Shown: piece by piece, positions 1-64,000 of the stretch
How positions within the stretch are numbered: position 1 is the stretch's first letter
Layout: each line of letters begins with the position of its first letter
From: Bradyrhizobium sp. CCBAU 53340
GTDB taxonomy: Bacteria; Pseudomonadota; Alphaproteobacteria; Rhizobiales; Xanthobacteraceae
Length of the DNA: 64,000 nucleotides
NCBI RefSeq assembly: GCF_015291645.1
Contig: NZ_CP030055.1
Span: 6,448,001-6,512,000 of the forward strand
Reading direction: 5' to 3'
Position numbers and translations under genes: made by a program
Notes under the pieces: generated by a model
The model's database searches: none
Told to the model about the DNA's origin: nothing
What the model saw: only the letters and a program-made list of their open reading frames with translations

Positions 1-2056
1 TGAAGGAGCCGTCCTTCTCGGCAAAGGCCGAGGCCGGCAGGATGACGTCGGCGTGGAACGCGGTCTCGGTGACGAAGAGATCCTGCACCACCATGTGATC
101 GAGCATCGCGAGCGCCTGGCGCGCATGCTGCAAGTCAGGGTCGGACATCGCGGGGTTCTCGCCCTCGATATACATGCCCTTGATCTCGCCGGCGTGGATC
201 GCGTTCATGATCTCGACCACGGTCAGGCCGCGGACGGGATCGAGATCCTGCTGCCAGAGCTTTTCGAAACTGCCGCGCAGATCGTCGCGGCCGACCGGCT
301 GATAGTCCGGCAGGAACATCGGGATCAGGCCGGCGTCGGATGCGCCCTGCACGTTGTTCTGGCCGCGCAGCGGATGCAGGCCGGTGCCGGGACGGCCGAC
401 CTGGCCGGTGATCAGCGCCAGCGCGATCAGGCAGCGCGCGTTGTCGGTGCCGTGAACGTGCTGGCTGATGCCCATGCCCCAGAAGATGATCGAGGACTTG
501 GCACGCGCGTAGGTTCGCGCCACCTCGCGCAGCGTCTGCGCCGGGATGCCGCAGATCGCCTCCATCTTCTCCGGCGTGAATTCCTTGATCTTCTCCTTGA
601 GGTCCTCGAACCCCTCGGTGTAACCGGCGATGTACTGATCGTCGGTCAGGCCTTCGGTGATGATCGTGTTGATCATCGCGTTCAGCATGGCAACGTCCGA
701 GCCCGGCTTGAACTGCAGATGCTTGGTCGCATGACGCGACAGCGACTGCCGGCGCGGATCCATCACGAACAGCTTGGCACCGTTCTGCTTGACCGCGTTT
801 TTGATGAAGGTCGCAGCGACCGGATGGTTGACCGTCGGATTAGCGCCGATCACCCAGATCACTTCCGCATCCATCGCGGCGGAGAACGGCGCCGACACGG
901 CGCCCGAGCTCAGCCCTTCGAACAGCGCCGCAACCGACGAGGCGTGGCATAGCCGGGTGCAGTGATCGACATTGTTCGAGCCAAAACCGGTGCGCACCAG
1001 CTTCTGGAACAGATAGGCCTCCTCATTCGAGCCCTTGGCCGAACCGAAACCGGCCAGCGCCTTGACGCCCTTTTCATCGCGGATCTTGACGAGGCCCTTG
1101 GCGGCGATGTCGAGCGCTTCGTCCCAGCTCGCCTCGCGGAAATGCGTGAAGGGATTGGCGGGATCGACCTGGTCGTTGGCATCCTTCTTCGCGTTCGGCA
1201 GCCGCACCAGCGGTTTGGTCAGGCGATGCGGATGGTGGACGTAATCGAAACCGAAGCGGCCCTTGACGCAGAGACGATTGTGATTGGCGGGGCCGTCGCG
1301 GCCCTCGGCGTAGATCACCTTCTCGTCCTTGACCTCATAGGTCACCTGGCAGCCGACGCCGCAGAACGGGCAGAGCGAGTCCACCTTCTTGTCGGCATAG
1401 GTGACGCGGGTCTGCTTGTCGTCGAGCATCACGGCCGGCATCAAGGCGCCGGTCGGGCAGGCCTGCACGCATTCGCCGCAGGCGACGCACGTCGACTCGC
1501 CCATGGGATCGTCGAAGTCGAACACGATTTTGGAATCGTGATTACGATAAGCCATGCCGATGACGTCGTTGACCTGGACCTCGCGGCAAGCGCGCACGCA
1601 GAGGCCGCACTGGATGCAGGCATCGAGATTGACACGCATTGCCGGATGGCTGGCGTCGGTCTCCCAGCGCTCGGCGGCAGGGAAACGGCTCTCGGTGACG
1701 CCGGTGGTCTCGGCCCAGTGCCAGAACTTCGAATCCGGATCGTGGCTGGTCTCGCGCGCCGGCTGGTCGGCGACCAAGAGCTCCATCACCATCTTCTGCG
1801 CAGCAGTCGCGCGCGCGGATTCGGTCTTCACCTTCATGCCGACCGACGGCGTGCGCTTGCAGGAGGCGGCGAGCACGCGCTCGCCCTCGATCTCGACCAT
1901 GCAGGCGCGGCAATTGCCGTCCGGGCGATAGTCGGGCGCGGGCGAATAGCACAGGTGCGGGATGTCGCGGCCTTGGCGTTTGGCAACCTGCCAGATCGTC
2001 TCGCCGGGCTTGGCTTCGACCTGCTTGCCATCGAGCTCGAACGTAATCTTCGTCAT
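1..2056 (-). CDS. fdsA: NAD-dependent formate dehydrogenase alpha subunit, C-terminus cut by window edge
   Basis: This is the catalytic subunit of a cytoplasmic NAD-linked molybdenum formate dehydrogenase, which oxidises formate to CO2. About 685 residues are visible and the gene runs off the left edge. The N-terminus is a [2Fe-2S] ferredoxin-like domain (Cys36, 49, 52, 66). Ferredoxin-type clusters follow (CIQCGLC, CVACGEC), then the CPFCGVGC motif that opens the molybdopterin domain. The Mo-ligand region reads CTRLCHASS, with a plain cysteine (about residue 370) where some homologues use selenocysteine. The start is the ATG overlapping the stop of the upstream FdsGB gene as ATGA, so the two are translationally coupled. 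moeA, mobA, mobB and fdhD lie nearby, as expected for a bis-MGD enzyme. A small fdsD may lie beyond the edge. Confidence 0.95.
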   Translation of the reverse strand, partial: MTKITFELDGKQVEAKPGETIWQVAKRQGRDIPHLCYSPAPDYRPDGNCRACMVEIEGERVLAASCKRTPSVGMKVKTESARATAAQKMVMELLVADQPARETSHDPDSKFWHWAETTGVTESRFPAAERWETDASHPAMRVNLDACIQCGLCVRACREVQVNDVIGMAYRNHDSKIVFDFDDPMGESTCVACGECVQACPTGALMPAVMLDDKQTRVTYADKKVDSLCPFCGVGCQVTYEVKDEKVIYAEGRDGPANHNRLCVKGRFGFDYVHHPHRLTKPLVRLPNAKKDANDQVDPANPFTHFREASWDEALDIAAKGLVKIRDEKGVKALAGFGSAKGSNEEAYLFQKLVRTGFGSNNVDHCTRLCHASSVAALFEGLSSGAVSAPFSAAMDAEVIWVIGANPTVNHPVAATFIKNAVKQNGAKLFVMDPRRQSLSRHATKHLQFKPGSDVAMLNAMINTIITEGLTDDQYIAGYTEGFEDLKEKIKEFTPEKMEAICGIPAQTLREVARTYARAKSSIIFWGMGISQHVHGTDNARCLIALALITGQVGRPGTGLHPLRGQNNVQGASDAGLIPMFLPDYQPVGRDDLRGSFEKLWQQDLDPVRGLTVVEIMNAIHAGEIKGMYIEGENPAMSDPDLQHARQALAMLDHMVVQDLFVTETAFHADVILPASAFAEKDGSF

Positions 2057-3762
2057 TCGGCCGCTTCCTTGAACTCGTCAGGGAAATATTTGATCACGGA
2101 GGACAGCGGATTCGATGCCGCCTGTCCGAGCCCGCAGATCGAGGCATCGCGCATCGCCTGGCTCAATTCTTCCAGCAATGCGCGGTTCCATACCGGCTTC
2201 TGCATCAGCTGTGCCGCCTTCTGGGTTCCGACGCGGCACGGCGTGCACTGGCCGCAGCTTTCGTCCTCGAAGAACTTCATCAGGTTCAGCGCAGCCCCAC
2301 GCACGCTGTCCTTTTGCGACAGGATCACGATCGCCGCCGAGCCGATGAAGCAACCGTATTTCTCCAGCGTGCCGAAATCGAGCGGGATGTCGTCCATCGA
2401 CGCCGGCAGGATGCCGCCGGACGCGCCGCCCGGCAGATACGCGTAGAACTGATGGCCGTCGGCCATGCCGCCGCAATATTCGTCCATCAGTTCGCGCACG
2501 GTAATGCCTGATGGCGCCAGCTTCATGCCGGGGTTCTTGACGCGGCCCGAAACCGAGAAGCTGCGCAGGCCGTGACGCTCATGGCGGCCATGGCCCTTCC
2601 ACCAGTCAGCGCCCTTCTCGACGATGTCGCGCACCCACCACAGCGTCTCGATATTGTTGATCAGCGTCGGCAGGCCGAACAGGCCGACCTGGAACGGATA
2701 AGGCGGCTTGTGCCGGGGCAGACCGCGCTTGCCCTCGATGCTTTCCAGTAGCGAGGACTCCTCGCCGCAGATGTAAGCGCCCGCGCCGCGGCGCATGTGC
2801 AGCGTCGGACCACCTGCGGGAAGTTTTGCGATCTCGCGCTCGAGGATCTCGCGCGAGGCGGGATATTCGTCGCGTAGATAAATGTAGACGTCCGAGGCCT
2901 GCACCACATGCGCGCCGATCAGCATGCCCTCGATAAAGCGATGCGGATCGGTTTCGAGATAATAGCGGTCCTTGAACGTGCCTGGCTCGCCCTCGTCGCC
3001 GTTGATCGCCATCAGCCGTGGGCCGGGCTCTCCTAACACCGCGCGCCATTTGCGTCCCGTCGGGAAACCGGCGCCGCCGAGACCGCGCAGCGAGGCGTCA
3101 TCGAGTGCCTTCAGGAGATCGTCCGTCGACATCTCGCCAGAGCGCAAGCGGCCGAGCAGCTTGTAGCCGCCACCGGCGACATAGGCGTCGTAGTCGATAT
3201 ATTTGGGCAGATGCGCGTGGATGTCGCCGGCCTTTGCAGCTGCCAAGACGTTGGCGACCGTCGCGTGATCGACGAAGTTGTGCCCGACTTCAGCGGCAGG
3301 CGCGGTGTCGCAGCGACCGACGCAGGGCGCGCGCACGACGCGGATGCCCGGACCCGAGGCTTCTTGCAAATCCGCGAGCAGCTTCTCGCCGCCGAGCATG
3401 GCGCAGGTGAGCGAATCGCAAACGCGGATCGTCAGCGGAGCGATGTCAGGCTCGCCTTCCTTCACCACGTCGAAATGCGCGTAGAAGGTCGCAGTCTCGA
3501 ACACTTCGGCGAAAGCGAGCTTCATCTCGTCAGCAAGGGCCGCAAGATGCGCAGCCGAGATCTGGTGATATTTGTCCTGGATCAGATGCAGATATTCGAT
3601 CAGGAGATCGCGCCGCCGTGGGCGATCGCCGAGCAATTGCTCGATCTGATTTAGGGCGGTCGGATCGACCTGCCTGCCCTTGGGCGTGGCCTTGGCGCGC
3701 CGGCGCCCCTCGCCCGGATGCTCGAATTCCCTGACCTTGTGAACGTCGTCGTTGCTGCTCAT
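2053..3762 (-). CDS. fdsB: Formate dehydrogenase diaphorase subunit: fused gamma (NuoE-like) and beta (NuoF-like)
   Basis: This 569-residue protein passes electrons from the formate dehydrogenase alpha subunit to NAD+. Residues about 35-165 form a NuoE/FdsG-like thioredoxin-fold [2Fe-2S] domain with Cys115, 120, 147 and 151. The rest is NuoF/FdsB-like. It carries the glycine-rich FMN/NAD loop RGLGGAGFPTGRKW (226-239), a second nucleotide motif GDEGEPGTFKDR, and a C-terminal [4Fe-4S] motif SCGQCTPCR plus a later cysteine in SICGLG. In many FDH operons the two modules are separate genes; here they are one reading frame. The protein is first in the operon and overlaps fdsA by four bases. A 14-bp palindrome lies about 130 bp upstream of its start. 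Confidence 0.94.
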   Translation of the reverse strand: MSSNDDVHKVREFEHPGEGRRRAKATPKGRQVDPTALNQIEQLLGDRPRRRDLLIEYLHLIQDKYHQISAAHLAALADEMKLAFAEVFETATFYAHFDVVKEGEPDIAPLTIRVCDSLTCAMLGGEKLLADLQEASGPGIRVVRAPCVGRCDTAPAAEVGHNFVDHATVANVLAAAKAGDIHAHLPKYIDYDAYVAGGGYKLLGRLRSGEMSTDDLLKALDDASLRGLGGAGFPTGRKWRAVLGEPGPRLMAINGDEGEPGTFKDRYYLETDPHRFIEGMLIGAHVVQASDVYIYLRDEYPASREILEREIAKLPAGGPTLHMRRGAGAYICGEESSLLESIEGKRGLPRHKPPYPFQVGLFGLPTLINNIETLWWVRDIVEKGADWWKGHGRHERHGLRSFSVSGRVKNPGMKLAPSGITVRELMDEYCGGMADGHQFYAYLPGGASGGILPASMDDIPLDFGTLEKYGCFIGSAAIVILSQKDSVRGAALNLMKFFEDESCGQCTPCRVGTQKAAQLMQKPVWNRALLEELSQAMRDASICGLGQAASNPLSSVIKYFPDEFKEAAE

Positions 3763-3893
3763 GGAAACGTCGCGTTCTCCTCAAAAGCGCGATGATCTCG
3801 GGGCGGGATGACCATCGCGATCCGCCATTATTTCCAGACCCGACACTCGGGAACCGTCCCTCAGATCAGGTCTCATTCCAGGCGACTCTAGCT

Positions 3894-3907
3894 TCTGGTA
3901 TACCAGA
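3894..3907. promoter_or_regulatory. Perfect 14-bp palindrome upstream of the formate dehydrogenase operon
   Basis: TCTGGTATACCAGA is a perfect dyad about 130 bp upstream of the fdsB start, in the gap between fdsB and the small secreted-protein gene. The TGGTATACCA core resembles operators of FadR-type GntR regulators. No GntR gene is visible in the window, so the binding protein is unknown. Confidence 0.5.
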
Positions 3908-3998
3908 CGCCAAGTGAATTTAGAACGTATCTATAATCATTTAGGGGGCGGGCAGCCGCCCTGCCACGCCCCCTTAGCGCGTTGACGGCGGAACCTCG

Positions 3999-4277
3999 TC
4001 AGGTCTTCTCCATGCAATCCTGGATATAGAACCAGCGATCGTCGCCGATCAGCCCTTTGGCCTTCACCTCGGCGCGGCACGCCTTCAGCTTCGGCTTGTT
4101 GGCGGACCACTTGGCCTTCATCTCTTTCAGCTTCTGCATGGTGAGCTTGATCTTGCCCGGCGGCTTGGCGTCGGTCGTCGCCGCAGGGGCCGCGGGAGTC
4201 GTTGCAGTCTGTGCCGATGCAGTGTGGAGGCTTGCTGCCAGCAACATGGCGGCAAGGCAGATACGGGTGCGAAGCAT
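3999..4277 (-). CDS. Small secreted protein with a PsiF-like two-cysteine repeat
   Basis: This 92-residue protein has a clear signal peptide (MLRTRICLAAMLLAASLHTASA, cleavage near residue 22) and an Ala/Thr/Pro-rich linker. A compact C-terminal half follows, containing KLKACRAEVKAKGL and WFYIQDCMEKT. The spacing of the two cysteines and the KGL/GDxR pattern recall the PsiF repeat of phosphate-starvation proteins, a family without a defined biochemical role. It lies between the formate dehydrogenase operon and the oxalate/formate-type transporter, all on the minus strand. A link to formate or oxalate metabolism is only positional. The start gives an intact signal peptide. Confidence 0.75.
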   Translation of the reverse strand: MLRTRICLAAMLLAASLHTASAQTATTPAAPAATTDAKPPGKIKLTMQKLKEMKAKWSANKPKLKACRAEVKAKGLIGDDRWFYIQDCMEKT

Positions 4278-4366
4278 GAAATCCCCCTAGGTCCCATTCT
4301 CGATGATTGGCAGGCGAGTGCCGCGGGAGCCGACCTTCAGCCTCCCGCGGCCTTTTGGGTTGACGA

Positions 4367-6022
4367 TCAGAAAATCTTGACCGCGCTCTCCAGCGTCTTC
4401 CAGACGCCCCAGGCCAGGGGAACGCCAACGAAAGCCCAGAACAGCGCCGCCTTGGCATCCAAGCCGCCCCTGCCGATGCCGAACGAACCGTGCTGGATTG
4501 ACGCTTCGCTCTTCGCGCTGGCCGCCTGCAAGCGGGCAACCTCTTCCTGGCTCATGTTCCACTTGGGATCGACGGGCTTGATCAGATAATTGCAAATCAA
4601 GCCCGCGATCAGCATGGCGCAGAGGATGTACATCGTCGTGTTGTAGAGCTGGTCACGCGGCACACCGGCGGCGAGTTGGAACTCGCGGATATAGTTGACC
4701 ACGACAGGACCGATAATGCCCGCGGTCGACCAGGCCGTCAGCAGCCGGCCATGGATGGCGCCGACGAACTGGGTTCCGAACATGTCCGCAAGATAGGCCG
4801 GCACCGTCGCGAAGCCGCCGCCATACATCGACAGGATGATGCCGAAGCCAAGCACGAAGAGCAGCTTCGAGCCCATCGCCGCGAAAGTGGGCGCGAGCGC
4901 GTACAGCACGATGCCGAGCAGGAAGAACGTATAGTAGGTGTTCTTGCGGCCGATGTGATCCGACAACGACGCCCAGAAGAACCGGCCGCCGATATTGAAC
5001 AGCGACAGCAGTCCGGCGAAGCCCGCGGCAATGCCTGCGATGACCGTCTTTTGCTCAACCGAGAGCTGGCCGAAAGCCAATGCGGGTTGACCGATCAGCT
5101 TGCCGGCAAAGATTTCCTGAAGCATCGGCGAGGCCATGCCGATCACGCCGATGCCTGCCGAGACGTTCAAGCAGAGCACCCACCAGATCAGCCAGAATTG
5201 CGGCGTCTTGTGCGCATTGTTGAGATGCACGTGATGCTCGGTGATCATTGACTTCTTTTCGCTCGGCGGCGTCCAGCCCTCGGGCTGCCAGCCCACCGGT
5301 ATGACGCGATAGGCGAATGCGCCGATCGTCATGAAGACGAAATAGATGACGCCCATGACGACGAAGGTTTCCCAGACGCCCACCGAGGTCGGCGTCTTGA
5401 AGTAATTGATCAACAGGTTTGCCAGCGGCGCACCAATCATAGCGCCGCCGCCGAAGCCCATGATGGCCATGCCGGTCGCCATGCCGCGGCGATCGGGAAA
5501 CCATTTGATGAGCGTCGACACCGGAGAGATGTAACCCAGGCCGAGACCGACGCCGCCAATCACGCCGCAGCCCAGCCACATGATCCAGAGCTGGTGCACA
5601 TACACACCGAAAGCGCCGATCAGAAGACCGCCGCCCCAGCACAGCGCGGCGACGACGCCCGCCTTGCGCGGGCCCACACGCTCAAGCCAGCCGCCCCAGA
5701 TCGCGGCAGAGACGCCGAGCAGGACGAAGAACAGCGTGAACATCCACCCGAGGCTCGCGACCTTCCAGTCACAGGTCGTGGTGAAGAGTTCCTGGAACAG
5801 CGACATGTCCGGGCATGCCTTGCTCTGCGTGATTCCGATCGCGCGCGACAACGGCAGCCAGAACACCGAGAAGCCATAGGCCATGCCGATGCACAAATGG
5901 ATGCAGAGCGCCGCCGGGGGTACCAGCCAGCGATTGAAGCCGGGCTTGGCGATCGTGTGCTCACGATCGAGAATTCCGGCGCCAGCACCCGAAATGCTTC
6001 CAGTGCCTTCGATTGTCGTCAT
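4367..6022 (-). CDS. oxlT: MFS transporter, oxalate/formate antiporter (OFA) family
   Basis: This roughly 551-residue protein belongs to the inner-membrane major facilitator superfamily. The N-terminus contains NRWLVPPAALCIHLCIGMAYG followed by a polar GITQSKACPDMS loop, typical of OFA-type carriers, which exchange oxalate for formate. About twelve hydrophobic segments are visible, with loop motifs such as KWFPDRRGMATG and ASLSDHIGRKNT. The chosen ATG at 6022 is preceded by GGGGAGGA at good spacing; an upstream in-frame GTG at 6043 is less likely. Its place beside formate dehydrogenase suggests oxalate import, decarboxylation elsewhere and formate oxidation, but no oxalyl-CoA decarboxylase or transferase is in view. 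Substrate direction is therefore inference. Confidence 0.85.
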   Translation of the reverse strand: MTTIEGTGSISGAGAGILDREHTIAKPGFNRWLVPPAALCIHLCIGMAYGFSVFWLPLSRAIGITQSKACPDMSLFQELFTTTCDWKVASLGWMFTLFFVLLGVSAAIWGGWLERVGPRKAGVVAALCWGGGLLIGAFGVYVHQLWIMWLGCGVIGGVGLGLGYISPVSTLIKWFPDRRGMATGMAIMGFGGGAMIGAPLANLLINYFKTPTSVGVWETFVVMGVIYFVFMTIGAFAYRVIPVGWQPEGWTPPSEKKSMITEHHVHLNNAHKTPQFWLIWWVLCLNVSAGIGVIGMASPMLQEIFAGKLIGQPALAFGQLSVEQKTVIAGIAAGFAGLLSLFNIGGRFFWASLSDHIGRKNTYYTFFLLGIVLYALAPTFAAMGSKLLFVLGFGIILSMYGGGFATVPAYLADMFGTQFVGAIHGRLLTAWSTAGIIGPVVVNYIREFQLAAGVPRDQLYNTTMYILCAMLIAGLICNYLIKPVDPKWNMSQEEVARLQAASAKSEASIQHGSFGIGRGGLDAKAALFWAFVGVPLAWGVWKTLESAVKIF

Positions 6023-6127
6023 GCATTCCTCCCCTGCCGCCACCCTTCTGAGCAGCCTGCCCTAACCATCCTGTTCCTCAGCCGTTGCAGTGCAGCCAAT
6101 TGTCCCCGCTGCTCCGCACAATCATCC

Positions 6128-6155
6128 GACACGCGTCAGGATCGTCACGCGTGTC
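6128..6155. repeat. 9-bp inverted repeat upstream of the oxalate/formate transporter
   Basis: GACACGCGT (6128-6136) and ACGCGTGTC (6147-6155) form perfect arms around a 10-base loop, about 105 bp upstream of the transporter start in the 6023-6339 gap. It could be an operator or an RNA hairpin. No coding sequence is seen in the rest of this 317-bp gap. Confidence 0.4.
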
Positions 6156-6339
6156 TGAAAAGTTAACCCCTCGATCGGGACTCTATGCCCGCCACGACAT
6201 CCAGGCTTCGTGTGTGGCCCGCTGATCCGCGTATAGCAGACGAGACTCAACCTCCGCGCCCGCGCGGACAAAGTCAATTGGGACAGAAGCCGTGATCGAT
6301 GTCGATAGTTAAATGGTCGGTATCCGCGCGGTAACGCGC

Positions 6340-6603
6340 TCAAGAACGCAGCGCAGCATTGGCGCCATCTATCGAACCATTCGCTTTTTCTATCAAGAAC
6401 ACGATGCGCGCGTCATTGCGCTCGGTGATCTCCACCGTGTCGCCGGTCTCGCGGATCAGGTTTGGAATGTCAATCACCGACAAAGGATCGGTGCAGTGGA
6501 CTTCGAGCTGATCGCCCGGCTGCAATGGTTTCAACGCCTTGCGTGTTTTCAGGGCTGGTAGCGGGCATTTCAGCCCAGTGAGATCGAGCGTCGTTCGGGT
6601 CAT
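6340..6603 (-). CDS. TusA/SirA-family sulfur carrier protein
   Basis: This small cytoplasmic protein of 87 residues has the family signature LDLTGLKCPLPALKTRKAL near the N-terminus. The CPxP cysteine is the persulfide-carrying residue in TusA-type proteins. The rest fits the two-layer alpha/beta fold (GDQLEVHCTDPLSVIDIPNLI). It sits directly downstream of moeA on the minus strand, within a block that also holds fdhD. FdhD delivers sulfur to the formate dehydrogenase cofactor, so a role as sulfur donor for FdhD or Moco is plausible but not shown. The ATG at 6603 is preferred over the in-frame TTG at 6606. Confidence 0.88.
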   Translation of the reverse strand: MTRTTLDLTGLKCPLPALKTRKALKPLQPGDQLEVHCTDPLSVIDIPNLIRETGDTVEITERNDARIVFLIEKANGSIDGANAALRS

Positions 6604-6647
6604 CAACGCAACATGGCGGGAGGAATAGGGGACGTCAACGCAAGAGC

Positions 6648-7904
6648 TCAGAGCAAACTCGCATAGGACAGGAAACCTACGCTCTCGCCCGGCTCGACGG
6701 CCGTAATGTCTTCGCCGAGTTCAATCAGTCCATCGGTCTCCACCAACGACGACAGCAGCCCTGCCCCTTCGCGCGGAAACTTGACCGCTTCCAGCGCGCC
6801 ATCCTGCGCGCGGCGCAAGGAGGCGCGCACATATTCGCGGCGGCCCGGCTTCTTCTTGTAGGTGAACGCCGCACGCAGCGGGATCGGCAATAGCGGTTCC
6901 TGCAGACTGCCGGCGAGCGCGAGCACGGTCGGCCGCACCACATGGACGAATGTGACGAAACTCGCGACGGGATTGCCGGGCAGCCCAATCAGCGGCGTGC
7001 CGCCGATGATGCCCATCGCCACCGGCCGGCCCGGCTTGATCGCCATCCGCCACAGCACCAGCGAGCCGACGCTCTCCACTGCCGCCTTGACGTGATCCTC
7101 TTCGCCGGTCGAGACGCCACCGGTGGTGAGGATCAGGTCATGTTGGCCTGCAACCTGCTTCAAACCATTCGCGAGCGAGGCGCGCTCGTCGCGCAGAATG
7201 CCGAGATCGTGCACCTCGCAGCCGAGCCGGCGCAGCATGGTCATCAACATGAAGCGATTGGAATCGAACAGCTGCGAGGCCGCGCGCGGCGCGCCGGGCG
7301 AGGCCAGTTCGTCGCCGGTGGAAAACACCGCGACGCGAATGCGCCTGACGACATCGAGCCGGGTCAGGCCGAACGCCGCTGCAAGCGCGACATGCTGCGG
7401 CCGCATCCGCTGGCCGGCGCGCAGCGCAATCTGCCCCACCGGGATGTCCTCTCCGGCCGGGCGGACGTTGGCGCCTGGCTTCAGCCCGAATGGCAGCACG
7501 ACCCTGCCTGATACATCGATGCGGACGTCTTCCTGCATGAAGACGGTCTCGGCGCCCGGCGGCATCGGCGCGCCCGTGAAGATGCGCGCGGTGTGGCCCG
7601 GCTTGATCGGCGCCTGAGCAAGACCGCCGGCCTGGATGCGGCCATCGAGCGGGAATGCCTGCTCCGTTGTCTCCGGCAGGTCGGCATTGCCGACGGCGTA
7701 GCCGTCGACGGCCGAGTTGGTGAAAGGCGGCAACGGCAGCGGCGCGGCGATATCGTGCACCAGCACACGCCCGTCGGCTTCGACCAGCATCACGGTCTCG
7801 ATATCGGCAATCGCGCTGACACGGGCCGTGATCAGGTCAACGGCCTCGTCGACCGACATCATCGGTCCACCGAAAGCAAAACAATCGTCCGACAGTTGAG
7901 CCAT
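6648..7904 (-). CDS. moeA: Molybdopterin molybdenumtransferase MoeA
   Basis: This 418-residue enzyme inserts molybdate into adenylylated molybdopterin. Length and motifs are canonical: FTNSAVDGYAV near the N-terminus, GAPMPPGAETVFMQEDV, STGDEL, the MPT-binding TTGGVSTGEEDHV, and LPGNPVASFVTF. The C-terminal domain IV is present. It is encoded just upstream of the TusA-like gene and just downstream of mobB (10-bp gap), forming a minus-strand run that faces the divergent fdhD-mobA pair. This is the only fully standard MoeA of the three homologues in the window. Confidence 0.95.
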   Translation of the reverse strand: MAQLSDDCFAFGGPMMSVDEAVDLITARVSAIADIETVMLVEADGRVLVHDIAAPLPLPPFTNSAVDGYAVGNADLPETTEQAFPLDGRIQAGGLAQAPIKPGHTARIFTGAPMPPGAETVFMQEDVRIDVSGRVVLPFGLKPGANVRPAGEDIPVGQIALRAGQRMRPQHVALAAAFGLTRLDVVRRIRVAVFSTGDELASPGAPRAASQLFDSNRFMLMTMLRRLGCEVHDLGILRDERASLANGLKQVAGQHDLILTTGGVSTGEEDHVKAAVESVGSLVLWRMAIKPGRPVAMGIIGGTPLIGLPGNPVASFVTFVHVVRPTVLALAGSLQEPLLPIPLRAAFTYKKKPGRREYVRASLRRAQDGALEAVKFPREGAGLLSSLVETDGLIELGEDITAVEPGESVGFLSYASLL

Positions 7905-7913
7905 GGAGCCTCG

Positions 7914-8441
7914 TCAGCGCGTCGCCGCGCTTCTTGCAACCGCTTCCTCGACCGGCATCGCCGCACGCAGGAGCAATGCCGCTGCAGCCTGGATATCATC
8001 GAGATGGACGGTCGGCAGCCGTGTTTCAACCGCAGCGTCGGTCGCAATCCCGACGATGCCGGGATCATCAGGGAACAGCAGCGGCTTGTCGTTGGCGGCG
8101 CGATGCACCTCGATCTTGTGATGCGGCTCGCGCTTGAAGCCCTCGACCACCACGAGATCGACGGCGGACAATTTGCCCAGAAGTTCCGGCAGCCGCGGCT
8201 CCGGGGCGCCGCGCAATTCATGCATCAGCGCCCAGCGGTTCGACGACGCCACCAGCACCTCGGTTGCGCCCGCCTCGCGATGGCGCCAGGAATCCTTGCC
8301 GGGCACATCGACGTCGAACTGATGATGCGCATGCTTGATGACGGAGACGCGCAGGCCCTGCGCGCTGAAATGCGGGATCAGCCGCGCCAACAGCGTGGTC
8401 TTGCCCGCACCGCTCCAGCCCGCAAGGCCGATGACTTTCAT
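7914..8441 (-). CDS. mobB: Molybdopterin-guanine dinucleotide biosynthesis adapter MobB
   Basis: This GTP-binding protein of about 175 residues assists MobA in making MGD. It starts MKVIGLAGWSGAGKTTLLARL, a textbook Walker A P-loop, followed by IKHAHHQFDVDVPGKDSWRHREAGA, which is diagnostic for MobB, and DLVVVEGFKREPHHKIEVHR (Walker B region). The ATG at 8441 places the P-loop immediately after the start and has GGACC-GGA upstream; an earlier in-frame start at 8462 is less likely. It is transcribed together with moeA. Confidence 0.93.
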   Translation of the reverse strand: MKVIGLAGWSGAGKTTLLARLIPHFSAQGLRVSVIKHAHHQFDVDVPGKDSWRHREAGATEVLVASSNRWALMHELRGAPEPRLPELLGKLSAVDLVVVEGFKREPHHKIEVHRAANDKPLLFPDDPGIVGIATDAAVETRLPTVHLDDIQAAAALLLRAAMPVEEAVARSAATR

Positions 8442-8496
8442 TCCAGGTCCGTCTCTACGCACTGCATAGTCCTTGGTGGAACCACCGCTCCCTCCC

Positions 8497-8577
8497 CGTC
8501 ATTGCGAGTGCAGCGAAGCAATCCAGAGTGTCTCTGCGGATGCATTTCTGGATTGCTTCGCTGCGCTCGCAATGACG
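8497..8577. repeat. Intergenic palindromic repeat (31-bp arms) between mobB and fdhD
   Basis: The arms 8497-8527 and 8547-8577 are reverse complements with one mismatch over 31 bases, separated by 19 bases. They begin with the CGTCATTGCGAG motif seen in dispersed Bradyrhizobium repeats. The element sits in the divergent gap between mobB and fdhD and would fold into a long hairpin. It is probably a REP-like element rather than a specific operator. Confidence 0.8.
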
Positions 8578-8649
8578 AGCGGAGGCATTTTGCTCATTCC
8601 TCAGCATGCTTATATCGGCTTGAGGCGAATGTCATGCTAACGTCGCACC

Positions 8650-9540
8650 ATGATGAAGATCGACAAAGCCCCGGTGCCCCTGATCGTCCCCAACCCGGAC
8701 GACCCGCGCCTGACCCAGAGCGTGACCGGGACCGACCAGACTGGCGCAAAGGTCGAAATCAAGGTGCCGATGGAACGGCCGCTGACGCTATACCTGAATT
8801 CGCAGGAGATCGTCACCATGATGACGATCGGCGACTACCCGGAATATCTGGCGCTCGGCTACCTGCTGAACCAAAACATGCTGAAATATAATGACGCGGT
8901 CACCGAGGTCGAATACGACGACGACCTCCAGGTGGTCGTCGTGCGCACGGAACACCATACCAATTTCGAAGCCAAGCTGAAGAAGCGCACCCAGACCTCG
9001 GGTTGCGCGCAGGGCACCGCCTTCGGCGATCTGCTGGAAGCCGTCGAGAGCGTCGCACTGCCGAAGGCTGAGCTGCGTACCTCCTGGCTCTACCAGATGA
9101 CGCAGACCATCAACACCATGCCGTCGCTCTATCTGGAGGCCGGCGCGATCCACGGCTGCGTGCTGTGCAAGGAGGGCACCCCGCTCTGCTACACCGAGGA
9201 TGTCGGCCGCCACAACGCCGTCGACAAGATCGCGGGCTGGATGTACCGCCATGGCGTCGATGCCGCCGACAAGATCCTCTACACCACGGGACGTCTCACC
9301 TCGGAGATGGTGATCAAGACCGTGCGGATGGGCATTCCGATTCTGGTGTCGCGCTCCGGCTTCACCGCCTGGGGTGTCGATCTCGCGCGACAGGTAGGTC
9401 TGACGCTGGTCGGGCGCACCCGCGGTAAACGCTTCATCGCGCTCGCGGGCGAGGAGCGTATCGTCTACGACCAGAACCTCGCTTACGTCGAGGAGGAATC
9501 GGCAAAGCACAAGCGTAAGGGCGAAGGTGGTGACGACTAG
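8650..9540 (+). CDS. fdhD: Formate dehydrogenase accessory sulfurtransferase FdhD
   Basis: FdhD transfers sulfur to the bis-MGD cofactor so that formate dehydrogenase becomes active. This 296-residue protein shows the family core: [53 protein letters not shown] and [14 protein letters not shown]. The functional CxxC pair is Cys170 and Cys173. It is transcribed divergently from mobB-moeA and its end overlaps mobA by 14 bases. In the Fds system this protein is also called FdsC. A second in-frame ATG immediately follows the first. Confidence 0.95.
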
Positions 9541-10162
9541 TATTCCAGCAACGCAAGCCGTGGTGCTGGCCGGCGGTCTGGCACGGCGCATGGGCGGCGG
9601 CGACAAGCCGATGCGAACCATCGGCGGCCGCACCATCCTGGAGCGCGTGATCACGCGCCTGAAGCCTCAATGCAGTGGGCTGATCCTCAATGCGAATGGC
9701 GATCCCGCGCGTTTTGCGGCATTCGGATTGCAGGTCGTCGCCGACGACGTCCCCGGCTTTCCCGGCCCGCTCGCCGGCATCCTTGCCGCACTCGAATGGA
9801 CCGCAGCAAACCGACCGAAGATCGAATGGGTGCTCAGCGCCGCTGGCGACTGTCCGTTCCTGCCGCGCGATCTGGTCGCGCGCCTGCATGAGGCGCGCGC
9901 GAGAGAGAATGCGCAGCTCGCGGTCGCTGCTTCCGGCGACCAGTCGCATCCCGTGATCGGCCTGTGGCGCGTTGCCTTGCGCGACGAGCTGCGTCACGCC
10001 CTGGTCGTCGAGGATCTCCGCAAGATCGACCGCTGGACCGCGCGCTATCCACTCGCGACGGTGACATGGCCGGCCGAGCCGCTCGATCCGTTCTTCAACG
10101 CCAACACGGTCGAGGACATCGCCGAGGCTGAGCGGCTCGCGGCGCTGGATGATGCGGCCTAG
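9527..10162 (+). CDS. mobA: Molybdenum cofactor guanylyltransferase MobA
   Basis: This enzyme attaches GMP to molybdopterin to form MGD. The 211-residue protein opens with the nucleotidyltransferase signature [17 protein letters not shown]. It then shows [18 protein letters not shown] and SHPVIGLW, all characteristic of MobA. It uses a GTG start inside the end of fdhD (either 9527 or 9530), so the two genes are coupled. Together with mobB, moeA and fdhD it supplies the cofactor pathway for the neighbouring formate dehydrogenase. Confidence 0.95.
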
Positions 10163-10232
10163 CGCTTAACGGGATATCGAACCGGATCGAGACGAGCTGC
10201 GACTACTGATCGGGACGCAGTCCGGATCAGCC

Positions 10233-10478
10233 ATGGCCGACTCTCTTCTGAATGCCATATTCGCAGTCGTCGATTTCGTGTTCGATCTCTCGAAAGCGAT
10301 CGACAGCACCAAACGGCTGAGCCAACAGGCCACGGGCAGCGACAAAATCGTCAACGTCCCGCCGGACCCGAAGCCGCTGCCGCCTGCAGCGCAGCGTGCG
10401 CTTGCGGAAGCCGAGGAACGCGAGCGTGCGCGCGAGCAGTCCCTTCAGGCCGCCAGCGGCACCGACCAGGCATCGTAG
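10233..10478 (+). CDS. Small hypothetical protein
   Basis: This is an 81-residue open frame starting MADSLLNAIFAVVDFVFDLSKAI. It has an amphipathic/hydrophobic N-terminal helix, a proline-rich middle (PPDPKPLPP) and a charged Ala/Glu/Arg helix (ALAEAEERERAREQ). It follows mobA on the same strand and its 3' end overlaps the 3' end of the convergent monooxygenase gene. No family was recognised. The composition is protein-like, but ribosome-binding evidence is weak. Confidence 0.45.
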   Translation: MADSLLNAIFAVVDFVFDLSKAIDSTKRLSQQATGSDKIVNVPPDPKPLPPAAQRALAEAEERERAREQSLQAASGTDQAS

Positions 10479-11572
10479 CCGTAGACCCAGCTCGTATCCG
10501 TCCGTTGTTTCAGCCAGATATTGGCGCGTGAGGTCTCCTGCACCCGGGTCGTCCGCTCCTTCCGTGTCGCCTCGAAGCGGCGGAAAGCATCTGCAACGCC
10601 ATCGCGGTCGATGCCGTCCAGACAGCGCGACAGCACTGCGGCATCCTCGATCGCCATGGCCGCGCCTTGCGCCATATAGGGCGTCATCGGATGGCAGGCG
10701 TCGCCGAGCAGCGTCACCTTGCCGTCGGCCCAGCGCTCCAGCGCATCGCGATCCATGATCGCCCATTTGTGCACGTCGGGACATGCCGCCAGCACCTGTC
10801 CGACCTGCGGATGAAAGCCTTCGAATGAGGCGCGCAAATCGCGCGCGTCGCCCTTCGCCGACCAGGACTCGATGCGGAAGTCCGGCTCCGGCTGGCTGGT
10901 GACGAGATAGACCTCGCTTCGATCAGGCTTGACGTAATAGATCACGATGTGACGGTCCTCGCCCCACCATTTGGTGCAGTCGTCGATCTTCTCGCCAAGC
11001 AGCGCAGCCGGATAGGTGGTACGATAGGCGATGCGGCCCGTGAATTTGACGGGCGCGGTATCGAACAGGATGTCACGCACCGCCGAATGCACGCCGTCCG
11101 CGCCGACCACCGCGTCCGCAACGGCGCTGGTGCCATCGGCGAAACTCATCCGGACGCCTTCGCCGGTCTCGTCGAGGCCGACGAGCTTGTGATTGAGCCT
11201 CACAAATTCATCCGGCACCGCGCTTGCCAGCGCCGCATGCAGATCACCGCGATGGGCGAGCAGATAGGGCGCTCCGAACCTCGCTTCCGCGCTCTCGCCA
11301 AAAATCATGTCGAACTTGATGTCGCCGCTCTTCCCATCGCGGTTGTTCCAGGACCGCGGATAGAACGCGTGCTCGCGCATTCGCGCCTCCAGCCCCAGCG
11401 CACGCAGCACTTTCATCGCGTTGCAGCCGATCTGGATACCGGCGCCGATGCGCGCAAACCGGGAGGCCTGCTCGTAGACCATCACGTTGATGCCGACCCG
11501 TCTCAGCGCCGCGGCGGTCGCAAGACCGCCCATGCCAGCACCGACGATCGCAATCGATAGCGGCCGCGCCAT
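10445..11572 (-). CDS. FAD-dependent aromatic monooxygenase, 6-hydroxynicotinate 3-monooxygenase (NicC)-like
   Basis: This 375-residue flavoprotein monooxygenase has the Rossmann motif IAIVGAGMGGLATAAAL, the GADGVHS motif and the FAD-ribityl motif LLGDACHPMTPYMAQGAAMAIEDA. Several stretches recall NicC of Pseudomonas nicotinate catabolism: KWWGEDRHIVIYYV, TRKERTTRVQ and the C-terminal WVYGYD. NicC hydroxylates and decarboxylates 6-hydroxynicotinate to 2,5-dihydroxypyridine. No other nicotinate genes (nicAB, nicX, nicD, nicF) are visible, so the substrate is uncertain and could be a related hydroxyaromatic acid. RBS AGGGGA precedes the ATG. It follows the moeA fusion gene on the same strand. 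Confidence 0.8.
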   Translation of the reverse strand: MARPLSIAIVGAGMGGLATAAALRRVGINVMVYEQASRFARIGAGIQIGCNAMKVLRALGLEARMREHAFYPRSWNNRDGKSGDIKFDMIFGESAEARFGAPYLLAHRGDLHAALASAVPDEFVRLNHKLVGLDETGEGVRMSFADGTSAVADAVVGADGVHSAVRDILFDTAPVKFTGRIAYRTTYPAALLGEKIDDCTKWWGEDRHIVIYYVKPDRSEVYLVTSQPEPDFRIESWSAKGDARDLRASFEGFHPQVGQVLAACPDVHKWAIMDRDALERWADGKVTLLGDACHPMTPYMAQGAAMAIEDAAVLSRCLDGIDRDGVADAFRRFEATRKERTTRVQETSRANIWLKQRTDTSWVYGYDAWSVPLAA

Positions 11573-11628
11573 CGTGTCCCCTACCCTGTCTGTCGCGCGG
11601 TTTGAATGCCACGTCGTCGTCAGTCGCC

Positions 11629-13590
11629 TTACGCGGGCCGGAAGCCTGCGCGCTCCAGTGCAGCTCTGGCTTCGACCGAGCCGAGTGCATCGAGGAACGT
11701 TTGCACGGCGAGACGCTGCTTGCGCGACGTCACCAGGGCAAAATCATAATGCTCTTCCGCAAACGGAATGAAACCGAGATTGGCCGCATGGGCGACCGGC
11801 GCAATGGTCATGCCCCAATCGGCGCGATGCTGCGCGACAGCCGCGGCGACCGCGTTGTGCGAGCGCGGCTGGTTCCAGTAACCTTCCGGGCGCGCGCCGC
11901 CGAGCAGCCGGTCGATCAGGATACGCGTGCCGGCGCCCTGGTTGCGATTGACCATGATACAGGCGGGATCAGCGAGCGCAGCGGCAACGGCCTCCTTCAC
12001 GCCGAGCCCCTCGAACCGCTTGTCGCCCTTGCGGAAGACGATGCCTTGCATTCGCCGCCAGCCCGGCACGAGTTCGAGCCCTTCGACGAGATAGGGCGTG
12101 TTGTAGGTCTCACTCTTGTCGTCGAACAGATGGATCGGCGCGAGATCGCATTCGCCGCGCTTCGCCGCCGCAAGCCCGCCGAGGCTGCCGACGGCAATTG
12201 AGCGCACGACGAGACCTGCGTGGGCAAGCTGCGCGGTGACGAGGTCGAGGCCGGTGCAATGGCTGCCGACGATAACGAGATCGGGCACCCGCACGTGCGG
12301 CGTGAACAACGTCACCTCGGCTGCGGTCCCGGCCGGCATCTGGTCGGTGAGCGCATCGATGCGCACGAAGCCGTCGGCCTGGGCGAACGAGGTGATCGCG
12401 CCGGAGCCCTTGCCGGAGGGATAGGCGATCAGGCCGTCCCTGCCCTCGACCAGCGAGACCATGACGAACTCGGTGCGGCCGAGCTCGGAGGCAATGCGCA
12501 CCGGCACGGTCGCACTCACCTTGGCATCGGAGCGCGGCGGCAGTCCGGCCATCCTGCGCAGCACCGGCACGATCATGTCGTGGAAGGTGAACATCGCCGA
12601 GGTCGGAAAGCCCGGCAGGAGCACCACCGGCTTACCGTCGCACACCGCAAGGCACAGTGGCTTGCCCGGCTTGAGTGCAACGCCATGCGCGATGATGCCG
12701 GGCTGGCCGAGCCGGCTGATGATACGATGGGACAGATCGCCCGCGCCCTTCGATGTGCCGCCCGAGAGCACCAGCATGTCGGCATCCGCCAGCGCGCGCC
12801 GCATCGTAGCTTCGAGCTTGGCTTCGTCGTCGGGAATGGCGCCGAGAAACACCGCCTCGCCACCATTCTCGTCGATCGCGGCTGTGACAATGGCGCCATT
12901 GGTGTCGTAGATGGCGGCGGGCCCAAGTGGCTCGCCGGGCTGCACCAACTCGTCGCCGGTGGAAATCACGGCAACGCGCGGCCTGCGCGCAACCTTCAGC
13001 TGGGCGATGCCGCAGGCCGCAAGCATGCCGATCTCGCGCGAGCCGATGATCGTGCCGGCACGCAGGAGTGCCTCGCCGCGCGCGATATCCGATCCGGCGC
13101 AGGATACGAATTGCCCTGGCGAGGCCGCGCGACGGACATCGATCGCACCAGCGTCAGCCGGTTGGGTATGTTCAACCATGACCACGGCATCGGCGCCACG
13201 TGGCAGCGGGCCGCCGGTCGCGATGGGCGTTGCGGTTCCCACGGCTACCTGCAGCACCGGCGCCGTGCCGCAGTGAATGGTCTCATCGTTCAGCGCAAGG
13301 CGCACGGGCGCGCCTTCGCGGGCTGCCGCAACATCCGCCGAACGCACGGCAAAGCCATCCACGTTGGAACGGTCGAACGGCGGCACGTCGATTGGTGCAG
13401 TGATGTCTTCGGCGAGGGCAGCGCCGAGCGCATCGGCAAGCTTGCGGGCCTCATTCGGAATGGAGCGCGGAAACAGCGCAGCGTCGAAGCGTGCCAGTGC
13501 CTCCTCGCGCGAGAGGATTTTTAGGAATTGCTCCTGCTCGAGAGCGCTGCGATCTGGCGGCTTTGGGATCATCGTCATGCCGGAACCCAT
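11629..13590 (-). CDS. MoeA-like protein fused to a periplasmic-binding-protein-like domain
   Basis: The 653-residue fusion has residues about 20-420 that are MoeA-like (PPFDRSNVDGFAVRS, GGPLPRGADAVVMVEHT, STGDELVQPGE, LSGGTSKGAGD, LLPGFPTSAMFTF). The C-terminal ~210 residues are a PBP-like ligand-binding domain (VIVGSHCTGLDLVTAQLA, VNRNQGAGTRILIDRLL, DWGMTIAPVAHAANLGF). Such fusions are known in prokaryotes and are usually annotated as molybdopterin biosynthesis protein. The C-terminal domain is of the same type as that of the divergent HTH regulator at 15982-16875. The gene starts one base after the stop of the next moeA-like gene. Whether it loads Mo or W, or senses the oxyanion, is not settled by sequence. 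Confidence 0.88.
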   Translation of the reverse strand: MGSGMTMIPKPPDRSALEQEQFLKILSREEALARFDAALFPRSIPNEARKLADALGAALAEDITAPIDVPPFDRSNVDGFAVRSADVAAAREGAPVRLALNDETIHCGTAPVLQVAVGTATPIATGGPLPRGADAVVMVEHTQPADAGAIDVRRAASPGQFVSCAGSDIARGEALLRAGTIIGSREIGMLAACGIAQLKVARRPRVAVISTGDELVQPGEPLGPAAIYDTNGAIVTAAIDENGGEAVFLGAIPDDEAKLEATMRRALADADMLVLSGGTSKGAGDLSHRIISRLGQPGIIAHGVALKPGKPLCLAVCDGKPVVLLPGFPTSAMFTFHDMIVPVLRRMAGLPPRSDAKVSATVPVRIASELGRTEFVMVSLVEGRDGLIAYPSGKGSGAITSFAQADGFVRIDALTDQMPAGTAAEVTLFTPHVRVPDLVIVGSHCTGLDLVTAQLAHAGLVVRSIAVGSLGGLAAAKRGECDLAPIHLFDDKSETYNTPYLVEGLELVPGWRRMQGIVFRKGDKRFEGLGVKEAVAAALADPACIMVNRNQGAGTRILIDRLLGGARPEGYWNQPRSHNAVAAAVAQHRADWGMTIAPVAHAANLGFIPFAEEHYDFALVTSRKQRLAVQTFLDALGSVEARAALERAGFRPA

Positions 13591-13591
13591 A

Positions 13592-14698
13592 TCATTCCCG
13601 CATCAGATAAGCATCGACCCGCTCGCCCGCTGCAAATCCCTCGTGGCTGGCAGGAATGAGCAGCCATGCATCCGCGCGGGCGATGGCGTGGAGCGGCCAT
13701 TCGCCCACGGCAAGCGGCATCCACGCTTTATGTTCCTCGGCCAGCAAAGCGATCTCGGCGATGCCGACGCTGGAGGCGATCTTCCGTGCCAGCGGCAAGG
13801 TCACCGTGCGGCGCGGCTGTCGCGCCGACAGTCGATCAACCAACGGAAGCACCAGTGCAAGCCAGGCCGCAAGTGCCGGACCGGGCGCCCCGGGTAAGGC
13901 GGCGGCAGGAACTTTTCCGAGTTGCCCAGCGGCTGCGGTGCGTCCGGGCTGGAGCGCAAGGCCGTGAACGAACTCCGCTCCGCGCTGCGCCAGCGCCATG
14001 ACTGTGGCATCCCCGCGACCGCCGCCGCTGCCGCCAACGGTCAGCAGGAGGTCGCAGGCGGTGACGTCGAGCGCCTCCGCGATCGATGTCACATCGCGCG
14101 AGCCGGCTTCATGCGTGCTCACATCGAGTCCCGCCGCGCGCGCGAGATCGGCAATCATCTGCATCGTCACCGTTGCGCCCGGCACGTTGACGATGCGCAG
14201 CCGGGGCCGCCTGACGCTGAGCTTGTCACTGCCGGCGGCACGCGCGAGCAACAAGGCTGCAGCACCGACGGGATATCCCGCCGCGGCCGCGGGCGAGCTT
14301 TCGGCGATGTCACTCCCACGACGGCCGACGCCTTGCCCCGGAACGCCTTCCGCCAGCACCTGGGCGAGCGGACCCGACACCTCGACAGCGTCAATGTCGA
14401 GCACGCAGTCGCATCCCGCCGGCATCACGTCGCCGGCGTCGACCCACGCTGGAAGCTCGGCCAGCGGCAGCGGCGAATAAGAAGACGCGCCGACAAGATC
14501 GTTGGCGCTGAGCGCCCAGCCGTCCACAGCGGCGATGTCACGCGGCGGATGGGCTGGCAGCAGCGGCATCCCCGCCGAGATACAGCCCGCCGCTTCGGTC
14601 AAAGACAGTTCGACTGGTGCGATCGGATCAACGGTCTTCAACAGCGCGGTGAGCGCTGTATCGAGCGGCGTGAGCGAGGGCGGCAGGCGCTGGGTCAT
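13592..14698 (-). CDS. Divergent MoeA-family molybdopterin-binding protein
   Basis: This 368-residue protein has a weak MoeA layout: DIAAVDGWALSANDL in place of the usual VDGYA region, VMPAGCDCVLDIDAVEV, RRPRLRIVNVPGA, LLLTVGGSGGGRGDATV and ALPGAPGPALAAWLAL. It is shorter and more divergent than the canonical MoeA, and the catalytic TTGG(V/T)SxG loop is altered to TVGGSGGGRGD. It lies between the TupA-like binding protein and the MoeA-PBP fusion in an apparent three-gene minus-strand operon. A modified MoeA specialised for another oxyanion, or a regulator-like partner of the fusion, are both possible. Confidence 0.8.
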   Translation of the reverse strand: MTQRLPPSLTPLDTALTALLKTVDPIAPVELSLTEAAGCISAGMPLLPAHPPRDIAAVDGWALSANDLVGASSYSPLPLAELPAWVDAGDVMPAGCDCVLDIDAVEVSGPLAQVLAEGVPGQGVGRRGSDIAESSPAAAAGYPVGAAALLLARAAGSDKLSVRRPRLRIVNVPGATVTMQMIADLARAAGLDVSTHEAGSRDVTSIAEALDVTACDLLLTVGGSGGGRGDATVMALAQRGAEFVHGLALQPGRTAAAGQLGKVPAAALPGAPGPALAAWLALVLPLVDRLSARQPRRTVTLPLARKIASSVGIAEIALLAEEHKAWMPLAVGEWPLHAIARADAWLLIPASHEGFAAGERVDAYLMRE

Positions 14699-14752
14699 GC
14701 CTCATGATGGATCACGCATCGCGCGGTTTGGCAACCGCCGGTGCCTCGACCG

Positions 14753-15586
14753 TCAACCGCCCGGCTTGTCCGCATTCGGAAAGAACAGCTGATGTCCGTC
14801 GACCTTGTAGCCGGCGATGGCCGCCTGTCCCTCCGACGAGATCAGCCAGTCGATGAAAGTCTGCCCCAGCTCCTTCTGGACGTTCGGATGCTTCTCCGGA
14901 TTCACCAGCATCACGCCATATTGGTTGAGCAGACGCTTGTCGCCCTCGACGACGATGTCGAGATCGCCGCGATCTTTGAACGCGATCCAGCTGGCCCGGT
15001 CCGAGAGGACATAGGCATTCGCCGTCCGTGCAGCGTCGAGGGCGGCGGTCATGCCCTGCCCGCTCTCGCGATACCAGGCCCCCTTGGTCTTGGCGATGTC
15101 GATGCCGGCGACGATCCAGAGCGCAAGCTCCGCCGCGTGGGTGCCGGAGCGATCGTCGCGCGTCACGAATGGCGCGCCCTTGGCCTCGATCGCCTTCAGC
15201 GCTGTGGCGATGTCCTTGCCCTTGACGGCGGCGGGATCGCTCTTTGGTCCGATCAGCACGAAGTCGTTGTACATCACGTCAAAGCGCTTGGTGGCGAAAC
15301 CGTCAGCGACGAACTTCTCCTCCTGCGGCCGGGCATGCAGCAACACCACGTCGGCCTCGCCTCGTCGCGCGCCATCGAGCACCTCGTCGCTGCGGCGCGC
15401 GATCACCGTCACCTCGATGCCGGTCTTGGCGCGGAAGATCGGCAGCAGATAGTCGAGAAGGCCGGAGTCCTGCGTCGACGTCGTCGAGGCCAGGACGATC
15501 GCGCGCTCTTCGGCCGCCGGGGCTGAAATGGTCCCGGCAAGGCCGCAGAGAAGCGCAAGTGCAACGGTCAGACGGCGAACAGCCAT
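14753..15586 (-). CDS. tupA: Tungstate/molybdate ABC transporter substrate-binding protein, TupA-like
   Basis: This exported binding protein of about 277 residues has a signal peptide (MAVRRLTVALALLCGLAGTISAPAAE). The mature start VLASTTSTQDSGLLDYLLPIF matches the TTSTQDSGL oxyanion-binding loop of TupA-type tungstate receptors. Also visible are RRSDEVLDGARRGEADVVLLHAR and FVTRDDRSGTH. No TupB permease or TupC ATPase gene adjoins it; the next genes are moeA-like. It may use a permease encoded elsewhere or act in sensing. ATG 15586 gives a clean signal peptide with GAGGGAA upstream; the earlier in-frame ATG at 15616 is less likely. Confidence 0.88.
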   Translation of the reverse strand: MAVRRLTVALALLCGLAGTISAPAAEERAIVLASTTSTQDSGLLDYLLPIFRAKTGIEVTVIARRSDEVLDGARRGEADVVLLHARPQEEKFVADGFATKRFDVMYNDFVLIGPKSDPAAVKGKDIATALKAIEAKGAPFVTRDDRSGTHAAELALWIVAGIDIAKTKGAWYRESGQGMTAALDAARTANAYVLSDRASWIAFKDRGDLDIVVEGDKRLLNQYGVMLVNPEKHPNVQKELGQTFIDWLISSEGQAAIAGYKVDGHQLFFPNADKPGG

Positions 15587-15981
15587 GCGGGGTTCCCTCG
15601 GATAGGCCCCGATCATGATGATCGATTGCGCCGCACTCGTGACAATCTGGTCGCGAAAACACCAGGAAATAGAGCCCGGATTTGGTCACTACCGAGAGGC
15701 AGGCTTGCAACGCATCCGCGAGCCCGCCGAAGCGATCGTATCGGGAATTTTCGGCAATCAATCAACCGGCGCGTTGATTGCAGTTGCGCCCACAATCACG
15801 GGCCGCAAGGCTCGCGCCATTCGAGCCTCGCAAGATCGTCAACCAAAACCAAAACACGTGTCAGGATGTGTTGCAAAGCAACGAGATCATCGGGCATGGT
15901 TCGCGCGGACAAAAATCGAAGTGCAGAATTCCACCTGCGTTGAACGTCAAAAAGAAGCAAGAATTTGCATAGGAATGCAGG
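15587..15981. promoter_or_regulatory. Divergent promoter region between tupA-like and HTH-PBP regulator genes, with inverted repeat
   Basis: This 395-bp gap lies between divergent genes and has no convincing ORF. At 15759-15780 it has perfect 8-bp arms CAATCAAC and GTTGATTG around CGGCGC. An overlapping dyad GCAATCAA / TTGATTGC lies at 15754-15781. The position suits an operator of the adjacent HTH regulator. The right part is A-rich, with lower GC than the flanking genes. Confidence 0.45.
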
Positions 15982-16875
15982 ATGGAATTCCTGACGACCA
16001 GCGAAGCCGCTGACTATCTCCGCTTAGGCGAACGCAAGCTCTACGAACTCGTCACCACCGGCGCGATCCCCTGCACCAAGGTGACCGGCAAATGGCTCTT
16101 CCCGCGACACGAGCTCGATCTCTGGGTGCTGTCCGGAATGGCGCGTCCGGCAGGGATGCTGATCGCTGAGCCGCCGCCGGTGGTGGGCGGCAGCCAGGAC
16201 GAGCTTCTGGATTGGAGCCTGCGTGAGTCCGGCTCCGGCCTGGGATCGATGACCGAAGGCAGCGCGCGCGGGCTCGAGCGGCTGCAACGCGGCGAGGTCG
16301 TGGCGGCCGCGGTGCACTTCCACAGCCTCGATGCCGAGGGCAATCTCGCCCCCAACGCCAGCGTAACGGCACTGCGGGACGCGCCGGATCTGCATGACGC
16401 GCTGCTGGTTGCCTTCGTGCGCCGCGAGCAGGGCCTCGTACTGCAGCGGGGCAATCCGAAGCAACTGCGCAGTCTCGACGACGTGCTCGCGCTCGGCGCC
16501 CGGATGGCGATGCGGCAACGGGGCACCGGCGCGCAGATGCTGCTCGACATGCTCTTGACGCGCGCAGGTGCCTCGACGCGTGATTTGCGACGGGTGGAGA
16601 CGTCGGCCCTCACGGGTCCGGATCTTGCCGAGATGGTCCGCGCCGGACAGGCCGATTGCGGTGTCGCAACGCGCGCGGCGGCGCGCTCGGCCGGGCTCGA
16701 TTTCGTGCCGCTGGCCTGGGAGAATTTTGACCTTGCGATGCGGCAACGCAGCTATTTCCGCCCGGCCATGCAGGCCCTGATCCGATTCCTCAGCGAACAG
16801 CGGCTGCGCCAGCGCGCCGAGGAGTTCACCGGCTACGATCCCTCACCCGCCGGACAGATCCGCTTCGCGGCCTGA
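15982..16875 (+). CDS. HTH (excisionase-like) transcriptional regulator with a PBP-like sensor domain
   Basis: This 297-residue regulator has residues 1-55 that form a MerR/excisionase-type helix-turn-helix: FLTTSEAADYLRLGERKLYELVTTGAIPCTKVTGKWLFPRHELDLWV. The remainder is a periplasmic-binding-like sensor (RQRGTGAQMLLDMLLTRAG, LAEMVRAGQADCGVATRAAA, LAWENFDLAMRQRSYF). The same domain type ends the MoeA fusion encoded across the divergent promoter. Context (TupA-like receptor, two MoeA homologues) suggests it senses molybdate, tungstate or the cofactor and controls the divergent operon. The ligand is inference. The ATG has a short A/G-rich upstream stretch. Confidence 0.85.
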   Translation: MEFLTTSEAADYLRLGERKLYELVTTGAIPCTKVTGKWLFPRHELDLWVLSGMARPAGMLIAEPPPVVGGSQDELLDWSLRESGSGLGSMTEGSARGLERLQRGEVVAAAVHFHSLDAEGNLAPNASVTALRDAPDLHDALLVAFVRREQGLVLQRGNPKQLRSLDDVLALGARMAMRQRGTGAQMLLDMLLTRAGASTRDLRRVETSALTGPDLAEMVRAGQADCGVATRAAARSAGLDFVPLAWENFDLAMRQRSYFRPAMQALIRFLSEQRLRQRAEEFTGYDPSPAGQIRFAA

Positions 16876-16978
16876 GATTGACGCCCACCCCAAAATAGTT
16901 GCAAAAGAAACCAATTCAGCCGGGCCATACCCGGCATAGCAACTTTCGGCCAATGCGCCGGATCAGGGGAGGACAAGC

Positions 16979-18193
16979 GTGAATCCAGCGAGATTTGGAC
17001 TGCCGGTCGCGGCCGCCTTGGCGGCGGCGCTGCTATCGGGGGCCGCAACGGCGCAGGTATCCGACGACGTCGTCAAGATCGGCGTGCTCACCGACATGAA
17101 CGGCCCGGCCTCCGCGCCGACCGGCCAGGGCTCGGTGACGGCGGCGCAGATGGCGATCGACGATTTCGGCGGCACCGTGCTCGGCAAGCCGATCAGCATC
17201 GTGATCGGCGACCACCAGCTCAAGGCCGACATCGGCGCGGCGATCGCGCGGCGCTGGTACGACGTCGACCAGGTCGACCTGATCGTCGACGTGCCGGTCT
17301 CGGCCGTGGGCCTCGCGGTGCAGAACATCGCCAACGAGAAGAAGCGGCTGTTCATCACCCACTCCACCGGTACCGCCGATTTCCACGGCAAGTTCTGCTC
17401 GCCCTACGCGATGCAGTGGGTGTTCGACACCCGCGCGCTCGCGGTCGGCACCGCGGACGCCGTGGTCAAGCGCGGCGGCGACAGCTGGTTCTTCATCACC
17501 GACGACTACGCCTTCGGTCACTCGCTGGAGCGCGACGCCTCCAGCGTCATCACCGCCAATGGCGGCAAGGTGCTGGGCTCGGTGAAGCCGCCCTTGGCAA
17601 CGTCCGACCTCTCCTCCTTCGTGGTGCAGGCGCAGGCCTCCAAGGCCAAGATCATCGGCATTGCGGCTGGCCCCCCCAACAACATGAACGAGATCAAGAC
17701 CGGCTCGGAATTCGGCGTGTTCAAGGGCGGCCAGCAGATGGCGGCGCTGCTGGCGCTGATCACCGACATCCACGGCCTCGGCCTGCAGGCCGCGCAGGGC
17801 CTGCTGCTGACGACCTCGTTCTACTGGGACATGGACGACAAGACCCGCGAATGGTCGAAGCGCTATTTCGCCAAGATGAACAAGATGCCGACGATGTGGC
17901 AGGCCGGCGTCTATTCCAGCGTGATGCACTATCTCAACGCCATCAAGGAAACCGGCACCGACGATCCGCTCAAGGTCGCCGCCGCCATGCGCGCAAAGCC
18001 GGTCGAGGATTTCTTCGCCCGCCACGGCAAGCTTCGCGATGACAATCTGATGGTGCACGACCTCTGGCTGGTGCAGGTGAAGACGCCGGAGGAGAGCAAG
18101 TATCCGTGGGACTATTACAAGATCCTCGCGACGATTCCCGGCGACAAGGCCTTCGGCCCGCCGGACCCGGCGTGTCCGATGCTGAAGAAGTGA
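16979..18193 (+). CDS. ABC transporter substrate-binding protein, branched-chain amino acid/amide type
   Basis: This 404-residue exported type I binding protein begins with a signal peptide (MNPARFGLPVAAALAAALLSGAATAQ). The family core follows: VVKIGVLTDMNGPASAPTGQGSVTAAQMAIDDFGG, then THSTGTADFHG, WFFITDDYAFG and WQAGVYSSVMHYLNAIKETG. A GTG start is chosen because GGGGAGGA lies five bases upstream. No permease or ATPase gene adjoins it. In Bradyrhizobium such solitary receptors are common and usually bind small aromatic or aliphatic acids or amides. The specific ligand cannot be read from sequence. Confidence 0.9.
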   Translation: MNPARFGLPVAAALAAALLSGAATAQVSDDVVKIGVLTDMNGPASAPTGQGSVTAAQMAIDDFGGTVLGKPISIVIGDHQLKADIGAAIARRWYDVDQVDLIVDVPVSAVGLAVQNIANEKKRLFITHSTGTADFHGKFCSPYAMQWVFDTRALAVGTADAVVKRGGDSWFFITDDYAFGHSLERDASSVITANGGKVLGSVKPPLATSDLSSFVVQAQASKAKIIGIAAGPPNNMNEIKTGSEFGVFKGGQQMAALLALITDIHGLGLQAAQGLLLTTSFYWDMDDKTREWSKRYFAKMNKMPTMWQAGVYSSVMHYLNAIKETGTDDPLKVAAAMRAKPVEDFFARHGKLRDDNLMVHDLWLVQVKTPEESKYPWDYYKILATIPGDKAFGPPDPACPMLKK

Positions 18194-18220
18194 GAACCTG
18201 ACGGTCGCTTCAGGCGACCG

Positions 18221-19198
18221 TCATTTCACCATCCCGATCTCGCGAAAATACTTCATCACGCCCGGATGAATCAGCTCCGGCTTCGGCGCGGCCGCGACGG
18301 TGTTTGCAGCCGTGGTTTCGCAGGCTTGCGCGAGCTTCTTGCAGAACGCCGGCTCGACACCGTGCAGCGTCTTCGCCAGGCGATAGGCGATATCGTCGGG
18401 CAGATCCTCGCGCGTCAGCACGAAGCTCCAGGAGCCGAGCGAGGCGATCGGCTCGGACTGTTTTGGATAGGAGCCGCCCGGCACGGTCAACGGCTTGAGG
18501 AACGCGTGCTTGGCACGGATGCGTGCGATCTCCTCCGCGTCAGGCGCGATGAAGCGCGCGCCTGACGCGCTGGAGGCCACCGCCGCGAAACCGGGCCAGC
18601 CGATGCCCGCGCCCCAGAGCGCGGCGACGCGACCGTCCTCAACCATCGCCGGCCCATCGCCGGCACGGTCGAGATAGATGGCCTTGAAATCCTCGTCCTG
18701 CTTCAGGCCGAGGCCATCGAGCACGTAGCGCGCCAGGATCGGCAGGCCCGATCCCTTGGCGCCGAACGCGACCGGCTGGCCGACGAGATCGCGGATGGTC
18801 TTGTAGGGACTGTCCGCGCGCACGACGAACATGCCGGGGTTGGAATAGATCGCGGTCAGGATCTTCAGCCGCACGGGCGCGCGGCCGATGCCGGCGAAGG
18901 CCTCATAGGCCGGCTCGCCCGCGACCAGCGCGAGATCGAGCTCGCCCTTCTCCAGGAGCGGAATGTTCTCGTTGCTGCCCTTGGTGTTGCGCGGGGCGAT
19001 GGTGAGCGAGCCATCCGCCGCATTCATCACCTCCGCGAAGGCGTTGCCATAGAGCGGGAAGCCGCCGCCCGGCGTCGCGGTGCCAAGACTGATGGCATGG
19101 CTGATCGTCGTGGTCGAAATGGCATTGCCTCCGGTTTGAGCCTCAGCGGGACTGGCGAAGAGTGCGGCGCCGAGAAGAAGGGGAAAAGCGAATTTCAT
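18221..19198 (-). CDS. TAXI-family TRAP transporter solute-binding protein
   Basis: This 325-residue protein has a signal peptide (MKFAFPLLLGAALFASPAEAQ). The core SLGTATPGGGFPLYGNAFAEVMN and the later NTKGSNENIPLLEKGELDLALVAGEPAYEAF match TAXI-type receptors of TRAP transporters. ADSPYKTIRDLVGQPVAFGAKGSGLPILARYVL is also typical of this family. No DctM-like membrane subunit is adjacent. It converges with the preceding receptor gene (27-bp gap) and is divergent from the next. Ligand unknown. Confidence 0.88.
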   Translation of the reverse strand: MKFAFPLLLGAALFASPAEAQTGGNAISTTTISHAISLGTATPGGGFPLYGNAFAEVMNAADGSLTIAPRNTKGSNENIPLLEKGELDLALVAGEPAYEAFAGIGRAPVRLKILTAIYSNPGMFVVRADSPYKTIRDLVGQPVAFGAKGSGLPILARYVLDGLGLKQDEDFKAIYLDRAGDGPAMVEDGRVAALWGAGIGWPGFAAVASSASGARFIAPDAEEIARIRAKHAFLKPLTVPGGSYPKQSEPIASLGSWSFVLTREDLPDDIAYRLAKTLHGVEPAFCKKLAQACETTAANTVAAAPKPELIHPGVMKYFREIGMVK

Positions 19199-19303
19199 GG
19201 TCGTTCCGGCTGTGCCTGCGTCAACATCGACTTTGCGGCGATGTAGGCAGCGGGCGGATTTTGTGAAAGCATGCCCTCCAACAATAAGGCAATGGGAGGC
19301 GTC

Positions 19304-20278
19304 ATGTTGCGAATTTTGCGGTGTGCTGTTTTCGGGCTGGTCGTGCTGTCAGGGCTCCTCACCGCCACGCCGCCCGCCTCCGCCGCCTACCCCGACCGCC
19401 CCGTGCACTGGCTGATCGGTTTTGCCGCCGGCGGCCCGGTCGACATCGTCGCGCGCATCATGGCGCAGTGGCTGTCGGACCATCTCGGCCAGCAGTTCAT
19501 CGTCGAGAACCGCACCGGCTCCGGCGGCAACATCGCGGCCGCCGCCGCGATCAACTCAGCCCCCGACGGCTACACGCTGCTGTTCGTCGCCCCCAACAAC
19601 GCGATCTCGACCTCGCTCTACAAAAAGCTGCCGTTCGACTTTTTGCGCGACACCACGCCCGTCGCCAGCATCATGCAGCTCACCAACATGCTAGTCGTCT
19701 CCAATGCGATGCCGGTGAAGACGGTCCAGGAGTTCATCGACTATTGCAAAGCCAACCCCGGCAAGATCTCGTTTGCGTCATCCGGCAACGGCACCTCGGT
19801 GCACATGTCGGCGGAGCTGTTCAAGGCGATGACCAAATGCGACATGGTGCACGTGCCCTATCGGGGCTCTGCGATCGCCTTCCCCGACATCATCTCCAAC
19901 AAGGTGCAGCTGATCTTCGACAACCTGCCTTCCGCGCTCGAGCAGTCGCGCGGCGGCAATGTCCGCGCGCTCGGGGTGACCTCGCCGCAGCGCTGGCCCA
20001 GCCTGCCCGATGTGCCCGCGATCGCCGAGACCGTGCCGGGCTTCGAATCGGTCGGCTTCTACGGCATCTCCGCGCCGAAGGGCACGCCGCCCGAGATCGT
20101 CGAGCTCCTCAACAAGGCCATCGGCGACGCGCTGAAGGACCCGAAAGTGGTGGCACGGCTGACCGAGAACGGCGGCATCCCGAGGCCGATGACGCCGGCC
20201 GAGTTCGGCAAGCTGGTCACTGATGAGACCGACAAGTGGCGCAAGGTCGTGGAGTTCGCCGGGGTCTCGGTGGACTGA
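19304..20278 (+). CDS. Tripartite tricarboxylate transporter (Bug/TctC) substrate-binding protein
   Basis: This receptor of about 324 residues has a signal peptide (MLRILRCAVFGLVVLSGLLTATPPASA). The Bug-family opening AYPDRPVHWLIGFAAGGPVDIVARIMAQWL is followed by FIVENRTGSGGNIAAAAAINSAPDGYTLLF. The strongly conserved GGNIA...A.DGYTLL pattern is intact, and VHVPYRGSAIAFPDIISNKVQLIFDNL is typical. No tctA/tctB membrane genes are near. ATG 19304 is preferred because GGGAGG lies just upstream; an earlier in-frame ATG at 19271 is less well placed. Confidence 0.9.
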   Translation: MLRILRCAVFGLVVLSGLLTATPPASAAYPDRPVHWLIGFAAGGPVDIVARIMAQWLSDHLGQQFIVENRTGSGGNIAAAAAINSAPDGYTLLFVAPNNAISTSLYKKLPFDFLRDTTPVASIMQLTNMLVVSNAMPVKTVQEFIDYCKANPGKISFASSGNGTSVHMSAELFKAMTKCDMVHVPYRGSAIAFPDIISNKVQLIFDNLPSALEQSRGGNVRALGVTSPQRWPSLPDVPAIAETVPGFESVGFYGISAPKGTPPEIVELLNKAIGDALKDPKVVARLTENGGIPRPMTPAEFGKLVTDETDKWRKVVEFAGVSVD

Positions 20279-20586
20279 GGCGCAGGCGGCGACTTCAATG
20301 CCCCTCACCTCAAAAACACCAAAACAACCCCATGCACAGTAGAAAGGCAGGCGATTACAAAGGGTTACAACAGCAAAGATGAACGCCACGGAAAAACCGG
20401 TTGTGACGTCGGGCAAAACAGGCGTATAAGGGCATCATCGCAAAAATTCGGTAATTTAGAAATCACCCTCGGCGCCGCACCGACGTTCTGCGTCGCGTGC
20501 CCCGGCATTGCACCCCCGCCTCCATCCCTGTAAACGAACCGCGCACCGTTGCCGGCCGCGCGTTTCGCGCGGACCGTCTCGCGGCG
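20279..20586. other. 308-bp gap upstream of tRNA, no gene seen
   Basis: No reading frame with protein-like composition was recognised. The gap is lower in GC than its neighbours around 20320-20460 and presumably contains the promoter of the tRNA gene. No clear palindrome or repeat was noticed. Confidence 0.5.
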
Positions 20587-20662
20587 GGGCCTGTAGCTCA
20601 ATGGTTAGAGCCGGCCGCTCATAACGGTCTGGTTGCAGGTTCGAGTCCTGCCGGGCCCACCA
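20587..20662 (+). tRNA. tRNA with CAU anticodon, probably tRNA-Ile2
   Basis: The 76 nt fold as a complete cloverleaf with encoded CCA. Acceptor GGGCCTG pairs with CGGGCCC, D-stem GCTC with GAGC, anticodon stem GGCCG with CGGTC, and T-stem GCAGG with CCTGC. The anticodon loop is CTCATAA, so the anticodon is CAU. The C4-G69 and C5-G68 acceptor pairs favour a TilS (lysidine) substrate reading AUA, i.e. tRNA-Ile2, over elongator tRNA-Met. The discriminator base is A. Confidence 0.93.
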
Positions 20663-20726
20663 CGCTTCGCCCTTCGTCGGGCTACGCGTGGCGCAGCCGC
20701 GCGGAGAGCGAGGGCGAAGCGTGGTG
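20658..20726. repeat. 16-bp perfect inverted repeat overlapping the tRNA 3' end
   Basis: CACCACGCTTCGCCCT (20658-20673) is exactly complementary to 20711-20726. The left arm includes the last five bases of the tRNA. The intervening ~37 bases are GC-rich and partly self-complementary. It may act as a terminator or processing structure for the tRNA, or be a REP-like element anchored on the tRNA end. Confidence 0.7.
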
Positions 20727-20823
20727 TCCGGCGTAGCTTGAACGAAGTGAAAGCGAAGATGGACTGGAGTGAGCCTCCCCTAAATCGGTGGACACCTATA
20801 GCTTAGGCAGCGAGAGGTGTCAG

Positions 20824-21141
20824 ATGGCGAAACGGCGGCGTCGGTCCTATTCGGACGAGTACAAGCGGCAGGCAGTTGATCTGGTTTTGTCGAGCGGCCG
20901 CTCGGCGAAGTCGGTATCGAAGGAGCTCGGGCTTGACGGCTCCGTGCTCAGCCGATGGGTGAAGGAGCGGAGCACGGTGGTAGCCGGCGGCAGCGCTGCG
21001 GCGCCCACGTCGCAAGCGGCGGTGCCGTCGGCGGACCAGGCTGACGTGATCGCACGGTTGCAGCGGGAAAACGAACAGTTGCGCATGGAGCGCGACATTT
21101 TAAAAAAGTCGATCGCGATCTTTGCTGGACCCCGGACATGA
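20824..21141 (+). CDS. IS3-family transposase OrfA (HTH subunit)
   Basis: This 105-residue protein begins MAKRRRRSYSDEYKRQAVDLVLSSGRSAKSVSKELGLDGSVLSRWVKE, a HTH_Tnp_1-type DNA-binding domain. It ends in a leucine-zipper-like helix (ADVIARLQRENEQLRMERDILKKSIAIFAG). At 21102-21108 the zero frame reads A-AAA-AAG, a classical -1 slippery site, so a fused OrfAB transposase is expected. The stop overlaps the orfB ATG as ATGA. Confidence 0.92.
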   Translation: MAKRRRRSYSDEYKRQAVDLVLSSGRSAKSVSKELGLDGSVLSRWVKERSTVVAGGSAAAPTSQAAVPSADQADVIARLQRENEQLRMERDILKKSIAIFAGPRT

Positions 21142-21998
21142 GGTTCCGCTTCATCGAAGATCGCCGTGCGGACTATCCGGTCCAGATCATGTGCCGTGTG
21201 CTCGGCGTCTCGCCCGCGGGCTACTATGCCTGGCGGTCGCGGCCGGAAAGCCCCCGGGCCGCTGCCAATCGAGAGTTGTTGGAGGACATCAAGCGGGTTC
21301 ATCGCGACAGCCATGGCCGCTATGGCAGCCCGCGCATCCATGCCGAACTCAAAGCCCAGGGCCATCGTGCAAGCCGTGGCCGGATCGAGCGGCAGATGCG
21401 CCACCACGCTGTTCGGGCCGTCTCGGCCGGGCCGCGACGATGCCGCACCACCGACAGTGGGCATGGCTTCCCGATCGCGCCGAACCTGCTCGGCCGGAAC
21501 TTCTCGGCCGCCATGCGCAATCAGATTTGGCTCGCCGACATCACTTATGTCTGGACCGGCCAGGGATGGTTGTACCTGGCCGCCATCATGGATTTGCACA
21601 GCCGCCGTATCGTGGGGTGGGCGATGGACGAACATCTGCGCGCCGAACTACCGCTTGCCGCATTGCGGATGGCGATCAAGGGACAAAAGCCCAGCGCCGG
21701 TTTGATCCATCACTCCGATCGCGGCACTCAATATGCTTCAACCGAGTACCGCCAGGCGCTGCAAGCCGCCGGCTTCCGGCCGTCGATGAGTCGCAGAGCC
21801 GATTGCTACGACAATGCCCCGATGGAAAGCTTCTTCCACACGCTGAAGACCGAGCTGATCCATCACTGCCAATATGCAACCCGCAATGACGCAGAGCGCG
21901 ACATCTTCACTTACATCGAGGGCTTCTACAACAATCACCGCAGACACTCGGCCATCGGCTATATCAGCCCAGCCGAGATGGAGCTAAAATCGGCTTGA
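21138..21998 (+). CDS. IS3-family transposase OrfB (DDE catalytic subunit)
   Basis: This 286-residue integrase-like transposase has an N-terminal HTH_21-type region (MCRVLGVSPAGYYAWRSRP) and YGSPRIHAELKAQG. The rve catalytic core carries the DDE triad: Asp in WLADITYVWT, Asp in IHHSDRGTQYAS, and Glu in NAPMESFFHTLKTE. The C-terminus FYNNHRRHSAIGYISPAEME is typical of the family. It is made either from the ATG overlapping the orfA stop or, as usual for IS3 elements, through -1 frameshifting as an OrfAB fusion. No internal disruption is seen. Confidence 0.94.
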   Translation: MRFRFIEDRRADYPVQIMCRVLGVSPAGYYAWRSRPESPRAAANRELLEDIKRVHRDSHGRYGSPRIHAELKAQGHRASRGRIERQMRHHAVRAVSAGPRRCRTTDSGHGFPIAPNLLGRNFSAAMRNQIWLADITYVWTGQGWLYLAAIMDLHSRRIVGWAMDEHLRAELPLAALRMAIKGQKPSAGLIHHSDRGTQYASTEYRQALQAAGFRPSMSRRADCYDNAPMESFFHTLKTELIHHCQYATRNDAERDIFTYIEGFYNNHRRHSAIGYISPAEMELKSA

Positions 21999-22027
21999 TC
22001 CCTGTCCACTTTTTTGGGGGAAGATCA

Positions 22028-22343
22028 GGAGCGGCGAGCTTCAGCCCGGCAAGCCGGTGCCACACATCAAAAAGCGGAGCGAGGGGCTGCCGCGCCGAAG
22101 TCCAAAGGCGATAGTGCGCTCAATGATCGACCGCTATCGAGCATCCAAGTCTCGTGAATTCGAGTGCACCGTCGCCGTAATCCGTAATCCTCGGCAGTCG
22201 ACCCACCAGTGCCGATACAACAGGCCTCGCCGCACCACCGGCACTGCGAGCTGGCCTTCGGTCCGCCTTTGCGTTCAACCGCGCCTTGCCTGCCTGAACC
22301 GCTCCGCTATGCTGGCAGCATTGCATCGATCAAGGACATTTGC
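22028..22343. other. 316-bp gap after the IS element, containing a palindromic repeat copy
   Basis: No convincing gene was recognised between the IS right end and the next CDS. Positions 22109-22182 hold a repeat related to the copy at 23503-23561: both contain GTG(C)(G/A)CTCAATG, then CGAGTGCAC or TGAGTGCAC, then CCGTAAT. The 20 bases 22119-22138 recur at 26442-26461 with one mismatch. Confidence 0.55.
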
Positions 22344-23462
22344 ATGCGCTTGCGGGCCCTCTGCCTCTTTCTCGCCTTTGCCGCCAACCTCGCCCCGGCT
22401 GCGGCCCGCGACACCAAGCGTTGCCCGCCGGACTTCAGTGTGGAGCACCGTCTGGACGCCGAACAGAAGGCCGCCCTCAATCTCAACGCCCGCGAGCGTG
22501 CCGCCATCGCGGACTTAAGATCCGTCACCATGGCGCCGATCAGGGAGAAGTACGACAAGAGGGAGATCGATCGCGACGAGTACAACCGCCTCACCAAGCA
22601 GCGCGACGACGCGTTAGACTGCATCGAGGCCGACAACAACCTGAAGGACCAGCAGTCCTACTACACCGAGCAGACCAAGCTGATCGAGGCCGGTTGCAGG
22701 ACGGGCCCGGTCGACAAGATGTATGCCGGCTGGCTGAAAGAGGGCGATGAGCGCAAGGCCAAGGCCTGCGCGAAGGCCGATCTCGAATATCTGGCCCAGA
22801 CCGTCAAGCGGCTGAAGGAGATCCAGGCCGACAAGCTCGCCAAGGAGGAGAAGTCCACGCCGGCCGTCAAGACAGCCGATGCCAGCCAGAAGAACGCCCC
22901 ATTCTGCGATCAGATTCGTGCCGTGAAGAGCCACGCGGCGAACCTGTTCGCCGGCATCACCAAGGAAAAAAGGGAGAAGTGGTTCATCGAACCCGGCACG
23001 CTCGGCAGCAAGGGCGTCAAGATCAGCGACATGGCGGCGATCGACGAATACGCCACCCCCATCGCCGTCTCCCAGGATTTTCTCGCCTCCCGAGCGGAAT
23101 GCTCCATTGAAGTCGGCACCGAAAAGAACATCGCTCTCCGCATCGTGCCGACTTATGCCTGCGACTGGCAGTACGACAAGACTAACCGCCGCGAGCTCGA
23201 AGAGCGCACGGACCGGCTGCTCAATCTCGTCCGTGGCTGCTTCGTGTCAACGACGGAGGCCGGCGAATTCTATCGGCACCAGTTCGTCGGCGACGACGCG
23301 GTCGACGTGTCAGGCGATCTCTATTATGGCGAGGGCAAGCCGTCGCGCATCTACCTGAAGATCGCAAAGCACACCCCGACCGAAGACCGGGCCTGCATCG
23401 ACTATAGCTTTCAGCGCAAGGAGCAGGACCGAAGGCTCTGCATGTCCCGGCTGAAGCCCTGA
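22344..23462 (+). CDS. Secreted protein of unknown function
   Basis: This 372-residue protein starts with a signal peptide (MRLRALCLFLAFAANLAPAAA, cleavage before RDTKRCPP). The mature part is strongly charged and helical in the first half (KREIDRDEYNRLTKQRDDAL, ERKAKACAKADLEYLAQTVKRLKEIQADKLAKEEK). About ten cysteines are spread along it, which suggests disulfides. The C-terminal half has a compact domain with GDLYYGEGKPSRIYLKIAKH and ends DRRLCMSRLKP. No family was recognised. The start is the ATG directly before the signal peptide. It is bracketed by two copies of the palindromic repeat and follows an insertion sequence. Confidence 0.75.
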   Translation: MRLRALCLFLAFAANLAPAAARDTKRCPPDFSVEHRLDAEQKAALNLNARERAAIADLRSVTMAPIREKYDKREIDRDEYNRLTKQRDDALDCIEADNNLKDQQSYYTEQTKLIEAGCRTGPVDKMYAGWLKEGDERKAKACAKADLEYLAQTVKRLKEIQADKLAKEEKSTPAVKTADASQKNAPFCDQIRAVKSHAANLFAGITKEKREKWFIEPGTLGSKGVKISDMAAIDEYATPIAVSQDFLASRAECSIEVGTEKNIALRIVPTYACDWQYDKTNRRELEERTDRLLNLVRGCFVSTTEAGEFYRHQFVGDDAVDVSGDLYYGEGKPSRIYLKIAKHTPTEDRACIDYSFQRKEQDRRLCMSRLKP

Positions 23463-23502
23463 CGGCCGCCGGTCCGCCGATCAAGCGGGGATTGATTACG
23501 TT

Positions 23503-23561
23503 GAAAGTGCACTCAATGCCGGCCTCGAAAGCTCGTCAGTTGAGTGCACTATCACCGTAAT
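23503..23561. repeat. Palindromic repeat with 11-bp perfect arms
   Basis: AGTGCACTCAA (23506-23516) and TTGAGTGCACT (23540-23550) are perfect complements separated by 23 bases. The element lies between the 3' ends of two convergent genes. It is related to the element at 22109-22182, so the secreted-protein gene sits between two copies. It could double as a bidirectional terminator. Confidence 0.65.
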
Positions 23562-23568
23562 TGCATCA

Positions 23569-24948
23569 CTACTTGCCTGCAGCGCCGAAGGCGGTCGGCG
23601 ATTGTCGGTCGGTTTTGCAGGATTGCGCCGTTACGCGGTCGATAATCTCCGGATCGTGCAAAGCGCTTGAAGGCCGCGCGAGATGGGTCACTTCGCTCAT
23701 CATCCGATGCACCGCTGCATCCTCCGCAGCGAGCCGTAGCAGCGCAGAGTTGAAACTCTGCCGTTCCTTAAAATCATTCGGACGTAGTCCGCGCGTCTTT
23801 TCATAGACGAAATCGCCCTCAGCCGTCGCCCAGGGCGCGGCAAGAAAGTCCTGAACTGCCGCGAAGAAAGGCCGCGCGATTCCACTGAGCGGATCGGCAT
23901 TCGACGTTCGCGCTTCGACAAGCCGTCTCAGGGCAACGGCTTCCTGCGCGGCGACACTCATGCCCTGGCCGAATGCGGGATTGAATCGGCAGATCGCATC
24001 GCCGAGCGGTAGCAGACGATCCGGAAAACGCTCCAGCGCCGCGAAATGCCGGCGAAGGCTGCGCGGAAATGCAAACCGGTAGATCGGTCCGACAGGCCTT
24101 GCGCCGGCAATCGCGTCATGGATCGTTTGCCTTCGCAACGTTTTCGCAAAGGCGACGAATTCTGCGACGCTCTCCGGTACCGGCTCGCCATGAAGGGCGG
24201 TCAGGTTGACCTGCCAGCAATTCTTCTCGACCGGGACAAGCAAGCCGCCACGGCAGTTGTCGACGGAGGGCCGGTGCAGCACCGCGCGCCAGTCGGGCGG
24301 GTCGCCCGGCGGTATCTCGAACGTCGCGGTCGCATAGCGGAGGTCGATGCCGATGTCCGTCTCCTCGGGCTTCGGCAAGCCGACCCGGTCCAGAAAATCC
24401 AGTGTGAGCGCCCCGCGCGACGATGCGTCGACGACCAGGTCAGCCGCAAGCTCGTGGCTGGCGTTCCCACGTTCGTAGCGCACGCCTGCCACGGCGTCCT
24501 TGCCTGGCGCTTCCAGAAATCGCGTGACGCGACAATGTTGGTCCAGCACGATGTTGCTCTGTCGCTGGACAGCGCGCCTCGCCGTGAATTCCAGCAGTGG
24601 CCGTGTCATGCTGAGATAATCGAACCCGAGATCGCGCCGAGGAAACGGATCGAAGCCCGGCAATTCGAGCAGCGATTGAGAGCCTACCCGCACGCGAACG
24701 GCCCCGGCGCGCTCAAGCTCCGTTTCGAAATCCGGGAAGAGTTCGCCCAGCGCGTCGAGGCCGCCTCTGAGCAGAACATGAATTTGCCGGGCCTGGGGCG
24801 TGCCACTTCGCGCGATCGGCGCAGACGGCAGCGCGTCACGTTCCAGCACCGTGACGGTTTCGAAGGACGATGCCAGGGCTTTCGCGGCGGCGAGTCCTCC
24901 TATGCCGGCCCCGACAACGATGGCGCGTCGGCCGATCGATCTTGCCAT
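23569..24948 (-). CDS. FAD-dependent oxidoreductase, PHBH/halogenase-like fold
   Basis: This flavoprotein of about 459 residues has the N-terminal dinucleotide motif RRAIVVGAGIGGLAAAKALASSFETVTVLERD. It continues with RQIHVLLRGGLDALGELFPDFE, VVDASSRGALTLDFLD and the second FAD contact LLPLGDAICRFNPAFGQGMSVAAQEAVALRRL. The pattern belongs to the squalene-epoxidase / halogenase-like group of FAD-binding proteins often annotated as hydroxylases. The substrate is unknown. ATG 24948 places the Rossmann motif at residues 8-13. It is divergent from an AraC regulator that probably controls it. Confidence 0.82.
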   Translation of the reverse strand: MARSIGRRAIVVGAGIGGLAAAKALASSFETVTVLERDALPSAPIARSGTPQARQIHVLLRGGLDALGELFPDFETELERAGAVRVRVGSQSLLELPGFDPFPRRDLGFDYLSMTRPLLEFTARRAVQRQSNIVLDQHCRVTRFLEAPGKDAVAGVRYERGNASHELAADLVVDASSRGALTLDFLDRVGLPKPEETDIGIDLRYATATFEIPPGDPPDWRAVLHRPSVDNCRGGLLVPVEKNCWQVNLTALHGEPVPESVAEFVAFAKTLRRQTIHDAIAGARPVGPIYRFAFPRSLRRHFAALERFPDRLLPLGDAICRFNPAFGQGMSVAAQEAVALRRLVEARTSNADPLSGIARPFFAAVQDFLAAPWATAEGDFVYEKTRGLRPNDFKERQSFNSALLRLAAEDAAVHRMMSEVTHLARPSSALHDPEIIDRVTAQSCKTDRQSPTAFGAAGK

Positions 24949-25107
24949 GGTCCGTTCCGGTCCAACTGCGTCGAACATTCGCTTGCGATGGACTTAAGCG
25001 GTCATGCCCGGGCGGTCTTGGACCGGAGGGAAGGCCGGCTTGGACTAAAGTGCCCTGTTTGCTAGACTGCAGAGCGGACTGTATCGGCCCTTGCAGGGGG
25101 ATGGCTG

Positions 25108-26079
25108 ATGGTGACGTCGACGCCAGACTACACTGTCATTCGGTTCTCGAGCCGCGCTTTGCCGGAAGACGCACGAGGCAAGACGCTCGAAGAGCTGCAT
25201 GAGCGCGGCCTGCTGCCGACAAAATTTGTTCGCTACGGCAGCGCCGTGCCCCGGGTTGATCTCGTCAACCGCACAATGCCCGGGCTCCGCATCCTGACGG
25301 CGGGCTATACCAGCATCCGCCGCGAGGGCGTGCGGCAAGAAGGTGACCACCTCTACCTCTGCATGACCCTGACCGGGAGAACCGTGGGAAGCCGGCGCGG
25401 CCGCGAGATGACGCTCAGCGACGGGGATGCCGTGCTGATGACCAACGAGGAGGCTACATGGACCATGACCTCGCCGTCATCCGTCAACATCGCGGGACTA
25501 CGCGTGCCCCGGTCTGCAATTGCACCGCTTGTGCCCAAGCTCGAAAATGTAACGATGCGACGGATTACGAAGGATTCGAGCGGGCTGAGACTCCTCAGAA
25601 AATATCTTGACGTCGTCGCTGACGACGAGGCGCTGGCGGCGCCTGCCTCGCAGCGCCTCATCGTCAGCCATTTCCATGATCTCGTTGCGCTGGTGCTTGG
25701 GGCGAGCAGCGACGCCAAGGCGCTTGCCGCGGACAGAACCGTGGGCGCGGTCCGCCTGGCGGCCATCAAGGCCGACATCGTGGCCAATCTCGAGGATGGC
25801 ACGCTGAGCGCGACGATGGTCGCGACCCGCAATGGCGTGACGGTGCGCTATCTGCACAAGCTGTTCGAGAGCGACGGCATCACCTGTTCGGAATTCGTTC
25901 TCGGCCAGCGCCTGGCGCGGGCCTATCATCATCTGAGAAGCCCCCTCCATTCCCGCCGCGCAATCAGCACGATCGCGTACGAACTCGGCTTCAATGACCT
26001 CTCGTACTTCAACAGGGCGTTTCGCCGGCGCTACAACGCGACACCGTCCGAGATCAGGGATGGCGTGGGGACGACATAG
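25108..26079 (+). CDS. AraC-family transcriptional regulator
   Basis: This 323-residue regulator has a C-terminal double helix-turn-helix: SATMVATRNGVTVRYLHKLFESDGITCSEFVLGQRLARA, then RRAISTIAYELGFNDLSYFNRAFRRRYNATPSEIRD, the classical AraC signature. The N-terminal ~200 residues form a cupin-like sensor (GDHLYLCMTLTGRTVGSRRGREMTLSDGDAVLMT) of the AraC_binding_2 / FeaR-like group. AGGGGG lies nine bases upstream of the start. It is divergent from the flavoprotein gene across a 159-bp gap, which is the usual layout for local control. Confidence 0.9.
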   Translation: MVTSTPDYTVIRFSSRALPEDARGKTLEELHERGLLPTKFVRYGSAVPRVDLVNRTMPGLRILTAGYTSIRREGVRQEGDHLYLCMTLTGRTVGSRRGREMTLSDGDAVLMTNEEATWTMTSPSSVNIAGLRVPRSAIAPLVPKLENVTMRRITKDSSGLRLLRKYLDVVADDEALAAPASQRLIVSHFHDLVALVLGASSDAKALAADRTVGAVRLAAIKADIVANLEDGTLSATMVATRNGVTVRYLHKLFESDGITCSEFVLGQRLARAYHHLRSPLHSRRAISTIAYELGFNDLSYFNRAFRRRYNATPSEIRDGVGTT

Positions 26080-26157
26080 CGTCGTCCCCGAAGACCGAAC
26101 CAAATCGCCGGTCCCGCGTTATCCCCGCGCTACGGAGCCGTTTCGTGGGGTCTAGCC

Positions 26158-26397
26158 ATGGAAGACCAGAATCGGACAACCCTGGTTTTGAGCGCGATCG
26201 CCTTGGCCATCGCCATCGTCGTGGCATCGACAATCACGATCGAACACGTCAACACGCGCACGGCCGGCAACGACACGCCTCCCGGCACGACCGGCCTTGC
26301 GAGGCCACACCCGCCGCTGGACCGTGCAACCGGCGAACCGATACAGACCACGGGAACGCCGTCCAGCGCGAACGTTCGGCAGCGTCCCTACAACTGA
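26158..26397 (+). CDS. Small single-span membrane protein, hypothetical
   Basis: The 79-residue open frame has a short polar N-terminus (MEDQNRTT), one hydrophobic segment (LVLSAIALAIAIVVASTITI) and a polar, Thr/Pro-rich tail. It therefore looks like a membrane-anchored or secreted small protein. GGGG-TCT precedes the ATG. No homologue was recognised. It lies between the AraC gene and the decayed hydrolase fragment in an accessory stretch. Confidence 0.5.
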   Translation: MEDQNRTTLVLSAIALAIAIVVASTITIEHVNTRTAGNDTPPGTTGLARPHPPLDRATGEPIQTTGTPSSANVRQRPYN

Positions 26398-26441
26398 GCA
26401 GGCCGGTAGCGCCGGCTTTCACCGGGGATGGCGACGGCGAA

Positions 26442-26461
26442 CTCAATGATCGACCGTTATC
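26442..26461. repeat. Third partial copy of the dispersed repeat
   Basis: These 20 bases match 22119-22138 with a single C/T difference (CTCAATGATCGACCG core). The copy lies just upstream of the hydrolase gene remnant. Together with the elements at 22109 and 23503 it delimits the 22.1-26.5 kb accessory block. Confidence 0.6.
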
Positions 26462-26501
26462 AAGGCGAAGCTACCGCGGGCCGGCCGCGTCTCGGCCCGA
26501 A

Positions 26502-26678
26502 ACCTATCTGACCGGTATCCTGATTTCGCCCAGCCCCTCGGCTCCTTCATCACCTGGCCTCGCTGCACGGGGCCAACACCCTCCGGCGTTGCCGTCATGA
26601 TGACGTCGCCGGGTTTGAGCGCCATCGCCTGCGAACAGATCGAGACGATGTCCGGCGCAGGCCAGATCAGCTGGGAAT
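26502..26678 (-). pseudogene. 3' remnant of a fumarylacetoacetate-hydrolase-family gene, frameshifted
   Basis: About 177 bp are highly similar to the last ~60 codons and stop of the intact FAH-family gene at 30402-31109, in the same orientation. Remnant translation gives ALKPGDVIMTATPEGVGPVQRGQVM; the intact gene reads ALQPGDVIMTGTPEGVGPVQRGQVM. Shortly after, a 4-base loss (near 26542-26548) shifts the frame so the GLGEIRIPVR ending is lost. No start or 5' part exists: similarity stops near 26680. The fragment is decayed but still recognisable, about 3.9 kb from the intact paralogue. Confidence 0.9.
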
Positions 26679-26892
26679 ATCAAAGGACTTTCACTCAGTT
26701 CCACGCAGTCGAGGTTCGGTCATCGGCTCCCAGACCGATACCAAGCATTAACCATTTCATCCTTCTGCTTGCAGAAACTTGATTGCACAATCGATCTTCA
26801 CTCTACCTTAGATTATTCGCCGTAAAGTTTTGAGGAAATGGACGACGACCGACGGCAGAGCAGCGGCGCACGTCTGACCTGGAAATATTGGA
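26679..26892. other. AT-richer gap before the membrane protein gene
   Basis: No gene was recognised. Base composition falls clearly here (for example 26740-26830), marking the left edge of the lower-GC membrane-protein module. It probably carries the promoter of the next gene. Confidence 0.4.
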
Positions 26893-28389
26893 ATGAACGA
26901 TTGGAATTTCCGGATGCTCCAGAATTTTGCTGGACCATCCGGAACGACGCCGTCATCGACGTTGGGAACGTACGTCTTCCTGATCTCGCTCTTGAGCGTA
27001 TTCTACCTATCCAACGCATCACTCATTTTGAGTCACTACGACCTCGGCTGGCACCTGGCCGCTGGTGAGTTGATTCGAAGCGAAGCGCACGTTCCGTTCC
27101 AGGATCCCTGGTCATTCACGCTCGGGACCAAGCAGTGGTTCAACCTCTCCTGGCTATGGGATGTTATCGCCAGCCTGATTTTCGAGTACGCCGGGTACGG
27201 GGGTCTTGTCGGCCTGGTCGTCGTGTGCGGCGCGCTGATCATCTGGTATTTGACGTCGGCCTGCCTGGGGACCGGAGCTTCGGCCCTCGCCATCTGCGTC
27301 GCGATTTTCGCAGCATGCGTTTTCTATCCAGCCTACGAGGCCGCTCCCAATTCATACCTGGCGGCATCTCCGAACGTTTCGACAATGCTGTTCAGCGTCA
27401 TTTTCTACCGGGAATGCCTGCGGCCTTCGAAACTGTTGCTGTTGCCCTTCTTGATGATCTTGTGGGTCAACCTGCACGGAGGGTTCGTGCTGGGCTTCAT
27501 GATCCTCGCAGTCTTTGGCGCAGGGGCCCTGTGGCGCCGCGACTCGAGAAGACTCAAAGCCATAACGCTGGCGGGGTTCGGTTGCTTCGCCGTGACCTTC
27601 GTCAATCCATTGGGTTGGCAAATCTATGAGGGGGTGACCGCAACCTTGGGACACTTTGTCCAAAGGAATATCGGCGAGTGGCTTCCGTATTCTCACAACG
27701 TCGAAATCCCAGGCAGCATTCCCGGAATGGTCTACATTCTCGCGTTCGTTGCGCTCGAATTGCGCGACGGAACGTCGACGAAGATCCGTGCGGAGGCCCG
27801 CATTCTTTCCTGGGTCTTCCTTGCCCTCGGGCTCTATCAATTTCGATACATGTCGTTTTTCTTCATCTTCTCGACAATCCCGATGGCTCTGCATCTGGAT
27901 CGGATCATTCCCAGGCATTTGCCTCAGCTCCAGATTCAGCGAGCCCTCGTGACTGCGGCGATCTTTGGCGCATGCGTGCTCCCTCTGACGTTCATCCAGA
28001 TCAGGCCCGCTCTGGCGTTACCCGAGATGATATCGGAGCAGGACGCCGAATATCTGCAAACGCATCTCGCGCATGCGCGGGTCCTCAATCACTGGAACGT
28101 CGGAGGATACCTGATCCTCCGGACCCATGGAACGGTCCCCCTGTTCGTGGACGGACGGGCTGCTACCGCCTATCCCGATGAACTGTTGCGGGATTACTTC
28201 AGACTGGTTCGCTGGGAGATCGACGAAAACGCCTGGGATGATGTGCTCGAAAAATATCACATCGACGCCGTGCTATGGCTCAAGGGACATGAAGAACTAA
28301 GGCAGTTTCTCGTGGGAAAACGAGGGTGGAAAGAGGCCCACACCGGTGTCTACGAAAGCGTATACGTCAGATCAGTTCCGGCACGTTAA
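26893..28389 (+). CDS. Polytopic membrane protein, GT-C glycosyltransferase-like, function unknown
   Basis: This 498-residue protein has about ten hydrophobic segments and a soluble C-terminal ~110 residues. The first periplasmic loop HYDLGWHLAAGELIRSEAHVPFQDPWSF carries the acidic/aromatic D-x-WHL pattern seen in GT-C-fold membrane glycosyltransferases and their uncharacterised relatives. Other marks are AASPNVSTMLF, WVNLHGGFVLG, NPLGWQIYEG and the late HWNVGGYLILRTHG / LFVDGRAATAYPDEL. The last motif resembles the C-terminal domain of membrane proteins predicted to modify lipid-linked sugars. It is convergent with another large membrane protein and lies in a lower-GC block. The ATG choice is uncertain by a few codons. 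Confidence 0.78.
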   Translation: MNDWNFRMLQNFAGPSGTTPSSTLGTYVFLISLLSVFYLSNASLILSHYDLGWHLAAGELIRSEAHVPFQDPWSFTLGTKQWFNLSWLWDVIASLIFEYAGYGGLVGLVVVCGALIIWYLTSACLGTGASALAICVAIFAACVFYPAYEAAPNSYLAASPNVSTMLFSVIFYRECLRPSKLLLLPFLMILWVNLHGGFVLGFMILAVFGAGALWRRDSRRLKAITLAGFGCFAVTFVNPLGWQIYEGVTATLGHFVQRNIGEWLPYSHNVEIPGSIPGMVYILAFVALELRDGTSTKIRAEARILSWVFLALGLYQFRYMSFFFIFSTIPMALHLDRIIPRHLPQLQIQRALVTAAIFGACVLPLTFIQIRPALALPEMISEQDAEYLQTHLAHARVLNHWNVGGYLILRTHGTVPLFVDGRAATAYPDELLRDYFRLVRWEIDENAWDDVLEKYHIDAVLWLKGHEELRQFLVGKRGWKEAHTGVYESVYVRSVPAR

Positions 28390-28419
28390 CGCGTGATCGT
28401 CCAAGGCGCGCATTGGAGA

Positions 28420-30108
28420 TCAATAGACGCGCAAGACTATCGCTTCGTCGTCCGAGCTGACCTGCCTGTAGGTTCGGAGATAGTCGTCAAGGGTGCCGTC
28501 AGTCTCGTTCCAGACGAAGGAGTGGTCTTTGGAGCGGCGCAGCACGATATATTTGACATGAGCTGCCGTGAGTTGACGCTGCTGGAGCGCGAGATTGTCC
28601 GTTACGAGCTGGTCGGCCAGCGTGACACCCAATTTGCGCGATGTCTCGCCAGCAACGATGGGATGACCATGGCAGGCTGACAGTGCCATGGCGATGTTCC
28701 CCGCAATGTAGCCGCGCGGCAGATCCAGAACGCCGAAGCTATCGGAATCATTGGCGATCGCAGTCAGCGCGGGCGAGCAGCGTACCGGTGTCGCAGTGAG
28801 GTTCGTCGGAAAAAAGTCGAACAGGATCGCCATCGCGGCAAGCGCCATGCAGGCGCGCTGCCTCATGCCGACCCGACGGACGGCAATCACGCAAGCCTGT
28901 GCCAGGCCGAGCCCCAGGAACATGTAGACCATGACAATGGCACGGGCCGGCGTGCGCACATTCCCGAAGAAAGGCAGCTTGGCCAGAACGAAATAGGGCA
29001 GAGGCAGCCCGGAAGGACGCCCGCCGATGTGGAGCGTCTCACCGGCGGCAAGCACGAGAAAGAACAGCATTCCGGCCAGCGCGTAGTGCATGATCCGCTT
29101 GTCGGTCTCCATCTTGCTGGCGAACGCCCAGGCCAGTGCCGCGAGATTGGCAAGACCCAGATAGACCGTGGCCTCCCAGGGATTACCGGTCAGGCGGGCA
29201 TAGATGCCCTCTCCGAGCTGAGCCAGAAGATGGGTCGGCGGAAAGACGACCAGGGCCAAGAAGTCGGCGACGAACGCGTTGGTGCCTCCATAAGCGGGAC
29301 CGCGGGCCATGATCATCGGTATCAGCCACGGCGAAAGCAGGAGAATGCTGCCGATCACGCAGAGCATCGGAGCAGCCAGCTGCCATTTTTCCGGCCATGT
29401 CCGATCCCGGTTGCATCGAAACACAAGATCAAAAGCCAAGAAGTAGAACGCGTAAAACAGATAATACCAGCATGACAGCGCGCTGAGTGCCATCATCCCG
29501 CTTGCCGCGGCGAGATCGAGATAATTCCGCTGTTCGAGTGCCCTCAGATAGAACAGCACAAAGAGCGGCAGGAATTCGATCGTCGCGACATGGGCGTGGT
29601 GCATCACTTGCGCCACGTGCCAGGGGTTGAAGGCAAAGACGAAGCCAGCCAATACCGCCCCCGCGTTGCATCCCGCGCGCTCGCCCAGGAGATGACGTGC
29701 CAGCAGGAACATCGCCGCAGCAGACAGCGGAAAGGAAGCCAGCAATGTCAAATTGTGGAAGAGGATCACATCGGTAAGGCTGGTGTCGAAGACGTGGCCA
29801 AGCAGCATCACGGCTGCGACCTGCGGCCAGGCAAACGAATGGTAGCTGAGCGATGTGCCCTCGGGGTAGCGGATTTGGTTCGTGAACAGAAAGTCGCGCC
29901 AGCCGTGGGCTGTTGCCGCGTGCCAACTGTTCCAGAAATCCTGCATATTGTCTTCCTCGGGCCCGATCAGCGCCGATGACAGATGCCCGAGCAATGGCCA
30001 GAAGAACAGGATGGTCAGGACGACAAAGCCGCCGACAACGAATAGCATCGTTGGCGTGCTGAAAGGCCGGCGCGTGACCGCGCCCACGCTCGTGTCCAGC
30101 GCAACCAT
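28420..30108 (-). CDS. Large polytopic membrane protein, GT-C-like, function unknown
   Basis: The 562-residue protein has roughly 11-12 membrane segments. The first loop IGPEEDNMQDFWNSWHAATAHG and NQIRYPEGTSLSYHSF are typical of GT-C-like membrane proteins of unknown substrate. Later come NPWHVAQVMHHAHVATIEFLPLFVLFYLRAL and GGRPSGLPLPYFVLAKLPFFGNVRTPAR. The C-terminal ~130 residues are soluble (FGVLDLPRGYIAGNIAMAL, YIVLRRSKDHSFVW). The gene is convergent with the 498-residue membrane protein (30-bp gap), so they are not an operon, though they form a paired module. The ATG at 30108 is preferred over a GTG one codon upstream. Confidence 0.78.
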   Translation of the reverse strand: MVALDTSVGAVTRRPFSTPTMLFVVGGFVVLTILFFWPLLGHLSSALIGPEEDNMQDFWNSWHAATAHGWRDFLFTNQIRYPEGTSLSYHSFAWPQVAAVMLLGHVFDTSLTDVILFHNLTLLASFPLSAAAMFLLARHLLGERAGCNAGAVLAGFVFAFNPWHVAQVMHHAHVATIEFLPLFVLFYLRALEQRNYLDLAAASGMMALSALSCWYYLFYAFYFLAFDLVFRCNRDRTWPEKWQLAAPMLCVIGSILLLSPWLIPMIMARGPAYGGTNAFVADFLALVVFPPTHLLAQLGEGIYARLTGNPWEATVYLGLANLAALAWAFASKMETDKRIMHYALAGMLFFLVLAAGETLHIGGRPSGLPLPYFVLAKLPFFGNVRTPARAIVMVYMFLGLGLAQACVIAVRRVGMRQRACMALAAMAILFDFFPTNLTATPVRCSPALTAIANDSDSFGVLDLPRGYIAGNIAMALSACHGHPIVAGETSRKLGVTLADQLVTDNLALQQRQLTAAHVKYIVLRRSKDHSFVWNETDGTLDDYLRTYRQVSSDDEAIVLRVY

Positions 30109-30337
30109 CACGAGGACCGCCTTGAGTTGGACTGAAGATGCGGCCCGCCGGCTCGTTCTCTTATCGAGAATTCCCTGTCTGAAATAACGGCGCGATTGGA
30201 CGGCATGACAAATGCGGGCATGCCACCTGGATAGCCTATCGGCTATTTACAACAACTTAAGGTAAGAGAGCGCAGGCCGACGAGCGCCCGTTAGGCGCGG
30301 ATTTGCCAAGATGGGCTCGCTGGAACTTTCACCAAAC

Positions 30338-30363
30338 GGTCGACCGTCGAGCGACGGTCGACC
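30338..30363. terminator. Strong hairpin just downstream of the fumarylpyruvate hydrolase gene
   Basis: GGTCGACCGTCG (30338-30349) and CGACGGTCGACC (30352-30363) are perfect 12-bp arms with a two-base loop, 38 bp beyond the minus-strand hydrolase stop. Only a short T-run follows on the minus strand (CGTTTGG), so it is terminator-like but not a textbook intrinsic terminator. It closes the catabolic operon. Confidence 0.6.
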
Positions 30364-30401
30364 TTGTGTTCGGACAGGTCCGCTCTTCCGCTTGGACAGA
30401 C

Positions 30402-31109
30402 CTATCTGACGGGTATCCTGATTTCGCCCAGCCCCTCGATTCCGCCCGTCATCACCTGGCCGCGCTGCACGGGGCCGACGCCTTCCGGCGTTCCCGTCAT
30501 GATGACGTCGCCGGGTTGGAGCGCCATCGACTGCGAGCAGATCGAGATGATGTCGGCGACAGGCCAGATCAGCTGCGAGATGTCGGAATCCTGCTTGAGC
30601 GCGCCGTCGACGGCAAGCCAGATGCGCCCGGCGTTGGGATGGCCGACCTCCGAGACCGGTCGCAGCGGGGCGATCGGCGCCGAGAGGTCAAAACCCTTGC
30701 CCCAATCCCAGGGACGCCCCTGCTCGCGGGCCTGAAGCTGCAGATCGCGGCGGGTCAGATCGATGCCGACGCCGTAGCCCCAGACATGATCGAGCGCACG
30801 CGCGGTGGGAATGTCCGTCCCACCCTGCCCGATCGCAACGATCAGCTCGATCTCGTAGTGGAAGTTGCTGGTCTGCGGCGGATAGGGAACACTCGTGCCG
30901 TCGTCCACCACCGTGTCGGCGGGCTTCATGAAGAAGAACGGCGGCTCGCGATCGGGATCGCGCCCCATCTCGCGGGCGTGCGCCGCGTAGTTGCGGCCGA
31001 CGCAGATGATCCGGCGCACCGCAAAGCGCGCCGACGAATTGTGGACCGCGACGGAAGGTTGCGGCGGCGGAGGCAGAACGAAGTCGGAGTGCGAGATGGT
31101 GTTAGGCAT
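30402..31109 (-). CDS. Fumarylacetoacetate hydrolase family protein, probable fumarylpyruvate hydrolase
   Basis: This enzyme of about 235 residues would split fumarylpyruvate into fumarate and pyruvate, the last step of the gentisate pathway. FAH-family marks are IICVGRNYAAHAREMG, FFMKPADTVVDDG, the metal-binding FHYEIELIVAIG, YGVGIDLTRRDLQ, KGFDLSAPI, and the C-terminal QPGDVIMTGTPEGVGPVQRGQ. The ATG at 31109 overlaps the end of the gentisate dioxygenase gene by eight bases, so the two are coupled. It is the last gene of the minus-strand operon. A decayed copy of its 3' end lies at 26502-26678. Confidence 0.92.
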   Translation of the reverse strand: MPNTISHSDFVLPPPPQPSVAVHNSSARFAVRRIICVGRNYAAHAREMGRDPDREPPFFFMKPADTVVDDGTSVPYPPQTSNFHYEIELIVAIGQGGTDIPTARALDHVWGYGVGIDLTRRDLQLQAREQGRPWDWGKGFDLSAPIAPLRPVSEVGHPNAGRIWLAVDGALKQDSDISQLIWPVADIISICSQSMALQPGDVIMTGTPEGVGPVQRGQVMTGGIEGLGEIRIPVR

Positions 31110-32178
31110 TGCCACGGTCCTCTCGGAACAGATGCAGGGCTTCCTGAATGGGTCGGTCGGAATAGGAGAAGATCACGGCGTCGCCGTCGATCGCCTCGTG
31201 ACGCACGCGGTGCCAGGAGGGAACGACGAAGATGTCGCGCTTGCCCCAGTCGACCACGATGTCCTCGCCTGTCCGAGACGAGATGATGCTGCGGCCCTTG
31301 CCCTCGATCGGCACGAACACGGTAGCGTCCGTCGAGCGGTAGGCGGCAGTGGCAAAACCCTTCGGCAGCAGCTGGATGAAGGTCGCCATGGTGGCCATGG
31401 CATGATTGCCCGTGATCGGGTTGGTGTAGCGCATCTTGAGACCGTGGCAGGGATCCCAGGCGGCAGCGCGCCGCAGGCGTTCGAGCGCCTCGCGCGTGCG
31501 GCCATAGGGATAGTTGAACACCGGCGAGGTGCCGCCGCCGCCCTTGTGATCGACCGGGAGCAAATTGTGGCCATAGCGGGCGTCGCTGTCGCCGACGGGC
31601 CTCGTGATCGGCTGCTCGTCGACGTCGAGATGCTCGGCGAAGGATGCATCCAGCATCTGAATGACGGGAATGTCGAGACCATCGAGCCAGAACACCGGAT
31701 CGGAGCTGGGGTTGCCGTGATCGTGCCAGGCCCAGGGCGGGGTGATGATGAAATCACCCTCATGCATGATGGTGCGTTCGCCGTTCACCGCCGTGTAGGC
31801 GCCCTCGCCTTCGAGGATGAACCGCAGCGCGGATTGCGTATGGCGATGCGCCGGCGCGACCTCGCCCGGCATCACCAGCTGCACGCCGGCATAGAGATCC
31901 GTCGTGATCTTCGACTGGCCGCGAAGACCAGGATTTTCGAGGACGAGAACCCTCCGCTCCGCCTCCTTGGCGGTGATGAGACTTCCGGCCTCGAGCATGT
32001 AGGCGCGGATCTCGTCGAAGCGCCAGGATGCGGGGCGGCACGCGCTTCTCGGCTCCGGCGTGACGAGATCGGCCAGCGACAACCACAAGGCCGTCAGGTT
32101 TCTCTTGTCGATCTTGTCGTAGAAGGCCCGGCGCTCCGGCGTGTCGGCGGTTGGCGCCATGATGGCTTGATGGGACAT
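31102..32178 (-). CDS. Gentisate 1,2-dioxygenase
   Basis: This 358-residue bicupin enzyme cleaves gentisate (2,5-dihydroxybenzoate) to maleylpyruvate with Fe(II). The first cupin carries the metal motif GEVAPAHRHTQSALRFILEGEGAYTAVNGE and DFIITPPWAWHDHGN. The segment FWLDGLDIPVIQMLDASFAEH is typical of gentisate dioxygenases. The second cupin region includes RSIISSRTGEDIVVDWGKRDIFVVPSWHRV. Length fits the family (about 340-370 residues). ATG 32178 (MSHQAIM) is preferred; the frame remains open upstream but that part has no family resemblance. The MFS transporter gene lies 14 bp upstream. Confidence 0.92.
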   Translation of the reverse strand: MSHQAIMAPTADTPERRAFYDKIDKRNLTALWLSLADLVTPEPRSACRPASWRFDEIRAYMLEAGSLITAKEAERRVLVLENPGLRGQSKITTDLYAGVQLVMPGEVAPAHRHTQSALRFILEGEGAYTAVNGERTIMHEGDFIITPPWAWHDHGNPSSDPVFWLDGLDIPVIQMLDASFAEHLDVDEQPITRPVGDSDARYGHNLLPVDHKGGGGTSPVFNYPYGRTREALERLRRAAAWDPCHGLKMRYTNPITGNHAMATMATFIQLLPKGFATAAYRSTDATVFVPIEGKGRSIISSRTGEDIVVDWGKRDIFVVPSWHRVRHEAIDGDAVIFSYSDRPIQEALHLFREDRGNA

Positions 32179-32192
32179 GGTCTGTCTCGCTG

Positions 32193-33548
32193 TTAGTGAT
32201 GGAGTGTCGCCGCCGACGGCACGAGCTTGAGCGACGGCTCGCGTCGGCGCAGGGCGATCACCGCAAGGCCCGCCAGCACCGCCGGCACCGCCGCAGTCAG
32301 GACGACGGAGTGCGCATCCCATCCAAAGCCGAGCAGCATGCCGCCCGCGACCGGACCGATGATCGAGCCGATGCGGCCGACGCCCAGCGCCCAGCCCACG
32401 CCGGTGGAGCGGATCTCGGTCGGATAGAGGCCGGCGGCCAGCGCGTTCATGCCGATCTGCGCACCGACCACGCCGAACCCGGCGAGGAAGGTCGAGATCA
32501 TCAAGGTCCAGACATTGGCCGATCCGAAGGCAATCCCCGCGATGAAGAGGGCCGAAGCCAGATAGGCGCCGCCGAGCACGAGATACGGATCGAGCCGGTC
32601 GACGAAGCGGCCGAGCGCGATCGCGCCGACCACGCCGCCGGCATTCAGCACTGCCGTCGAGAGGATCGCGGTGTTGAGGGGCAGGCCGCTCGCCTTGAGC
32701 AGCGAGGGCATCCAGTTCACCAGGAAGTACATGACGAGCAGGTTCATGAAGAACGCGACCCAGAGCAGCACCGTCATGGCTGCGCGGCCTTCGGCGAGGA
32801 GCTTCGTCACCGGGAAGCCGGATCCTTGCGAACCATGTACGACATAGCGGCTCGCAGCGGTCACGGAGATGTTCGGATCAAGCCTTGCGAGCAATGTCGC
32901 GATCCGGCTATCCGCGGCGTCGCGGGTCAGGAGATAGCGGATCGACTCGGGCAGCCAGGCGAACAGCACGATCAGGGTGAGCAGCGGGAGCACGCCGCCC
33001 ACGACGAAGACCGCCTGCCAGCCGAACGCTGCGATCAAAGGCGCGCTGATCAGGCCGCCGATGGTCGAGCCCAGCGGAAAGCCGCAGAACATGATGGCGA
33101 TGAGCAGCGCGCGCATCCGCTTCGGCGCGTATTCGCTGGTCAGCGCGACGATGTTGGGCATGGCGCCGCCGAGGCCAAGGCCGGTCAGGAAGCGGTAGAC
33201 CAGTAGCTCGTTCAGCGTGGTCGCGCGCGCCGTGACGAGTGCGAACACCCCGAACAGCAGCACCGACAAGAGGATCACGCTCTTGCGGCCGAACCGGTCG
33301 GCCGCCGGGCTGAGGACGAAGGCACCGACGGCGAGTCCGCCAAGGCCCGCGCCGAAGATCGGACCGAAGCCGGCCATGGCGATCCCCCATTTCTCGGCGA
33401 TCACAGGCGCGACATAGGCGATCGCCTGCGTGTCGAAACCGTCGAGCAGCGCGATCCAGGCGCAAAGAACGAGGATCAGAAGCTGGAGGCGTCCGAACCG
33501 CGCCTCTTCGATGACCTTGGTAACGTCGACAATATCAGCAGCGGACAT
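32193..33548 (-). CDS. MFS transporter, aromatic acid:H+ symporter (AAHS) family
   Basis: This inner-membrane importer of about 451 residues has the AAHS signature in the first segment (AWIALLDGFDTQAIAYVAPVI, with the conserved DGFD) and the loop SPAADRFGRKSVIL. Also visible are RFLTGLGLGGAMPNIVALTSEYAPKRMRA and ALAAGLYPTEIRSTGVGWALGVGRIGSIIGP. Family members such as PcaK and gentisate/benzoate carriers take up hydroxybenzoates by proton symport. It lies between the CoA ligase and gentisate dioxygenase genes, so it probably imports salicylate or a related aromatic acid. GGAG precedes ATG 33548. Confidence 0.9.
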   Translation of the reverse strand: MSAADIVDVTKVIEEARFGRLQLLILVLCAWIALLDGFDTQAIAYVAPVIAEKWGIAMAGFGPIFGAGLGGLAVGAFVLSPAADRFGRKSVILLSVLLFGVFALVTARATTLNELLVYRFLTGLGLGGAMPNIVALTSEYAPKRMRALLIAIMFCGFPLGSTIGGLISAPLIAAFGWQAVFVVGGVLPLLTLIVLFAWLPESIRYLLTRDAADSRIATLLARLDPNISVTAASRYVVHGSQGSGFPVTKLLAEGRAAMTVLLWVAFFMNLLVMYFLVNWMPSLLKASGLPLNTAILSTAVLNAGGVVGAIALGRFVDRLDPYLVLGGAYLASALFIAGIAFGSANVWTLMISTFLAGFGVVGAQIGMNALAAGLYPTEIRSTGVGWALGVGRIGSIIGPVAGGMLLGFGWDAHSVVLTAAVPAVLAGLAVIALRRREPSLKLVPSAATLHH

Positions 33549-33615
33549 CACGAACTCCAGTGAGCGTGGGTTTCTAGGCTGTGACTTTCAGGAGCCTTGC
33601 GAGAGGAGGCTGCGT

Positions 33616-35283
33616 TCAGGCCACCAACGGGGCGCTGCGCAGCTTCTGCCGGTCGATCTTGCCCGTGCCCGTCTTCGGCAGATCGGACCGGTATTCGATC
33701 AGGCGCGGATATTTGTAGGGAAGCAGCTTCGACTTGACGTGATCCTGCAGCTCCCGCGTCAGCCCTTCGCTCGCCGCGTGACCGTCCCGAAGGATGACGA
33801 ATGCTTTCGTGGTCATGCGGCGATCGGGAAGCTCGAGGCCAAGGACCGCGCATTCGCGGACGGCGGGATGGTCCGACAGGCAGAGCTCGATCTCGACCGG
33901 GTAGATCCACTGGCCGCTCACCTTGATGAGATCGTCGACGCGGCCGACGAAGGTGAAGAAGCCGTCGGCATCCTCGACGAGCCTGTCGCCGGTCCAGATC
34001 CAGCCCGCCTCGCGCATGGTCTGCGCGGTCTTGTCGGGCCTGTTCCAGTAGCAGGGCGCGTTGGAGTGACCGCGGACCCACATCACGCCCTCTTCGCCTT
34101 GCGCGACGGGCTCCCCTTCGGGCGTGGTCAGCCGGATCTCATAACCGGGAACGCGTTTCCCCGCGGTCCCGGTCTTCTTCTGCTCGCGCGTGTTCGACAG
34201 ATAGATGTGCAACACTTCGGTCGATCCGAGGCCTTCGACGATCTCGAGGTCGAAGCGTCGCTTCCAGTCGTTGAAAATGTCCTGCGACAGCACTTCGGCG
34301 GCCGACAGGCTGAGGCGCACGCTCGACAGATCGGCAGTGTCGATGCGCGGATGATGCAGCATCGCGTTGTAGAGCGTCGGCAGGCCGAAGAAGAGCGTCG
34401 GCTTGAACCGCTCGATCAGGTCGAGGACGGCGCCCGGCTCGGGCCGCCCGGCGAGCAGGATCGTGCTGGCTCCGACCGAGAACGGGAACGTGATCGAATT
34501 ACCGAACCCGTAGGCGAAGAAGATCTTTGGTACCGAGAAGCAGATGTCGCGCTCGGTGATGCCGAGGATATGGCGGCCGAAGCTGTCAGCCGTATAGGCC
34601 ATGTCGTGCTGCAGATGCACGATGCCCTTCGGCCGGCCGGTGCTGCCCGAGGAGTACATCCAGAATGCCATATCTCCGCGGGACGTCGGCGCAGCTTCCA
34701 GCTCGGAGGGAAATTGGGCAAACCATTGGTCGCCGTTGAGAACCTTGACCGGGGGCTCGCCCGCCACCTCGCCGCCAAGCATCACCAGCGTATGCAGCTG
34801 CGTTCCCGCGACCGTCTCCTGGTCGAACAGGGCAGCATATTCGGCGTCGACGACCGCGACCGCCGCGGCCGAGTCCTGCAGGTAGAAGCCGATCAGGTCC
34901 TTGGGCGACAGCGTGTTGATCAACATCGGCACGAAGCCGGCACGGACCGCGCCGAAGAACATTGCGGGATAGGATGCCGTGTCGTTCAGCAGGAGCAGCA
35001 CGCGATCGCCGCGGCGAAGCCCGAGCGACGCGAGCGCGTTGCCGCATTGGGCGGCCCTCGCACACAACTCGCCATAGCTGGTGTTGCCGGCCGCGGTGTA
35101 GATCGCGACCTTGTCGGCGCGGCCGGCGGCGAGATTGCCGAACAGGATGTCGCTGGCGTTGTAACGCTCGGCGATTTCGAAGCCGATCTCCTGGGCGCAG
35201 AGCGCATCATCAGGCACATGGTCCGCGATCGCATTCAAGAGCGTTTGGTCTATTCCGTCCGTCATGGGAGCGCTCCTCGTCAT
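33616..35283 (-). CDS. Benzoate-CoA ligase family acyl-CoA synthetase, probable salicylate/aryl-CoA ligase
   Basis: This 555-residue ANL-superfamily enzyme shows the AMP-binding loop MYSSGSTGRPKGIVHLQHDM, EGLGSTEVLHIYLSN, GWIWTGDRLVEDADGFFTFVGRVDDLIKVSGQWIYPVEIE and the catalytic-lysine ending LPKTGTGKIDRQKLR. The benzoate-CoA ligase subgroup is indicated by FNVPKIFFAYG-like FSVPKIFFAYGFGNSITFPFSVGAS. It would activate an aromatic acid to its CoA thioester. Its start overlaps the stop of the aryl-CoA hydroxylase gene as ATGA. Neighbours suggest salicylate as substrate, but 2-aminobenzoate or another ortho-substituted benzoate is possible. Confidence 0.9.
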   Translation of the reverse strand: MTRSAPMTDGIDQTLLNAIADHVPDDALCAQEIGFEIAERYNASDILFGNLAAGRADKVAIYTAAGNTSYGELCARAAQCGNALASLGLRRGDRVLLLLNDTASYPAMFFGAVRAGFVPMLINTLSPKDLIGFYLQDSAAAVAVVDAEYAALFDQETVAGTQLHTLVMLGGEVAGEPPVKVLNGDQWFAQFPSELEAAPTSRGDMAFWMYSSGSTGRPKGIVHLQHDMAYTADSFGRHILGITERDICFSVPKIFFAYGFGNSITFPFSVGASTILLAGRPEPGAVLDLIERFKPTLFFGLPTLYNAMLHHPRIDTADLSSVRLSLSAAEVLSQDIFNDWKRRFDLEIVEGLGSTEVLHIYLSNTREQKKTGTAGKRVPGYEIRLTTPEGEPVAQGEEGVMWVRGHSNAPCYWNRPDKTAQTMREAGWIWTGDRLVEDADGFFTFVGRVDDLIKVSGQWIYPVEIELCLSDHPAVRECAVLGLELPDRRMTTKAFVILRDGHAASEGLTRELQDHVKSKLLPYKYPRLIEYRSDLPKTGTGKIDRQKLRSAPLVA

Positions 35284-36428
35284 GTGCTGGGGACCAATGG
35301 GCTCGCGTCGTAACGCGCCATGAAGCGCGGCGACATCGCACGGAGCTGGCTGTCGTCGATCCGGCCGGAACGGGTGATGTAGCTGTAGCCGAAATCCAGC
35401 GGAGCCAGCTTCATGTGTTCGGCAAACCGCAGGTACCAGGCCGCGCTGGTCCTTGCGGCCTTGACCAGCTTCTCCACCACCGGGCGGCGCGTGGCTTCGT
35501 AGTGCTCCAGCGCATGGCGGAGACTGCGCGGTTCACCGTCCAGCGCATTGACGAGGGCGACGACGTCCTCGAGGGCGAGGCGCGTGCCCGATCCGATCGA
35601 GAAATGCGCGGTGTGGAGCGCATCGCCAACGAGGACCATGTTGCGGTGTGACCAGCGGTCGTTCCACAGCCAGGGAAAATTACGCCAGACCGATTTGTTG
35701 CCAACGAGAGGATGCCCTTCGAGCGTGTCGGCGAACACCTTTTCGCAGAGCGCCCTGCTCTCTTCCTCGGTCTTCTCCGCAAAGCCGGCGCGGAGCCAGG
35801 TGGCACGATCGCACTCCACGATGAACGTGCTCATCGTCGGCGAGTAGCGATAGTGATGGGCGTTGAAACAGCCGAACTCGGTTTCGACGAAGGTCTGGGT
35901 CAGCGTCTCGAAGCGCTTGGTGGTGCCGTACCAGGCGAATTTGTTGTCGTCATAGGACAGCGACGTGTTGAAGTCGCCTTCGTAGCTCCGTCGCACCAGC
36001 GAGTTGACGCCATCGGCGGCGACGATCAGATCGTACCCCGCGAGTTCGTCGACGGAACGCACGAGCTTGCCGAAATGCAAATTCGCGCCGGCGGATCGCG
36101 CGCGTTCGGTCAATTGCGTGATGAAATCGAGCCGCCCGACCGCGGAGAAGCCGACACCGTCGAGCACGACGCGTTCGCCGCGATGAACGAGCGTGATGTC
36201 GCGCCATGTCTCCATGCGAGCCGAAACGGCCTCGGCCGTATCTGGGTCATCAGCGCGAAGGAAGTCGAGCGCCTTGTCGGAGAAGACGACGCCGAAGCCC
36301 CAGGTCGCGCCCTCAGGGTTCTGCTCGAACAGATCGACATGGGCCTGGGGATGCCGACGCTTCCAGAGGGCGGCGAAATACAGGCCCGCAGGACCACCCC
36401 CCATCACCGCAATGCGACTGAGCCGCAT
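35280..36428 (-). CDS. FAD-dependent aryl-CoA hydroxylase, salicylyl-CoA 5-hydroxylase-like
   Basis: This 382-residue flavin monooxygenase opens with RIAVMGGGPAGLYFAALWKRRHP, then DLFEQNPEGATWGFGVVFSDKALDFL. This is the characteristic opening of the salicylyl-CoA 5-hydroxylase / anthraniloyl-CoA monooxygenase group. VAADGVNSLVR and LVGDALHTAHFSIGSGTRLALEDVVAL complete the FAD site. Unlike the long anthraniloyl-CoA monooxygenases it has no second OYE-like domain, which fits simple para-hydroxylation to gentisyl-CoA. GGGAAGG precedes the start. It is the first gene of the minus-strand operon and diverges from the thioesterase. Confidence 0.87.
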   Translation of the reverse strand: MRLSRIAVMGGGPAGLYFAALWKRRHPQAHVDLFEQNPEGATWGFGVVFSDKALDFLRADDPDTAEAVSARMETWRDITLVHRGERVVLDGVGFSAVGRLDFITQLTERARSAGANLHFGKLVRSVDELAGYDLIVAADGVNSLVRRSYEGDFNTSLSYDDNKFAWYGTTKRFETLTQTFVETEFGCFNAHHYRYSPTMSTFIVECDRATWLRAGFAEKTEEESRALCEKVFADTLEGHPLVGNKSVWRNFPWLWNDRWSHRNMVLVGDALHTAHFSIGSGTRLALEDVVALVNALDGEPRSLRHALEHYEATRRPVVEKLVKAARTSAAWYLRFAEHMKLAPLDFGYSYITRSGRIDDSQLRAMSPRFMARYDASPLVPST

Positions 36429-36598
36429 GACCTTCCCTTCCCTGTTGCGCTTGTTCGTCCGCTTCTGTTTGCGTATTATGCAATAGATTTCCTTTTGTGC
36501 AATATGTTTCTTGCACTACGAGGAATCATTTTTCTTATGCAGAATTCGCGCGGCGCGGTTAGACTTCGCGCCGACGTGCTTGGCGGGAGGGTTTTCGG
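36429..36598. promoter_or_regulatory. Divergent promoter of the gentisate-type cluster with inverted repeat
   Basis: This 170-bp AT-rich gap drives both arms of the cluster. It contains GTGCAA (36497-36502) and TTGCAC (36511-36516), a perfect dyad with 8-bp spacing. Two further TATGCA-type half-sites flank it, near 36476-36482 and 36536-36541. The adjacent IclR gene is the natural candidate regulator. Confidence 0.55.
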
Positions 36599-36997
36599 AT
36601 GTTCGAGACAGCTTTCACGATCGAATGGGGCGATTGCGACGAAGCCGGAATCGTCTTTTATCCCAACTACTTCTACTGGTTTGACTGCACCTGGCAGCGC
36701 TGGCTGCGCAGCCACGGCTTGAGCCAGCGGGAGCTCAAGCGGCGCTTTGGGAGCGTCACGCCGCTGGTCAATGTCGGGGCCAAGTTTGTGGGGCCCGCCC
36801 GCTACGACGACGAGCTGGTGATCCGGGCAGAGGTGACCGAGTGGCAAGAGCGGCGGTTTCGAATCGACTACAAGCTATCGGTCGGAACCGTGCCGATTGC
36901 GAACGGCTTCGAGCAGCGCGCCTGGGCCATTGTCACGGACGCGGGCGAACTCCGCGGCGCGAGCGTGCCGCAAGAGTTCAAGGACATGTTGAGATGA
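36599..36997 (+). CDS. 4-hydroxybenzoyl-CoA thioesterase family protein, probable gentisyl-CoA thioesterase
   Basis: This 132-residue hotdog-fold thioesterase has the family active-site stretch EWGDCDEAGIVFYPNYFYWFDCTWQRWL, where the Asp before the conserved Gly region is the catalytic acid in 4HBT enzymes. The central helix and the strand set (PLVNVGAKFVGPARYDDELVIRAEV) are normal. In this cluster it would release gentisate from gentisyl-CoA, linking the CoA-dependent hydroxylase to the CoA-free dioxygenase. RBS GGGAGGG lies upstream. Its stop overlaps the IclR start as ATGA. Confidence 0.9.
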   Translation: MFETAFTIEWGDCDEAGIVFYPNYFYWFDCTWQRWLRSHGLSQRELKRRFGSVTPLVNVGAKFVGPARYDDELVIRAEVTEWQERRFRIDYKLSVGTVPIANGFEQRAWAIVTDAGELRGASVPQEFKDMLR

Positions 36998-37845
36998 AAA
37001 AGACGCGGGCGAAAGAGACTGACGAGGAGAGCGGCGGGACGGCCCCCGGCGGCATCCAGGCTCTCGACGCCGCACTTTCGGTCCTGCGAGTCCTGCGGTC
37101 CTTCGATGGACCGGCGACGCTATCTGACATCGCGCGCGAAGCCGGCATGCCGCCGAGCAAGGTGCATCGCTATTTGGCGAGCTTCATTCATGCCGGCCTT
37201 GCCGTGCAGAAGGAACGGTCCGGCCGCTATGACCTCGGCCGCGAAGCCGCAGAACTGGGTGTCGCCGCCATCAGCCGGAACAATTTCGTCGTCCGCGCCT
37301 CCGACGAGCTCGAGGAATTGGCCGCAACGACGGGCCAGGCCGCGCTGCTCGCCGTCTGGAGTCACAACGGCCCAACCGTGGTCAGACTGGAGAGAGGCCC
37401 GCATCTGACGACCACGTCGATCGGACTGGGCAGCACGTTTCCCTTGCTGGACTCCGCGACCGGACGCGTCTTCCTCTCTTATCTGCCGCCAGCGCAACTG
37501 GCCGTGCGGCTGCAAAACGAACTCGAGCGTGCCGCTTCCGTCGGCGTCAGCTGGCCGGATCTCAATCCCGACATGGCAAGCGTCGAGGCCGTGACGATGA
37601 AGATCCGGCGCGAACGCATTGCCTATGTCGACGGACGTTACATTCCGGGCCTGGTCGCCATCTCGTCCGCGATCACGAACTGGCAGGGCGAGATCGAAGT
37701 CGCCGTGACCTTGTTCGGCACCCACAGGGACCTGCTGCAGCCGGATAGTCCCGCGCGCGGCGCCCTGATCGATTTTGCCGCCCGTCACTCGATCGTCCCA
37801 CCGGCACAGCTCGGCCATTCGCGCGGCGCGGCAAGCGATAGATGA
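36994..37845 (+). CDS. IclR-family transcriptional regulator of the gentisate-type cluster
   Basis: This 283-residue regulator has an N-terminal winged helix (GIQALDAALSVLRVLRSFDGPATLSDIAREAGMPPSKVHRYLASFIHAGL). The effector domain follows (ELEELAATTGQAALLAVWSHNGPTVVRLE, FPLLDSATGRVFLSYLP, IAYVDGRYIPGLVAISSAI). The ATG overlaps the thioesterase stop, so both are co-transcribed. Likely target: the divergent promoter at 36429-36598. Effector probably an aromatic acid or its CoA ester. It differs clearly from the IclR at 47391-48140. Confidence 0.92.
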   Translation: MKKTRAKETDEESGGTAPGGIQALDAALSVLRVLRSFDGPATLSDIAREAGMPPSKVHRYLASFIHAGLAVQKERSGRYDLGREAAELGVAAISRNNFVVRASDELEELAATTGQAALLAVWSHNGPTVVRLERGPHLTTTSIGLGSTFPLLDSATGRVFLSYLPPAQLAVRLQNELERAASVGVSWPDLNPDMASVEAVTMKIRRERIAYVDGRYIPGLVAISSAITNWQGEIEVAVTLFGTHRDLLQPDSPARGALIDFAARHSIVPPAQLGHSRGAASDR

Positions 37846-37965
37846 CGCCTGCGATACACTTGGCTGCCAATTGACCGCCTCACCTGACGGCGGGACGCCC
37901 CTAAGAGCTGCATGGCCTGTAACGAGAAGGCGAACGGTTCCTCTCATCAGGTGCGTTGCTAAAAA

Positions 37966-37980
37966 TGAAACGCCGTTCTA
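37966..37980. promoter_or_regulatory. Operator-like site (AACG-C-CGTT) upstream of the RraA-family gene
   Basis: TGAAACGCCGTTCTA contains the perfect 9-bp dyad AACGCCGTT (37969-37977), 35 bp before the aldolase ATG. The same core occurs twice before the MFS gene at 42162-43526 and within a 23-bp palindrome before the amidohydrolase at 46335-47300. Confidence 0.65.
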
Positions 37981-38011
37981 TAAATCTTCAGATCAATTTG
38001 GAGGCGAGCCG

Positions 38012-38689
38012 ATGGCTGTCGGATTCAGGGTCTTGAAGCGCAACAGGAAGATCGGCACCGAGGTCGTCGAGCGTTTCGCGCGCCTTCCGGTCGCCAATGT
38101 CAGCGATAGCATGTCGCGCCTGACGGCCGGCGGTGCGCGGCTTCGTCCGATGCATGGCAGCGGCGGGCTCGCTGGTCCCGCGCTGACGGTCAAGACGGCG
38201 CCGGGCGACAATCTCATGGTGCACAAGGCGATCGCGCTGGCCGAGCCCGGCGACGTCATCGTCGTCGATGCCGGCGGCGACCTGACCAATGCCATCACCG
38301 GCGAGATGATGTTGATGCAAATGGTCAAGCGCGGTGTGGCGGGCCTCGTCATCAACGGCGCGATCCGCGATGCCGGCTTCATCCGCAGCCAGACATTTCC
38401 TGTCTTCGCGGCCGGCGTCACGCATCGTGGCCCCTACAAGAACGGGCCCGGCGAAATCAACGTTGCGATCGCGATCGACGGCATGGTGATCGAGCCCGGC
38501 GACCTCATCATCGGCGACGATGACGGCCTGCTCTGCGTGCCGTTCGATCAGACCGAGGCGGTGTTCAAGGCGGCCACAGCGAAGTTCGAGGCAGAGCAGA
38601 AGCAGATGGCCAATATCGAGGCCGGCACCCATGATGCTTCCTGGGTGGACAGGCAATTGCGCGAGCTGAAGTGCGAAGGCATGGATTGA
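38012..38689 (+). CDS. RraA-family protein, 4-hydroxy-4-methyl-2-oxoglutarate / oxaloacetate aldolase-like
   Basis: This 225-residue protein of the RraA / HMG-aldolase fold has VANVSDSMSRLTAGGARLRPMHGSGGLAGPALTVKTAPGDNL, DVIVVDAGGDLTNAITGEMM, GVAGLVINGAIRDAGFIRSQTFPVFAAGVTHRGPYKNGPGEIN and DLIIGDDDGLLCVP. The G-x-IRD motif and the following Asp/Lys positions match class II aldolases such as LigK, which cleave 4-carboxy-4-hydroxy-2-oxoadipate. ATG 38012 has GGAGG upstream; the longer open frame is not supported. An operator-like palindrome places it in the same regulon as the convergent minus-strand operon. Confidence 0.85.
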   Translation: MAVGFRVLKRNRKIGTEVVERFARLPVANVSDSMSRLTAGGARLRPMHGSGGLAGPALTVKTAPGDNLMVHKAIALAEPGDVIVVDAGGDLTNAITGEMMLMQMVKRGVAGLVINGAIRDAGFIRSQTFPVFAAGVTHRGPYKNGPGEINVAIAIDGMVIEPGDLIIGDDDGLLCVPFDQTEAVFKAATAKFEAEQKQMANIEAGTHDASWVDRQLRELKCEGMD

Positions 38690-38704
38690 GACGCTCCGCT
38701 TCTC

Positions 38705-38730
38705 GGCCTCTCCCGCTTGCGGGAGAGGCC
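38705..38730. terminator. 12-bp stem hairpin after the RraA-family gene
   Basis: GGCCTCTCCCGC (38705-38716) pairs perfectly with 38719-38730 across a TT loop, immediately after the aldolase stop. A related hairpin at 38809-38832 faces the opposite gene. Both carry the CTCTCCCGC / GCGGGAGAG repeat that recurs in intergenic regions of these genomes. Confidence 0.65.
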
Positions 38731-38808
38731 GACACGCTCGTAGAGCGTGGCGGGTGAGGGTTCTTTCCTCTTGGGGATTGTCCCGTTGCGGAGACACCCT
38801 CTCCCCAA

Positions 38809-38832
38809 CCCTCTCCCGCAAGCGGGAGAGGG
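38809..38832. terminator. 11-bp stem hairpin between convergent genes
   Basis: CCCTCTCCCGC (38809-38819) pairs with 38822-38832 across AA. Together with the hairpin at 38705 it forms a pair of inverted hairpins in the 251-bp convergent gap, likely serving as a bidirectional terminator and REP-like repeat. Confidence 0.6.
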
Positions 38833-38940
38833 AGCTCACTGCCAACGCTGCAGTATCGCGCACAACATATCCGATTGCCCTCCGCCGCGAGGGGGAATGC
38901 ACTCACGTCGGCGCGCTAGTCGAGCTCATCCCATCCGGCT

Positions 38941-39900
38941 CTAGAAGCCGAACAGTTCGGCGGGATTTTCCACCAGGATGCGCCGGCGCGTTTTTTCGTC
39001 CGGCGCCCAGTCCGCGAGAAGATCGAGCAGCAGGGCATCATCAGGCTTGATGCCGCGCTGGGTCGGATGCGGCCAGTCCGTGCCCCACAAGATGCGCTGC
39101 GGCGTTGCCTGCACGTAAGCACGCGCAACTTCGCTGGAATCGGCATAGGGCGGCCCAAGCTTGCTATCCTCATAGGGCTCGGTGACCTTCACCCAGGTGC
39201 GGCCCTCATCGAGCATACGTCGGACAGCGGCAAACGCTGGATGCTTGATGCCATCAGGCTGGGGAATACGCCCGAGATGATCGATAACCACCTTGGTGGG
39301 TAGCGACCGGATGGCTTTCTCATGAGCGACGATCTGATCGCCGGTCATCAGGATCTGCACATGCCAGCCCAGCGGGCTGACCCGCTTGGCGAGAGCGACA
39401 AGCATCTCCGGCGTTGTCGTCCCCCAGGTCTGCGGCGACACGAAATTGACGCGGATGGCGCAGACGCCGGCATCGGCCAGCGCGTGCAGCTCTGCTTCCT
39501 CGACGTCGGTATCGACCACGGCAACGCCGCGTGACGAAGAGCCGAGCTGGCCCAGCGCGTCCGCGAGACACCGGTTGTCGACGCCATATGTCGATGGCTG
39601 CACCACCACGCTTCTGGTGGTGCCGAGCCGGCGCCGGAGATTTCGGTAATCGGCGACGGTTGCACCGGGCGGAAAGCCCTGGTGCCAATGCGGCGACACG
39701 GGAAACCGTCCGTCGTAAATATGGTGATGGCAATCGCATGCGTCCGCGGGCGCATTCAAGCGCGGCGGCGCCGACCCGGTGCTGTTGGGCACCGCCTGCT
39801 CAACCCCCCCGGCCCAGGCGCCGGTGCTCGCAGCCAGCATGCCCGCGAGGACGCCGCGCCGGGTGATGGCGTGCCGTGACGTCTTGCTGCGCTCGCTCAT
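38941..39900 (-). CDS. Tat-exported amidohydrolase (2-pyrone-4,6-dicarboxylate lactonase-like family)
   Basis: This 319-residue TIM-barrel hydrolase has a twin-arginine signal (HAITRRGVLAGMLAASTGAWA). The barrel begins DACDCHHHIYDGRFPVS and includes TTRSVVVQPSTYGVDNRCL, VVIDHLGRIPQ, TWVKVTEPYEDS and ILWGTDWPHPTQ. These are hallmarks of the PDC-lactonase / galactarolactone-isomerase branch of the amidohydrolase superfamily. Its ATG overlaps the stop of the upstream MFS gene (ATGA). It is paralogous to the protein at 46335-47300. Export is unusual for this branch, whose characterised members are cytoplasmic. Confidence 0.85.
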   Translation of the reverse strand: MSERSKTSRHAITRRGVLAGMLAASTGAWAGGVEQAVPNSTGSAPPRLNAPADACDCHHHIYDGRFPVSPHWHQGFPPGATVADYRNLRRRLGTTRSVVVQPSTYGVDNRCLADALGQLGSSSRGVAVVDTDVEEAELHALADAGVCAIRVNFVSPQTWGTTTPEMLVALAKRVSPLGWHVQILMTGDQIVAHEKAIRSLPTKVVIDHLGRIPQPDGIKHPAFAAVRRMLDEGRTWVKVTEPYEDSKLGPPYADSSEVARAYVQATPQRILWGTDWPHPTQRGIKPDDALLLDLLADWAPDEKTRRRILVENPAELFGF

Positions 39901-41219
39901 GATTTCACCGCCACCATGTCGGCGGCGCGCGCGACGTTGCGACCGAGCACGAGCACGCAGGTCGCGGCCACGGCACACAGCAGCGCAAGCGGCAGCATCC
40001 CGAGCACGAAGCTTCCGGTCGATTGCTTGACCAACCCGACCACGTTCACCATCAGGCCGCCGCCGATCAAATTGGAGATCGCGTTGATGCCGGCAAGGCC
40101 CGCCGCGAGCGTGCTCGTCGACAGCCAGCTTGCCGACAGCGCCCAGAACGGCCCCTTGAAGGCATAGGCACCGACCAGGCAGAACGTCACCATGACGATG
40201 GTCGGCGCGACCGCCGTTCCCGTCAGGCCCAAAGCGGTGAAGCCGCCGGCTGCGAGCAGCAGCGGAATCGCCGTGTGCCAGCGGCGCTCACCTGATTTGT
40301 CCGAATGACGCCCCCAGAGAACCATCAGCACGGTCGCGACGCCGTAGGGGATCGCATTGACGAATCCGGTTTGCAGATTCGAAAGGCCGAACGATTTCAG
40401 CAGCTGCGGTTGCCAGACCGACAGCACACTGCCAGTGGCGGAGGCACCGGAGCAGACCAGGGCCATCACGAGGAAATATTTGTTGGTGACAAGCTGCCAG
40501 AGCGAGAGGTGCCCGACCGGCGTGCGCGCGGCTGCATCCGCCGCCATGCGGGCCGTCAACCAATCCCGCTGCTCGTTGGTCAACCAGCTCGCCCCTGCGG
40601 GCCTGTCGGTCAGGACGAACAGGCAGGCAAGACCAAGCAGGATGGTCGGCAATCCCTCCAGGATGAACAGCCACTGCCAGCCGCGCAGACCGAGCGCGCC
40701 GTCGAGCTCGAGCAGGCCGACCGAGAGCGGCGACCCCAGGAAGGTGGCAAGCGGGATCGACACCGTGAACGTCGCCAGGATGCGCGCCCGATATTCGGAC
40801 GGCAGCCAGTAGGTCAGATAGAGAATTGCACCGGGAAAGAAACCGGCCTCCGCCGCGCCCAGGATGAAGCGCATCGCGTACAGCGAGTATGGTCCCACGA
40901 CGAACGCCATGCACGCCGTCACCAATCCCCAGGTGATCATGATCCGGGCGATCCAGCGCCTGGCACCAACCTTCTGGAGCGCCAGATTGCTCGGCACCTC
41001 CACCAGGAAATACGAGACGAAGAACAGGCTGGCGCCGAAACCGAAAATGGCGGGCGTGAGCCCCAGATCCTTGTTCATCTGCAGCGCCGCGAAGCCGACA
41101 TTGACGCGATCGAGCAGCGCGAAGAAGTAGCAGATCATCAGGAACGGCACGAGGCGCAGGATGACCCTGCGCATCGTCGCCTTCTCTATCGGGTCGATGT
41201 CGGTTCGAGCAGCCGTCAC
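39897..41219 (-). CDS. MFS transporter, anion:cation symporter (ACS)-like
   Basis: This 440-residue twelve-helix carrier starts with MRRVILRLVPFLMICYFFALLDRVNVGFAALQMNKDLGLT and has FFVSYFLVEVPSNLALQKVGARRWIARIMITWGL and RFILGAAEAGFFPGAILYLTYWLPSEYRAR. These are characteristic of tartrate/phthalate/glucarate-type ACS carriers. It has a GTG start with AGGGAGA upstream. It lies mid-operon between the dehydrogenase and the amidohydrolase. It likely imports an organic acid or a product of the exported amidohydrolase. Confidence 0.9.
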   Translation of the reverse strand: MTAARTDIDPIEKATMRRVILRLVPFLMICYFFALLDRVNVGFAALQMNKDLGLTPAIFGFGASLFFVSYFLVEVPSNLALQKVGARRWIARIMITWGLVTACMAFVVGPYSLYAMRFILGAAEAGFFPGAILYLTYWLPSEYRARILATFTVSIPLATFLGSPLSVGLLELDGALGLRGWQWLFILEGLPTILLGLACLFVLTDRPAGASWLTNEQRDWLTARMAADAAARTPVGHLSLWQLVTNKYFLVMALVCSGASATGSVLSVWQPQLLKSFGLSNLQTGFVNAIPYGVATVLMVLWGRHSDKSGERRWHTAIPLLLAAGGFTALGLTGTAVAPTIVMVTFCLVGAYAFKGPFWALSASWLSTSTLAAGLAGINAISNLIGGGLMVNVVGLVKQSTGSFVLGMLPLALLCAVAATCVLVLGRNVARAADMVAVKS

Positions 41220-41244
41220 GTTTCTCTCCCTGTTGTTGTTGATT

Positions 41245-42159
41245 CTATTCGGCCGCTTTGGCCCCGGCCTGCATCCTGGTCACGATCGCATCGATGGCGA
41301 TCTTGTAGTTTTCCGGAACGACGCCCTTGAAGTGCTCCTTCAAGCCGAGGCTGTCCTTCCAGCGCAGCCGCGCCGCCGTCGCGCGCGCCATCAGGGGCTC
41401 GATGCCGGCATCTTCGACCGCCTCCGCCGCCATCTCGACCTCTTCGCTGCGCCGCTTGGCGTGGATGACGCCTGATGGCGTCAGGCTCTCGACCGTGTCC
41501 ATGAACGGACGCGTCAGCGTCTTCGATGCCGACGCCAACACGGTTTCGTCGAGGCCGTAAGATCGGGCGGCGAGCAGCGTCTCGTCGATCAGCGCCTCGA
41601 TGCCCTTGATCAGGACGGAGCGAAGGATCTTGATGCCCGAGGCCGTCCCAAGCTTCTCGCCGGCAAATGCAATGCTCATGCCCCAGGGCACCAGCAGGTC
41701 GACGACGCGCTGCCCGGCGGGACCGCTCGACATCATGTGCATTGCATAGCCATGCAGCGGCGTGCCCATGATGGAGCCGTCGCCGAGCGTGGCGCCCGTT
41801 CCGGCAAGCCGCTCGGCGACGCCGTATTTCACCTTCGGCGTGGCCGAGGCGAAGTCGAGGAAGGTGTGGCGGCCATCGAGCACAGGCGCAAACGCGGCTG
41901 CGCTTTCGAGCGACCTCGAGCCCGGCGTGACGCTGAAGATCAGTTCCGCGGCATCCGCCAGTTCCTTGTTGGACGTCACCAGGGTGACGCCCGCCGCCTT
42001 GGCGCGGCTCTGGATCAAATCGGCATACGGACCGTCGAAGGCGTATTTGTCGTAGCAGAAGATCTGCTGCAGGCCGGCCTCGCGCAGTCCCTTGCCCAGC
42101 GTGCTGCCGATCTCGCCATAACCGACCAGACCGAGACGGAATTGCTTTCGCTCGCTCAT
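41245..42159 (-). CDS. NAD(P)-dependent dehydrogenase, 6-phosphogluconate-dehydrogenase-like with DUF1932 C-terminus
   Basis: This 304-residue protein has an N-terminal Rossmann fold (FRLGLVGYGEIGSTLGKGLREAGLQQIFCYDK, then ELIFSVTPGSRSLESAAAF, HTFLDFASATPKVK). The all-helical C-terminus has LGTASGIKILRSVLIKGIEALIDETLLAARSYGLDETVL, typical of DUF1932-type beta-hydroxyacid dehydrogenases. The substrate is probably a hydroxy acid from the pathway of this operon. ATG 42159 (MSERKQF) is used; the frame stays open far upstream through the MFS gene but that is a shadow. It follows the MFS gene by two bases. Confidence 0.87.
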   Translation of the reverse strand: MSERKQFRLGLVGYGEIGSTLGKGLREAGLQQIFCYDKYAFDGPYADLIQSRAKAAGVTLVTSNKELADAAELIFSVTPGSRSLESAAAFAPVLDGRHTFLDFASATPKVKYGVAERLAGTGATLGDGSIMGTPLHGYAMHMMSSGPAGQRVVDLLVPWGMSIAFAGEKLGTASGIKILRSVLIKGIEALIDETLLAARSYGLDETVLASASKTLTRPFMDTVESLTPSGVIHAKRRSEEVEMAAEAVEDAGIEPLMARATAARLRWKDSLGLKEHFKGVVPENYKIAIDAIVTRMQAGAKAAE

Positions 42160-42161
42160 TT

Positions 42162-43526
42162 TCAAATTCCTTTCGAGAGGGATGCGATCGGGCTCGTGCG
42201 GCTTTCGGCCGTTCCGGCCTGTCGCTGCAGACTGGCGCCGACCAGGCGGATCAGGATGGCAGCCAAGGCAAGACATGCAGCCACCGAGATCAGGGCCCAT
42301 GAGAAGCTGTCGGTCGACTGCTTGATCACGCCAATGAGATAAGGACCGACGAAGCCACCGAGATTGCCGATCGAGACGATCATCGCGAGGCCGCCGGCGG
42401 CGGCGCTGCCGGTCAGGAAGCTCGACGGGATCGGCCAGAAGGTCGACTGGTAGCACATGATCCCGATCACGGCGCCGCACAGCGCAACGATCGAGACCAG
42501 CGCGGACGATGTCGCGTAGCCGCAGACGACCAGCGAGGCGGCGCCGACGAGCAGCGCGGATGCCACGAACCAGCTGCGCTCGCCGCCTTTGTCCGACAGA
42601 CGCGCCCACAGCATCATCGTGATGGCGCCGCAGATGTAGGGAATGGCTGCAATGAAGCCGACGGCAAGCACGCCAAAGCCGAGGCCCTTGATGATCTGCG
42701 GCATCCACAGACCAAGGCCGACGGAGCCGATGATGGCGCAGAAATTGACGGCGGCGCAGACAAGGACGCGCCAATTCAGGAACGCATCCTTGAGCCGGGA
42801 CGAGTGCCTTGCGGCAATCGCCTCGCGCTCGGACGCCAGCACGTCTGCGAGCCACTTCCGCTCCACAGGGCTGAGCCAGCTGGCTTGATCGGGCTTGTCG
42901 GTGAGCGCAAAGAAGCAGACGAGGCCAAGCAACGTGGCCGGCAGGCCTTCCAGGATCAGGAGCCACTGCCAGCCATGCAGGCCACCGAGGCCGTCCAGCG
43001 TGAGCAGCGAGCCCGAGATCGGCGCGCCGATGATATTCGCAATCGGGATGCCAAGCAGGAATGCCGCAGTCGCCGTGCCGCGGATGCGCGCCGGAAACCA
43101 GTAGGTGAAATAGAGGAACACGCCGGGCGTGAAGCCGGCCTCGCCGAGACCAAGCAGGAAGCGCATGACGCCGAAGCTCGCAGGGCCAACCACGAAGGCC
43201 GTTGCGGCCGAGATCAAGCCCCAGGTGATCAGGATGCGGGCGATCCATTTGCGGGCTCCGATCGCCTGCAGGGCGAGGTTGCTCGGCACTTCCGCCAGGA
43301 AGTAGCCGAAGAAGAACAGCCCGGCGCTCCAGCCGAATTCGGACGGCGAGATGCCGAGATCACGGTTCATCGTCAGGCTGGCGATGCCGACATTCACCCG
43401 GTCGAGATAGGCAACGATGTAGCAGAGCAGCAAAAAGGGAACGACCCGCCACAGCACCTTGGAGAGGATCTTCGCCTCTTCGACCGTGAAGTCCGATCCG
43501 GCTGGGGCGGCTGTGACGCTTGCCAT
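42162..43526 (-). CDS. MFS transporter, ACS-like, first gene of the IclR-box operon
   Basis: This 454-residue carrier has VPFLLLCYIVAYLDRVNVGIASLTMNRDLGIS, FFFGYFLAEVPSNLALQAIGARKWIARILITWGLISA and RFLLGLGEAGFTPGVFLYFTYWFPARIRG, the same family as the second MFS protein downstream. GGAGGA lies upstream of the ATG. Two operator-like dyads (cores at 43582-43590 and 43605-43613) lie 55-90 bp upstream, indicating that transcription of the operon MFS - dehydrogenase - MFS - amidohydrolase starts here. Confidence 0.9.
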   Translation of the reverse strand: MASVTAAPAGSDFTVEEAKILSKVLWRVVPFLLLCYIVAYLDRVNVGIASLTMNRDLGISPSEFGWSAGLFFFGYFLAEVPSNLALQAIGARKWIARILITWGLISAATAFVVGPASFGVMRFLLGLGEAGFTPGVFLYFTYWFPARIRGTATAAFLLGIPIANIIGAPISGSLLTLDGLGGLHGWQWLLILEGLPATLLGLVCFFALTDKPDQASWLSPVERKWLADVLASEREAIAARHSSRLKDAFLNWRVLVCAAVNFCAIIGSVGLGLWMPQIIKGLGFGVLAVGFIAAIPYICGAITMMLWARLSDKGGERSWFVASALLVGAASLVVCGYATSSALVSIVALCGAVIGIMCYQSTFWPIPSSFLTGSAAAGGLAMIVSIGNLGGFVGPYLIGVIKQSTDSFSWALISVAACLALAAILIRLVGASLQRQAGTAESRTSPIASLSKGI

Positions 43527-43581
43527 TGGGTTCCTCCGTGGCCGGTGTGCCCCGGCCGCGCAAGCGCCTTAGCAAAAACAG

Positions 43582-43615
43582 AACGCCGTTGCAATTTATT
43601 TTGAAACGGCGTTTC
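43582..43615. promoter_or_regulatory. Tandem operator palindromes upstream of the MFS-led operon
   Basis: AACGCCGTT (43582-43590) and the perfect 13-bp dyad GAAACGGCGTTTC (43603-43615) have centres 23 bp apart, about two helical turns. The core equals the sites at 37969-37977 and 47377-47385. It is a likely binding site for the IclR regulator at 47391-48140. Confidence 0.75.
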
Positions 43616-43775
43616 GTTTTGTGAGGAAGCGTCGCGGCCACTGCGCCGCCCAATTGGCGGGTTCCCACAAAAAAGTGGAGCGCCGGCTGTCGGTTAGCGG
43701 CTCCCAAGCGGAAAGCATCTGCTCGGGTTGAGCTTTACCGCTTTCCCCAAAGCAGACATTGCCCCAGCTTGATTA

Positions 43776-44678
43776 TCAGGGCTGCTGCGCTACGGCGGCG
43801 AGCGTTTGCCGAAGCCAGACGTGGCGCGCGTCGTCGCTGACACGTGGATGCCAATTGGCCACGACTTCGATTGGTGGAATATCCAGACCCGTCTCGAATT
43901 TCTTGATTTCAATCTGCCGTCCGCGCAGGATCCGCTCGGGGACGAAGGCGACAAAATCATCGGCGGCGAGCAGCTCAAAAAGCATGTGAAAGGTCGGTAC
44001 GGCGACTGCGACCCGACGCTTATGGCCAATCGCGGCAAGCACTTCGTCAGCTGGGCCCCACATGCTACGTCCTGTAGGATGCACAAGCAAATGATCGAAC
44101 TTGCACAATTCTCGGAGTGAAAGTCGCCGCCCATTGAATGGGTGACGCTTGCGGGCAACGCAGACAAAGCGGTCACGGTAAAGCGGAAGCGACGGCAGGT
44201 CCGGATCGGACACATCGCGCGAGCTGATGTAGAGGTCGATCTCGCCGCGCGCCATTCGCTCGGTCACTCCAAGTTCCTGTCGCGGAGCAACCAACACTTT
44301 GAGCTTTGGTGCGTGTCGTCGCAATGCGCCGATCAATGGCGTAACCACCGCGTGCTGGATGTAATCGCTTGCCATCAGCTTTATCGTGCCTTCGGCCTTC
44401 ACTGGCGAGAACGAGCTGGCGCTGACGAGCAAGTGTGCTCTCTCGAGCAGCTCCTTGATAGGACCGGCAACGGCTTCGGCGCGCGGGGTCGCGACAATCC
44501 CGTGTGAGGAGCGCACAAAGAGCTGATCCGAAAACATATGGCGCAATCGGAGGAGCATGCCGGATACGGTCGGCTGCGTGAGCGCAAGCCGCTTCGCGGC
44601 GCGCGTGACGCTGCGCTCATCGTACAGCGCGTCAAAAGCGGAAAGCAGGTTCAGGTCGATGCTTCTGATATTGGTCAA
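43776..44678 (-). CDS. LysR-family transcriptional regulator (NodD-like subgroup)
   Basis: This 300-residue LTTR has an N-terminal HTH (IDLNLLSAFDALYDERSVTRAAKRLALTQPTVSGMLLRLRHMFSDQLFVRSSHGIVATPRA). The effector domain includes GTIKLMASDYIQHAVVTPLIGALRRHAP and LAADDFVAFVPERILR. It needs a TTG start. Upstream, at 44700-44712, is ATAC-GATTT-GTAT, a T-N11-A-like LysR box, between this gene and the divergent GFA-family gene. It may autoregulate and control the GFA gene; its link to the flanking catabolic operons is unclear. Confidence 0.9.
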   Translation of the reverse strand: MTNIRSIDLNLLSAFDALYDERSVTRAAKRLALTQPTVSGMLLRLRHMFSDQLFVRSSHGIVATPRAEAVAGPIKELLERAHLLVSASSFSPVKAEGTIKLMASDYIQHAVVTPLIGALRRHAPKLKVLVAPRQELGVTERMARGEIDLYISSRDVSDPDLPSLPLYRDRFVCVARKRHPFNGRRLSLRELCKFDHLLVHPTGRSMWGPADEVLAAIGHKRRVAVAVPTFHMLFELLAADDFVAFVPERILRGRQIEIKKFETGLDIPPIEVVANWHPRVSDDARHVWLRQTLAAVAQQP

Positions 44679-44853
44679 AGCGATATCACCGATTTTGAAA
44701 TACGATTTGTATTATAATAGCCTCATGCCGATACTCAATGGGGACCGGCGCGGGCCTCCTGTCGGTTCTTGGGTATGCTCCGAACAGGATAGGACTAACT
44801 GGGATTGACCGGGGCAACGTCGGTCGGTTGCGCGTCAACAAGGAGGAGGCGAC

Positions 44854-45261
44854 ATGTTAAGTGGAAGCTGTGCGTGCGGTGCAGTGGCCTTTGAGGCGGA
44901 TGCGCCCCCTGCGCCCATAGCCTTTTGCAATTGCCGCACGTGTCGCAAAGTGAGCGGCACTGCCTTCGGCGCAAACATGTCCGTGCCGCGTAATTCTTTC
45001 CGCTGGCTGCGGGGAGAAGACCGCCTCATTGGTTATGAATCGTCGCCTGGCAAGGTCCGAAGGTTCTGCGGGACTTGCGGCTCAGCAATGACGGCCGAGC
45101 GTCTCGGCAACCCGGACGCAGCGGTTCGCATCCGCCTCGGCACACTGAACACACCGATCTGCAATCCCACCTTTGTCGGCCACATTTGGCGTTCGGAAGC
45201 GGCTGATTGGTTTAACCCGAAGCAGATAGTAGCGGAGTGGCCAGAGGCGGCTACAGCGTGA
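44854..45261 (+). CDS. GFA (glutathione-dependent formaldehyde-activating-like) / CENP-V fold zinc protein
   Basis: This 135-residue protein has the family zinc-binding cysteines: SGSCACGAVAFEA at the start, FCNCRTCRKVSGTAFGAN, and RRFCGTCGSAMTAE. These fit the two-zinc Mss4-like fold of the GFA family. Members are often annotated as aldehyde-activating, but activity is rarely proven. A strong AAGGAGGAGG precedes the ATG. It is divergent from the LysR gene and convergent with the SMP-30 operon. Confidence 0.9.
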   Translation: MLSGSCACGAVAFEADAPPAPIAFCNCRTCRKVSGTAFGANMSVPRNSFRWLRGEDRLIGYESSPGKVRRFCGTCGSAMTAERLGNPDAAVRIRLGTLNTPICNPTFVGHIWRSEAADWFNPKQIVAEWPEAATA

Positions 45262-45414
45262 CGGGCTGCGACCGCGCATATGGTTGGTCGGCTTGGCTAA
45301 TGTCAGCTTGTGGGCCCCAAGCGGCGGTTGAGGGACGTCCGCTATTCCGCCGATATCGGGCGTAGAGCAGACATCGACGCGCTAATCCGCAGCAGGCGTT
45401 TATGAGTACACGCC

Positions 45415-46338
45415 CTAATCGGCGTGCGAGAACATCGCCAGGCCCGGCGTCTCCAGCTCGGCGCGCAGAAGAGTTCCGGTGCGGCTCTCGGTGATGAAGA
45501 GGCTTTTTCGCTCCGGTCCGCCAAAAGCCAGATTGGTCGTACCGACGCCCGCGCAGGAGACGATGCGGTCGAGCGGCTCGGCCAGCGGCGACAGCCGCCA
45601 CACCGAGCCGAAACCGGTGTGACAAACGAGCAGGTTGCCTCCGTCGTCCAGCGCCAGCCCGTCGGGACCGCCGGGACCGCCATGCAGATGCGAAAAGATG
45701 CCGACCTTCGTGGTCAGGCCGCTCGCCGGCAGCGGCACGCGCCAGATCTGGTTCGCCCGCGTCACCGCCACGAGCAAAAAACTCTCCTCGGCGTCGACGA
45801 CGATGCCGTTCGGACTCGGAATCGTATTGATCAGGCAGGTGAGCCGGCCGTCAGGCGTGAGCTTCCAGACCCGGCCCGTCGGATCGTGCATCCCGGTCTG
45901 GCCCTGGTCGGTGAAATAGAGATTGCCCGATGGCGCGAAGACCAGATCGTTCACGCCCTTGAAGCTCTCGCTCGCGGCCGTCTCCAGGAACGGCGTGACG
46001 TTGCCGCTGGACGGATCCAGCAACATGATCCCGCGCTTGTAGTCGGTGATGAATACGCGGCCGTCGCGATGGATCTTCAGTCCGTTCGGCCATCCATCGT
46101 ACTCGGACACGAGGTCCCATGCGCCTTGCGCATTGACGCGGAAGATGCGTCCATAGGGAATGTCGGTAATGTACAGCCGGCCCTGCCGATCGAAGGACGG
46201 TCCTTCGAGGAAGGAGTCGATCTCGCGTCCGCCCTGGTTCGCATCCGCCCATGCGGTGCGGCGCGGTTTGCGGAATTGATCGGGAAGCCGCGTGAAGATG
46301 CTGGTTTCGATCCGGCGCGGCGGGCTGAAGAACGTCAT
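45415..46338 (-). CDS. SMP-30/gluconolactonase family lactonase
   Basis: This six-bladed beta-propeller of about 307 residues contains EGPSFDRQGRLYITDIPYGRIFRV, YDGWPNGLKIHRDGRVFITDYKRGIMLLD, FKGVNDLVFAPSGNLYFTDQGQTG, TIPSPNGIVVDAEESFLLVAVT and GGPDGLALDDGGNLLVCHTGFGSVW. These repeats carry the Glu, Asn and Asp residues that bind the metal in SMP-30 lactonases. It would open a sugar-acid or other lactone. Its ATG overlaps the stop of the Tat amidohydrolase gene (ATGA), so the two are co-translated. Confidence 0.88.
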   Translation of the reverse strand: MTFFSPPRRIETSIFTRLPDQFRKPRRTAWADANQGGREIDSFLEGPSFDRQGRLYITDIPYGRIFRVNAQGAWDLVSEYDGWPNGLKIHRDGRVFITDYKRGIMLLDPSSGNVTPFLETAASESFKGVNDLVFAPSGNLYFTDQGQTGMHDPTGRVWKLTPDGRLTCLINTIPSPNGIVVDAEESFLLVAVTRANQIWRVPLPASGLTTKVGIFSHLHGGPGGPDGLALDDGGNLLVCHTGFGSVWRLSPLAEPLDRIVSCAGVGTTNLAFGGPERKSLFITESRTGTLLRAELETPGLAMFSHAD

Positions 46339-47300
46339 GGCGCGACCTTTGGTGCGACCTTGGGAAAGCCGTAGAGTTCGGCAGGATTGTCGACCAGGAT
46401 GCGCTTGAACGCTACCTCGTCGCCCGCGCATTGCGCGAAAAGATCGAACAGGCGCGCATCGTCCGGCTTGTGCTCCTTCGACTCGGAGGGATGCGGCCAG
46501 TCGCTGCCCCAGACCAGACGCTCCGGCGCAGCCTTGACATAGGCCGCTGCAACGGCGCCGGCGTCGGCATAATCCGGCGCGCCCTGCTTGCTCGACACAT
46601 ACGGACCCGACAGTTTCACCCAGGTCTTGCCGCGATCGAGCAGGCCACGGATGATCTTGTAGGGCGCACTCTCGACACCGGCCGGCTGCGGCACCTGGGC
46701 CAGATGATCGAACACCAGCCGGCCAGGCAGCGACGTCAGCAAATCCGCATTGTCCTCGATCTGCTTGGGACGCATGTTGATCTGGCAGTGCCAGCCGAGA
46801 TCCGCGAGCCGCGGTACAAGCGCAAGCAGCGAGCTCACCGTCAGCACGCCCGGAAAGCCGAGATTGAAGCGGACGCCGCGGACACCCTGGTCGTCGAGCC
46901 GTCGCAGCTCGGCATCCGATATGTCCTCGGCCACTACCGCGATCACACGAAAATTCTCCGCGCCCAGCGTTTGTCGCGACGCGATCTGCAGCCGATTGTC
47001 GGTGCCATAGGTGGACGGCTGGATGATCACGCCGCGCGTCGTGCCGATCCGGCGCTGTAGCGCCCGATAATCATCGGGTAAGGCGTCATCTGGCAGCAGC
47101 GTCGCGCCCTTGGCGACCGGATAACTCTTGTCATAGGTGTGGAAGTGGCAATCCGTCGCGCCGGCCGGCGGAATGACGCGCGGCTTGCCGACGCCGCTGG
47201 ACCAGCGCACCTCCTGCGCCTGCGTGGCCGCAATCGGGCCAAGAACGGACGAGGTCAGTCCAGCCAGAACTGTTCTCCGCGTGAGCGATGCTGTTGGCAC
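46335..47300 (-). CDS. Tat-exported amidohydrolase, paralogue of the protein at 38941-39900
   Basis: This hydrolase of about 321 residues has a twin-arginine signal (ASLTRRTVLAGLTSSVLGPIAATQA). The barrel opens GATDCHFHTYDKSYPVA and contains TTRGVIIQPSTYGTDNRLQ, LVFDHLAQVPQPAG, TWVKLSGPYVSSK and LVWGSDWPHPSESKEHKPDDARLFDLFAQ. It closely follows its paralogue in order of motifs and ends ILVDNPAELYGF. The GTG at 47300 is chosen because it gives an intact Tat signal with GGGGAGGG upstream. A 23-bp operator palindrome lies 70 bp upstream, at the end of iclR. Confidence 0.85.
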   Translation of the reverse strand: MPTASLTRRTVLAGLTSSVLGPIAATQAQEVRWSSGVGKPRVIPPAGATDCHFHTYDKSYPVAKGATLLPDDALPDDYRALQRRIGTTRGVIIQPSTYGTDNRLQIASRQTLGAENFRVIAVVAEDISDAELRRLDDQGVRGVRFNLGFPGVLTVSSLLALVPRLADLGWHCQINMRPKQIEDNADLLTSLPGRLVFDHLAQVPQPAGVESAPYKIIRGLLDRGKTWVKLSGPYVSSKQGAPDYADAGAVAAAYVKAAPERLVWGSDWPHPSESKEHKPDDARLFDLFAQCAGDEVAFKRILVDNPAELYGFPKVAPKVAP

Positions 47301-47369
47301 GACGGTTCGCCCTCCCCATGGTCTGTTATGGAGAGGCTTATAAGCCCGCGGCGGCTCACGCTGCAACAT

Positions 47370-47392
47370 AAAACGAAACGACGTTTCGTTTT
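47370..47392. promoter_or_regulatory. Perfect 23-bp palindrome, probable IclR operator
   Basis: The half-site AAAACGAAACG is repeated exactly in reverse complement around a central A (47381). The site overlaps the iclR stop codon and stands 70 bp upstream of the amidohydrolase/SMP-30 pair. Its core AACG-N-CGTT (47377-47385) is shared with three other sites at 37969, 43582 and 43605. Confidence 0.8.
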
Positions 47393-48140
47393 ACGTGAGA
47401 GTAGCAGTGCGCTTGCGCGCGCCCTTGGCGGGGCCGGAAAACGGGGTTCCGCCACATGCCAAGGTGAGCTTGGCCGCGGCTTCGACCAACGCGCCTTTGA
47501 CTTGCTCGGCCCGTGCTGGCGTAAGCCTGCTGACCGGTCCGGAGATCGACAGCGCCCCGACCAGAGACTCGCCAATTCCGAAGACGGGCGTCGCAAGAGC
47601 AGCCGCATGAGGATCCGTCACGCCGGACGTGAACAGCGGCAGTTCGTCGTCCGGCCCAGGTGGTCCGGACTCGTATCGACGGAGCGTTTGAGCAATGGCG
47701 GACTTGTCCATCGGACGGGTATCGCCCGGCTGCACGGTCATCCGGATCCGGTTGGTGCTCTCCACACGGAAGAGGCAGAGCCGCTCGTCGCCATTGCGAA
47801 CGTAGAAGGACGTCGTCTCGCCGGTCTTCGCCGCGAGCTGCTCGAGCACGGGCATGACGTGATCGGAGAGGCGAAACGCCTGCTGATAGGCCGTGCCAAG
47901 ACGCAAGGTCTCGGCATCGAGCCGATAAGATCCATCTGGCAAGCGTGCGAGCAGCCGGTAACGCTGCAGCGAGAGCGCCAGCCGCAGGATCGTGCTCTTG
48001 ACCAGCCCGGTCCGTTCGGCGAGTTCGGCCAGGCTCAGGGCGCTGTCGCCGCGACGGAACGCAGTCAACACTGCGAGCGCCCGTTCGGCCGCCGAAACGC
48101 CCTTGAGTGCCGCCGGCTTCTTCTCGGTGTTCTTTGCCAT
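47391..48140 (-). CDS. IclR-family transcriptional regulator
   Basis: This regulator of about 249 residues has a winged helix (AAERALAVLTAFRRGDSALSLAELAERTGLVKSTILRLALSLQRYRLLAR). The effector domain includes VMPVLEQLAAKTGETTSFYVRNGDERLCLFRVES, DPHAAALATPVFG and VGALSISGPVSRLT. The start MAKNTEK (48140) is favoured over an earlier ATG at 48161. It lies immediately upstream of the amidohydrolase/SMP-30 pair, with a perfect palindrome between them. The matching palindromes before the RraA gene and the MFS-led operon suggest it controls all three transcription units. Confidence 0.92.
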   Translation of the reverse strand: MAKNTEKKPAALKGVSAAERALAVLTAFRRGDSALSLAELAERTGLVKSTILRLALSLQRYRLLARLPDGSYRLDAETLRLGTAYQQAFRLSDHVMPVLEQLAAKTGETTSFYVRNGDERLCLFRVESTNRIRMTVQPGDTRPMDKSAIAQTLRRYESGPPGPDDELPLFTSGVTDPHAAALATPVFGIGESLVGALSISGPVSRLTPARAEQVKGALVEAAAKLTLACGGTPFSGPAKGARKRTATLT

Positions 48141-48309
48141 CTCAAATCCTCTTCGATCCATCTCCTACGTTATTCCCGCGGCCGTTAGAAGGGCTGGGAT
48201 GCCGTGGCAAAGGAACGACAAGCATGGATGACCGGGAGCCGCGCGCCAGCCTCGCACCAGCCTGGCACCGGAAAATACCGCGGACGGAACGTCCATTTCT
48301 GGTCAGCTT

Positions 48310-49788
48310 ATGAACCGCCAAGAGCGCCGGGCCACGGCCAAACAATCGCCGAAGGCTGCGCCGCAAGGTCTGGCGGCCGCAAGGAGCCTGGAAGCCGCAA
48401 AGCAGGGCCAGGCGCTGTTCAAGCTCGGCCGCTATGCCGAAGCCCTGGAATGCTTCAACCTATTCGCCAGGCTCAATCCTGACGTCGCGCCCCTGCATCA
48501 AACGCGCGGGCTTTGCCTGCAGCGGCTGGGCCGGTTCGAGGAGGCGCAAGCCGACTTCGAACGTGCCATTGCGCTGCATCCCAGCGAGGCGGAGACGCAC
48601 AAGAATCTCGGCACGCTGCATTCGCGGCCGGGGCGGATGGAGCAGGCATTTGCGAGCTTCGACCGCGCACTCGCGCTCCGTCCAAACTTCTCCGCGGCGC
48701 TCAACGAGAAGGCACGGGCCCTGTGGAGCGTGCAATTGCTAGATCAGGCGTTCGCGACCTTTCACCAGTCGCTGGCGATCGACCCTGGCAATGCGGACAC
48801 GATCTGGAATCTCGCGCTGCTGCAGATGCTGACCGGGGATTTCGAGCGGGGCTGGCGCGGACGCGAGGCGCGCTGGACAGCGCCGTCTCTCGGCCTTGCC
48901 AAGCGCGACTTTTCGCAAGCGCTCTGGCTTGGCGGCCGGCCGCTCGACGGCAGGACCATCCTGCTTCATGCCGACGAGGCACTGGGCGACTCCATCCAGT
49001 TTGCGCGCTATGTGCCGATGGTGGCCGCGCTCGGAGCTCGGGTCATCCTGGAGGTCAGGCCTGCGGTCCGGCGACTGCTGGCCGGGGTGAGCGGCGTCGC
49101 AGATTGTGTCGACCGATCGTCGACGCCGTCACTCGCGTTCGACTTGCACTGTCCCCTTGGCAGCCTGCCGCTGGCGTTCGGGACGCGGCTCGATACGATT
49201 CCGTTCGCGCAAGGCTTTCTTTCCCCGCCCCCGGCGGAGCGCGTGAAAGCGTGGGAGGACCGGCTTGGGCCCCGCACCCGCTTCCGCGTCGGCCTGGTCT
49301 GGTCGGGCGATCCGGGTCACAACAACGATCACAATCGATCGATGGCCCTGCACGCACTGGCGTCGCTGCTGGATTGCGACGTGCAGTTCGTCTCGCTGCA
49401 GAAAGGCATCCGGGATCAGGACCGGGCCTTCCTCCGTGAGCGCTCCGACATCCTCGACCTGACGGACCAGCTCATGGATTTCAGCGAAACGGCAGCGCTG
49501 GTTTGCTGCCTCGATCTGGTGATCTCGGTCGACACCAGCGTCGTGCATCTCGCCGGCGCGCTCGGCGCGCCGGTCTGGACGATGCTGCCCTTGAATCCGG
49601 ACTGGCGCTGGCTGCTCAACCGCGACGACAGCCCCTGGTATCAGTCCATGAGGCTGTTCAGGCAAGCCAAGCGAGGCGACTGGACGAGCGTCGTGGATCG
49701 GGTCCGGTGCGAACTCAAGGCGTTGTCTTCGGCGTGGCACAGTCGCGGCAGAGTGGGCGACGAGCGCGCGAACCATCCAACGCCCTGA
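48310..49788 (+). CDS. TPR protein with C-terminal glycosyltransferase family 9-like domain
   Basis: The 492-residue protein has residues about 30-200 with four to five TPR units (AKQGQALFKLGRYAEALECFNLFARLNPD, RLGRFEEAQADFERAIALHPSEAETHKNLGTL, MEQAFASFDRALALRPNFSAALNEKARAL, LDQAFATFHQSLAIDPGNADTIWNLALLQ). The C-terminal half resembles ADP-heptose-type glycosyltransferases: LLHADEALGDSIQFARYVPMVAALGARVILEV, FRVGLVWSGDPGHNNDHNRSMAL, and VISVDTSVVHLAGALGAPVWTMLP. Such proteins are common and their acceptors unknown. It is transcribed alone. Confidence 0.88.
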   Translation: MNRQERRATAKQSPKAAPQGLAAARSLEAAKQGQALFKLGRYAEALECFNLFARLNPDVAPLHQTRGLCLQRLGRFEEAQADFERAIALHPSEAETHKNLGTLHSRPGRMEQAFASFDRALALRPNFSAALNEKARALWSVQLLDQAFATFHQSLAIDPGNADTIWNLALLQMLTGDFERGWRGREARWTAPSLGLAKRDFSQALWLGGRPLDGRTILLHADEALGDSIQFARYVPMVAALGARVILEVRPAVRRLLAGVSGVADCVDRSSTPSLAFDLHCPLGSLPLAFGTRLDTIPFAQGFLSPPPAERVKAWEDRLGPRTRFRVGLVWSGDPGHNNDHNRSMALHALASLLDCDVQFVSLQKGIRDQDRAFLRERSDILDLTDQLMDFSETAALVCCLDLVISVDTSVVHLAGALGAPVWTMLPLNPDWRWLLNRDDSPWYQSMRLFRQAKRGDWTSVVDRVRCELKALSSAWHSRGRVGDERANHPTP

Positions 49789-49800
49789 CCAGCCCTCACC

Positions 49801-51150
49801 TCAGAACCGGACCACGGTGCGCAGACCCAGTACCCACGCGTTGTCGGTCTTGACTCCGGCGGCGTTGAACCCGCGTCCGCCGGGATTGATGACGTACTGG
49901 GCGTCGAACTTGAGGTTCATCCAGCCGGTCGCCTGCAATCCGTACCAGAGCTCGATCGGAACTTCGTTGCCGCCTGCATTCGGGCCGAGGACTGCCGAGT
50001 TCACATGCGTCGTGCCCACCGCGAAGCCGACCTCGTCATCGGGGCGCGAGGCGAACGTTCCGCTGTGCTTGACGCCCCAGGAGATCTGGTAGTCCTGGAA
50101 CGAGGTCCGGTGATCGGCCACGGTCGTATTGAGGAACGTGTACCAGCCCTGCGCCTTGGGACCATCGACGGTCAATCTCTGCAGGATCGACTCATAGACG
50201 CCGAAGCGGCCGCGCGGATCTCCCAGGTTTTGATCCGGCACACCACCGACGCCCGGAATGGTCGCAACGATGCCCGGCAGGCCGCCATCGATCGTCGAGG
50301 CGCTGTCGTACCAGCCGCCGAATCTCCAGGTCCCGTTCAGGGGACCGCTCGGAGTCCAGGTCAACTCCACCGGGACCATCACACCCGCCGCAGGGGTCGA
50401 GGCCGGAATGCCGGGCAGGAAGTAGATCGCTGAGTCTGACGTCGTCAGATAATTCGGATTGGCATCGTAGACGCCAACCGAAATCTTCCATTCCTTGGTC
50501 AGGTTGAAATGGGCCAGGCCAGCCCATTGGCTCACCGGCCAGTTGAAGATGTAGCCGCCCTGGATGTTGCCGGGTTGGCCGCCGCAGAAGGTCAGGTTGA
50601 TGAAATCGCACTCGCCGAAGAAGAAGTCGGAGCCGACAGGGAGACGGCCGGCCTTGAGCTCGAGGCGATCGTCGAGAAGCTTCTGCGAATAATAGAGCTC
50701 GGTCAGGCGCAGAATGTTGCCTCGGCCAAAGACCTCATTGGTCAGCTGCAGGGCGGGAATGTCAGCCTCGGTATTCAGATTTTTGCCGAAGCGGTCGACC
50801 AGCGTGAGGCCGACAGTGCCGCCCTGGACACCGGCCAGCTTGGCCAGGTCGAATTTGGCCTGAAACGCCAGCTGACCGGCGTTGGCGCCGGTGTTTCTGG
50901 CTCCGCCCGACAGGTTGGTGACGGCTTCGTCGCCCAGCGTCAGCGCCAGCGAGATGCCCTGCTCCTTCAGCTTCGTCCTGCCGAGATCGCCGAACAGATA
51001 GGGTCTCGTCCAGAAATCATCGGCAGCGTAAGGAACAGGCGGAGCTTTCTTCAGAAGATCGGCTGCATGCGCTCCGCTGCCCAACAGTGACGACAACACA
51101 ATCCCCGCGCCGCACAGCCGTGCGACGCCTGCAGACCTATCCAACGACAT
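49801..51150 (-). CDS. OprB-family carbohydrate-selective porin
   Basis: This 449-residue outer-membrane protein has a signal peptide (up to GAHAADLLKKAPP) and alternating beta-strand pattern ending in a terminal phenylalanine (WVLGLRTVVRF). OprB-type segments include GRLPVGSDFFFGECDFINLTFCGGQPGNIQGGYIFNWPVSQWAG, GVYDANPNYL, RFGGWYDSAS and VLGPNAGGNEVPIELWYGLQATGWMNLKFDAQYVINPGG. It would admit sugars or sugar acids to the periplasm. It converges with the TPR gene with a 12-bp gap. Confidence 0.9.
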   Translation of the reverse strand: MSLDRSAGVARLCGAGIVLSSLLGSGAHAADLLKKAPPVPYAADDFWTRPYLFGDLGRTKLKEQGISLALTLGDEAVTNLSGGARNTGANAGQLAFQAKFDLAKLAGVQGGTVGLTLVDRFGKNLNTEADIPALQLTNEVFGRGNILRLTELYYSQKLLDDRLELKAGRLPVGSDFFFGECDFINLTFCGGQPGNIQGGYIFNWPVSQWAGLAHFNLTKEWKISVGVYDANPNYLTTSDSAIYFLPGIPASTPAAGVMVPVELTWTPSGPLNGTWRFGGWYDSASTIDGGLPGIVATIPGVGGVPDQNLGDPRGRFGVYESILQRLTVDGPKAQGWYTFLNTTVADHRTSFQDYQISWGVKHSGTFASRPDDEVGFAVGTTHVNSAVLGPNAGGNEVPIELWYGLQATGWMNLKFDAQYVINPGGRGFNAAGVKTDNAWVLGLRTVVRF

Positions 51151-51351
51151 CTTTTACTCCCAGGGTCTCAGGCTTCTTCTGTTTTGCGTCACGTCGCCGC
51201 CCCACGGCGACGCTGCCGCGCGTCAAAGCGCGTTTGCGCGTATCCCCTGGTGAGGGATCAATCCGAGTTTGTGTTTATTCCCGCCCCGAAGGCATTCGAC
51301 GAAGAAGAATGGCGAGACAGGCGGAAAGTCTCGGCCAGAAGGGCATCGCCC

Positions 51352-52149
51352 TCAATCTTCCACGCGATACAGCCGCCACCGCGCCGGCACGCCCTTGAGC
51401 TGGTGGCTGCCGTGATCCCTGAGGCGGATCTGCGATTGCGATGCGAGCAGGTCTTTCACCGCGCTCGAAACCAGGACTTCGCCGGAGCGCGCCTTCGCAG
51501 CGACGCGGGTGCCGATGTGGAACGCGAGGCCGACCATCTCGCCGCCGCTCATCGTGTACTCGCCGGCGTGCAGGCCCACCCTGATATCGAGGCCGAGCGT
51601 ACGCACGGCCTTCTTGATCGCGGTCGCGCAATTGATGCCGGCGGCCGGCGCCTTGAAGGTCGCGAGCACGCCGTCACCTGTCGTCACGACCTCCTTGCCG
51701 CGCGAAGACTTCAATTCCTTCCGGACCGCCGCGTAATAAAGGCCCATCACCTTGGTCCAGCGCGCATCGCCGAGCTTTGCGGCTTTTGCCGTGGAGCCGA
51801 CGATATCGACGATCAGGATCGTGGCAAGCGCCTGCTTGAGCTCCGCGCTGCCATTGGCAGACTTGCGCCGGGTCGCGATGGCGCCGGTGAGCGGTTGATA
51901 GTCATGACTGCGGCGCCGCGCGATCGCCGATCTGGTGTAGTCCTGGGCGCGCTGCACGGTGCCGCAGCGGACCGTTTTCTCCTGCGGCAGATGCGTCCAG
52001 TAGACCTTGCGTCCCTTGCCGGCGCCCTGGACCTCCACGGCCCCCCATTTCAGGAACACCGCCGTGCCGACCCGCCGCACGCACCACGCCTTCGATGTGT
52101 ATCCTGATACGTTCGACTGATGCAGGCCGATGCGAAGGAATTTGGGCAT
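51352..52149 (-). CDS. Class III adenylate/guanylate cyclase with short N-terminal domain
   Basis: This soluble protein of 265 residues has a C-terminal cyclase homology domain: ATILIVDIVGSTAKAAKLGDARWTKVMGLYY (first metal Asp), EVVTTGDGVLATFKAPAAGINCA (second metal Asp in GDG), DIRVGLHAGEY, FHIGTRVAAKARSGEVLVSSAVKDLL. The N-terminal ~80 residues (GLHQSNVSGYTSKAWCVRRVGTAVFLKWGAVEVQG) are WGR-like and small. The normal ATG is 52149; the frame is open upstream only as a shadow of the next cyclase. No membrane segment. It lies 116 bp downstream of another cyclase. Confidence 0.85.
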   Translation of the reverse strand: MPKFLRIGLHQSNVSGYTSKAWCVRRVGTAVFLKWGAVEVQGAGKGRKVYWTHLPQEKTVRCGTVQRAQDYTRSAIARRRSHDYQPLTGAIATRRKSANGSAELKQALATILIVDIVGSTAKAAKLGDARWTKVMGLYYAAVRKELKSSRGKEVVTTGDGVLATFKAPAAGINCATAIKKAVRTLGLDIRVGLHAGEYTMSGGEMVGLAFHIGTRVAAKARSGEVLVSSAVKDLLASQSQIRLRDHGSHQLKGVPARWRLYRVED

Positions 52150-52265
52150 GATCGTGCGGCAAATCGATGGGCCATTTTGGCGGACCTGGGATGGAGCGTA
52201 ATTGGACGCTCCCGCCTTGGCAACAGCGCGCGTTCGAGCAGCGCGGTTTTGCGTTCCGGCGCCGG

Positions 52266-53453
52266 CTAGAACGCGAACAGCTCGATCGGCTCGCTGAAAC
52301 CCCGCACGGCATGTTTGCCGACCCGCTCCAGCTCGAACTCCCGATCCACCAGCTCGGCAAAGTCGCGTGACAGCAGCACCTTCTTGCCGATCTGCTTGGT
52401 GAGCGCCTCGAGACGGGAGGCCATGTTGACGGCGGGGCCGATCACGGTGAAGTCGAGCCGGGTGGTCGAGCCGATATTGCCGTACATGACGTCGCCGACA
52501 TGGACGCCGATGCCGTAGTTCAGCGGCGCGCGGCCCGTGCTGGTGTTGCGCTCGTTCAGCGCGGCCATGGCCTGGCGAGCCTCCGTCACGGCCCGCAGCA
52601 GATTGGCGCAGGCGTTGGGCTGATCGAGCGGGAAGATGGCGAGCAGGCCGTCGCCGATGAATTTCAGGATCTCGCCGCCATGCCGCGCGATCGGATCGGA
52701 CATCGCGTCGAAATAGTCGTTGAGGAGATCGATGACGTCGTCGCGCGGCCAGTTGTCCGAGATTTTGGTGAAATCGCGCAAATCGCAAATCATGATCGCG
52801 GCGCGCACCGTCGTGCCCGTACCGCGCCGCGTCGCGCCGGCGAGGATCAGCTCGCCGGCATGGGTGCCGACATAGGTCTCGAGCAGCGTGCGTGCCAGGC
52901 GATTCTTGATGCGGATCTCGCTGACCAGCGCCAGCACCGGCAGCACGTTCTTCAGCGCCGCGATATGCGAATCGTCGAAGCCGCCGGGACGGTCGGTCGC
53001 GAAGGTGATGAGATGGCGCTTGCCGAGGGTGTGATAGAGCGGCCAGGCGACATAGTCGGTCAGGCCCTTCTCGCGCATCTCGGCGTAAAGGGCGTGCTTG
53101 CGGCCGAGCGCCGGATCCTGTTCCAGCTTCTCGCGCACTTCGGTTGCACCGTCGAACATTTCGTTGGCGGGGCTGCCGATATATTCGGGGCGTCCCATCA
53201 CATCGAAATCGACCCGCCCGATCTCGGCCTCACGCATGCCGTCGGACCACATGATCCGCGCCCCCAGCCATTGCGGGTGCTGGATCCGCACATGAAGCGT
53301 CGAGCGCTTCAGCGGAATGCCTGCCTGCTGGAGGCGGATGCACATCTCGGCGAAGATGTTGTCGATGAAGCGCTGGTCGCGCGTGCCGTTGGTCAGCCAG
53401 TCGACGACGCTATCGGCTTGCGTGGCTGCGGGAAGCTTGTCTGGCGCGCTCAT
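52266..53453 (-). CDS. Class III adenylate cyclase with N-terminal sensor region
   Basis: The 395-residue protein has an N-terminal ~200 residues (LTNGTRDQRFIDNIFAEMCIRLQQAGIPLKRSTLHVRIQHPQWLGARIMW) belonging to the sensor-like region common in Bradyrhizobium cyclases. The C-terminal cyclase domain shows AAIMICDLRDFTKIS, EILKFIGDGLLAIF, and the canonical LDFTVIGPAVNMASRLEALTKQIGKKVLLSRDFAEL. The TVIGxAVNxASRLE block is intact, so activity is expected. No membrane segments. ATG 53453 (MSAPDK) is preferred. Confidence 0.9.
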   Translation of the reverse strand: MSAPDKLPAATQADSVVDWLTNGTRDQRFIDNIFAEMCIRLQQAGIPLKRSTLHVRIQHPQWLGARIMWSDGMREAEIGRVDFDVMGRPEYIGSPANEMFDGATEVREKLEQDPALGRKHALYAEMREKGLTDYVAWPLYHTLGKRHLITFATDRPGGFDDSHIAALKNVLPVLALVSEIRIKNRLARTLLETYVGTHAGELILAGATRRGTGTTVRAAIMICDLRDFTKISDNWPRDDVIDLLNDYFDAMSDPIARHGGEILKFIGDGLLAIFPLDQPNACANLLRAVTEARQAMAALNERNTSTGRAPLNYGIGVHVGDVMYGNIGSTTRLDFTVIGPAVNMASRLEALTKQIGKKVLLSRDFAELVDREFELERVGKHAVRGFSEPIELFAF

Positions 53454-53558
53454 ATCCTGGCCTTCGGCGGCGGTCTGCAACGCAGCACATATCGTGTTCT
53501 GACGCGGCCCCGTCAACCTAGCCAGTTGCACGGATTGTGCGCATTTGCAGATCGCTGT

Positions 53559-54143
53559 CTAGCCGACGAGCTGGATCGACCCCAGCACGGCCAGGCCCGA
53601 CATGAGCGCCAGCCGGGACGCCGCGGAAAGCTCGATCTTCAGCGTGCCGCTGCTGGGAACGACAAATTCCTCGCGCTCGAGACGAATGCTGCAATCGCCG
53701 GAAACCGCGTAAACCAGATGCGTGCCGGCCGGCAATGGCCGCTCGCCGGGTTCCTTCAGCGCCACCAATTCGATCTCCGCCGCACCGCGCCGCGCCATCA
53801 GATTGACAACCTCGACCGGGCCGGCCTCGAGCTCGGTCACGATCTCCATCTCGCCGGTGAAGCGGACGGTGGTGAACGGTTCGCGCTCGTCGAACTCCTG
53901 CCCGGGCGCCTTGAGCACCAGCCCGCGCCCGCCAACGACCATCTGCAAGCGGTCGATGCCGGGCATATGGGAGAACGGCCCCGGCGCCACGATCGGCGTG
54001 GAAGCAAAGCGCCACAGCAGACTGTCCCAGTTCTTCACCGCCGTGCCGGGCCGATGCGCATCGGCGATATCGGTAAAAATGCCGCCGCCATTCTTCCAGG
54101 GCGAGCGGGTGTAGTCTTCGGATTTCAGCAGCATGGTTTTCAT
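53559..54143 (-). CDS. HutD/Ves-family cupin protein
   Basis: This 194-residue cupin has the family opening YTRSPWKNGGGIFTDIA (PWKNGGG is the HutD signature), then WRFASTPIVAPGPFSHMPGIDRLQMVVGGRGLVL and GEMEIVTELEAGPVEVVNLMARRG. HutD is linked to histidine utilisation in other bacteria, where it is thought to modulate the response. No hut genes are near, so the role here is unknown. It is transcribed alone on the minus strand, downstream of the ABC receptor operon. Confidence 0.88.
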   Translation of the reverse strand: MKTMLLKSEDYTRSPWKNGGGIFTDIADAHRPGTAVKNWDSLLWRFASTPIVAPGPFSHMPGIDRLQMVVGGRGLVLKAPGQEFDEREPFTTVRFTGEMEIVTELEAGPVEVVNLMARRGAAEIELVALKEPGERPLPAGTHLVYAVSGDCSIRLEREEFVVPSSGTLKIELSAASRLALMSGLAVLGSIQLVG

Positions 54144-54224
54144 GAGGGCGGGCGTCCCATAGAGATCACCCGCGCATCATTAATCGTCTCACGCCTCGAC
54201 GTCGAGCTGAAGCCTGCCAAAGCC

Positions 54225-54364
54225 GTCGTCCTGGCGAAAGCCAGGACCTATTACCCCGACGGTCCGTTGTCGAAGTGAACTGTGGCCGCCCGTCTTCGAG
54301 CAATGTGGAATGGTGGCTATGGGTCCTGGCTCCCGTGCGCAATTGCGCACCAGGCCAGGACGAC
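54225..54364. repeat. Palindromic intergenic repeat between hutD and the ABC receptor operon
   Basis: GTCGTCCTGGC (54225-54235) is complementary to 54354-54364. Inner inverted motifs CCAGGACC and GGTCCTGG lie within. The CCTGG-CCAGG spaced pattern is a typical dispersed REP-like element. It probably folds into a long cruciform and may serve as a terminator for the operon to its right. Confidence 0.65.
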
Positions 54365-54385
54365 AACGGGAAGATACCGCATCCT

Positions 54386-55540
54386 TCACTCGCCCTTCCC
54401 GCCATTCAGCTTCGGCAGCGTTTCCACGATCTTCTGCTTGCCGTCGACGATCTCGGCCAGAAAGCTGGCGCGATCGATGTCGCCGTTCTGGTCCCAGCTT
54501 GCTTCCATCAGCATGCCAGGGGCCTTGTCGGGTGTCAGCGTCAGGCCCTTCATGGCTGCGCCAAAAGCCTTGCTGTCGAATTTTCCGATCTTCTCGGTGA
54601 CGTATTTGACGAGATAGACCGCGGTATAGCCCTTGATGCCGTTGTGGTCGGGCCGGTACTTGAAGCGCCCGGTGAATTTCGTCGTGAACTCCTCGATCGC
54701 CGGCACGGGCGCGTCGGCGCTCAAGCCGACATGGCCGCGCACGCCATTGGCGGCGGCGCCGGCGAGCTCGACCACCTTCTGGCTGAGCAGCGTGGTCTCG
54801 CCGAACAGCGGCGTCGACAGCCCCTGCCGCTTCGCCTCGATCAGGAAGCGGGCGCTCTCCTCCTCATTGGTGTAGACAAAGACGGCATCGGCCTTGGCGC
54901 TCTTGAGCTTGATGACGTCGGAGCCGAAATCGACCTGGCCCTGCTCGGTGGAGATGTCGGCCGCGATCTCGATGCTGCGCGTCTTCATCTCCTTCACGAA
55001 ATTGTCGTGGCCGCCCTTGCCGAAATCATTGTTGACCCAGAGCACCGCAACGCTCTTCACCTTGAGCTTGTCGTGCAGATAATTGGCGATCTTCGGCATC
55101 GAGAATTGCTGGCCGAAGGCGGTGCGGAACACCCACGGATTGCCCTGCGTCGTGATGTCGGCGGCCTCGGCGCCGACGATCTGCGGGATCTCGGCTTGCT
55201 GCGTCAATGCCATGTTGACCTTGACCGAGCCGGAATAGATCGGCCCGAGCACGACATACGGATCCTTGTCCAAGACCTTCTGCACCTGCGCGCGCGAGAT
55301 GCCGGGGTTGCTCTGGGTGTCCAGATGCTCGGTCTGGATCTTGCGACCTAGGATGCCGCCAGCAGCATTGATCTCGTCGACCGCCAGCGTAACGCCGTCA
55401 CGCCAGTTGGTGCCGGAGACGGCGCCGGGGCCAGAGAGTTCGATGACGTCAGGAATATAGACCGTGCTCTGCGCGCGGGCGCCTCCGGTCGCAAGCGTTG
55501 CCGTGGCGACGATGGCGAGCGCTTCTGCAAGATGCCTCAT
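54386..55540 (-). CDS. ABC transporter substrate-binding protein (amino acid/aromatic acid type)
   Basis: This exported receptor of about 384 residues has a signal peptide (MRHLAEALAIVATATLATGGARA). Family marks are SGPGAVSGTNWRDGVTLAVDEINAAGGILGRKIQTEHLDTQSNPGISRAQVQKVLDKDPYVVLGPIYSG, VAVLWVNNDFGKGGHDNFVKEM, SAKADAVFVYTNEEESARFLIEA and KYRPDHNGIKGYTAVYLVKYVTEKIG. ATG 55540 (MRHLAE) is preferred over an earlier frame start. It is the last of three genes with the amidohydrolase and shikimate dehydrogenase-like gene. No permease is visible. The ligand may be a shikimate- or quinate-like acid. Confidence 0.88.
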   Translation of the reverse strand: MRHLAEALAIVATATLATGGARAQSTVYIPDVIELSGPGAVSGTNWRDGVTLAVDEINAAGGILGRKIQTEHLDTQSNPGISRAQVQKVLDKDPYVVLGPIYSGSVKVNMALTQQAEIPQIVGAEAADITTQGNPWVFRTAFGQQFSMPKIANYLHDKLKVKSVAVLWVNNDFGKGGHDNFVKEMKTRSIEIAADISTEQGQVDFGSDVIKLKSAKADAVFVYTNEEESARFLIEAKRQGLSTPLFGETTLLSQKVVELAGAAANGVRGHVGLSADAPVPAIEEFTTKFTGRFKYRPDHNGIKGYTAVYLVKYVTEKIGKFDSKAFGAAMKGLTLTPDKAPGMLMEASWDQNGDIDRASFLAEIVDGKQKIVETLPKLNGGKGE

Positions 55541-55566
55541 GATGTCCTCCTCCCTTGCTTTCGTTC

Positions 55567-56406
55567 TTATGATCCGTCGACGCCGAGCAGTTTGGCCGGC
55601 GTTCGCCACAAGAGGCGATGCTGATCGCCCGGATCCGGAAACAGCTGTGCCAGCACCGCCAGCAGCGGCCCGTAGTCGAGCCGTTCAGGGGCGCGCAGAA
55701 ACGGATAGTCCGAACCCCAGACGCAGCGATCGAGCGTGAAAGCCTCGACCAGTGCCGCGATGAACGGCCAGGTGTCTTCGTAGGGGTGCGGCTGCTGCGA
55801 AAACTTGTAGCAGCCGGAGAGTTTGACATGCGCGTCGCGCTCGCGGCCGATCGCCAGCAGCGCCTGGAAGGCCTTGCCTGCCACGCCATGCGCCACCGAC
55901 GGCCGCCCGCAATGGTCGAACACCAGGCGCACCGGCGACTGCTCGATCAACGGCAGCAGATCGAGCAATTGATCGTTCTCGACCTGGATCTGGAGAAACA
56001 GGCCGAGGCTCGTCAGCTTCTCCAGCAGTGGCGCTGTGTGGCGATAATGGTCGGCGCCGTGGAACGGCACGTTGAAGGCGACGCCGATCACGCCGGCGGC
56101 TTTCAATCGTTCGAGCTCGGCGATGTCGACGTCGTTCTCGACCACGGCGACGCCCCTGAAGCGGCCGCCACCCTGCCTCAACGTATCGAGCAAGATGCGG
56201 CTATCGCTGCCATAGCCGGTGTTGGTGGCGACCACGAGCGCATGGCTGATATCGAAGACGTCGAACACGCGGATCAGCTGCGCGGCCGTCGCGATTTCCT
56301 GCCCGCTCGGCCGATATGGCGTGTCGGCACCATAGGGAAAACGGACGGGATCGAGGGCGTGGATGTGGCAGTCGATCCTGGGGCCGGCCGGCAAGGTCAT
56401 GCGCAA
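55567..56406 (-). CDS. Cytoplasmic amidohydrolase of the PDC-lactonase-like branch
   Basis: The 279-residue TIM-barrel hydrolase lacks a signal peptide. Motifs: PRIDCHIHALDPVRFPYG, ALVVATNTGYGSDSRIL, VRLVFDHCGRPSV, AHVKLSGCYKFS and CVWGSDYPFLRAPE. It is of the same broad family as the two Tat-exported proteins but not a close paralogue. It sits between the ABC receptor and the AroE-like gene, with short gaps (26 and 17 bp), so one operon is likely. Predicted activity is lactone or amide hydrolysis of a cyclic acid. Confidence 0.87.
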   Translation of the reverse strand: MRMTLPAGPRIDCHIHALDPVRFPYGADTPYRPSGQEIATAAQLIRVFDVFDISHALVVATNTGYGSDSRILLDTLRQGGGRFRGVAVVENDVDIAELERLKAAGVIGVAFNVPFHGADHYRHTAPLLEKLTSLGLFLQIQVENDQLLDLLPLIEQSPVRLVFDHCGRPSVAHGVAGKAFQALLAIGRERDAHVKLSGCYKFSQQPHPYEDTWPFIAALVEAFTLDRCVWGSDYPFLRAPERLDYGPLLAVLAQLFPDPGDQHRLLWRTPAKLLGVDGS

Positions 56407-56423
56407 AGCTCTCCCCGCGCGGT

Positions 56424-57266
56424 TCAGAACGTGGCCTCGATGGCCTTGATCAGCTCGAGCGTCACATCAGGCATCACACCGAACCAGGCTTTGAAGGCGA
56501 GCCGCGCCTGGTTGAGCAAGAGGCCGAGCCCGTTCACGGTGACGCAGCCGCGCGCGCGGGCCTCGGCCAGGAACGGCGTTTCCAGCGGCGTGTAGATCAG
56601 ATCGGCGGTCAGTGTCGTGGACTTCAGGCGCGACAGGTCGATCTCGAGCGCGTCCTTGCCGACCATGCCGCGGTCTGTGCAATTGACGAGCAGCGCGACA
56701 TCGCCGAGCGCGGCGGCGCGATCATCCCACGCAACGGTGCTGACGGCAGAGCCGAATTCGTTTGCGATCGCCTGCGCCTTCTGCGCAGTGCGGTTGGCGA
56801 TGCGGATCTCCCGCGCACCGTTCTCGAGCAGGGCCACGACCACCGCGCGCGAGGCGCCGCCCGCCCCCAGCAGCAGGATCGGACCGGCATCGCCGCGCCA
56901 ATCGGCCTTGGCGTCGCGCAGGCTCTGCACGAAGCCGTTACCGTCATTGTTGAAGCCGGACAGCGTGCCGTCCTGTTCGACCACGATGGTGTTGACGGCG
57001 CCGATGCGCTTTGCGGTCTCGTTGACGCGGGCAAGCATCGGCATCGCCGTCTGCTTGTGCGGCATGGTGACGTTGCAGCCGCGGAACCCGAGCGCGACGA
57101 GGCCGCGCAGCGCATCCTCAAGCCGTTCCGGCTGCACCGCGAGCGGCACATAGGAACCTCGGATGCCGTGAGCCTTCAGCCAGTAATTATGAATGACCGG
57201 CGAGCGCGAATGCGCCACCGGCATGCCAATGACCCCCGCCAGCCCAAAACCATCCGCCTGCGACAT
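56424..57266 (-). CDS. Shikimate dehydrogenase family protein (AroE-like)
   Basis: This NADP-linked oxidoreductase of about 280 residues has AGVIGMPVAHSRSPVIHNYWLKAHG (SxS substrate loop), RGCNVTMPHKQTAMPML with the catalytic Lys, and FNNDGNGFV with the catalytic Asp. A nucleotide motif GAGGASRAVVVALLENGA and ANRTAQKA follow. ATG 57266 (MSQADG) is favoured. Genomic context with an ABC receptor and an amidohydrolase suggests catabolism of shikimate/quinate-type acids rather than aromatic biosynthesis. A palindrome with half-site AGATGT lies 54 bp upstream. Confidence 0.9.
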   Translation of the reverse strand: MSQADGFGLAGVIGMPVAHSRSPVIHNYWLKAHGIRGSYVPLAVQPERLEDALRGLVALGFRGCNVTMPHKQTAMPMLARVNETAKRIGAVNTIVVEQDGTLSGFNNDGNGFVQSLRDAKADWRGDAGPILLLGAGGASRAVVVALLENGAREIRIANRTAQKAQAIANEFGSAVSTVAWDDRAAALGDVALLVNCTDRGMVGKDALEIDLSRLKSTTLTADLIYTPLETPFLAEARARGCVTVNGLGLLLNQARLAFKAWFGVMPDVTLELIKAIEATF

Positions 57267-57319
57267 GCTGCGTTCCCGTCCCCGGCCACGCCTTCGGCGC
57301 GCGACCATGTTATTTGGTC

Positions 57320-57336
57320 AGATGTACAAGACATCT
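57320..57336. promoter_or_regulatory. Inverted repeat upstream of the aroE-like operon
   Basis: AGATGT-ACAAG-ACATCT is a perfect dyad with 6-bp arms, 54 bp upstream of the aroE-like start. The style resembles FadR-type GntR operators. No GntR regulator is encoded in the window. Confidence 0.5.
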
Positions 57337-57405
57337 AGAGGGAATGGCTAGCGAGTGCAATCTGAATCTCGCAAAGGCGAGGCGCCCGGGGGCGGGGCGA
57401 TGGCG

Positions 57406-59493
57406 TCATTTCGACGCCAACGCGGCCACCGGCTTCCAGGCGGCATCGGGCGCGGAGGCGGCGAGCTGCCGACAGCGCTCACGCATCAGCTCGGCCGGGC
57501 GATCCTGGCCGCGCTGCTTCAACACGGCATCGAAATCGGCAAGCGCTGCGGCAAACCCGCGCGCGCGATAATTGGCGAGACCGCGCTCGTAATCCTCGAC
57601 CCAGCCGGCCGCGACCGCGCCGTCACCCACGATTCCCAACAGCTCATAGACCGAGAGCCCCTCCTCCCGTCCATAAACGGCGATGCTGTCGATCTCGCGC
57701 GTGACGATGGTGCCACGCGCCAGGCGTTCGGTCGTCTCACCGATCAGGATTTGCGTGCCAAAGGTTTTGTTGGCGCCTTCGAGCCGGCTCGCGACGTTCA
57801 CGGCGTCGCCGATCACGGTGTAGTTCAATCGCAGCTCCGAACCGATATTGCCGACCAGCATGCGTCCTGAATTGATGCCGATCCTGATCTGGAGCGGCTG
57901 GCCGAGATCGTCGGTGAGCCCCGACTGCTCGATCGCCCTGCGGCAGGCGAGCGCAGCGCGGCAGCAGCGCACCGCGTGATCGGCCTGCGGCTGCGGCGCG
58001 CCCCAGAACGCCATCACGGCATCGCCGATGAACTTGTCGATGGTGCCGCCATTGGCAACGATAATCTCCGAGGTGACATCGAGATAGCGCGACAGCAGCG
58101 GCACCACGCGATCGCCGAGCCGCTCGGACAGCCCGGTGAAGCCGGCGATGTCGATGAACATCACGCTGAGCTCCTGGATGCTCCCGCCGGGCCTAGCCTC
58201 CACGCCCTGACGAAGAAGTGCGCGGACGAGATCGGCCGGAATGAACTTGCGAAAGGCCGAGAGTCCGGCCGCCATCTCGGCGATCGCGCCCGACAGGCTC
58301 GCGATTTCCTTGAGCCGCGACGGATGGCGGCGGACCTGCTCCAGTGCGAACGCTTCGACATGGCGAAGCTCGCCGACGACGCGCGACAGCGGCGCGGCGA
58401 TGACCGAACGCGCCAGCACTGCCGACGCCAGCGCCGCGAGCACCGCGCCGATGGCAAGGCCAATGATCAGGTGCCGCAGCGTGGACTCGACCGGCCCGAG
58501 AAACTCGGCCTCCGGGATCACCGTTGCCAGCGACCAGCCCGGAAACGGCAGCGGCGTCAGCGCGACTTCATAGGCCGCGCCTTTCGCAGTGAGCCGGCTT
58601 CGCCAGGCCTCCTTGCGGCCGGCCTCTCCTGCTTTCGCGAGTGCCGTCCGCGCCAGCGGCAACAACGCGGTATCGCCCTTGGCCGAATGCAGCTCGTCGG
58701 CGTCCTTGTCCGGCGCAGCGACGAGCTCGCCGCTGTCGTCGATGATGAAAGCCGTTCCCGTGCGCCCGACTTCGAGCTGTGACAGGAAGCGCGCAAGCCT
58801 TGTATATTCGATGATGACGGCGAGAACACCCTGTCGCTCCTGGTAGACGTCGATCGGTCCCGCAAAGGCGATCGACGGCCGCTGGCCGGTCGGATGGTCC
58901 ACGACGCGGAACCATTGCGGGTCATCCGCGGCCAGCCCGGCCTTGAACCAGGCCTGATCGGCGACGCGGAATCCGGTCGGCTCGAAGCGACGATTGGCAA
59001 ATTCGATATCGCCGGGCACCACGTCATATTCATCCACGCGACGCTCGCCCGGATGATCGGTCAGCGAAATCTCCATCATCTCCAGGCGCCGGTCTCCGAG
59101 CTTGTGCGCGGCGAAGAACGAGCCATCAGGCCAGCCGAAGGCAACCCATGAAATCGTCGTCTGCGATTGCAACTGCGACAGGAACACGAACTCGCGCTTG
59201 TCGGCTTCGCGGGTATCGAGCACGTTCTGGAGGAACAGCGTGCGAATCGCGGTGTGCGCGGCGCGCGCCTCGTCGACGATGGCCGCGACCTCCTTGCGCA
59301 CCGCCGCCACGATCTGCTCGTTGATGGTGGAGGCGAGCTGCCGGCTTGTCGCCTCAGCCGTTCGCCACCACAACAGGCTGGAGAGGGCTGCCGTCAGCAG
59401 GATGGCCGCCAGGACGAGTGCAGACACGGCAAGGCGGATACTGACGGTCATTCGTGCGATCGTCTGAAGCCGCTGCTCGGAAAAGTCCATCAT
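57406..59493 (-). CDS. Membrane-bound sensor adenylate/guanylate cyclase
   Basis: This protein of about 695 residues has an N-terminal membrane helix (IRLAVSALVLAAILLTAALSSLLWW). A large periplasmic Cache-like sensor follows (WVAFGWPDGSFFAAHKLGDRRLEM, FEPTGFRVADQAWFKAGLAADDPQWF, VLAVIIEYTRLARFLSQLEVG, GTAFIIDDSGELVAAP). A second membrane helix (LIIGLAIGAVLAALASAVLARSVI) leads to a HAMP-like linker and the cyclase domain. It has SVMFIDIAGFTGLSERLGD, IDKFIGDAVMAFWGAP and YTVIGDAVNVASRLEGANKTFG. The metal Asp residues and the AVNxASRLE block are present, so activity is expected. It is transcribed alone. Confidence 0.9.
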   Translation of the reverse strand: MMDFSEQRLQTIARMTVSIRLAVSALVLAAILLTAALSSLLWWRTAEATSRQLASTINEQIVAAVRKEVAAIVDEARAAHTAIRTLFLQNVLDTREADKREFVFLSQLQSQTTISWVAFGWPDGSFFAAHKLGDRRLEMMEISLTDHPGERRVDEYDVVPGDIEFANRRFEPTGFRVADQAWFKAGLAADDPQWFRVVDHPTGQRPSIAFAGPIDVYQERQGVLAVIIEYTRLARFLSQLEVGRTGTAFIIDDSGELVAAPDKDADELHSAKGDTALLPLARTALAKAGEAGRKEAWRSRLTAKGAAYEVALTPLPFPGWSLATVIPEAEFLGPVESTLRHLIIGLAIGAVLAALASAVLARSVIAAPLSRVVGELRHVEAFALEQVRRHPSRLKEIASLSGAIAEMAAGLSAFRKFIPADLVRALLRQGVEARPGGSIQELSVMFIDIAGFTGLSERLGDRVVPLLSRYLDVTSEIIVANGGTIDKFIGDAVMAFWGAPQPQADHAVRCCRAALACRRAIEQSGLTDDLGQPLQIRIGINSGRMLVGNIGSELRLNYTVIGDAVNVASRLEGANKTFGTQILIGETTERLARGTIVTREIDSIAVYGREEGLSVYELLGIVGDGAVAAGWVEDYERGLANYRARGFAAALADFDAVLKQRGQDRPAELMRERCRQLAASAPDAAWKPVAALASK

Positions 59494-59651
59494 CGCAGTT
59501 TCCGCCTGTGGCCGCCTGATAGCTTTACGCCCCGCGCGCCCGTTCGTTACCGCTCGCAAACCTCCGCCGATAAATCCAATGCTCGCCGGCTAGCGTGTCG
59601 ATAGAGCCAAGGCATTGGATTTAGGCGGACGCTTGCCCGCTAATCCTGCTT

Positions 59652-59674
59652 CAAGCGCACCACAAATGCGCTTG
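59652..59674. repeat. 8-bp inverted repeat upstream of the bufferin operon
   Basis: CAAGCGCA (59652-59659) and TGCGCTTG (59667-59674) are perfect arms with a 7-base loop. It lies 37 bp upstream of the candidate -35 element, so it may be an operator or a separate hairpin. Confidence 0.45.
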
Positions 59675-59710
59675 ACCAATAGGTCTCACAGACTCGTGAG
59701 CGGTCCGGCG

Positions 59711-59736
59711 GTAACGGGGCCTCCGTACCGAGCGAA
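59711..59736 (+). promoter_or_regulatory. Candidate SigF-type ECF promoter of the bufferin operon
   Basis: GTAACG (59711-59716) and CGAA (59733-59736) are separated by exactly 16 bases. This matches, with one difference at the last -35 base, the GTAACC-N16-CGAA consensus I recall for Caulobacter SigF, which controls metal-stress genes including bufferin operons. The predicted start of transcription is near 59742, leaving a leader of about 48 bases before bufA. Confidence 0.65.
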
Positions 59737-59789
59737 CCAGACCATGCGCTTTCGCCTGCCAGGCGATGTACCCCAAAAGGAGAATCCTG

Positions 59790-60095
59790 ATGTCCGTCAA
59801 ACTTGCCGTCACCACGCTCGCTCTCGCCGGCGCCATGTCGACCGCGCTTGCGACCCTCGCCGCCGCCGCCCCGCTGACCAAGGCCGAAGCCGATGCCGCC
59901 GTGGCCGCCAAGAAAGAGAAGTGTTTTGGCGTCGCCCTGAAGGGCCAGAACGATTGCGCCGCCGGGCCAGGCACGACCTGCCAGGGCACCTCGACCGCCG
60001 ACTTCCAGGGTAACGCCTGGAAATTCGTCCAAGGCGGCACCTGCACCAGCATCGAGTTGCCGGGCGGCAAGAAGGGCTCGCTGAAGCCGGTCTGA
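59790..60095 (+). CDS. bufA: Bufferin-type RiPP metallophore precursor (DUF2282 family)
   Basis: This 101-residue precursor has a Sec signal peptide at residues 1-26 ([21 protein letters not shown]...AAAA). The mature part has four conserved cysteines, 45, 56, 64 and 85, in [27 protein letters not shown] and [11 protein letters not shown]. This is the DUF2282/BufA pattern. In bufferins of Caulobacter, cysteines are converted by the partner MNIO enzyme into copper-binding thiooxazole groups before export. ATG 59790 has AAGGAG at ideal spacing; the longer frame from 59766 is not supported. It is first of four genes with bufB, bufC and bufD, 48 bp before bufB. Confidence 0.92.
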
Positions 60096-60143
60096 CGCGG
60101 TCGAACCGACCTTCACCCTACACCAAGGAAACGGAGCAGCATC

Positions 60144-61052
60144 ATGATCACGGCCACCAAGCCAGCCCCCGTGCCGCTCCGCTTCTCGCCGCCAATCGGC
60201 GGTCTCGCCGGGACCAGCTTCAAGCACGAGCACCTCGCGACCATCCTCGCCAATGGTCCGCAACGCGGCTTCTTCGAGGTTCATGCCGAGAACTACATGG
60301 GCGCGGGCGGACCGCCGCACCGCGCGATAGAGGCGATCCGCCGCGACCATCCGCTCTCGCTGCACGGCGTCTGCATGTCGATCGGCGGACCGCAGCCGCT
60401 GGACAAGGCACATCTGGCTCGCTTCCGCGGCCTGGTGGCGCGCTATCAGCCGGCCATGGTGTCCGAGCATCTCGCTTGGTCGACGCATGAGACCAGCTTC
60501 TTCAACGACCTGCTGCCGCTGCCTTATACCGAGGCGACGCTGCGCCAGGTCTGCGATCACATCGACCAGATGCAGGAGGCGATCAGGCGTCCCATCCTGC
60601 TGGAGAACCCGTCGACCTATCTTGCTTTCGCCGAGACGACGATGAGCGAGACCGATTTCATCCGCAGCGTCGCCGCGCGCACCGGATGCGGCTTGCTGCT
60701 CGATATCAACAATGTGTTCGTCTCCGCTACCAATCATGGATTTTCTGCGCTCGACTATCTCGCCGATTTTCCACTCTCGCGCGTTGGCGAAATTCACCTT
60801 GCAGGGCACGACGAGCAGGCGGACGACGATGGCGAGCCGCTCCTGATCGACAGCCATGACGGCCCGGTCGCAGACGCCGTGTGGAAGCTCTACGAGATCG
60901 TGATCGCACGCTGTGGCGCAGTGCCGACGCTGATCGAATGGGACTCCAACATTCCGGACTGGCCGGTCTTGCAAGCAGAAGCCGCCGCCGCACAGGCGAT
61001 CCTCGATCGCTGCGAAATCGCCAGGACCGCGGAGGGCCGTCATGCTGCCTGA
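60144..61052 (+). CDS. bufB: Multinuclear non-heme iron-dependent oxidative enzyme (MNIO, DUF692), bufferin maturase
   Basis: This 302-residue TIM-barrel enzyme of the MNIO family would modify cysteines of BufA. Conserved metal-ligand and signature regions are FFEVHAENYMG (about 43-53), LSLHGVCMSIGG, MVSEHLAWS, ILLENPSTYL, LLLDINNVFVSATNHG, EIHLAGHDEQ, LLIDSHDGPV and IEWDSNIPDW. These His/Glu/Asp/Asn positions bind the iron atoms in MbnB and related MNIOs. RBS AAGGAAACGGAG precedes the ATG. Its end overlaps bufC by 11 bases. Confidence 0.93.
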   Translation: MITATKPAPVPLRFSPPIGGLAGTSFKHEHLATILANGPQRGFFEVHAENYMGAGGPPHRAIEAIRRDHPLSLHGVCMSIGGPQPLDKAHLARFRGLVARYQPAMVSEHLAWSTHETSFFNDLLPLPYTEATLRQVCDHIDQMQEAIRRPILLENPSTYLAFAETTMSETDFIRSVAARTGCGLLLDINNVFVSATNHGFSALDYLADFPLSRVGEIHLAGHDEQADDDGEPLLIDSHDGPVADAVWKLYEIVIARCGAVPTLIEWDSNIPDWPVLQAEAAAAQAILDRCEIARTAEGRHAA

Positions 61053-61821
61053 ACCAGTCGTCTCCTTTGCCGCGGCCTTCGCGCCGGCGCTACTGGATCC
61101 CACGCGCGCCACGCCGCCGGCCGTGACCGGCCCGAACGGCCGGGCCGCCGGAAAGCGCTACGATGTCTATCGCAATAACGTCACGGTGAGCCTGATCGAC
61201 GCGCTCGCCGCAATCTATCCGGCGGTGCAGCGCATCACCGGCACGGACTTCTTCCGCGCCATGGCGCGTTTCCATGTTCGCGAGAGCCCGCCGACCTCGC
61301 CGCTGCTGTTCGAATATGGCCGCGCCTTTCCGGACTTCATCGCGCGGTACGAGCACGCGCAGGCCATGCCCTGGCTCGCCGATGTCGCCCGCATCGAGCG
61401 GGCCTGGCTCGATGCCTACCACGCGCACGATGCGGCGCCGCTGGCGCCGGTTCAGCTCGCGGCAATCGCGCCGGAGCGACTGGCCGATCTGATTTTCAAA
61501 CCGCACCCCGCAGCGCAGATCGTGCGCTCGGAATTTTCCGCGGTGACGATCTTTGCCGCCAACCGCGACAGCGCGCCCATGAGCCGCATTGACGCCTCGA
61601 AGGCGGAAGATGCGCTGATCACGCGGCCGGGATTCGATGTCATCGTGCGACACTTGCCTCCCGGCGGCGCGGTCTTCGCGATCTGCCTGGTGCAAGGCCG
61701 GCCGCTCGGCGAGGCCGCTGCATCCGCGCTGGCGGCATCGCCCGATTTCGACATTGCAGCCAACATTGCCGGCCTGACCGAGGCCGGCGCATTCACCTCG
61801 ATTGCCTTCGGAGACGCATGA
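61042..61821 (+). CDS. bufC: Bufferin maturation partner protein (DUF2063 / HvfC-BufC family)
   Basis: This 259-residue protein has an N-terminal DUF2063 domain: FAAAFAPALLDPTRATPPAV, RYDVYRNNVTVSLIDALAAIYPAVQRITGTDFFRAMARFHVRESPPTSPLLFEYGRAFPDFIARYEHAQAMPWLADVARIERAWLDAYHA. The C-terminal half is a second, winged-helix-like domain. In MNIO systems the partner protein presents the precursor to the oxidase. The start lies within the end of bufB, and its stop overlaps the bufD ATG (ATGATGA), showing tight coupling. Confidence 0.92.
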   Translation: MLPEPVVSFAAAFAPALLDPTRATPPAVTGPNGRAAGKRYDVYRNNVTVSLIDALAAIYPAVQRITGTDFFRAMARFHVRESPPTSPLLFEYGRAFPDFIARYEHAQAMPWLADVARIERAWLDAYHAHDAAPLAPVQLAAIAPERLADLIFKPHPAAQIVRSEFSAVTIFAANRDSAPMSRIDASKAEDALITRPGFDVIVRHLPPGGAVFAICLVQGRPLGEAAASALAASPDFDIAANIAGLTEAGAFTSIAFGDA

Positions 61822-62330
61822 TGATCACGGACCAACGCATGTCGGCAGTTGGAAGCCTGCCGCCGCTCGGGTTGCTCGTCGATAGGGCCAATCATCTGGT
61901 GCAGACGATCGCCACCCCCTCACTGGTCCAGCTCGTGCTGCGGCTGGCGCTGGCCGTGCCGTTCTGGCGCTCCGGCATCCTGAAATGGGGCGGCTTCCTC
62001 AAGTTGAACGACACCGCGGTGACGCTGTTCACCGACGAATTCATGCTGCACCTACCTGGAGGCCCCTATCACTATCCTGCACCCGCAGCGATGGCCTTTC
62101 TCTCCGGATGCGGCGAGATCGCGTTTCCGATCCTGCTCGTCCTCGGCCTCGGCACGCGGTTCGCTGCGCTGGGCCTTCTGTTCATGACGGTGATCGTCGA
62201 GCTTACGGTGCCCGACGGCTGGCCGTTGCATATCACCTGGGCGGCGATGGCCCTGGGCATCATGGCCTATGGTCCGGGGCGCATCGCGCTGGACCATTTG
62301 ATCGGCCGGTCGCTCTCGCCCGAGCAATAG
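61818..62330 (+). CDS. bufD: DoxX-family membrane protein of the bufferin operon
   Basis: This 170-residue membrane protein has four hydrophobic segments: LVQLVLRLALAVPFWRSGILKWGGFLKL, APAAMAFLSGCGEIAFPILLVLGLGTR, FAALGLLFMTVIVELTV and WPLHITWAAMALGIMAYGPG. RSGILKW and the GCGEI motif are typical of DoxX. DoxX proteins often accompany DUF2282-DUF692-DUF2063 genes; their role is not established, with redox or export support suggested. It ends the operon five bases before the convergent SDR gene. Confidence 0.9.
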   Translation: MMITDQRMSAVGSLPPLGLLVDRANHLVQTIATPSLVQLVLRLALAVPFWRSGILKWGGFLKLNDTAVTLFTDEFMLHLPGGPYHYPAPAAMAFLSGCGEIAFPILLVLGLGTRFAALGLLFMTVIVELTVPDGWPLHITWAAMALGIMAYGPGRIALDHLIGRSLSPEQ

Positions 62331-62335
62331 GCGCC

Positions 62336-63181
62336 TCACATCCCGCTCAGCCCACTATCGACCGCCAGCGTCTGCGCGGTGACGTAGACGCTTTCGTCCG
62401 ACAGGAAGAAGAGCACCGCATAGCCGATCTCCCAGGCGGTGGCTTGACGGCCGAAGGGGATGTGGCCCTTGCCGCGGCTGGGGCGGCCGGCGCCGGCTTC
62501 GCGGCCGTTGGGGGTGTCGACGAGGCCGGGATAGACGAGGTTGGCGCGGATGCCGCGGCGTGCGCCGAGATGGGCGATGTTGCGCATCAGGCCGCCAAGC
62601 GCGGCTTTGGAGGAATCATACACCGCCATCTGCGATCCCGCTTTCAGGGCAGCGATGGAGGAGATGAAGACAATGGAGCCACCGTTGTCGAAACCCGGCA
62701 TCGCGGCGCGGCAGCACAGCATGGGACCGCGGACATTGACGTCGTAGACCCCATTCCATTCCTCTGGACTGACATTGTCGAGCCCGACCTTGCCGAAGGT
62801 GCCGATGTTCAGCACCATGCCGTCGAGCCCGCCCATGGCGCGATGCGCTTCCTCGATCATGCGCTGAACGTCGGCCTCTGACGTGACGTCGGCCGCAATG
62901 GCAAAGCCCTCACCGCCTTCGTCGGTGATGCGCTTCACCGTCTGCTGCGCGGCGCCGTGGTTGAGATCGGCCACCGCGACCTTCGCGCCCTCGCGTGCGC
63001 ACAAGATGCTCATGGCACGGCCGTTGCCGATCGGATCGGTCGCGGCGTCGAACACGCGCTGGCCGCCGCCGACGATCAGGACGCGGCGTCCCTTCAAGCG
63101 TCCCCTGCCCGCCGCTTCGCCAAGCGATTCCGCACTCGGCGGGCGAACGTACCGTTCCGGCTTGCCATCGGCTTCCGTCAT
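62336..63181 (-). CDS. Short-chain dehydrogenase/reductase
   Basis: This 281-residue SDR has a cofactor motif RRVLIVGGGQRVFDAATDPIGNGRAMS with an unusual insertion in the TGxxxGIG loop. It continues with KVAVADLNHGAA (NAD preference likely), ADVTSEADVQ and LNIGTFG in place of NNAG. The catalytic Ser and YxxxK follow in VFISSIAALKAG and VYDSSKAALGGLMRN. The C-terminus VYVTAQTLAVDSGLSGM is classical. It lies next to a CMD-family protein and a probable TetR gene on the same strand, probably one operon. Substrate unknown. Confidence 0.88.
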   Translation of the reverse strand: MTEADGKPERYVRPPSAESLGEAAGRGRLKGRRVLIVGGGQRVFDAATDPIGNGRAMSILCAREGAKVAVADLNHGAAQQTVKRITDEGGEGFAIAADVTSEADVQRMIEEAHRAMGGLDGMVLNIGTFGKVGLDNVSPEEWNGVYDVNVRGPMLCCRAAMPGFDNGGSIVFISSIAALKAGSQMAVYDSSKAALGGLMRNIAHLGARRGIRANLVYPGLVDTPNGREAGAGRPSRGKGHIPFGRQATAWEIGYAVLFFLSDESVYVTAQTLAVDSGLSGM

Positions 63182-63190
63182 CGCGCCGCC

Positions 63191-63742
63191 CTACGTCTTG
63201 CCGCTGTCATAGACCTTCATGCCGGCCGCAGGATCGAGATCGGTCTCGGTCGCCTCGGTGACGCGCGCCATCATCATGTAGAATCCGAGCGCGACGATGG
63301 ATTCCACGATCTCCTGATCGCTGAAATGTTTTCGCGCGGCAGTGAAGGTCGGCTCGGGCACGCGGACGCTCTCGACCACCTCGCGGCCGAACTTCAGCAG
63401 CGCGCGCTCGGCTTCGTTCAGCGCCGCGGCATCGTAGTCACGGCGCTCGACCGCATCGACCTGGGCTTGCGTGCAGCCGACGCCGAGTGCGATCGGCACG
63501 TGCTGGCGCCACTCATAGGCGCCGCCTTCGAGCTGCGCGGCCTGGAGGATCAGGAGCTCGCGGTTGACGGCCGAGAGCTTCTGCTTGTGCAGGATCGAAT
63601 TGCCGAGCCGCATCGCCGGGATCATGTTGGCCTCGGCATGGGCCATCATGCGGAAGATGTTGAGCTTGACCGGCATGCGGTCGAACGAGGCGCGGATGTC
63701 GCCGCTCGTCGTCTCCGGATCAATCAGGGGCAGCCTTGCCAT
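63191..63742 (-). CDS. Carboxymuconolactone decarboxylase (CMD/AhpD-like) family protein
   Basis: The 183-residue all-helical protein has the family core MRLGNSILHKQKLSAVNRELLILQAAQLEGGAYEWRQHVPIALGVG. It continues with AQVDAVERRDYDAAALNEAERALLKFGREVVESVRVP and FSDQEIVESIVALGFYMMMARV. The AhpD CxxC peroxidatic pair is absent (EGGAYEW at that place), which argues against peroxidase activity and for a lyase or structural role. It is followed ten bases later by the SDR, and its start overlaps the end of the probable TetR gene. Confidence 0.9.
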   Translation of the reverse strand: MARLPLIDPETTSGDIRASFDRMPVKLNIFRMMAHAEANMIPAMRLGNSILHKQKLSAVNRELLILQAAQLEGGAYEWRQHVPIALGVGCTQAQVDAVERRDYDAAALNEAERALLKFGREVVESVRVPEPTFTAARKHFSDQEIVESIVALGFYMMMARVTEATETDLDPAAGMKVYDSGKT

Positions 63743-64000
63743 GGTTCACTCCCTTGGTTTTTCTCTTCTTGTTGCCGTGGCTCCTGCCATCCGCCGCAAT
63801 CAGCGACAGGAAGAAGGCGAGATAACGGTCAATCGCCTCGATCACCCTCGGCCGCGGCGACGGCGCCGCGCCCATCACGTAATGCTCGAGCCTGATATAG
63901 ATGAGCCCGGCCGCGAACAGCCGCGCGGTCTCGCGCGGATCGGGCGTCGAGACCAGGCCGGCCAGCGCAAAGCCGCGAAAATAATCCGTCATCAGGCGCT
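63720..64000 (-). CDS. Probable TetR-family regulator, C-terminal part only
   Basis: About 90 C-terminal residues are visible; the gene continues past the right edge. DYFRGFALAGLVSTPDPRETARLFAAGLIYIRLEHYVMG and AIDRYLAFFLSLIAADG have the helical pattern of a TetR ligand domain, followed by a basic tail (RSHGNKKRKTKGVNHGKAAPD). No DNA-binding domain is in view, so the family call rests on helix pattern and context. Its stop lies inside the start of the CMD gene. Confidence 0.55.
   Translation of the reverse strand, partial: RLMTDYFRGFALAGLVSTPDPRETARLFAAGLIYIRLEHYVMGAAPSPRPRVIEAIDRYLAFFLSLIAADGRSHGNKKRKTKGVNHGKAAPD

Follow-up and report, generated by a model that had tools for sequence, protein, structure and literature searches.

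Identity and control of a four-gene cluster in Bradyrhizobium

What does the gene cluster at 59790-62330 make, and from where is it controlled? The cluster lies in a 64,000-nucleotide stretch of the Bradyrhizobium sp. CCBAU 53340 genome (the window), and a sequence-only reading had described it as four overlapping or close genes forming a bufferin-type operon. Bufferins are a widespread copper strategy; their core clusters consist of precursor, MNIO, DUF2063 and DoxX genes, to which Buf1 clusters add sigma/anti-sigma genes, further conserved genes being rare (PMC12452194).

The window carries a Buf1-type bufferin operon

All four ORFs were found at the claimed place (Table 1). ORF coordinates give an 11-nucleotide overlap of bufB and bufC and an ATGA overlap of bufC and bufD, and an AAGGAG sequence lies 7 nucleotides 5' of the bufA ATG. 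Searches with Pfam models, all scoring above the curated cut-offs, identified BufA as DUF2282 (PF10048, 3.8e-22), BufB as MbnB_TglH_ChrH (3.7e-106), BufC as DUF2063 (7.1e-25) and BufD as DoxX (1.5e-16), confirming the proposed DUF2282 precursor and its DUF692 MNIO, DUF2063 and DoxX companions. The NCBIfam model NF050167, "MNIO family bufferin maturase", gave BufB 385 bits against a cut-off of 310, and the PDB relatives of BufB include 3bww and MbnB. The same NCBIfam search returned no above-cut-off name for BufA, BufC or BufD: BufA reached 23.8 bits with the Buf2 model, whose cut-off is 60, and the HvfC (BufC) and HvfX (BufD) models scored below theirs. The window genome has a single MNIO gene and a single DUF2282 gene.

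Table 1. Features of the buf locus in the window
Feature	Position	Strand	Description	Distance or evidence
Cache-domain class III nucleotide cyclase	57406-59493	-		Pfam: Guanylate_cyc 1.5e-23, dCache_1 5.8e-17
ECF16/EcfF-like motif	59526-59550	-	GTAACG-N15-CGTA	32 nt before cyclase start
ECF16/sigmaF-type promoter	59711-59736	+	GTAACG-N16-CGAA	53 nt before bufA start
bufA	59790-60095	+	Buf1/DUF2282 precursor, 101 aa	
bufB	60144-61052	+	MNIO bufferin maturase, 302 aa	Pfam and NCBIfam
bufC	61042-61821	+	DUF2063 partner protein, 259 aa	Pfam
bufD	61818-62330	+	DoxX-family membrane protein, 170 aa	Pfam

Of 480 relatives, the bufB loci of the best 80 were analysed to place the operon. bufA is present in 79 of them (the remaining locus ends at the bufB start), bufC in 80, bufD in 77 and all four genes in 76. 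Since the gene set recurs across these loci, the operon is not a chance arrangement. Within the genus, 195 genomes were sampled, and BufB scored above the cut-off in 136. Domain content, gene order and the four-cysteine precursor agree with the Buf1 bufferins (PMC12452194), and the gene order with that of Caulobacter (PMC3511200) and Sinorhizobium meliloti (PMC6180224), and the bufferin interpretation is supported by these sequence comparisons: the segment is a Buf1-type (DUF2282) bufferin operon, of a kind already known and common. An Rfam search of 56000-64000 matched nothing, and scans of 59400-62500 returned no sigma-70 promoter and two terminator-like sites against 1.9 expected. A hairpin in the bufA-bufB gap was equalled by shuffled sequences (z 0.20).

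The precursor has a hydrophobic, alanine-rich and signal-like N-terminus, as judged by eye, followed by a core with Cys45, Cys56, Cys64 and Cys85, the positions given in the sequence-only reading. The four cysteines are invariant in all 79 aligned precursors, which have cores of equal length and share 18 of 41 core positions, the cysteines included. Median identity to the window BufA is 0.91 in the core and 0.60 in the 44 residues preceding it. The two central cysteines of Buf1 bufferins are modified and the outer two form a disulphide (PMC12452194). By analogy, Cys56 and Cys64 of BufA are predicted to be modified and Cys45 to be joined to Cys85.

A conserved ECF16-type promoter precedes bufA

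An ECF16/sigmaF-type promoter lies upstream of bufA (Table 1) and had been overlooked: the operon extent proposed earlier held for the gene coordinates and failed for the start of the functional unit, which is upstream of 59790. The motif, with a spacer of N15 or N16, stands 55-95 nucleotides before bufA in 72 of the 80 loci, the strict form being missing from the other 8. Among 720 permuted versions of the motif the median was 0 loci and the maximum 3, save for frames overlapping the motif itself, which reached up to 30. The same elements make up the window promoter, the S. meliloti RpoE7 promoter (PMC6180224) and the Caulobacter SigF sites (PMC3511200). Elsewhere in the window genome the motif family occurs 5' of two MsrA genes, MsrB, a DsbD/CcdA-like gene, EgtB and a sigma gene. 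In B. japonicum, genes for three MetSO reductases and one for cytochrome c biogenesis belong to the EcfF regulon (PMC3420878). Genome-wide enrichment was also considered and rejected, as the motif gave 22 matches against 57 in a backward control and its variants gave 18 against 133 and 16 against 90.

The S. meliloti operon SMb20530-SMb20527 (locus L090) contains homologues of the four window genes in the same order, with 67, 70, 59 and 63% identity. Its mapped GTAACA-N16-CGAA promoter (PMC6180224) was located 5' of bufA in this locus. RpoE7 raises expression of this operon by a log FC of 4.7-6.8, and H2O2, Cd and chromate induce neither RpoE7 nor its buf target (PMC6180224). The rpoE7-ecfR7 genes are divergent beside the S. 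meliloti operon, whereas the window operon would answer to a sigma factor encoded far off and has a cyclase as its neighbour. Caulobacter CC3254-CC3257 likewise shares the DUF2282-DUF692-DUF2063-DoxX order and the sigmaF-type promoter with the window (PMC3511200), but has sigF (CC3253) and nrsF (CC3252) beside the operon, where the window has no adjoining pair, and a second operon, CC2907-2905, where the window genome has one MNIO. The Caulobacter sigF mutant is copper-sensitive (PMC8224329).

Candidate sigma factors are encoded far from the operon

The window genome encodes two ECF sigma/NrsF pairs, and no homologue of either lies within the window. A sigma or NrsF match within the ~4 kb locus stretch was found in 33 of the 80 loci overall and in none of the 28 Bradyrhizobium/Afipia loci; NrsF itself is present in all 183 high-quality genomes of the genus. 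One pair, ~1 Mb from the operon, resembles EcfF/OsrA. OsrA has Cys129 and Cys179 as its only cysteines and Met-rich periplasmic loops, and the window-genome homologue, likened to it by description, is a protein of 213 residues beginning Met-Met, with 12 Met and with Cys130 and Cys180 as its only cysteines. The other pair, near 2.51 Mb (G000 C1), is part of a set of thioredoxin, DsbD-like, ECF and NrsF genes.

We also considered whether the Met-rich loop of OsrA senses copper in bufferin systems generally, and rejected this: when 30 NrsF proteins encoded next to buf operons in other genera were aligned, none had the Met cluster. These 30 proteins all have the second cysteine, and the first is missing in 6.

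A Cache-domain cyclase is linked to buf loci

Divergent from bufABCD is a gene for a class III nucleotide cyclase whose dCache domain lies between two TM-like segments, starting at residues 23 and 342, and whose best PDB match is CyaB (3r5g). Class III adenylate cyclases are marked by two metal-binding Asp, a Lys and a Thr/Asp for the base, an Asn and an Arg. Residues D448, D491, K487, T559, N566 and R570, which we take to fill these roles, are invariant in 12 aligned cyclases, and the enzyme is probably an adenylate cyclase.

In the genus survey (threshold E 1e-100, five best candidates scored per genome) 195 genomes were searched and 124 had the cyclase, every one of them BufB-positive; 14 BufB-positive genomes had no match, and neither did any of the 57 BufB-negative ones, counts that take no account of kinship. 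Near BufB the cyclase is found in several layouts: divergent at <1 kb as in the window, divergent at 2-13 kb in sampled Buf2 loci, upstream on the same strand in locus L183, and on the same strand after bufABCD and an NDH-2-like gene in L200 and L201, which come from two genomes outside the family. The co-occurrence and these layouts suggest that the cyclase is a co-inherited bufferin partner. It lies off the BufB contig, however, in three genomes belonging to another family. An adenylate cyclase is listed in one Legionella bufferin-type cluster (PMC5413113), and we found no claim in the literature that a cyclase is a recurrent bufferin partner. Neither the cyclase nor the bufA promoter had appeared in the sequence-only reading.

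Of 22 Bradyrhizobium Buf1 loci, the window among them, 21 have the motif on the cyclase side. ECF16 co-regulation of all linked cyclases found no support: with starts estimated from alignment, 2 of 18 further loci had the motif (L180 and L182, from one genome); for the cyclases of Buf2 loci the count is 1 of 13 genomes.

Buf2 loci of the genus have the same type of motif

The genus also has Buf2 (BufA2) bufferins, which likewise come with an MNIO gene, a DUF2063-like gene that weakly matches the window bufC, a linked Cache-domain cyclase and an EcfF-type motif, the last located 5' of the precursor nearest bufB in 29 of 30 loci; in the sole miss, L129, only one precursor is visible. They differ from the window in their ACKGQ-repeat precursors, present singly or as a tandem pair, and in the -10 element, CGTA rather than the CGAA of the bufA promoter. 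This promoter evidence suggests that both bufferin families of the genus answer to a sigma factor whose gene lies elsewhere.

A model for the locus and its alternatives

The genes, their domains, promoter conservation and genomic linkage are the basis of a model that we consider likely as a whole: a Buf1 copper-buffering operon with an ECF16-type promoter, remote control of the EcfF/OsrA type and a cyclase partner. Thiooxazole formation, copper tolerance and sigma control were established by others in relatives, and by analogy would hold for this strain. BufA would be synthesised with a Sec signal, and BufB, an iron oxidase acting in the cytoplasm with the aid of BufC, would convert Cys56 and Cys64 to thiooxazoles. 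The modified peptide would then be exported, Cys45 pairing with Cys85, and bind excess copper in the periplasm, with the DoxX protein as a putative membrane-located accessory. Transcription of bufABCD would be driven from the ECF16-type promoter by an ECF sigma factor from another part of the genome, most likely that of the EcfF/OsrA-type pair, whose anti-sigma factor appears to retain two stress-sensing cysteines. The divergent cyclase probably senses a periplasmic signal and would make a cyclic nucleotide when bufferin is needed.

The operon could instead belong chiefly to an oxidative or thiol-stress response, in which EcfF/OsrA senses periplasmic oxidants, bufferin limits Fenton chemistry and copper is one trigger among others. 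We hold this to be a genuine possibility, though not the favoured one. It would fit the redox genes preceded by the motif family in the window genome, as well as B. japonicum, where EcfF is induced by H2O2 and OsrA Cys179 is required for this (PMC3420878); the homologue in the window genome has Cys130, Cys180 and 12 Met. Yet Table 3 of that study, which gives the EcfF targets, names no MNIO gene (PMC3420878), the targets blr7741, bll6527 and bsr4431 (B. diazoefficiens USDA110) being entered as hypothetical, and Caulobacter SigF targets rise with Cr and Cd, whereas peroxides, paraquat or diamide raise them no more than twofold (PMC3511200), while the SigF regulon, buf genes included, is induced by Cu under all conditions tested (PMC8224329). 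That the second ECF/NrsF pair, and not the EcfF/OsrA-like one, drives bufA seems unlikely: a perfect GTAACC-N16-CGAA stands upstream of its set, which includes thiol-redox genes, but its NrsF is without the second, signal-sensing cysteine and scored 86 bits against 195 for the OsrA-like protein. Moreover, 20 sampled genomes gave a single NrsF match (15 best candidates scored per genome); 10 of these had Buf1, and all 10 keep the bufA promoter.

The cyclase might play no part in bufferin function and be a passive neighbour retained through common descent, a view we find doubtful. The 14 BufB-positive genomes with no match at the threshold, the mostly motif-free Buf2-linked cyclases and the three genomes with the cyclase off the BufB contig speak for it; its absence from every BufB-negative genome and its nearness to BufB in differing layouts (window type, Buf2, L183, L200, L201) speak against it, as does the Legionella pneumophila H4 cluster, likened by description, in which GIG (bufferin-type) homologues lie near NADH dehydrogenase and adenylate cyclase genes, though there on different strands and with an acetoacetate decarboxylase gene, unlike the window (PMC5413113). 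Least probable to us is that the precursor is processed otherwise, by a different chemistry or for a metal such as Cd, Cr, Au or Ag. Related operons do show responses to Cr and Cd (PMC3511200), as well as to Au and Ag (PMC8224329), and residues around the cysteines vary among DUF2282 peptides (PMC13097082), but BufB exceeds the bufferin-maturase cut-off, and the central cysteine pair of BufA and its surroundings are almost invariant among its relatives.

Returning to the copper-buffering model with a cyclase partner, we think it marginally favoured that a dedicated membrane sensor cyclase belongs to the bufferin loci in Bradyrhizobium, and to some loci in other families, and links the copper or redox state of the periplasm to signalling by cyclic nucleotides. 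Together with EcfF-type promoters at Buf1 and Buf2, this would make bufferins components of one core stress circuit and not isolated detoxification clusters. If the cyclase is functional, bufferin loci include a signalling output, and root-nodule bacteria would have their copper buffering coupled to cyclic-nucleotide signals. The captophorins fontiphorin and oxazolin have the MNIO-made thiooxazoles and the copper role predicted for the window peptide (PMC13097082), but on EGKCG repeats in place of the DUF2282 core of the window BufA.

The bufABCD operon and its class

Four genes on one strand encode, in this order, a DUF2282 precursor, an MNIO, a DUF2063 protein and a DoxX protein. Domain assignment bore out the bufABCD set and order claimed in the sequence-only reading, and the search that it had proposed for DUF2282, MNIO (DUF692) and DUF2063 assigned all three. 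Since bufB overlaps bufC, bufC overlaps bufD and the ribosome-binding site of bufA is good, we read the four genes as a single operon. The genome (8.7 Mb; nearest named relatives by BufB are Bradyrhizobium, 91%) holds one MNIO gene and one DUF2282 gene. BufB scored 385 bits against a cut-off of 310 for the NCBIfam bufferin maturase, in support of the proposed bufferin identity, and the precursor falls below the cut-off of the NCBIfam Buf2 model, so the operon is of the Buf1 (DUF2282) type.

Positions of the operon, its neighbours, its putative regulatory sites and two co-linear loci
Feature	Position	Strand	Remark
Cache-domain nucleotide cyclase (upstream neighbour)	window 57406-59493	-	opposite strand to bufABCD
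GTAACG-N15-CGTA	window 59526-59550	-	ends 32 nt before cyclase start
GTAACG-N16-CGAA	window 59711-59736		ends 53 nt before bufA start codon
bufABCD	window 59790-62330		
Short-chain dehydrogenase (downstream neighbour)			opposite strand to bufABCD
bufABCD, NDH-2-like oxidoreductase, cyclase, co-linear	L200 5077-10749		other family
bufABCD, NDH-2-like oxidoreductase, cyclase, co-linear	L201 1407-7524		other family

Among the best 80 of 480 bufB relatives the precursor is present in 79, the remaining sequence ending at the bufB start, and matches to all four buf genes occur in 76. Alignment of 79 precursors whose cores match in length (the window's among them; L085 has a shorter core and was excluded) showed that the four cysteines already read from the sequence, Cys45/56/64/85, are invariant, together with 14 further core positions. 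Median identity to the window precursor was 0.91 in the 41-residue core versus 0.60 in the preceding 44 residues. PMC12452194 places the modification of Buf1 bufferins on the central cysteines and a disulphide between the outer two; by analogy, Cys56 and Cys64 of the window BufA are predicted to be modified and Cys45-Cys85 to form the disulphide.

Of 195 genomes sampled from the genus, 136 carry a BufB above the cut-off (138 at E 0.001), as do 27 of 40 from the order, five of these 40 having been picked for their cyclase; 349 plasmid records matched at E 1e-20. The operon itself is thus ordinary. In Bradyrhizobium erythrophlei GAS478 a DDE transposase gene (Pfam) lies between bufB and bufC (L087 5007-6155). 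In a genus member with no cyclase match (G009) the Buf1 genes are rearranged: bufB and bufC share one strand, and bufA and a DoxX-like gene lie on the other (L184 3413-7350).

An ECF16-type promoter in front of bufA

The element upstream of bufA resembles two known sites: GTAACC-N16-CGAA of Caulobacter SigF (PMC3511200) and GTAACA-N16-CGAA, from which RpoE7 transcribes the S. meliloti operon (PMC6180224). The published S. meliloti stretch was found upstream of bufA in locus L090, where sigma and NrsF homologues are adjacent. When the window and 79 relatives were scanned, 72 of the 80 loci had GTAACN-N15/16-CGAA at 55-95 nt before bufA; because the loci are related, these are not 72 independent events. 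The 720 element pairs (all permutations, true pair included) gave a median count of 0, with at most 3 for pairs not overlapping the motif and up to 30 for overlapping frames. Per-position invariance of the motif letters follows by construction, as sites were picked by those letters, and was not counted as evidence. Two of the eight misses (L037, L043) have CGTA for CGAA; the others are L053, L064, L065, L067, L083 and L085.

No homologues of the genome's two ECF/NrsF pairs were detected in the 64 kb window plus 4 kb beyond (L007); both pairs are located elsewhere in the genome. Within flanks of up to 4 kb, a sigma or NrsF match was seen in 33 of 80 loci (in L038 over 34 residues only) and in none of the 28 Bradyrhizobium/Afipia loci (L010-L036, L087). 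All 183 high-quality genus genomes have NrsF, whether or not they have BufB. Of 20 sampled BufB-positive genomes with a single NrsF match (best 15 candidates per genome scored), ten have a Buf1 precursor, all ten with the promoter, and the other ten have Buf2-type precursors.

The anti-sigma protein of one pair, with cysteines 130 and 180 as its sole cysteines and 12 Met, resembles B. japonicum OsrA, whose sole cysteines are Cys129 and Cys179, with twelve Met (PMC3420878). GTAACA-N15-CGAA lies upstream of the sigma gene of this pair. Elsewhere in the genome the motif precedes plausible starts, judged by eye, of MsrB, two MsrA, a DsbD/CcdA-like protein and EgtB, among others; many of the matches inspected (21/22 of N17-CGAA, 16/16 of N16-CGAA and 6/18 of the CGTA pattern) fall within genes or lack a clear start. 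In B. japonicum, the EcfF regulon covers a putative cytochrome c biogenesis protein as well as three MetSO reductases (PMC3420878, Table 3), a correspondence with the MsrA, MsrB and DsbD-like genes here by kind of gene alone. In front of the EgtB (ergothioneine) gene (L138 173-1417, minus strand), GTAACG-N16-CGAA lies 59 nt from the start. Locus L005 (3210-5684) holds a thioredoxin, DsbD-like, ECF and NrsF set, with a perfect GTAACC-N16-CGAA in front and an NrsF that lacks the second conserved cysteine.

We propose that stress on the periplasmic side of the OsrA-like anti-sigma factor would free the ECF16 sigma factor, which would start bufABCD transcription; BufB and BufC would modify BufA ahead of export, and the exported peptide is predicted to bind copper. 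As triggers, copper is backed by Caulobacter data (PMC8224329) and peroxide by B. japonicum data (PMC3420878); in S. meliloti, peroxide, cadmium and chromate gave no induction (PMC6180224).

A divergent cyclase is linked to buf loci

The cyclase combines a dCache domain, flanked by two TM-like segments, with a class III cyclase domain; it may convert a periplasmic signal into a cyclic nucleotide. Its genomic linkage to buf loci is strong. At E 1e-100 (best 5 candidates per genome scored) 124 of 195 genus genomes gave a cyclase match, every one with BufB; 14 had BufB only, none the cyclase only and 57 neither (Fisher 2.6e-36, kinship ignored). Scoring up to 50 candidates in each of 13 BufB-negative genus genomes gave no cyclase. 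In 117 of the 124 a listed BufB lies on the cyclase's contig at 0.5-12.7 kb, divergently in 114; in the other seven, none lies on that contig among the matches listed.

Searching 297 genomes of the order at E 1e-90 (best 3 candidates each) gave 12 with the cyclase, five of them outside the genus. BufB is present in 5/5 of these versus 22/35 other genomes examined, on its own weak evidence. Two of the five, from different families, carry bufA-bufB-bufC-bufD-NDH-2-like-cyclase on a single strand (L200, L201), the dCache domain being recognised in L200 only; in the other three, precursor and MNIO were both not seen in 8-14 kb round the cyclase.

Of 22 Bradyrhizobium Buf1 loci, window included, 21 have the cyclase's own motif. 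L020 and L030 (partial cyclase matches) and L021 and L023 (weak matches) were excluded, and L032, L033 and L087 gave no cyclase match. One permuted pair, not just a shifted frame of the motif, reached 6/22, and the wider sequence is conserved as well. Among 18 other cyclase loci the motif occurs in two, both from one genome (1/13 Buf2 genomes); the motif counts thus support cyclase-bufferin co-regulation in the window's own lineage only.

In PMC12452194 the word cyclase is confined to the reference list, and the cyclases mentioned in PMC8692599 and PMC10413115 are other ones. We know of one mention in print of a cyclase close to such genes, as a listing: PMC5413113 gives, for the Legionella pneumophila H4 cluster, GIG homologues with NADH dehydrogenase and adenylate cyclase genes on different strands. 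Among the open-access main texts covered, we found no claim of a recurrent cyclase or of a link to bufferin function.

Buf2 loci of the genus

One Buf2 precursor checked scored 82 bits with the BufA2 model (cut-off 60), and 19 of 30 Buf2 loci have two tandem precursors within the stretches examined. GTAACN-N14/16-CGTA lies 80-130 nt upstream of the precursor nearest bufB in 29/30 loci, permuted pairs reaching at most 7/30, that one an overlapping frame. The first of two tandem precursors has the motif in all seven loci with at least 190 nt of upstream sequence. According to PMC12452194, sigma and anti-sigma genes occur in Buf1 clusters and not in Buf2 clusters; these motifs nevertheless suggest that Buf2 of this genus may be under an ECF16 factor encoded elsewhere. 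Identity to the window cyclase is only 54-58% for the cyclases next to the Buf2 operons sampled. Between bufA2 and the cyclase, one Buf2 locus has a DsbH-type thioredoxin-like gene (L181 3383-6801) and another has DoxX and DsbD/CcdA-like genes (L182 4454-6356), several of these units having their own EcfF-like motif.
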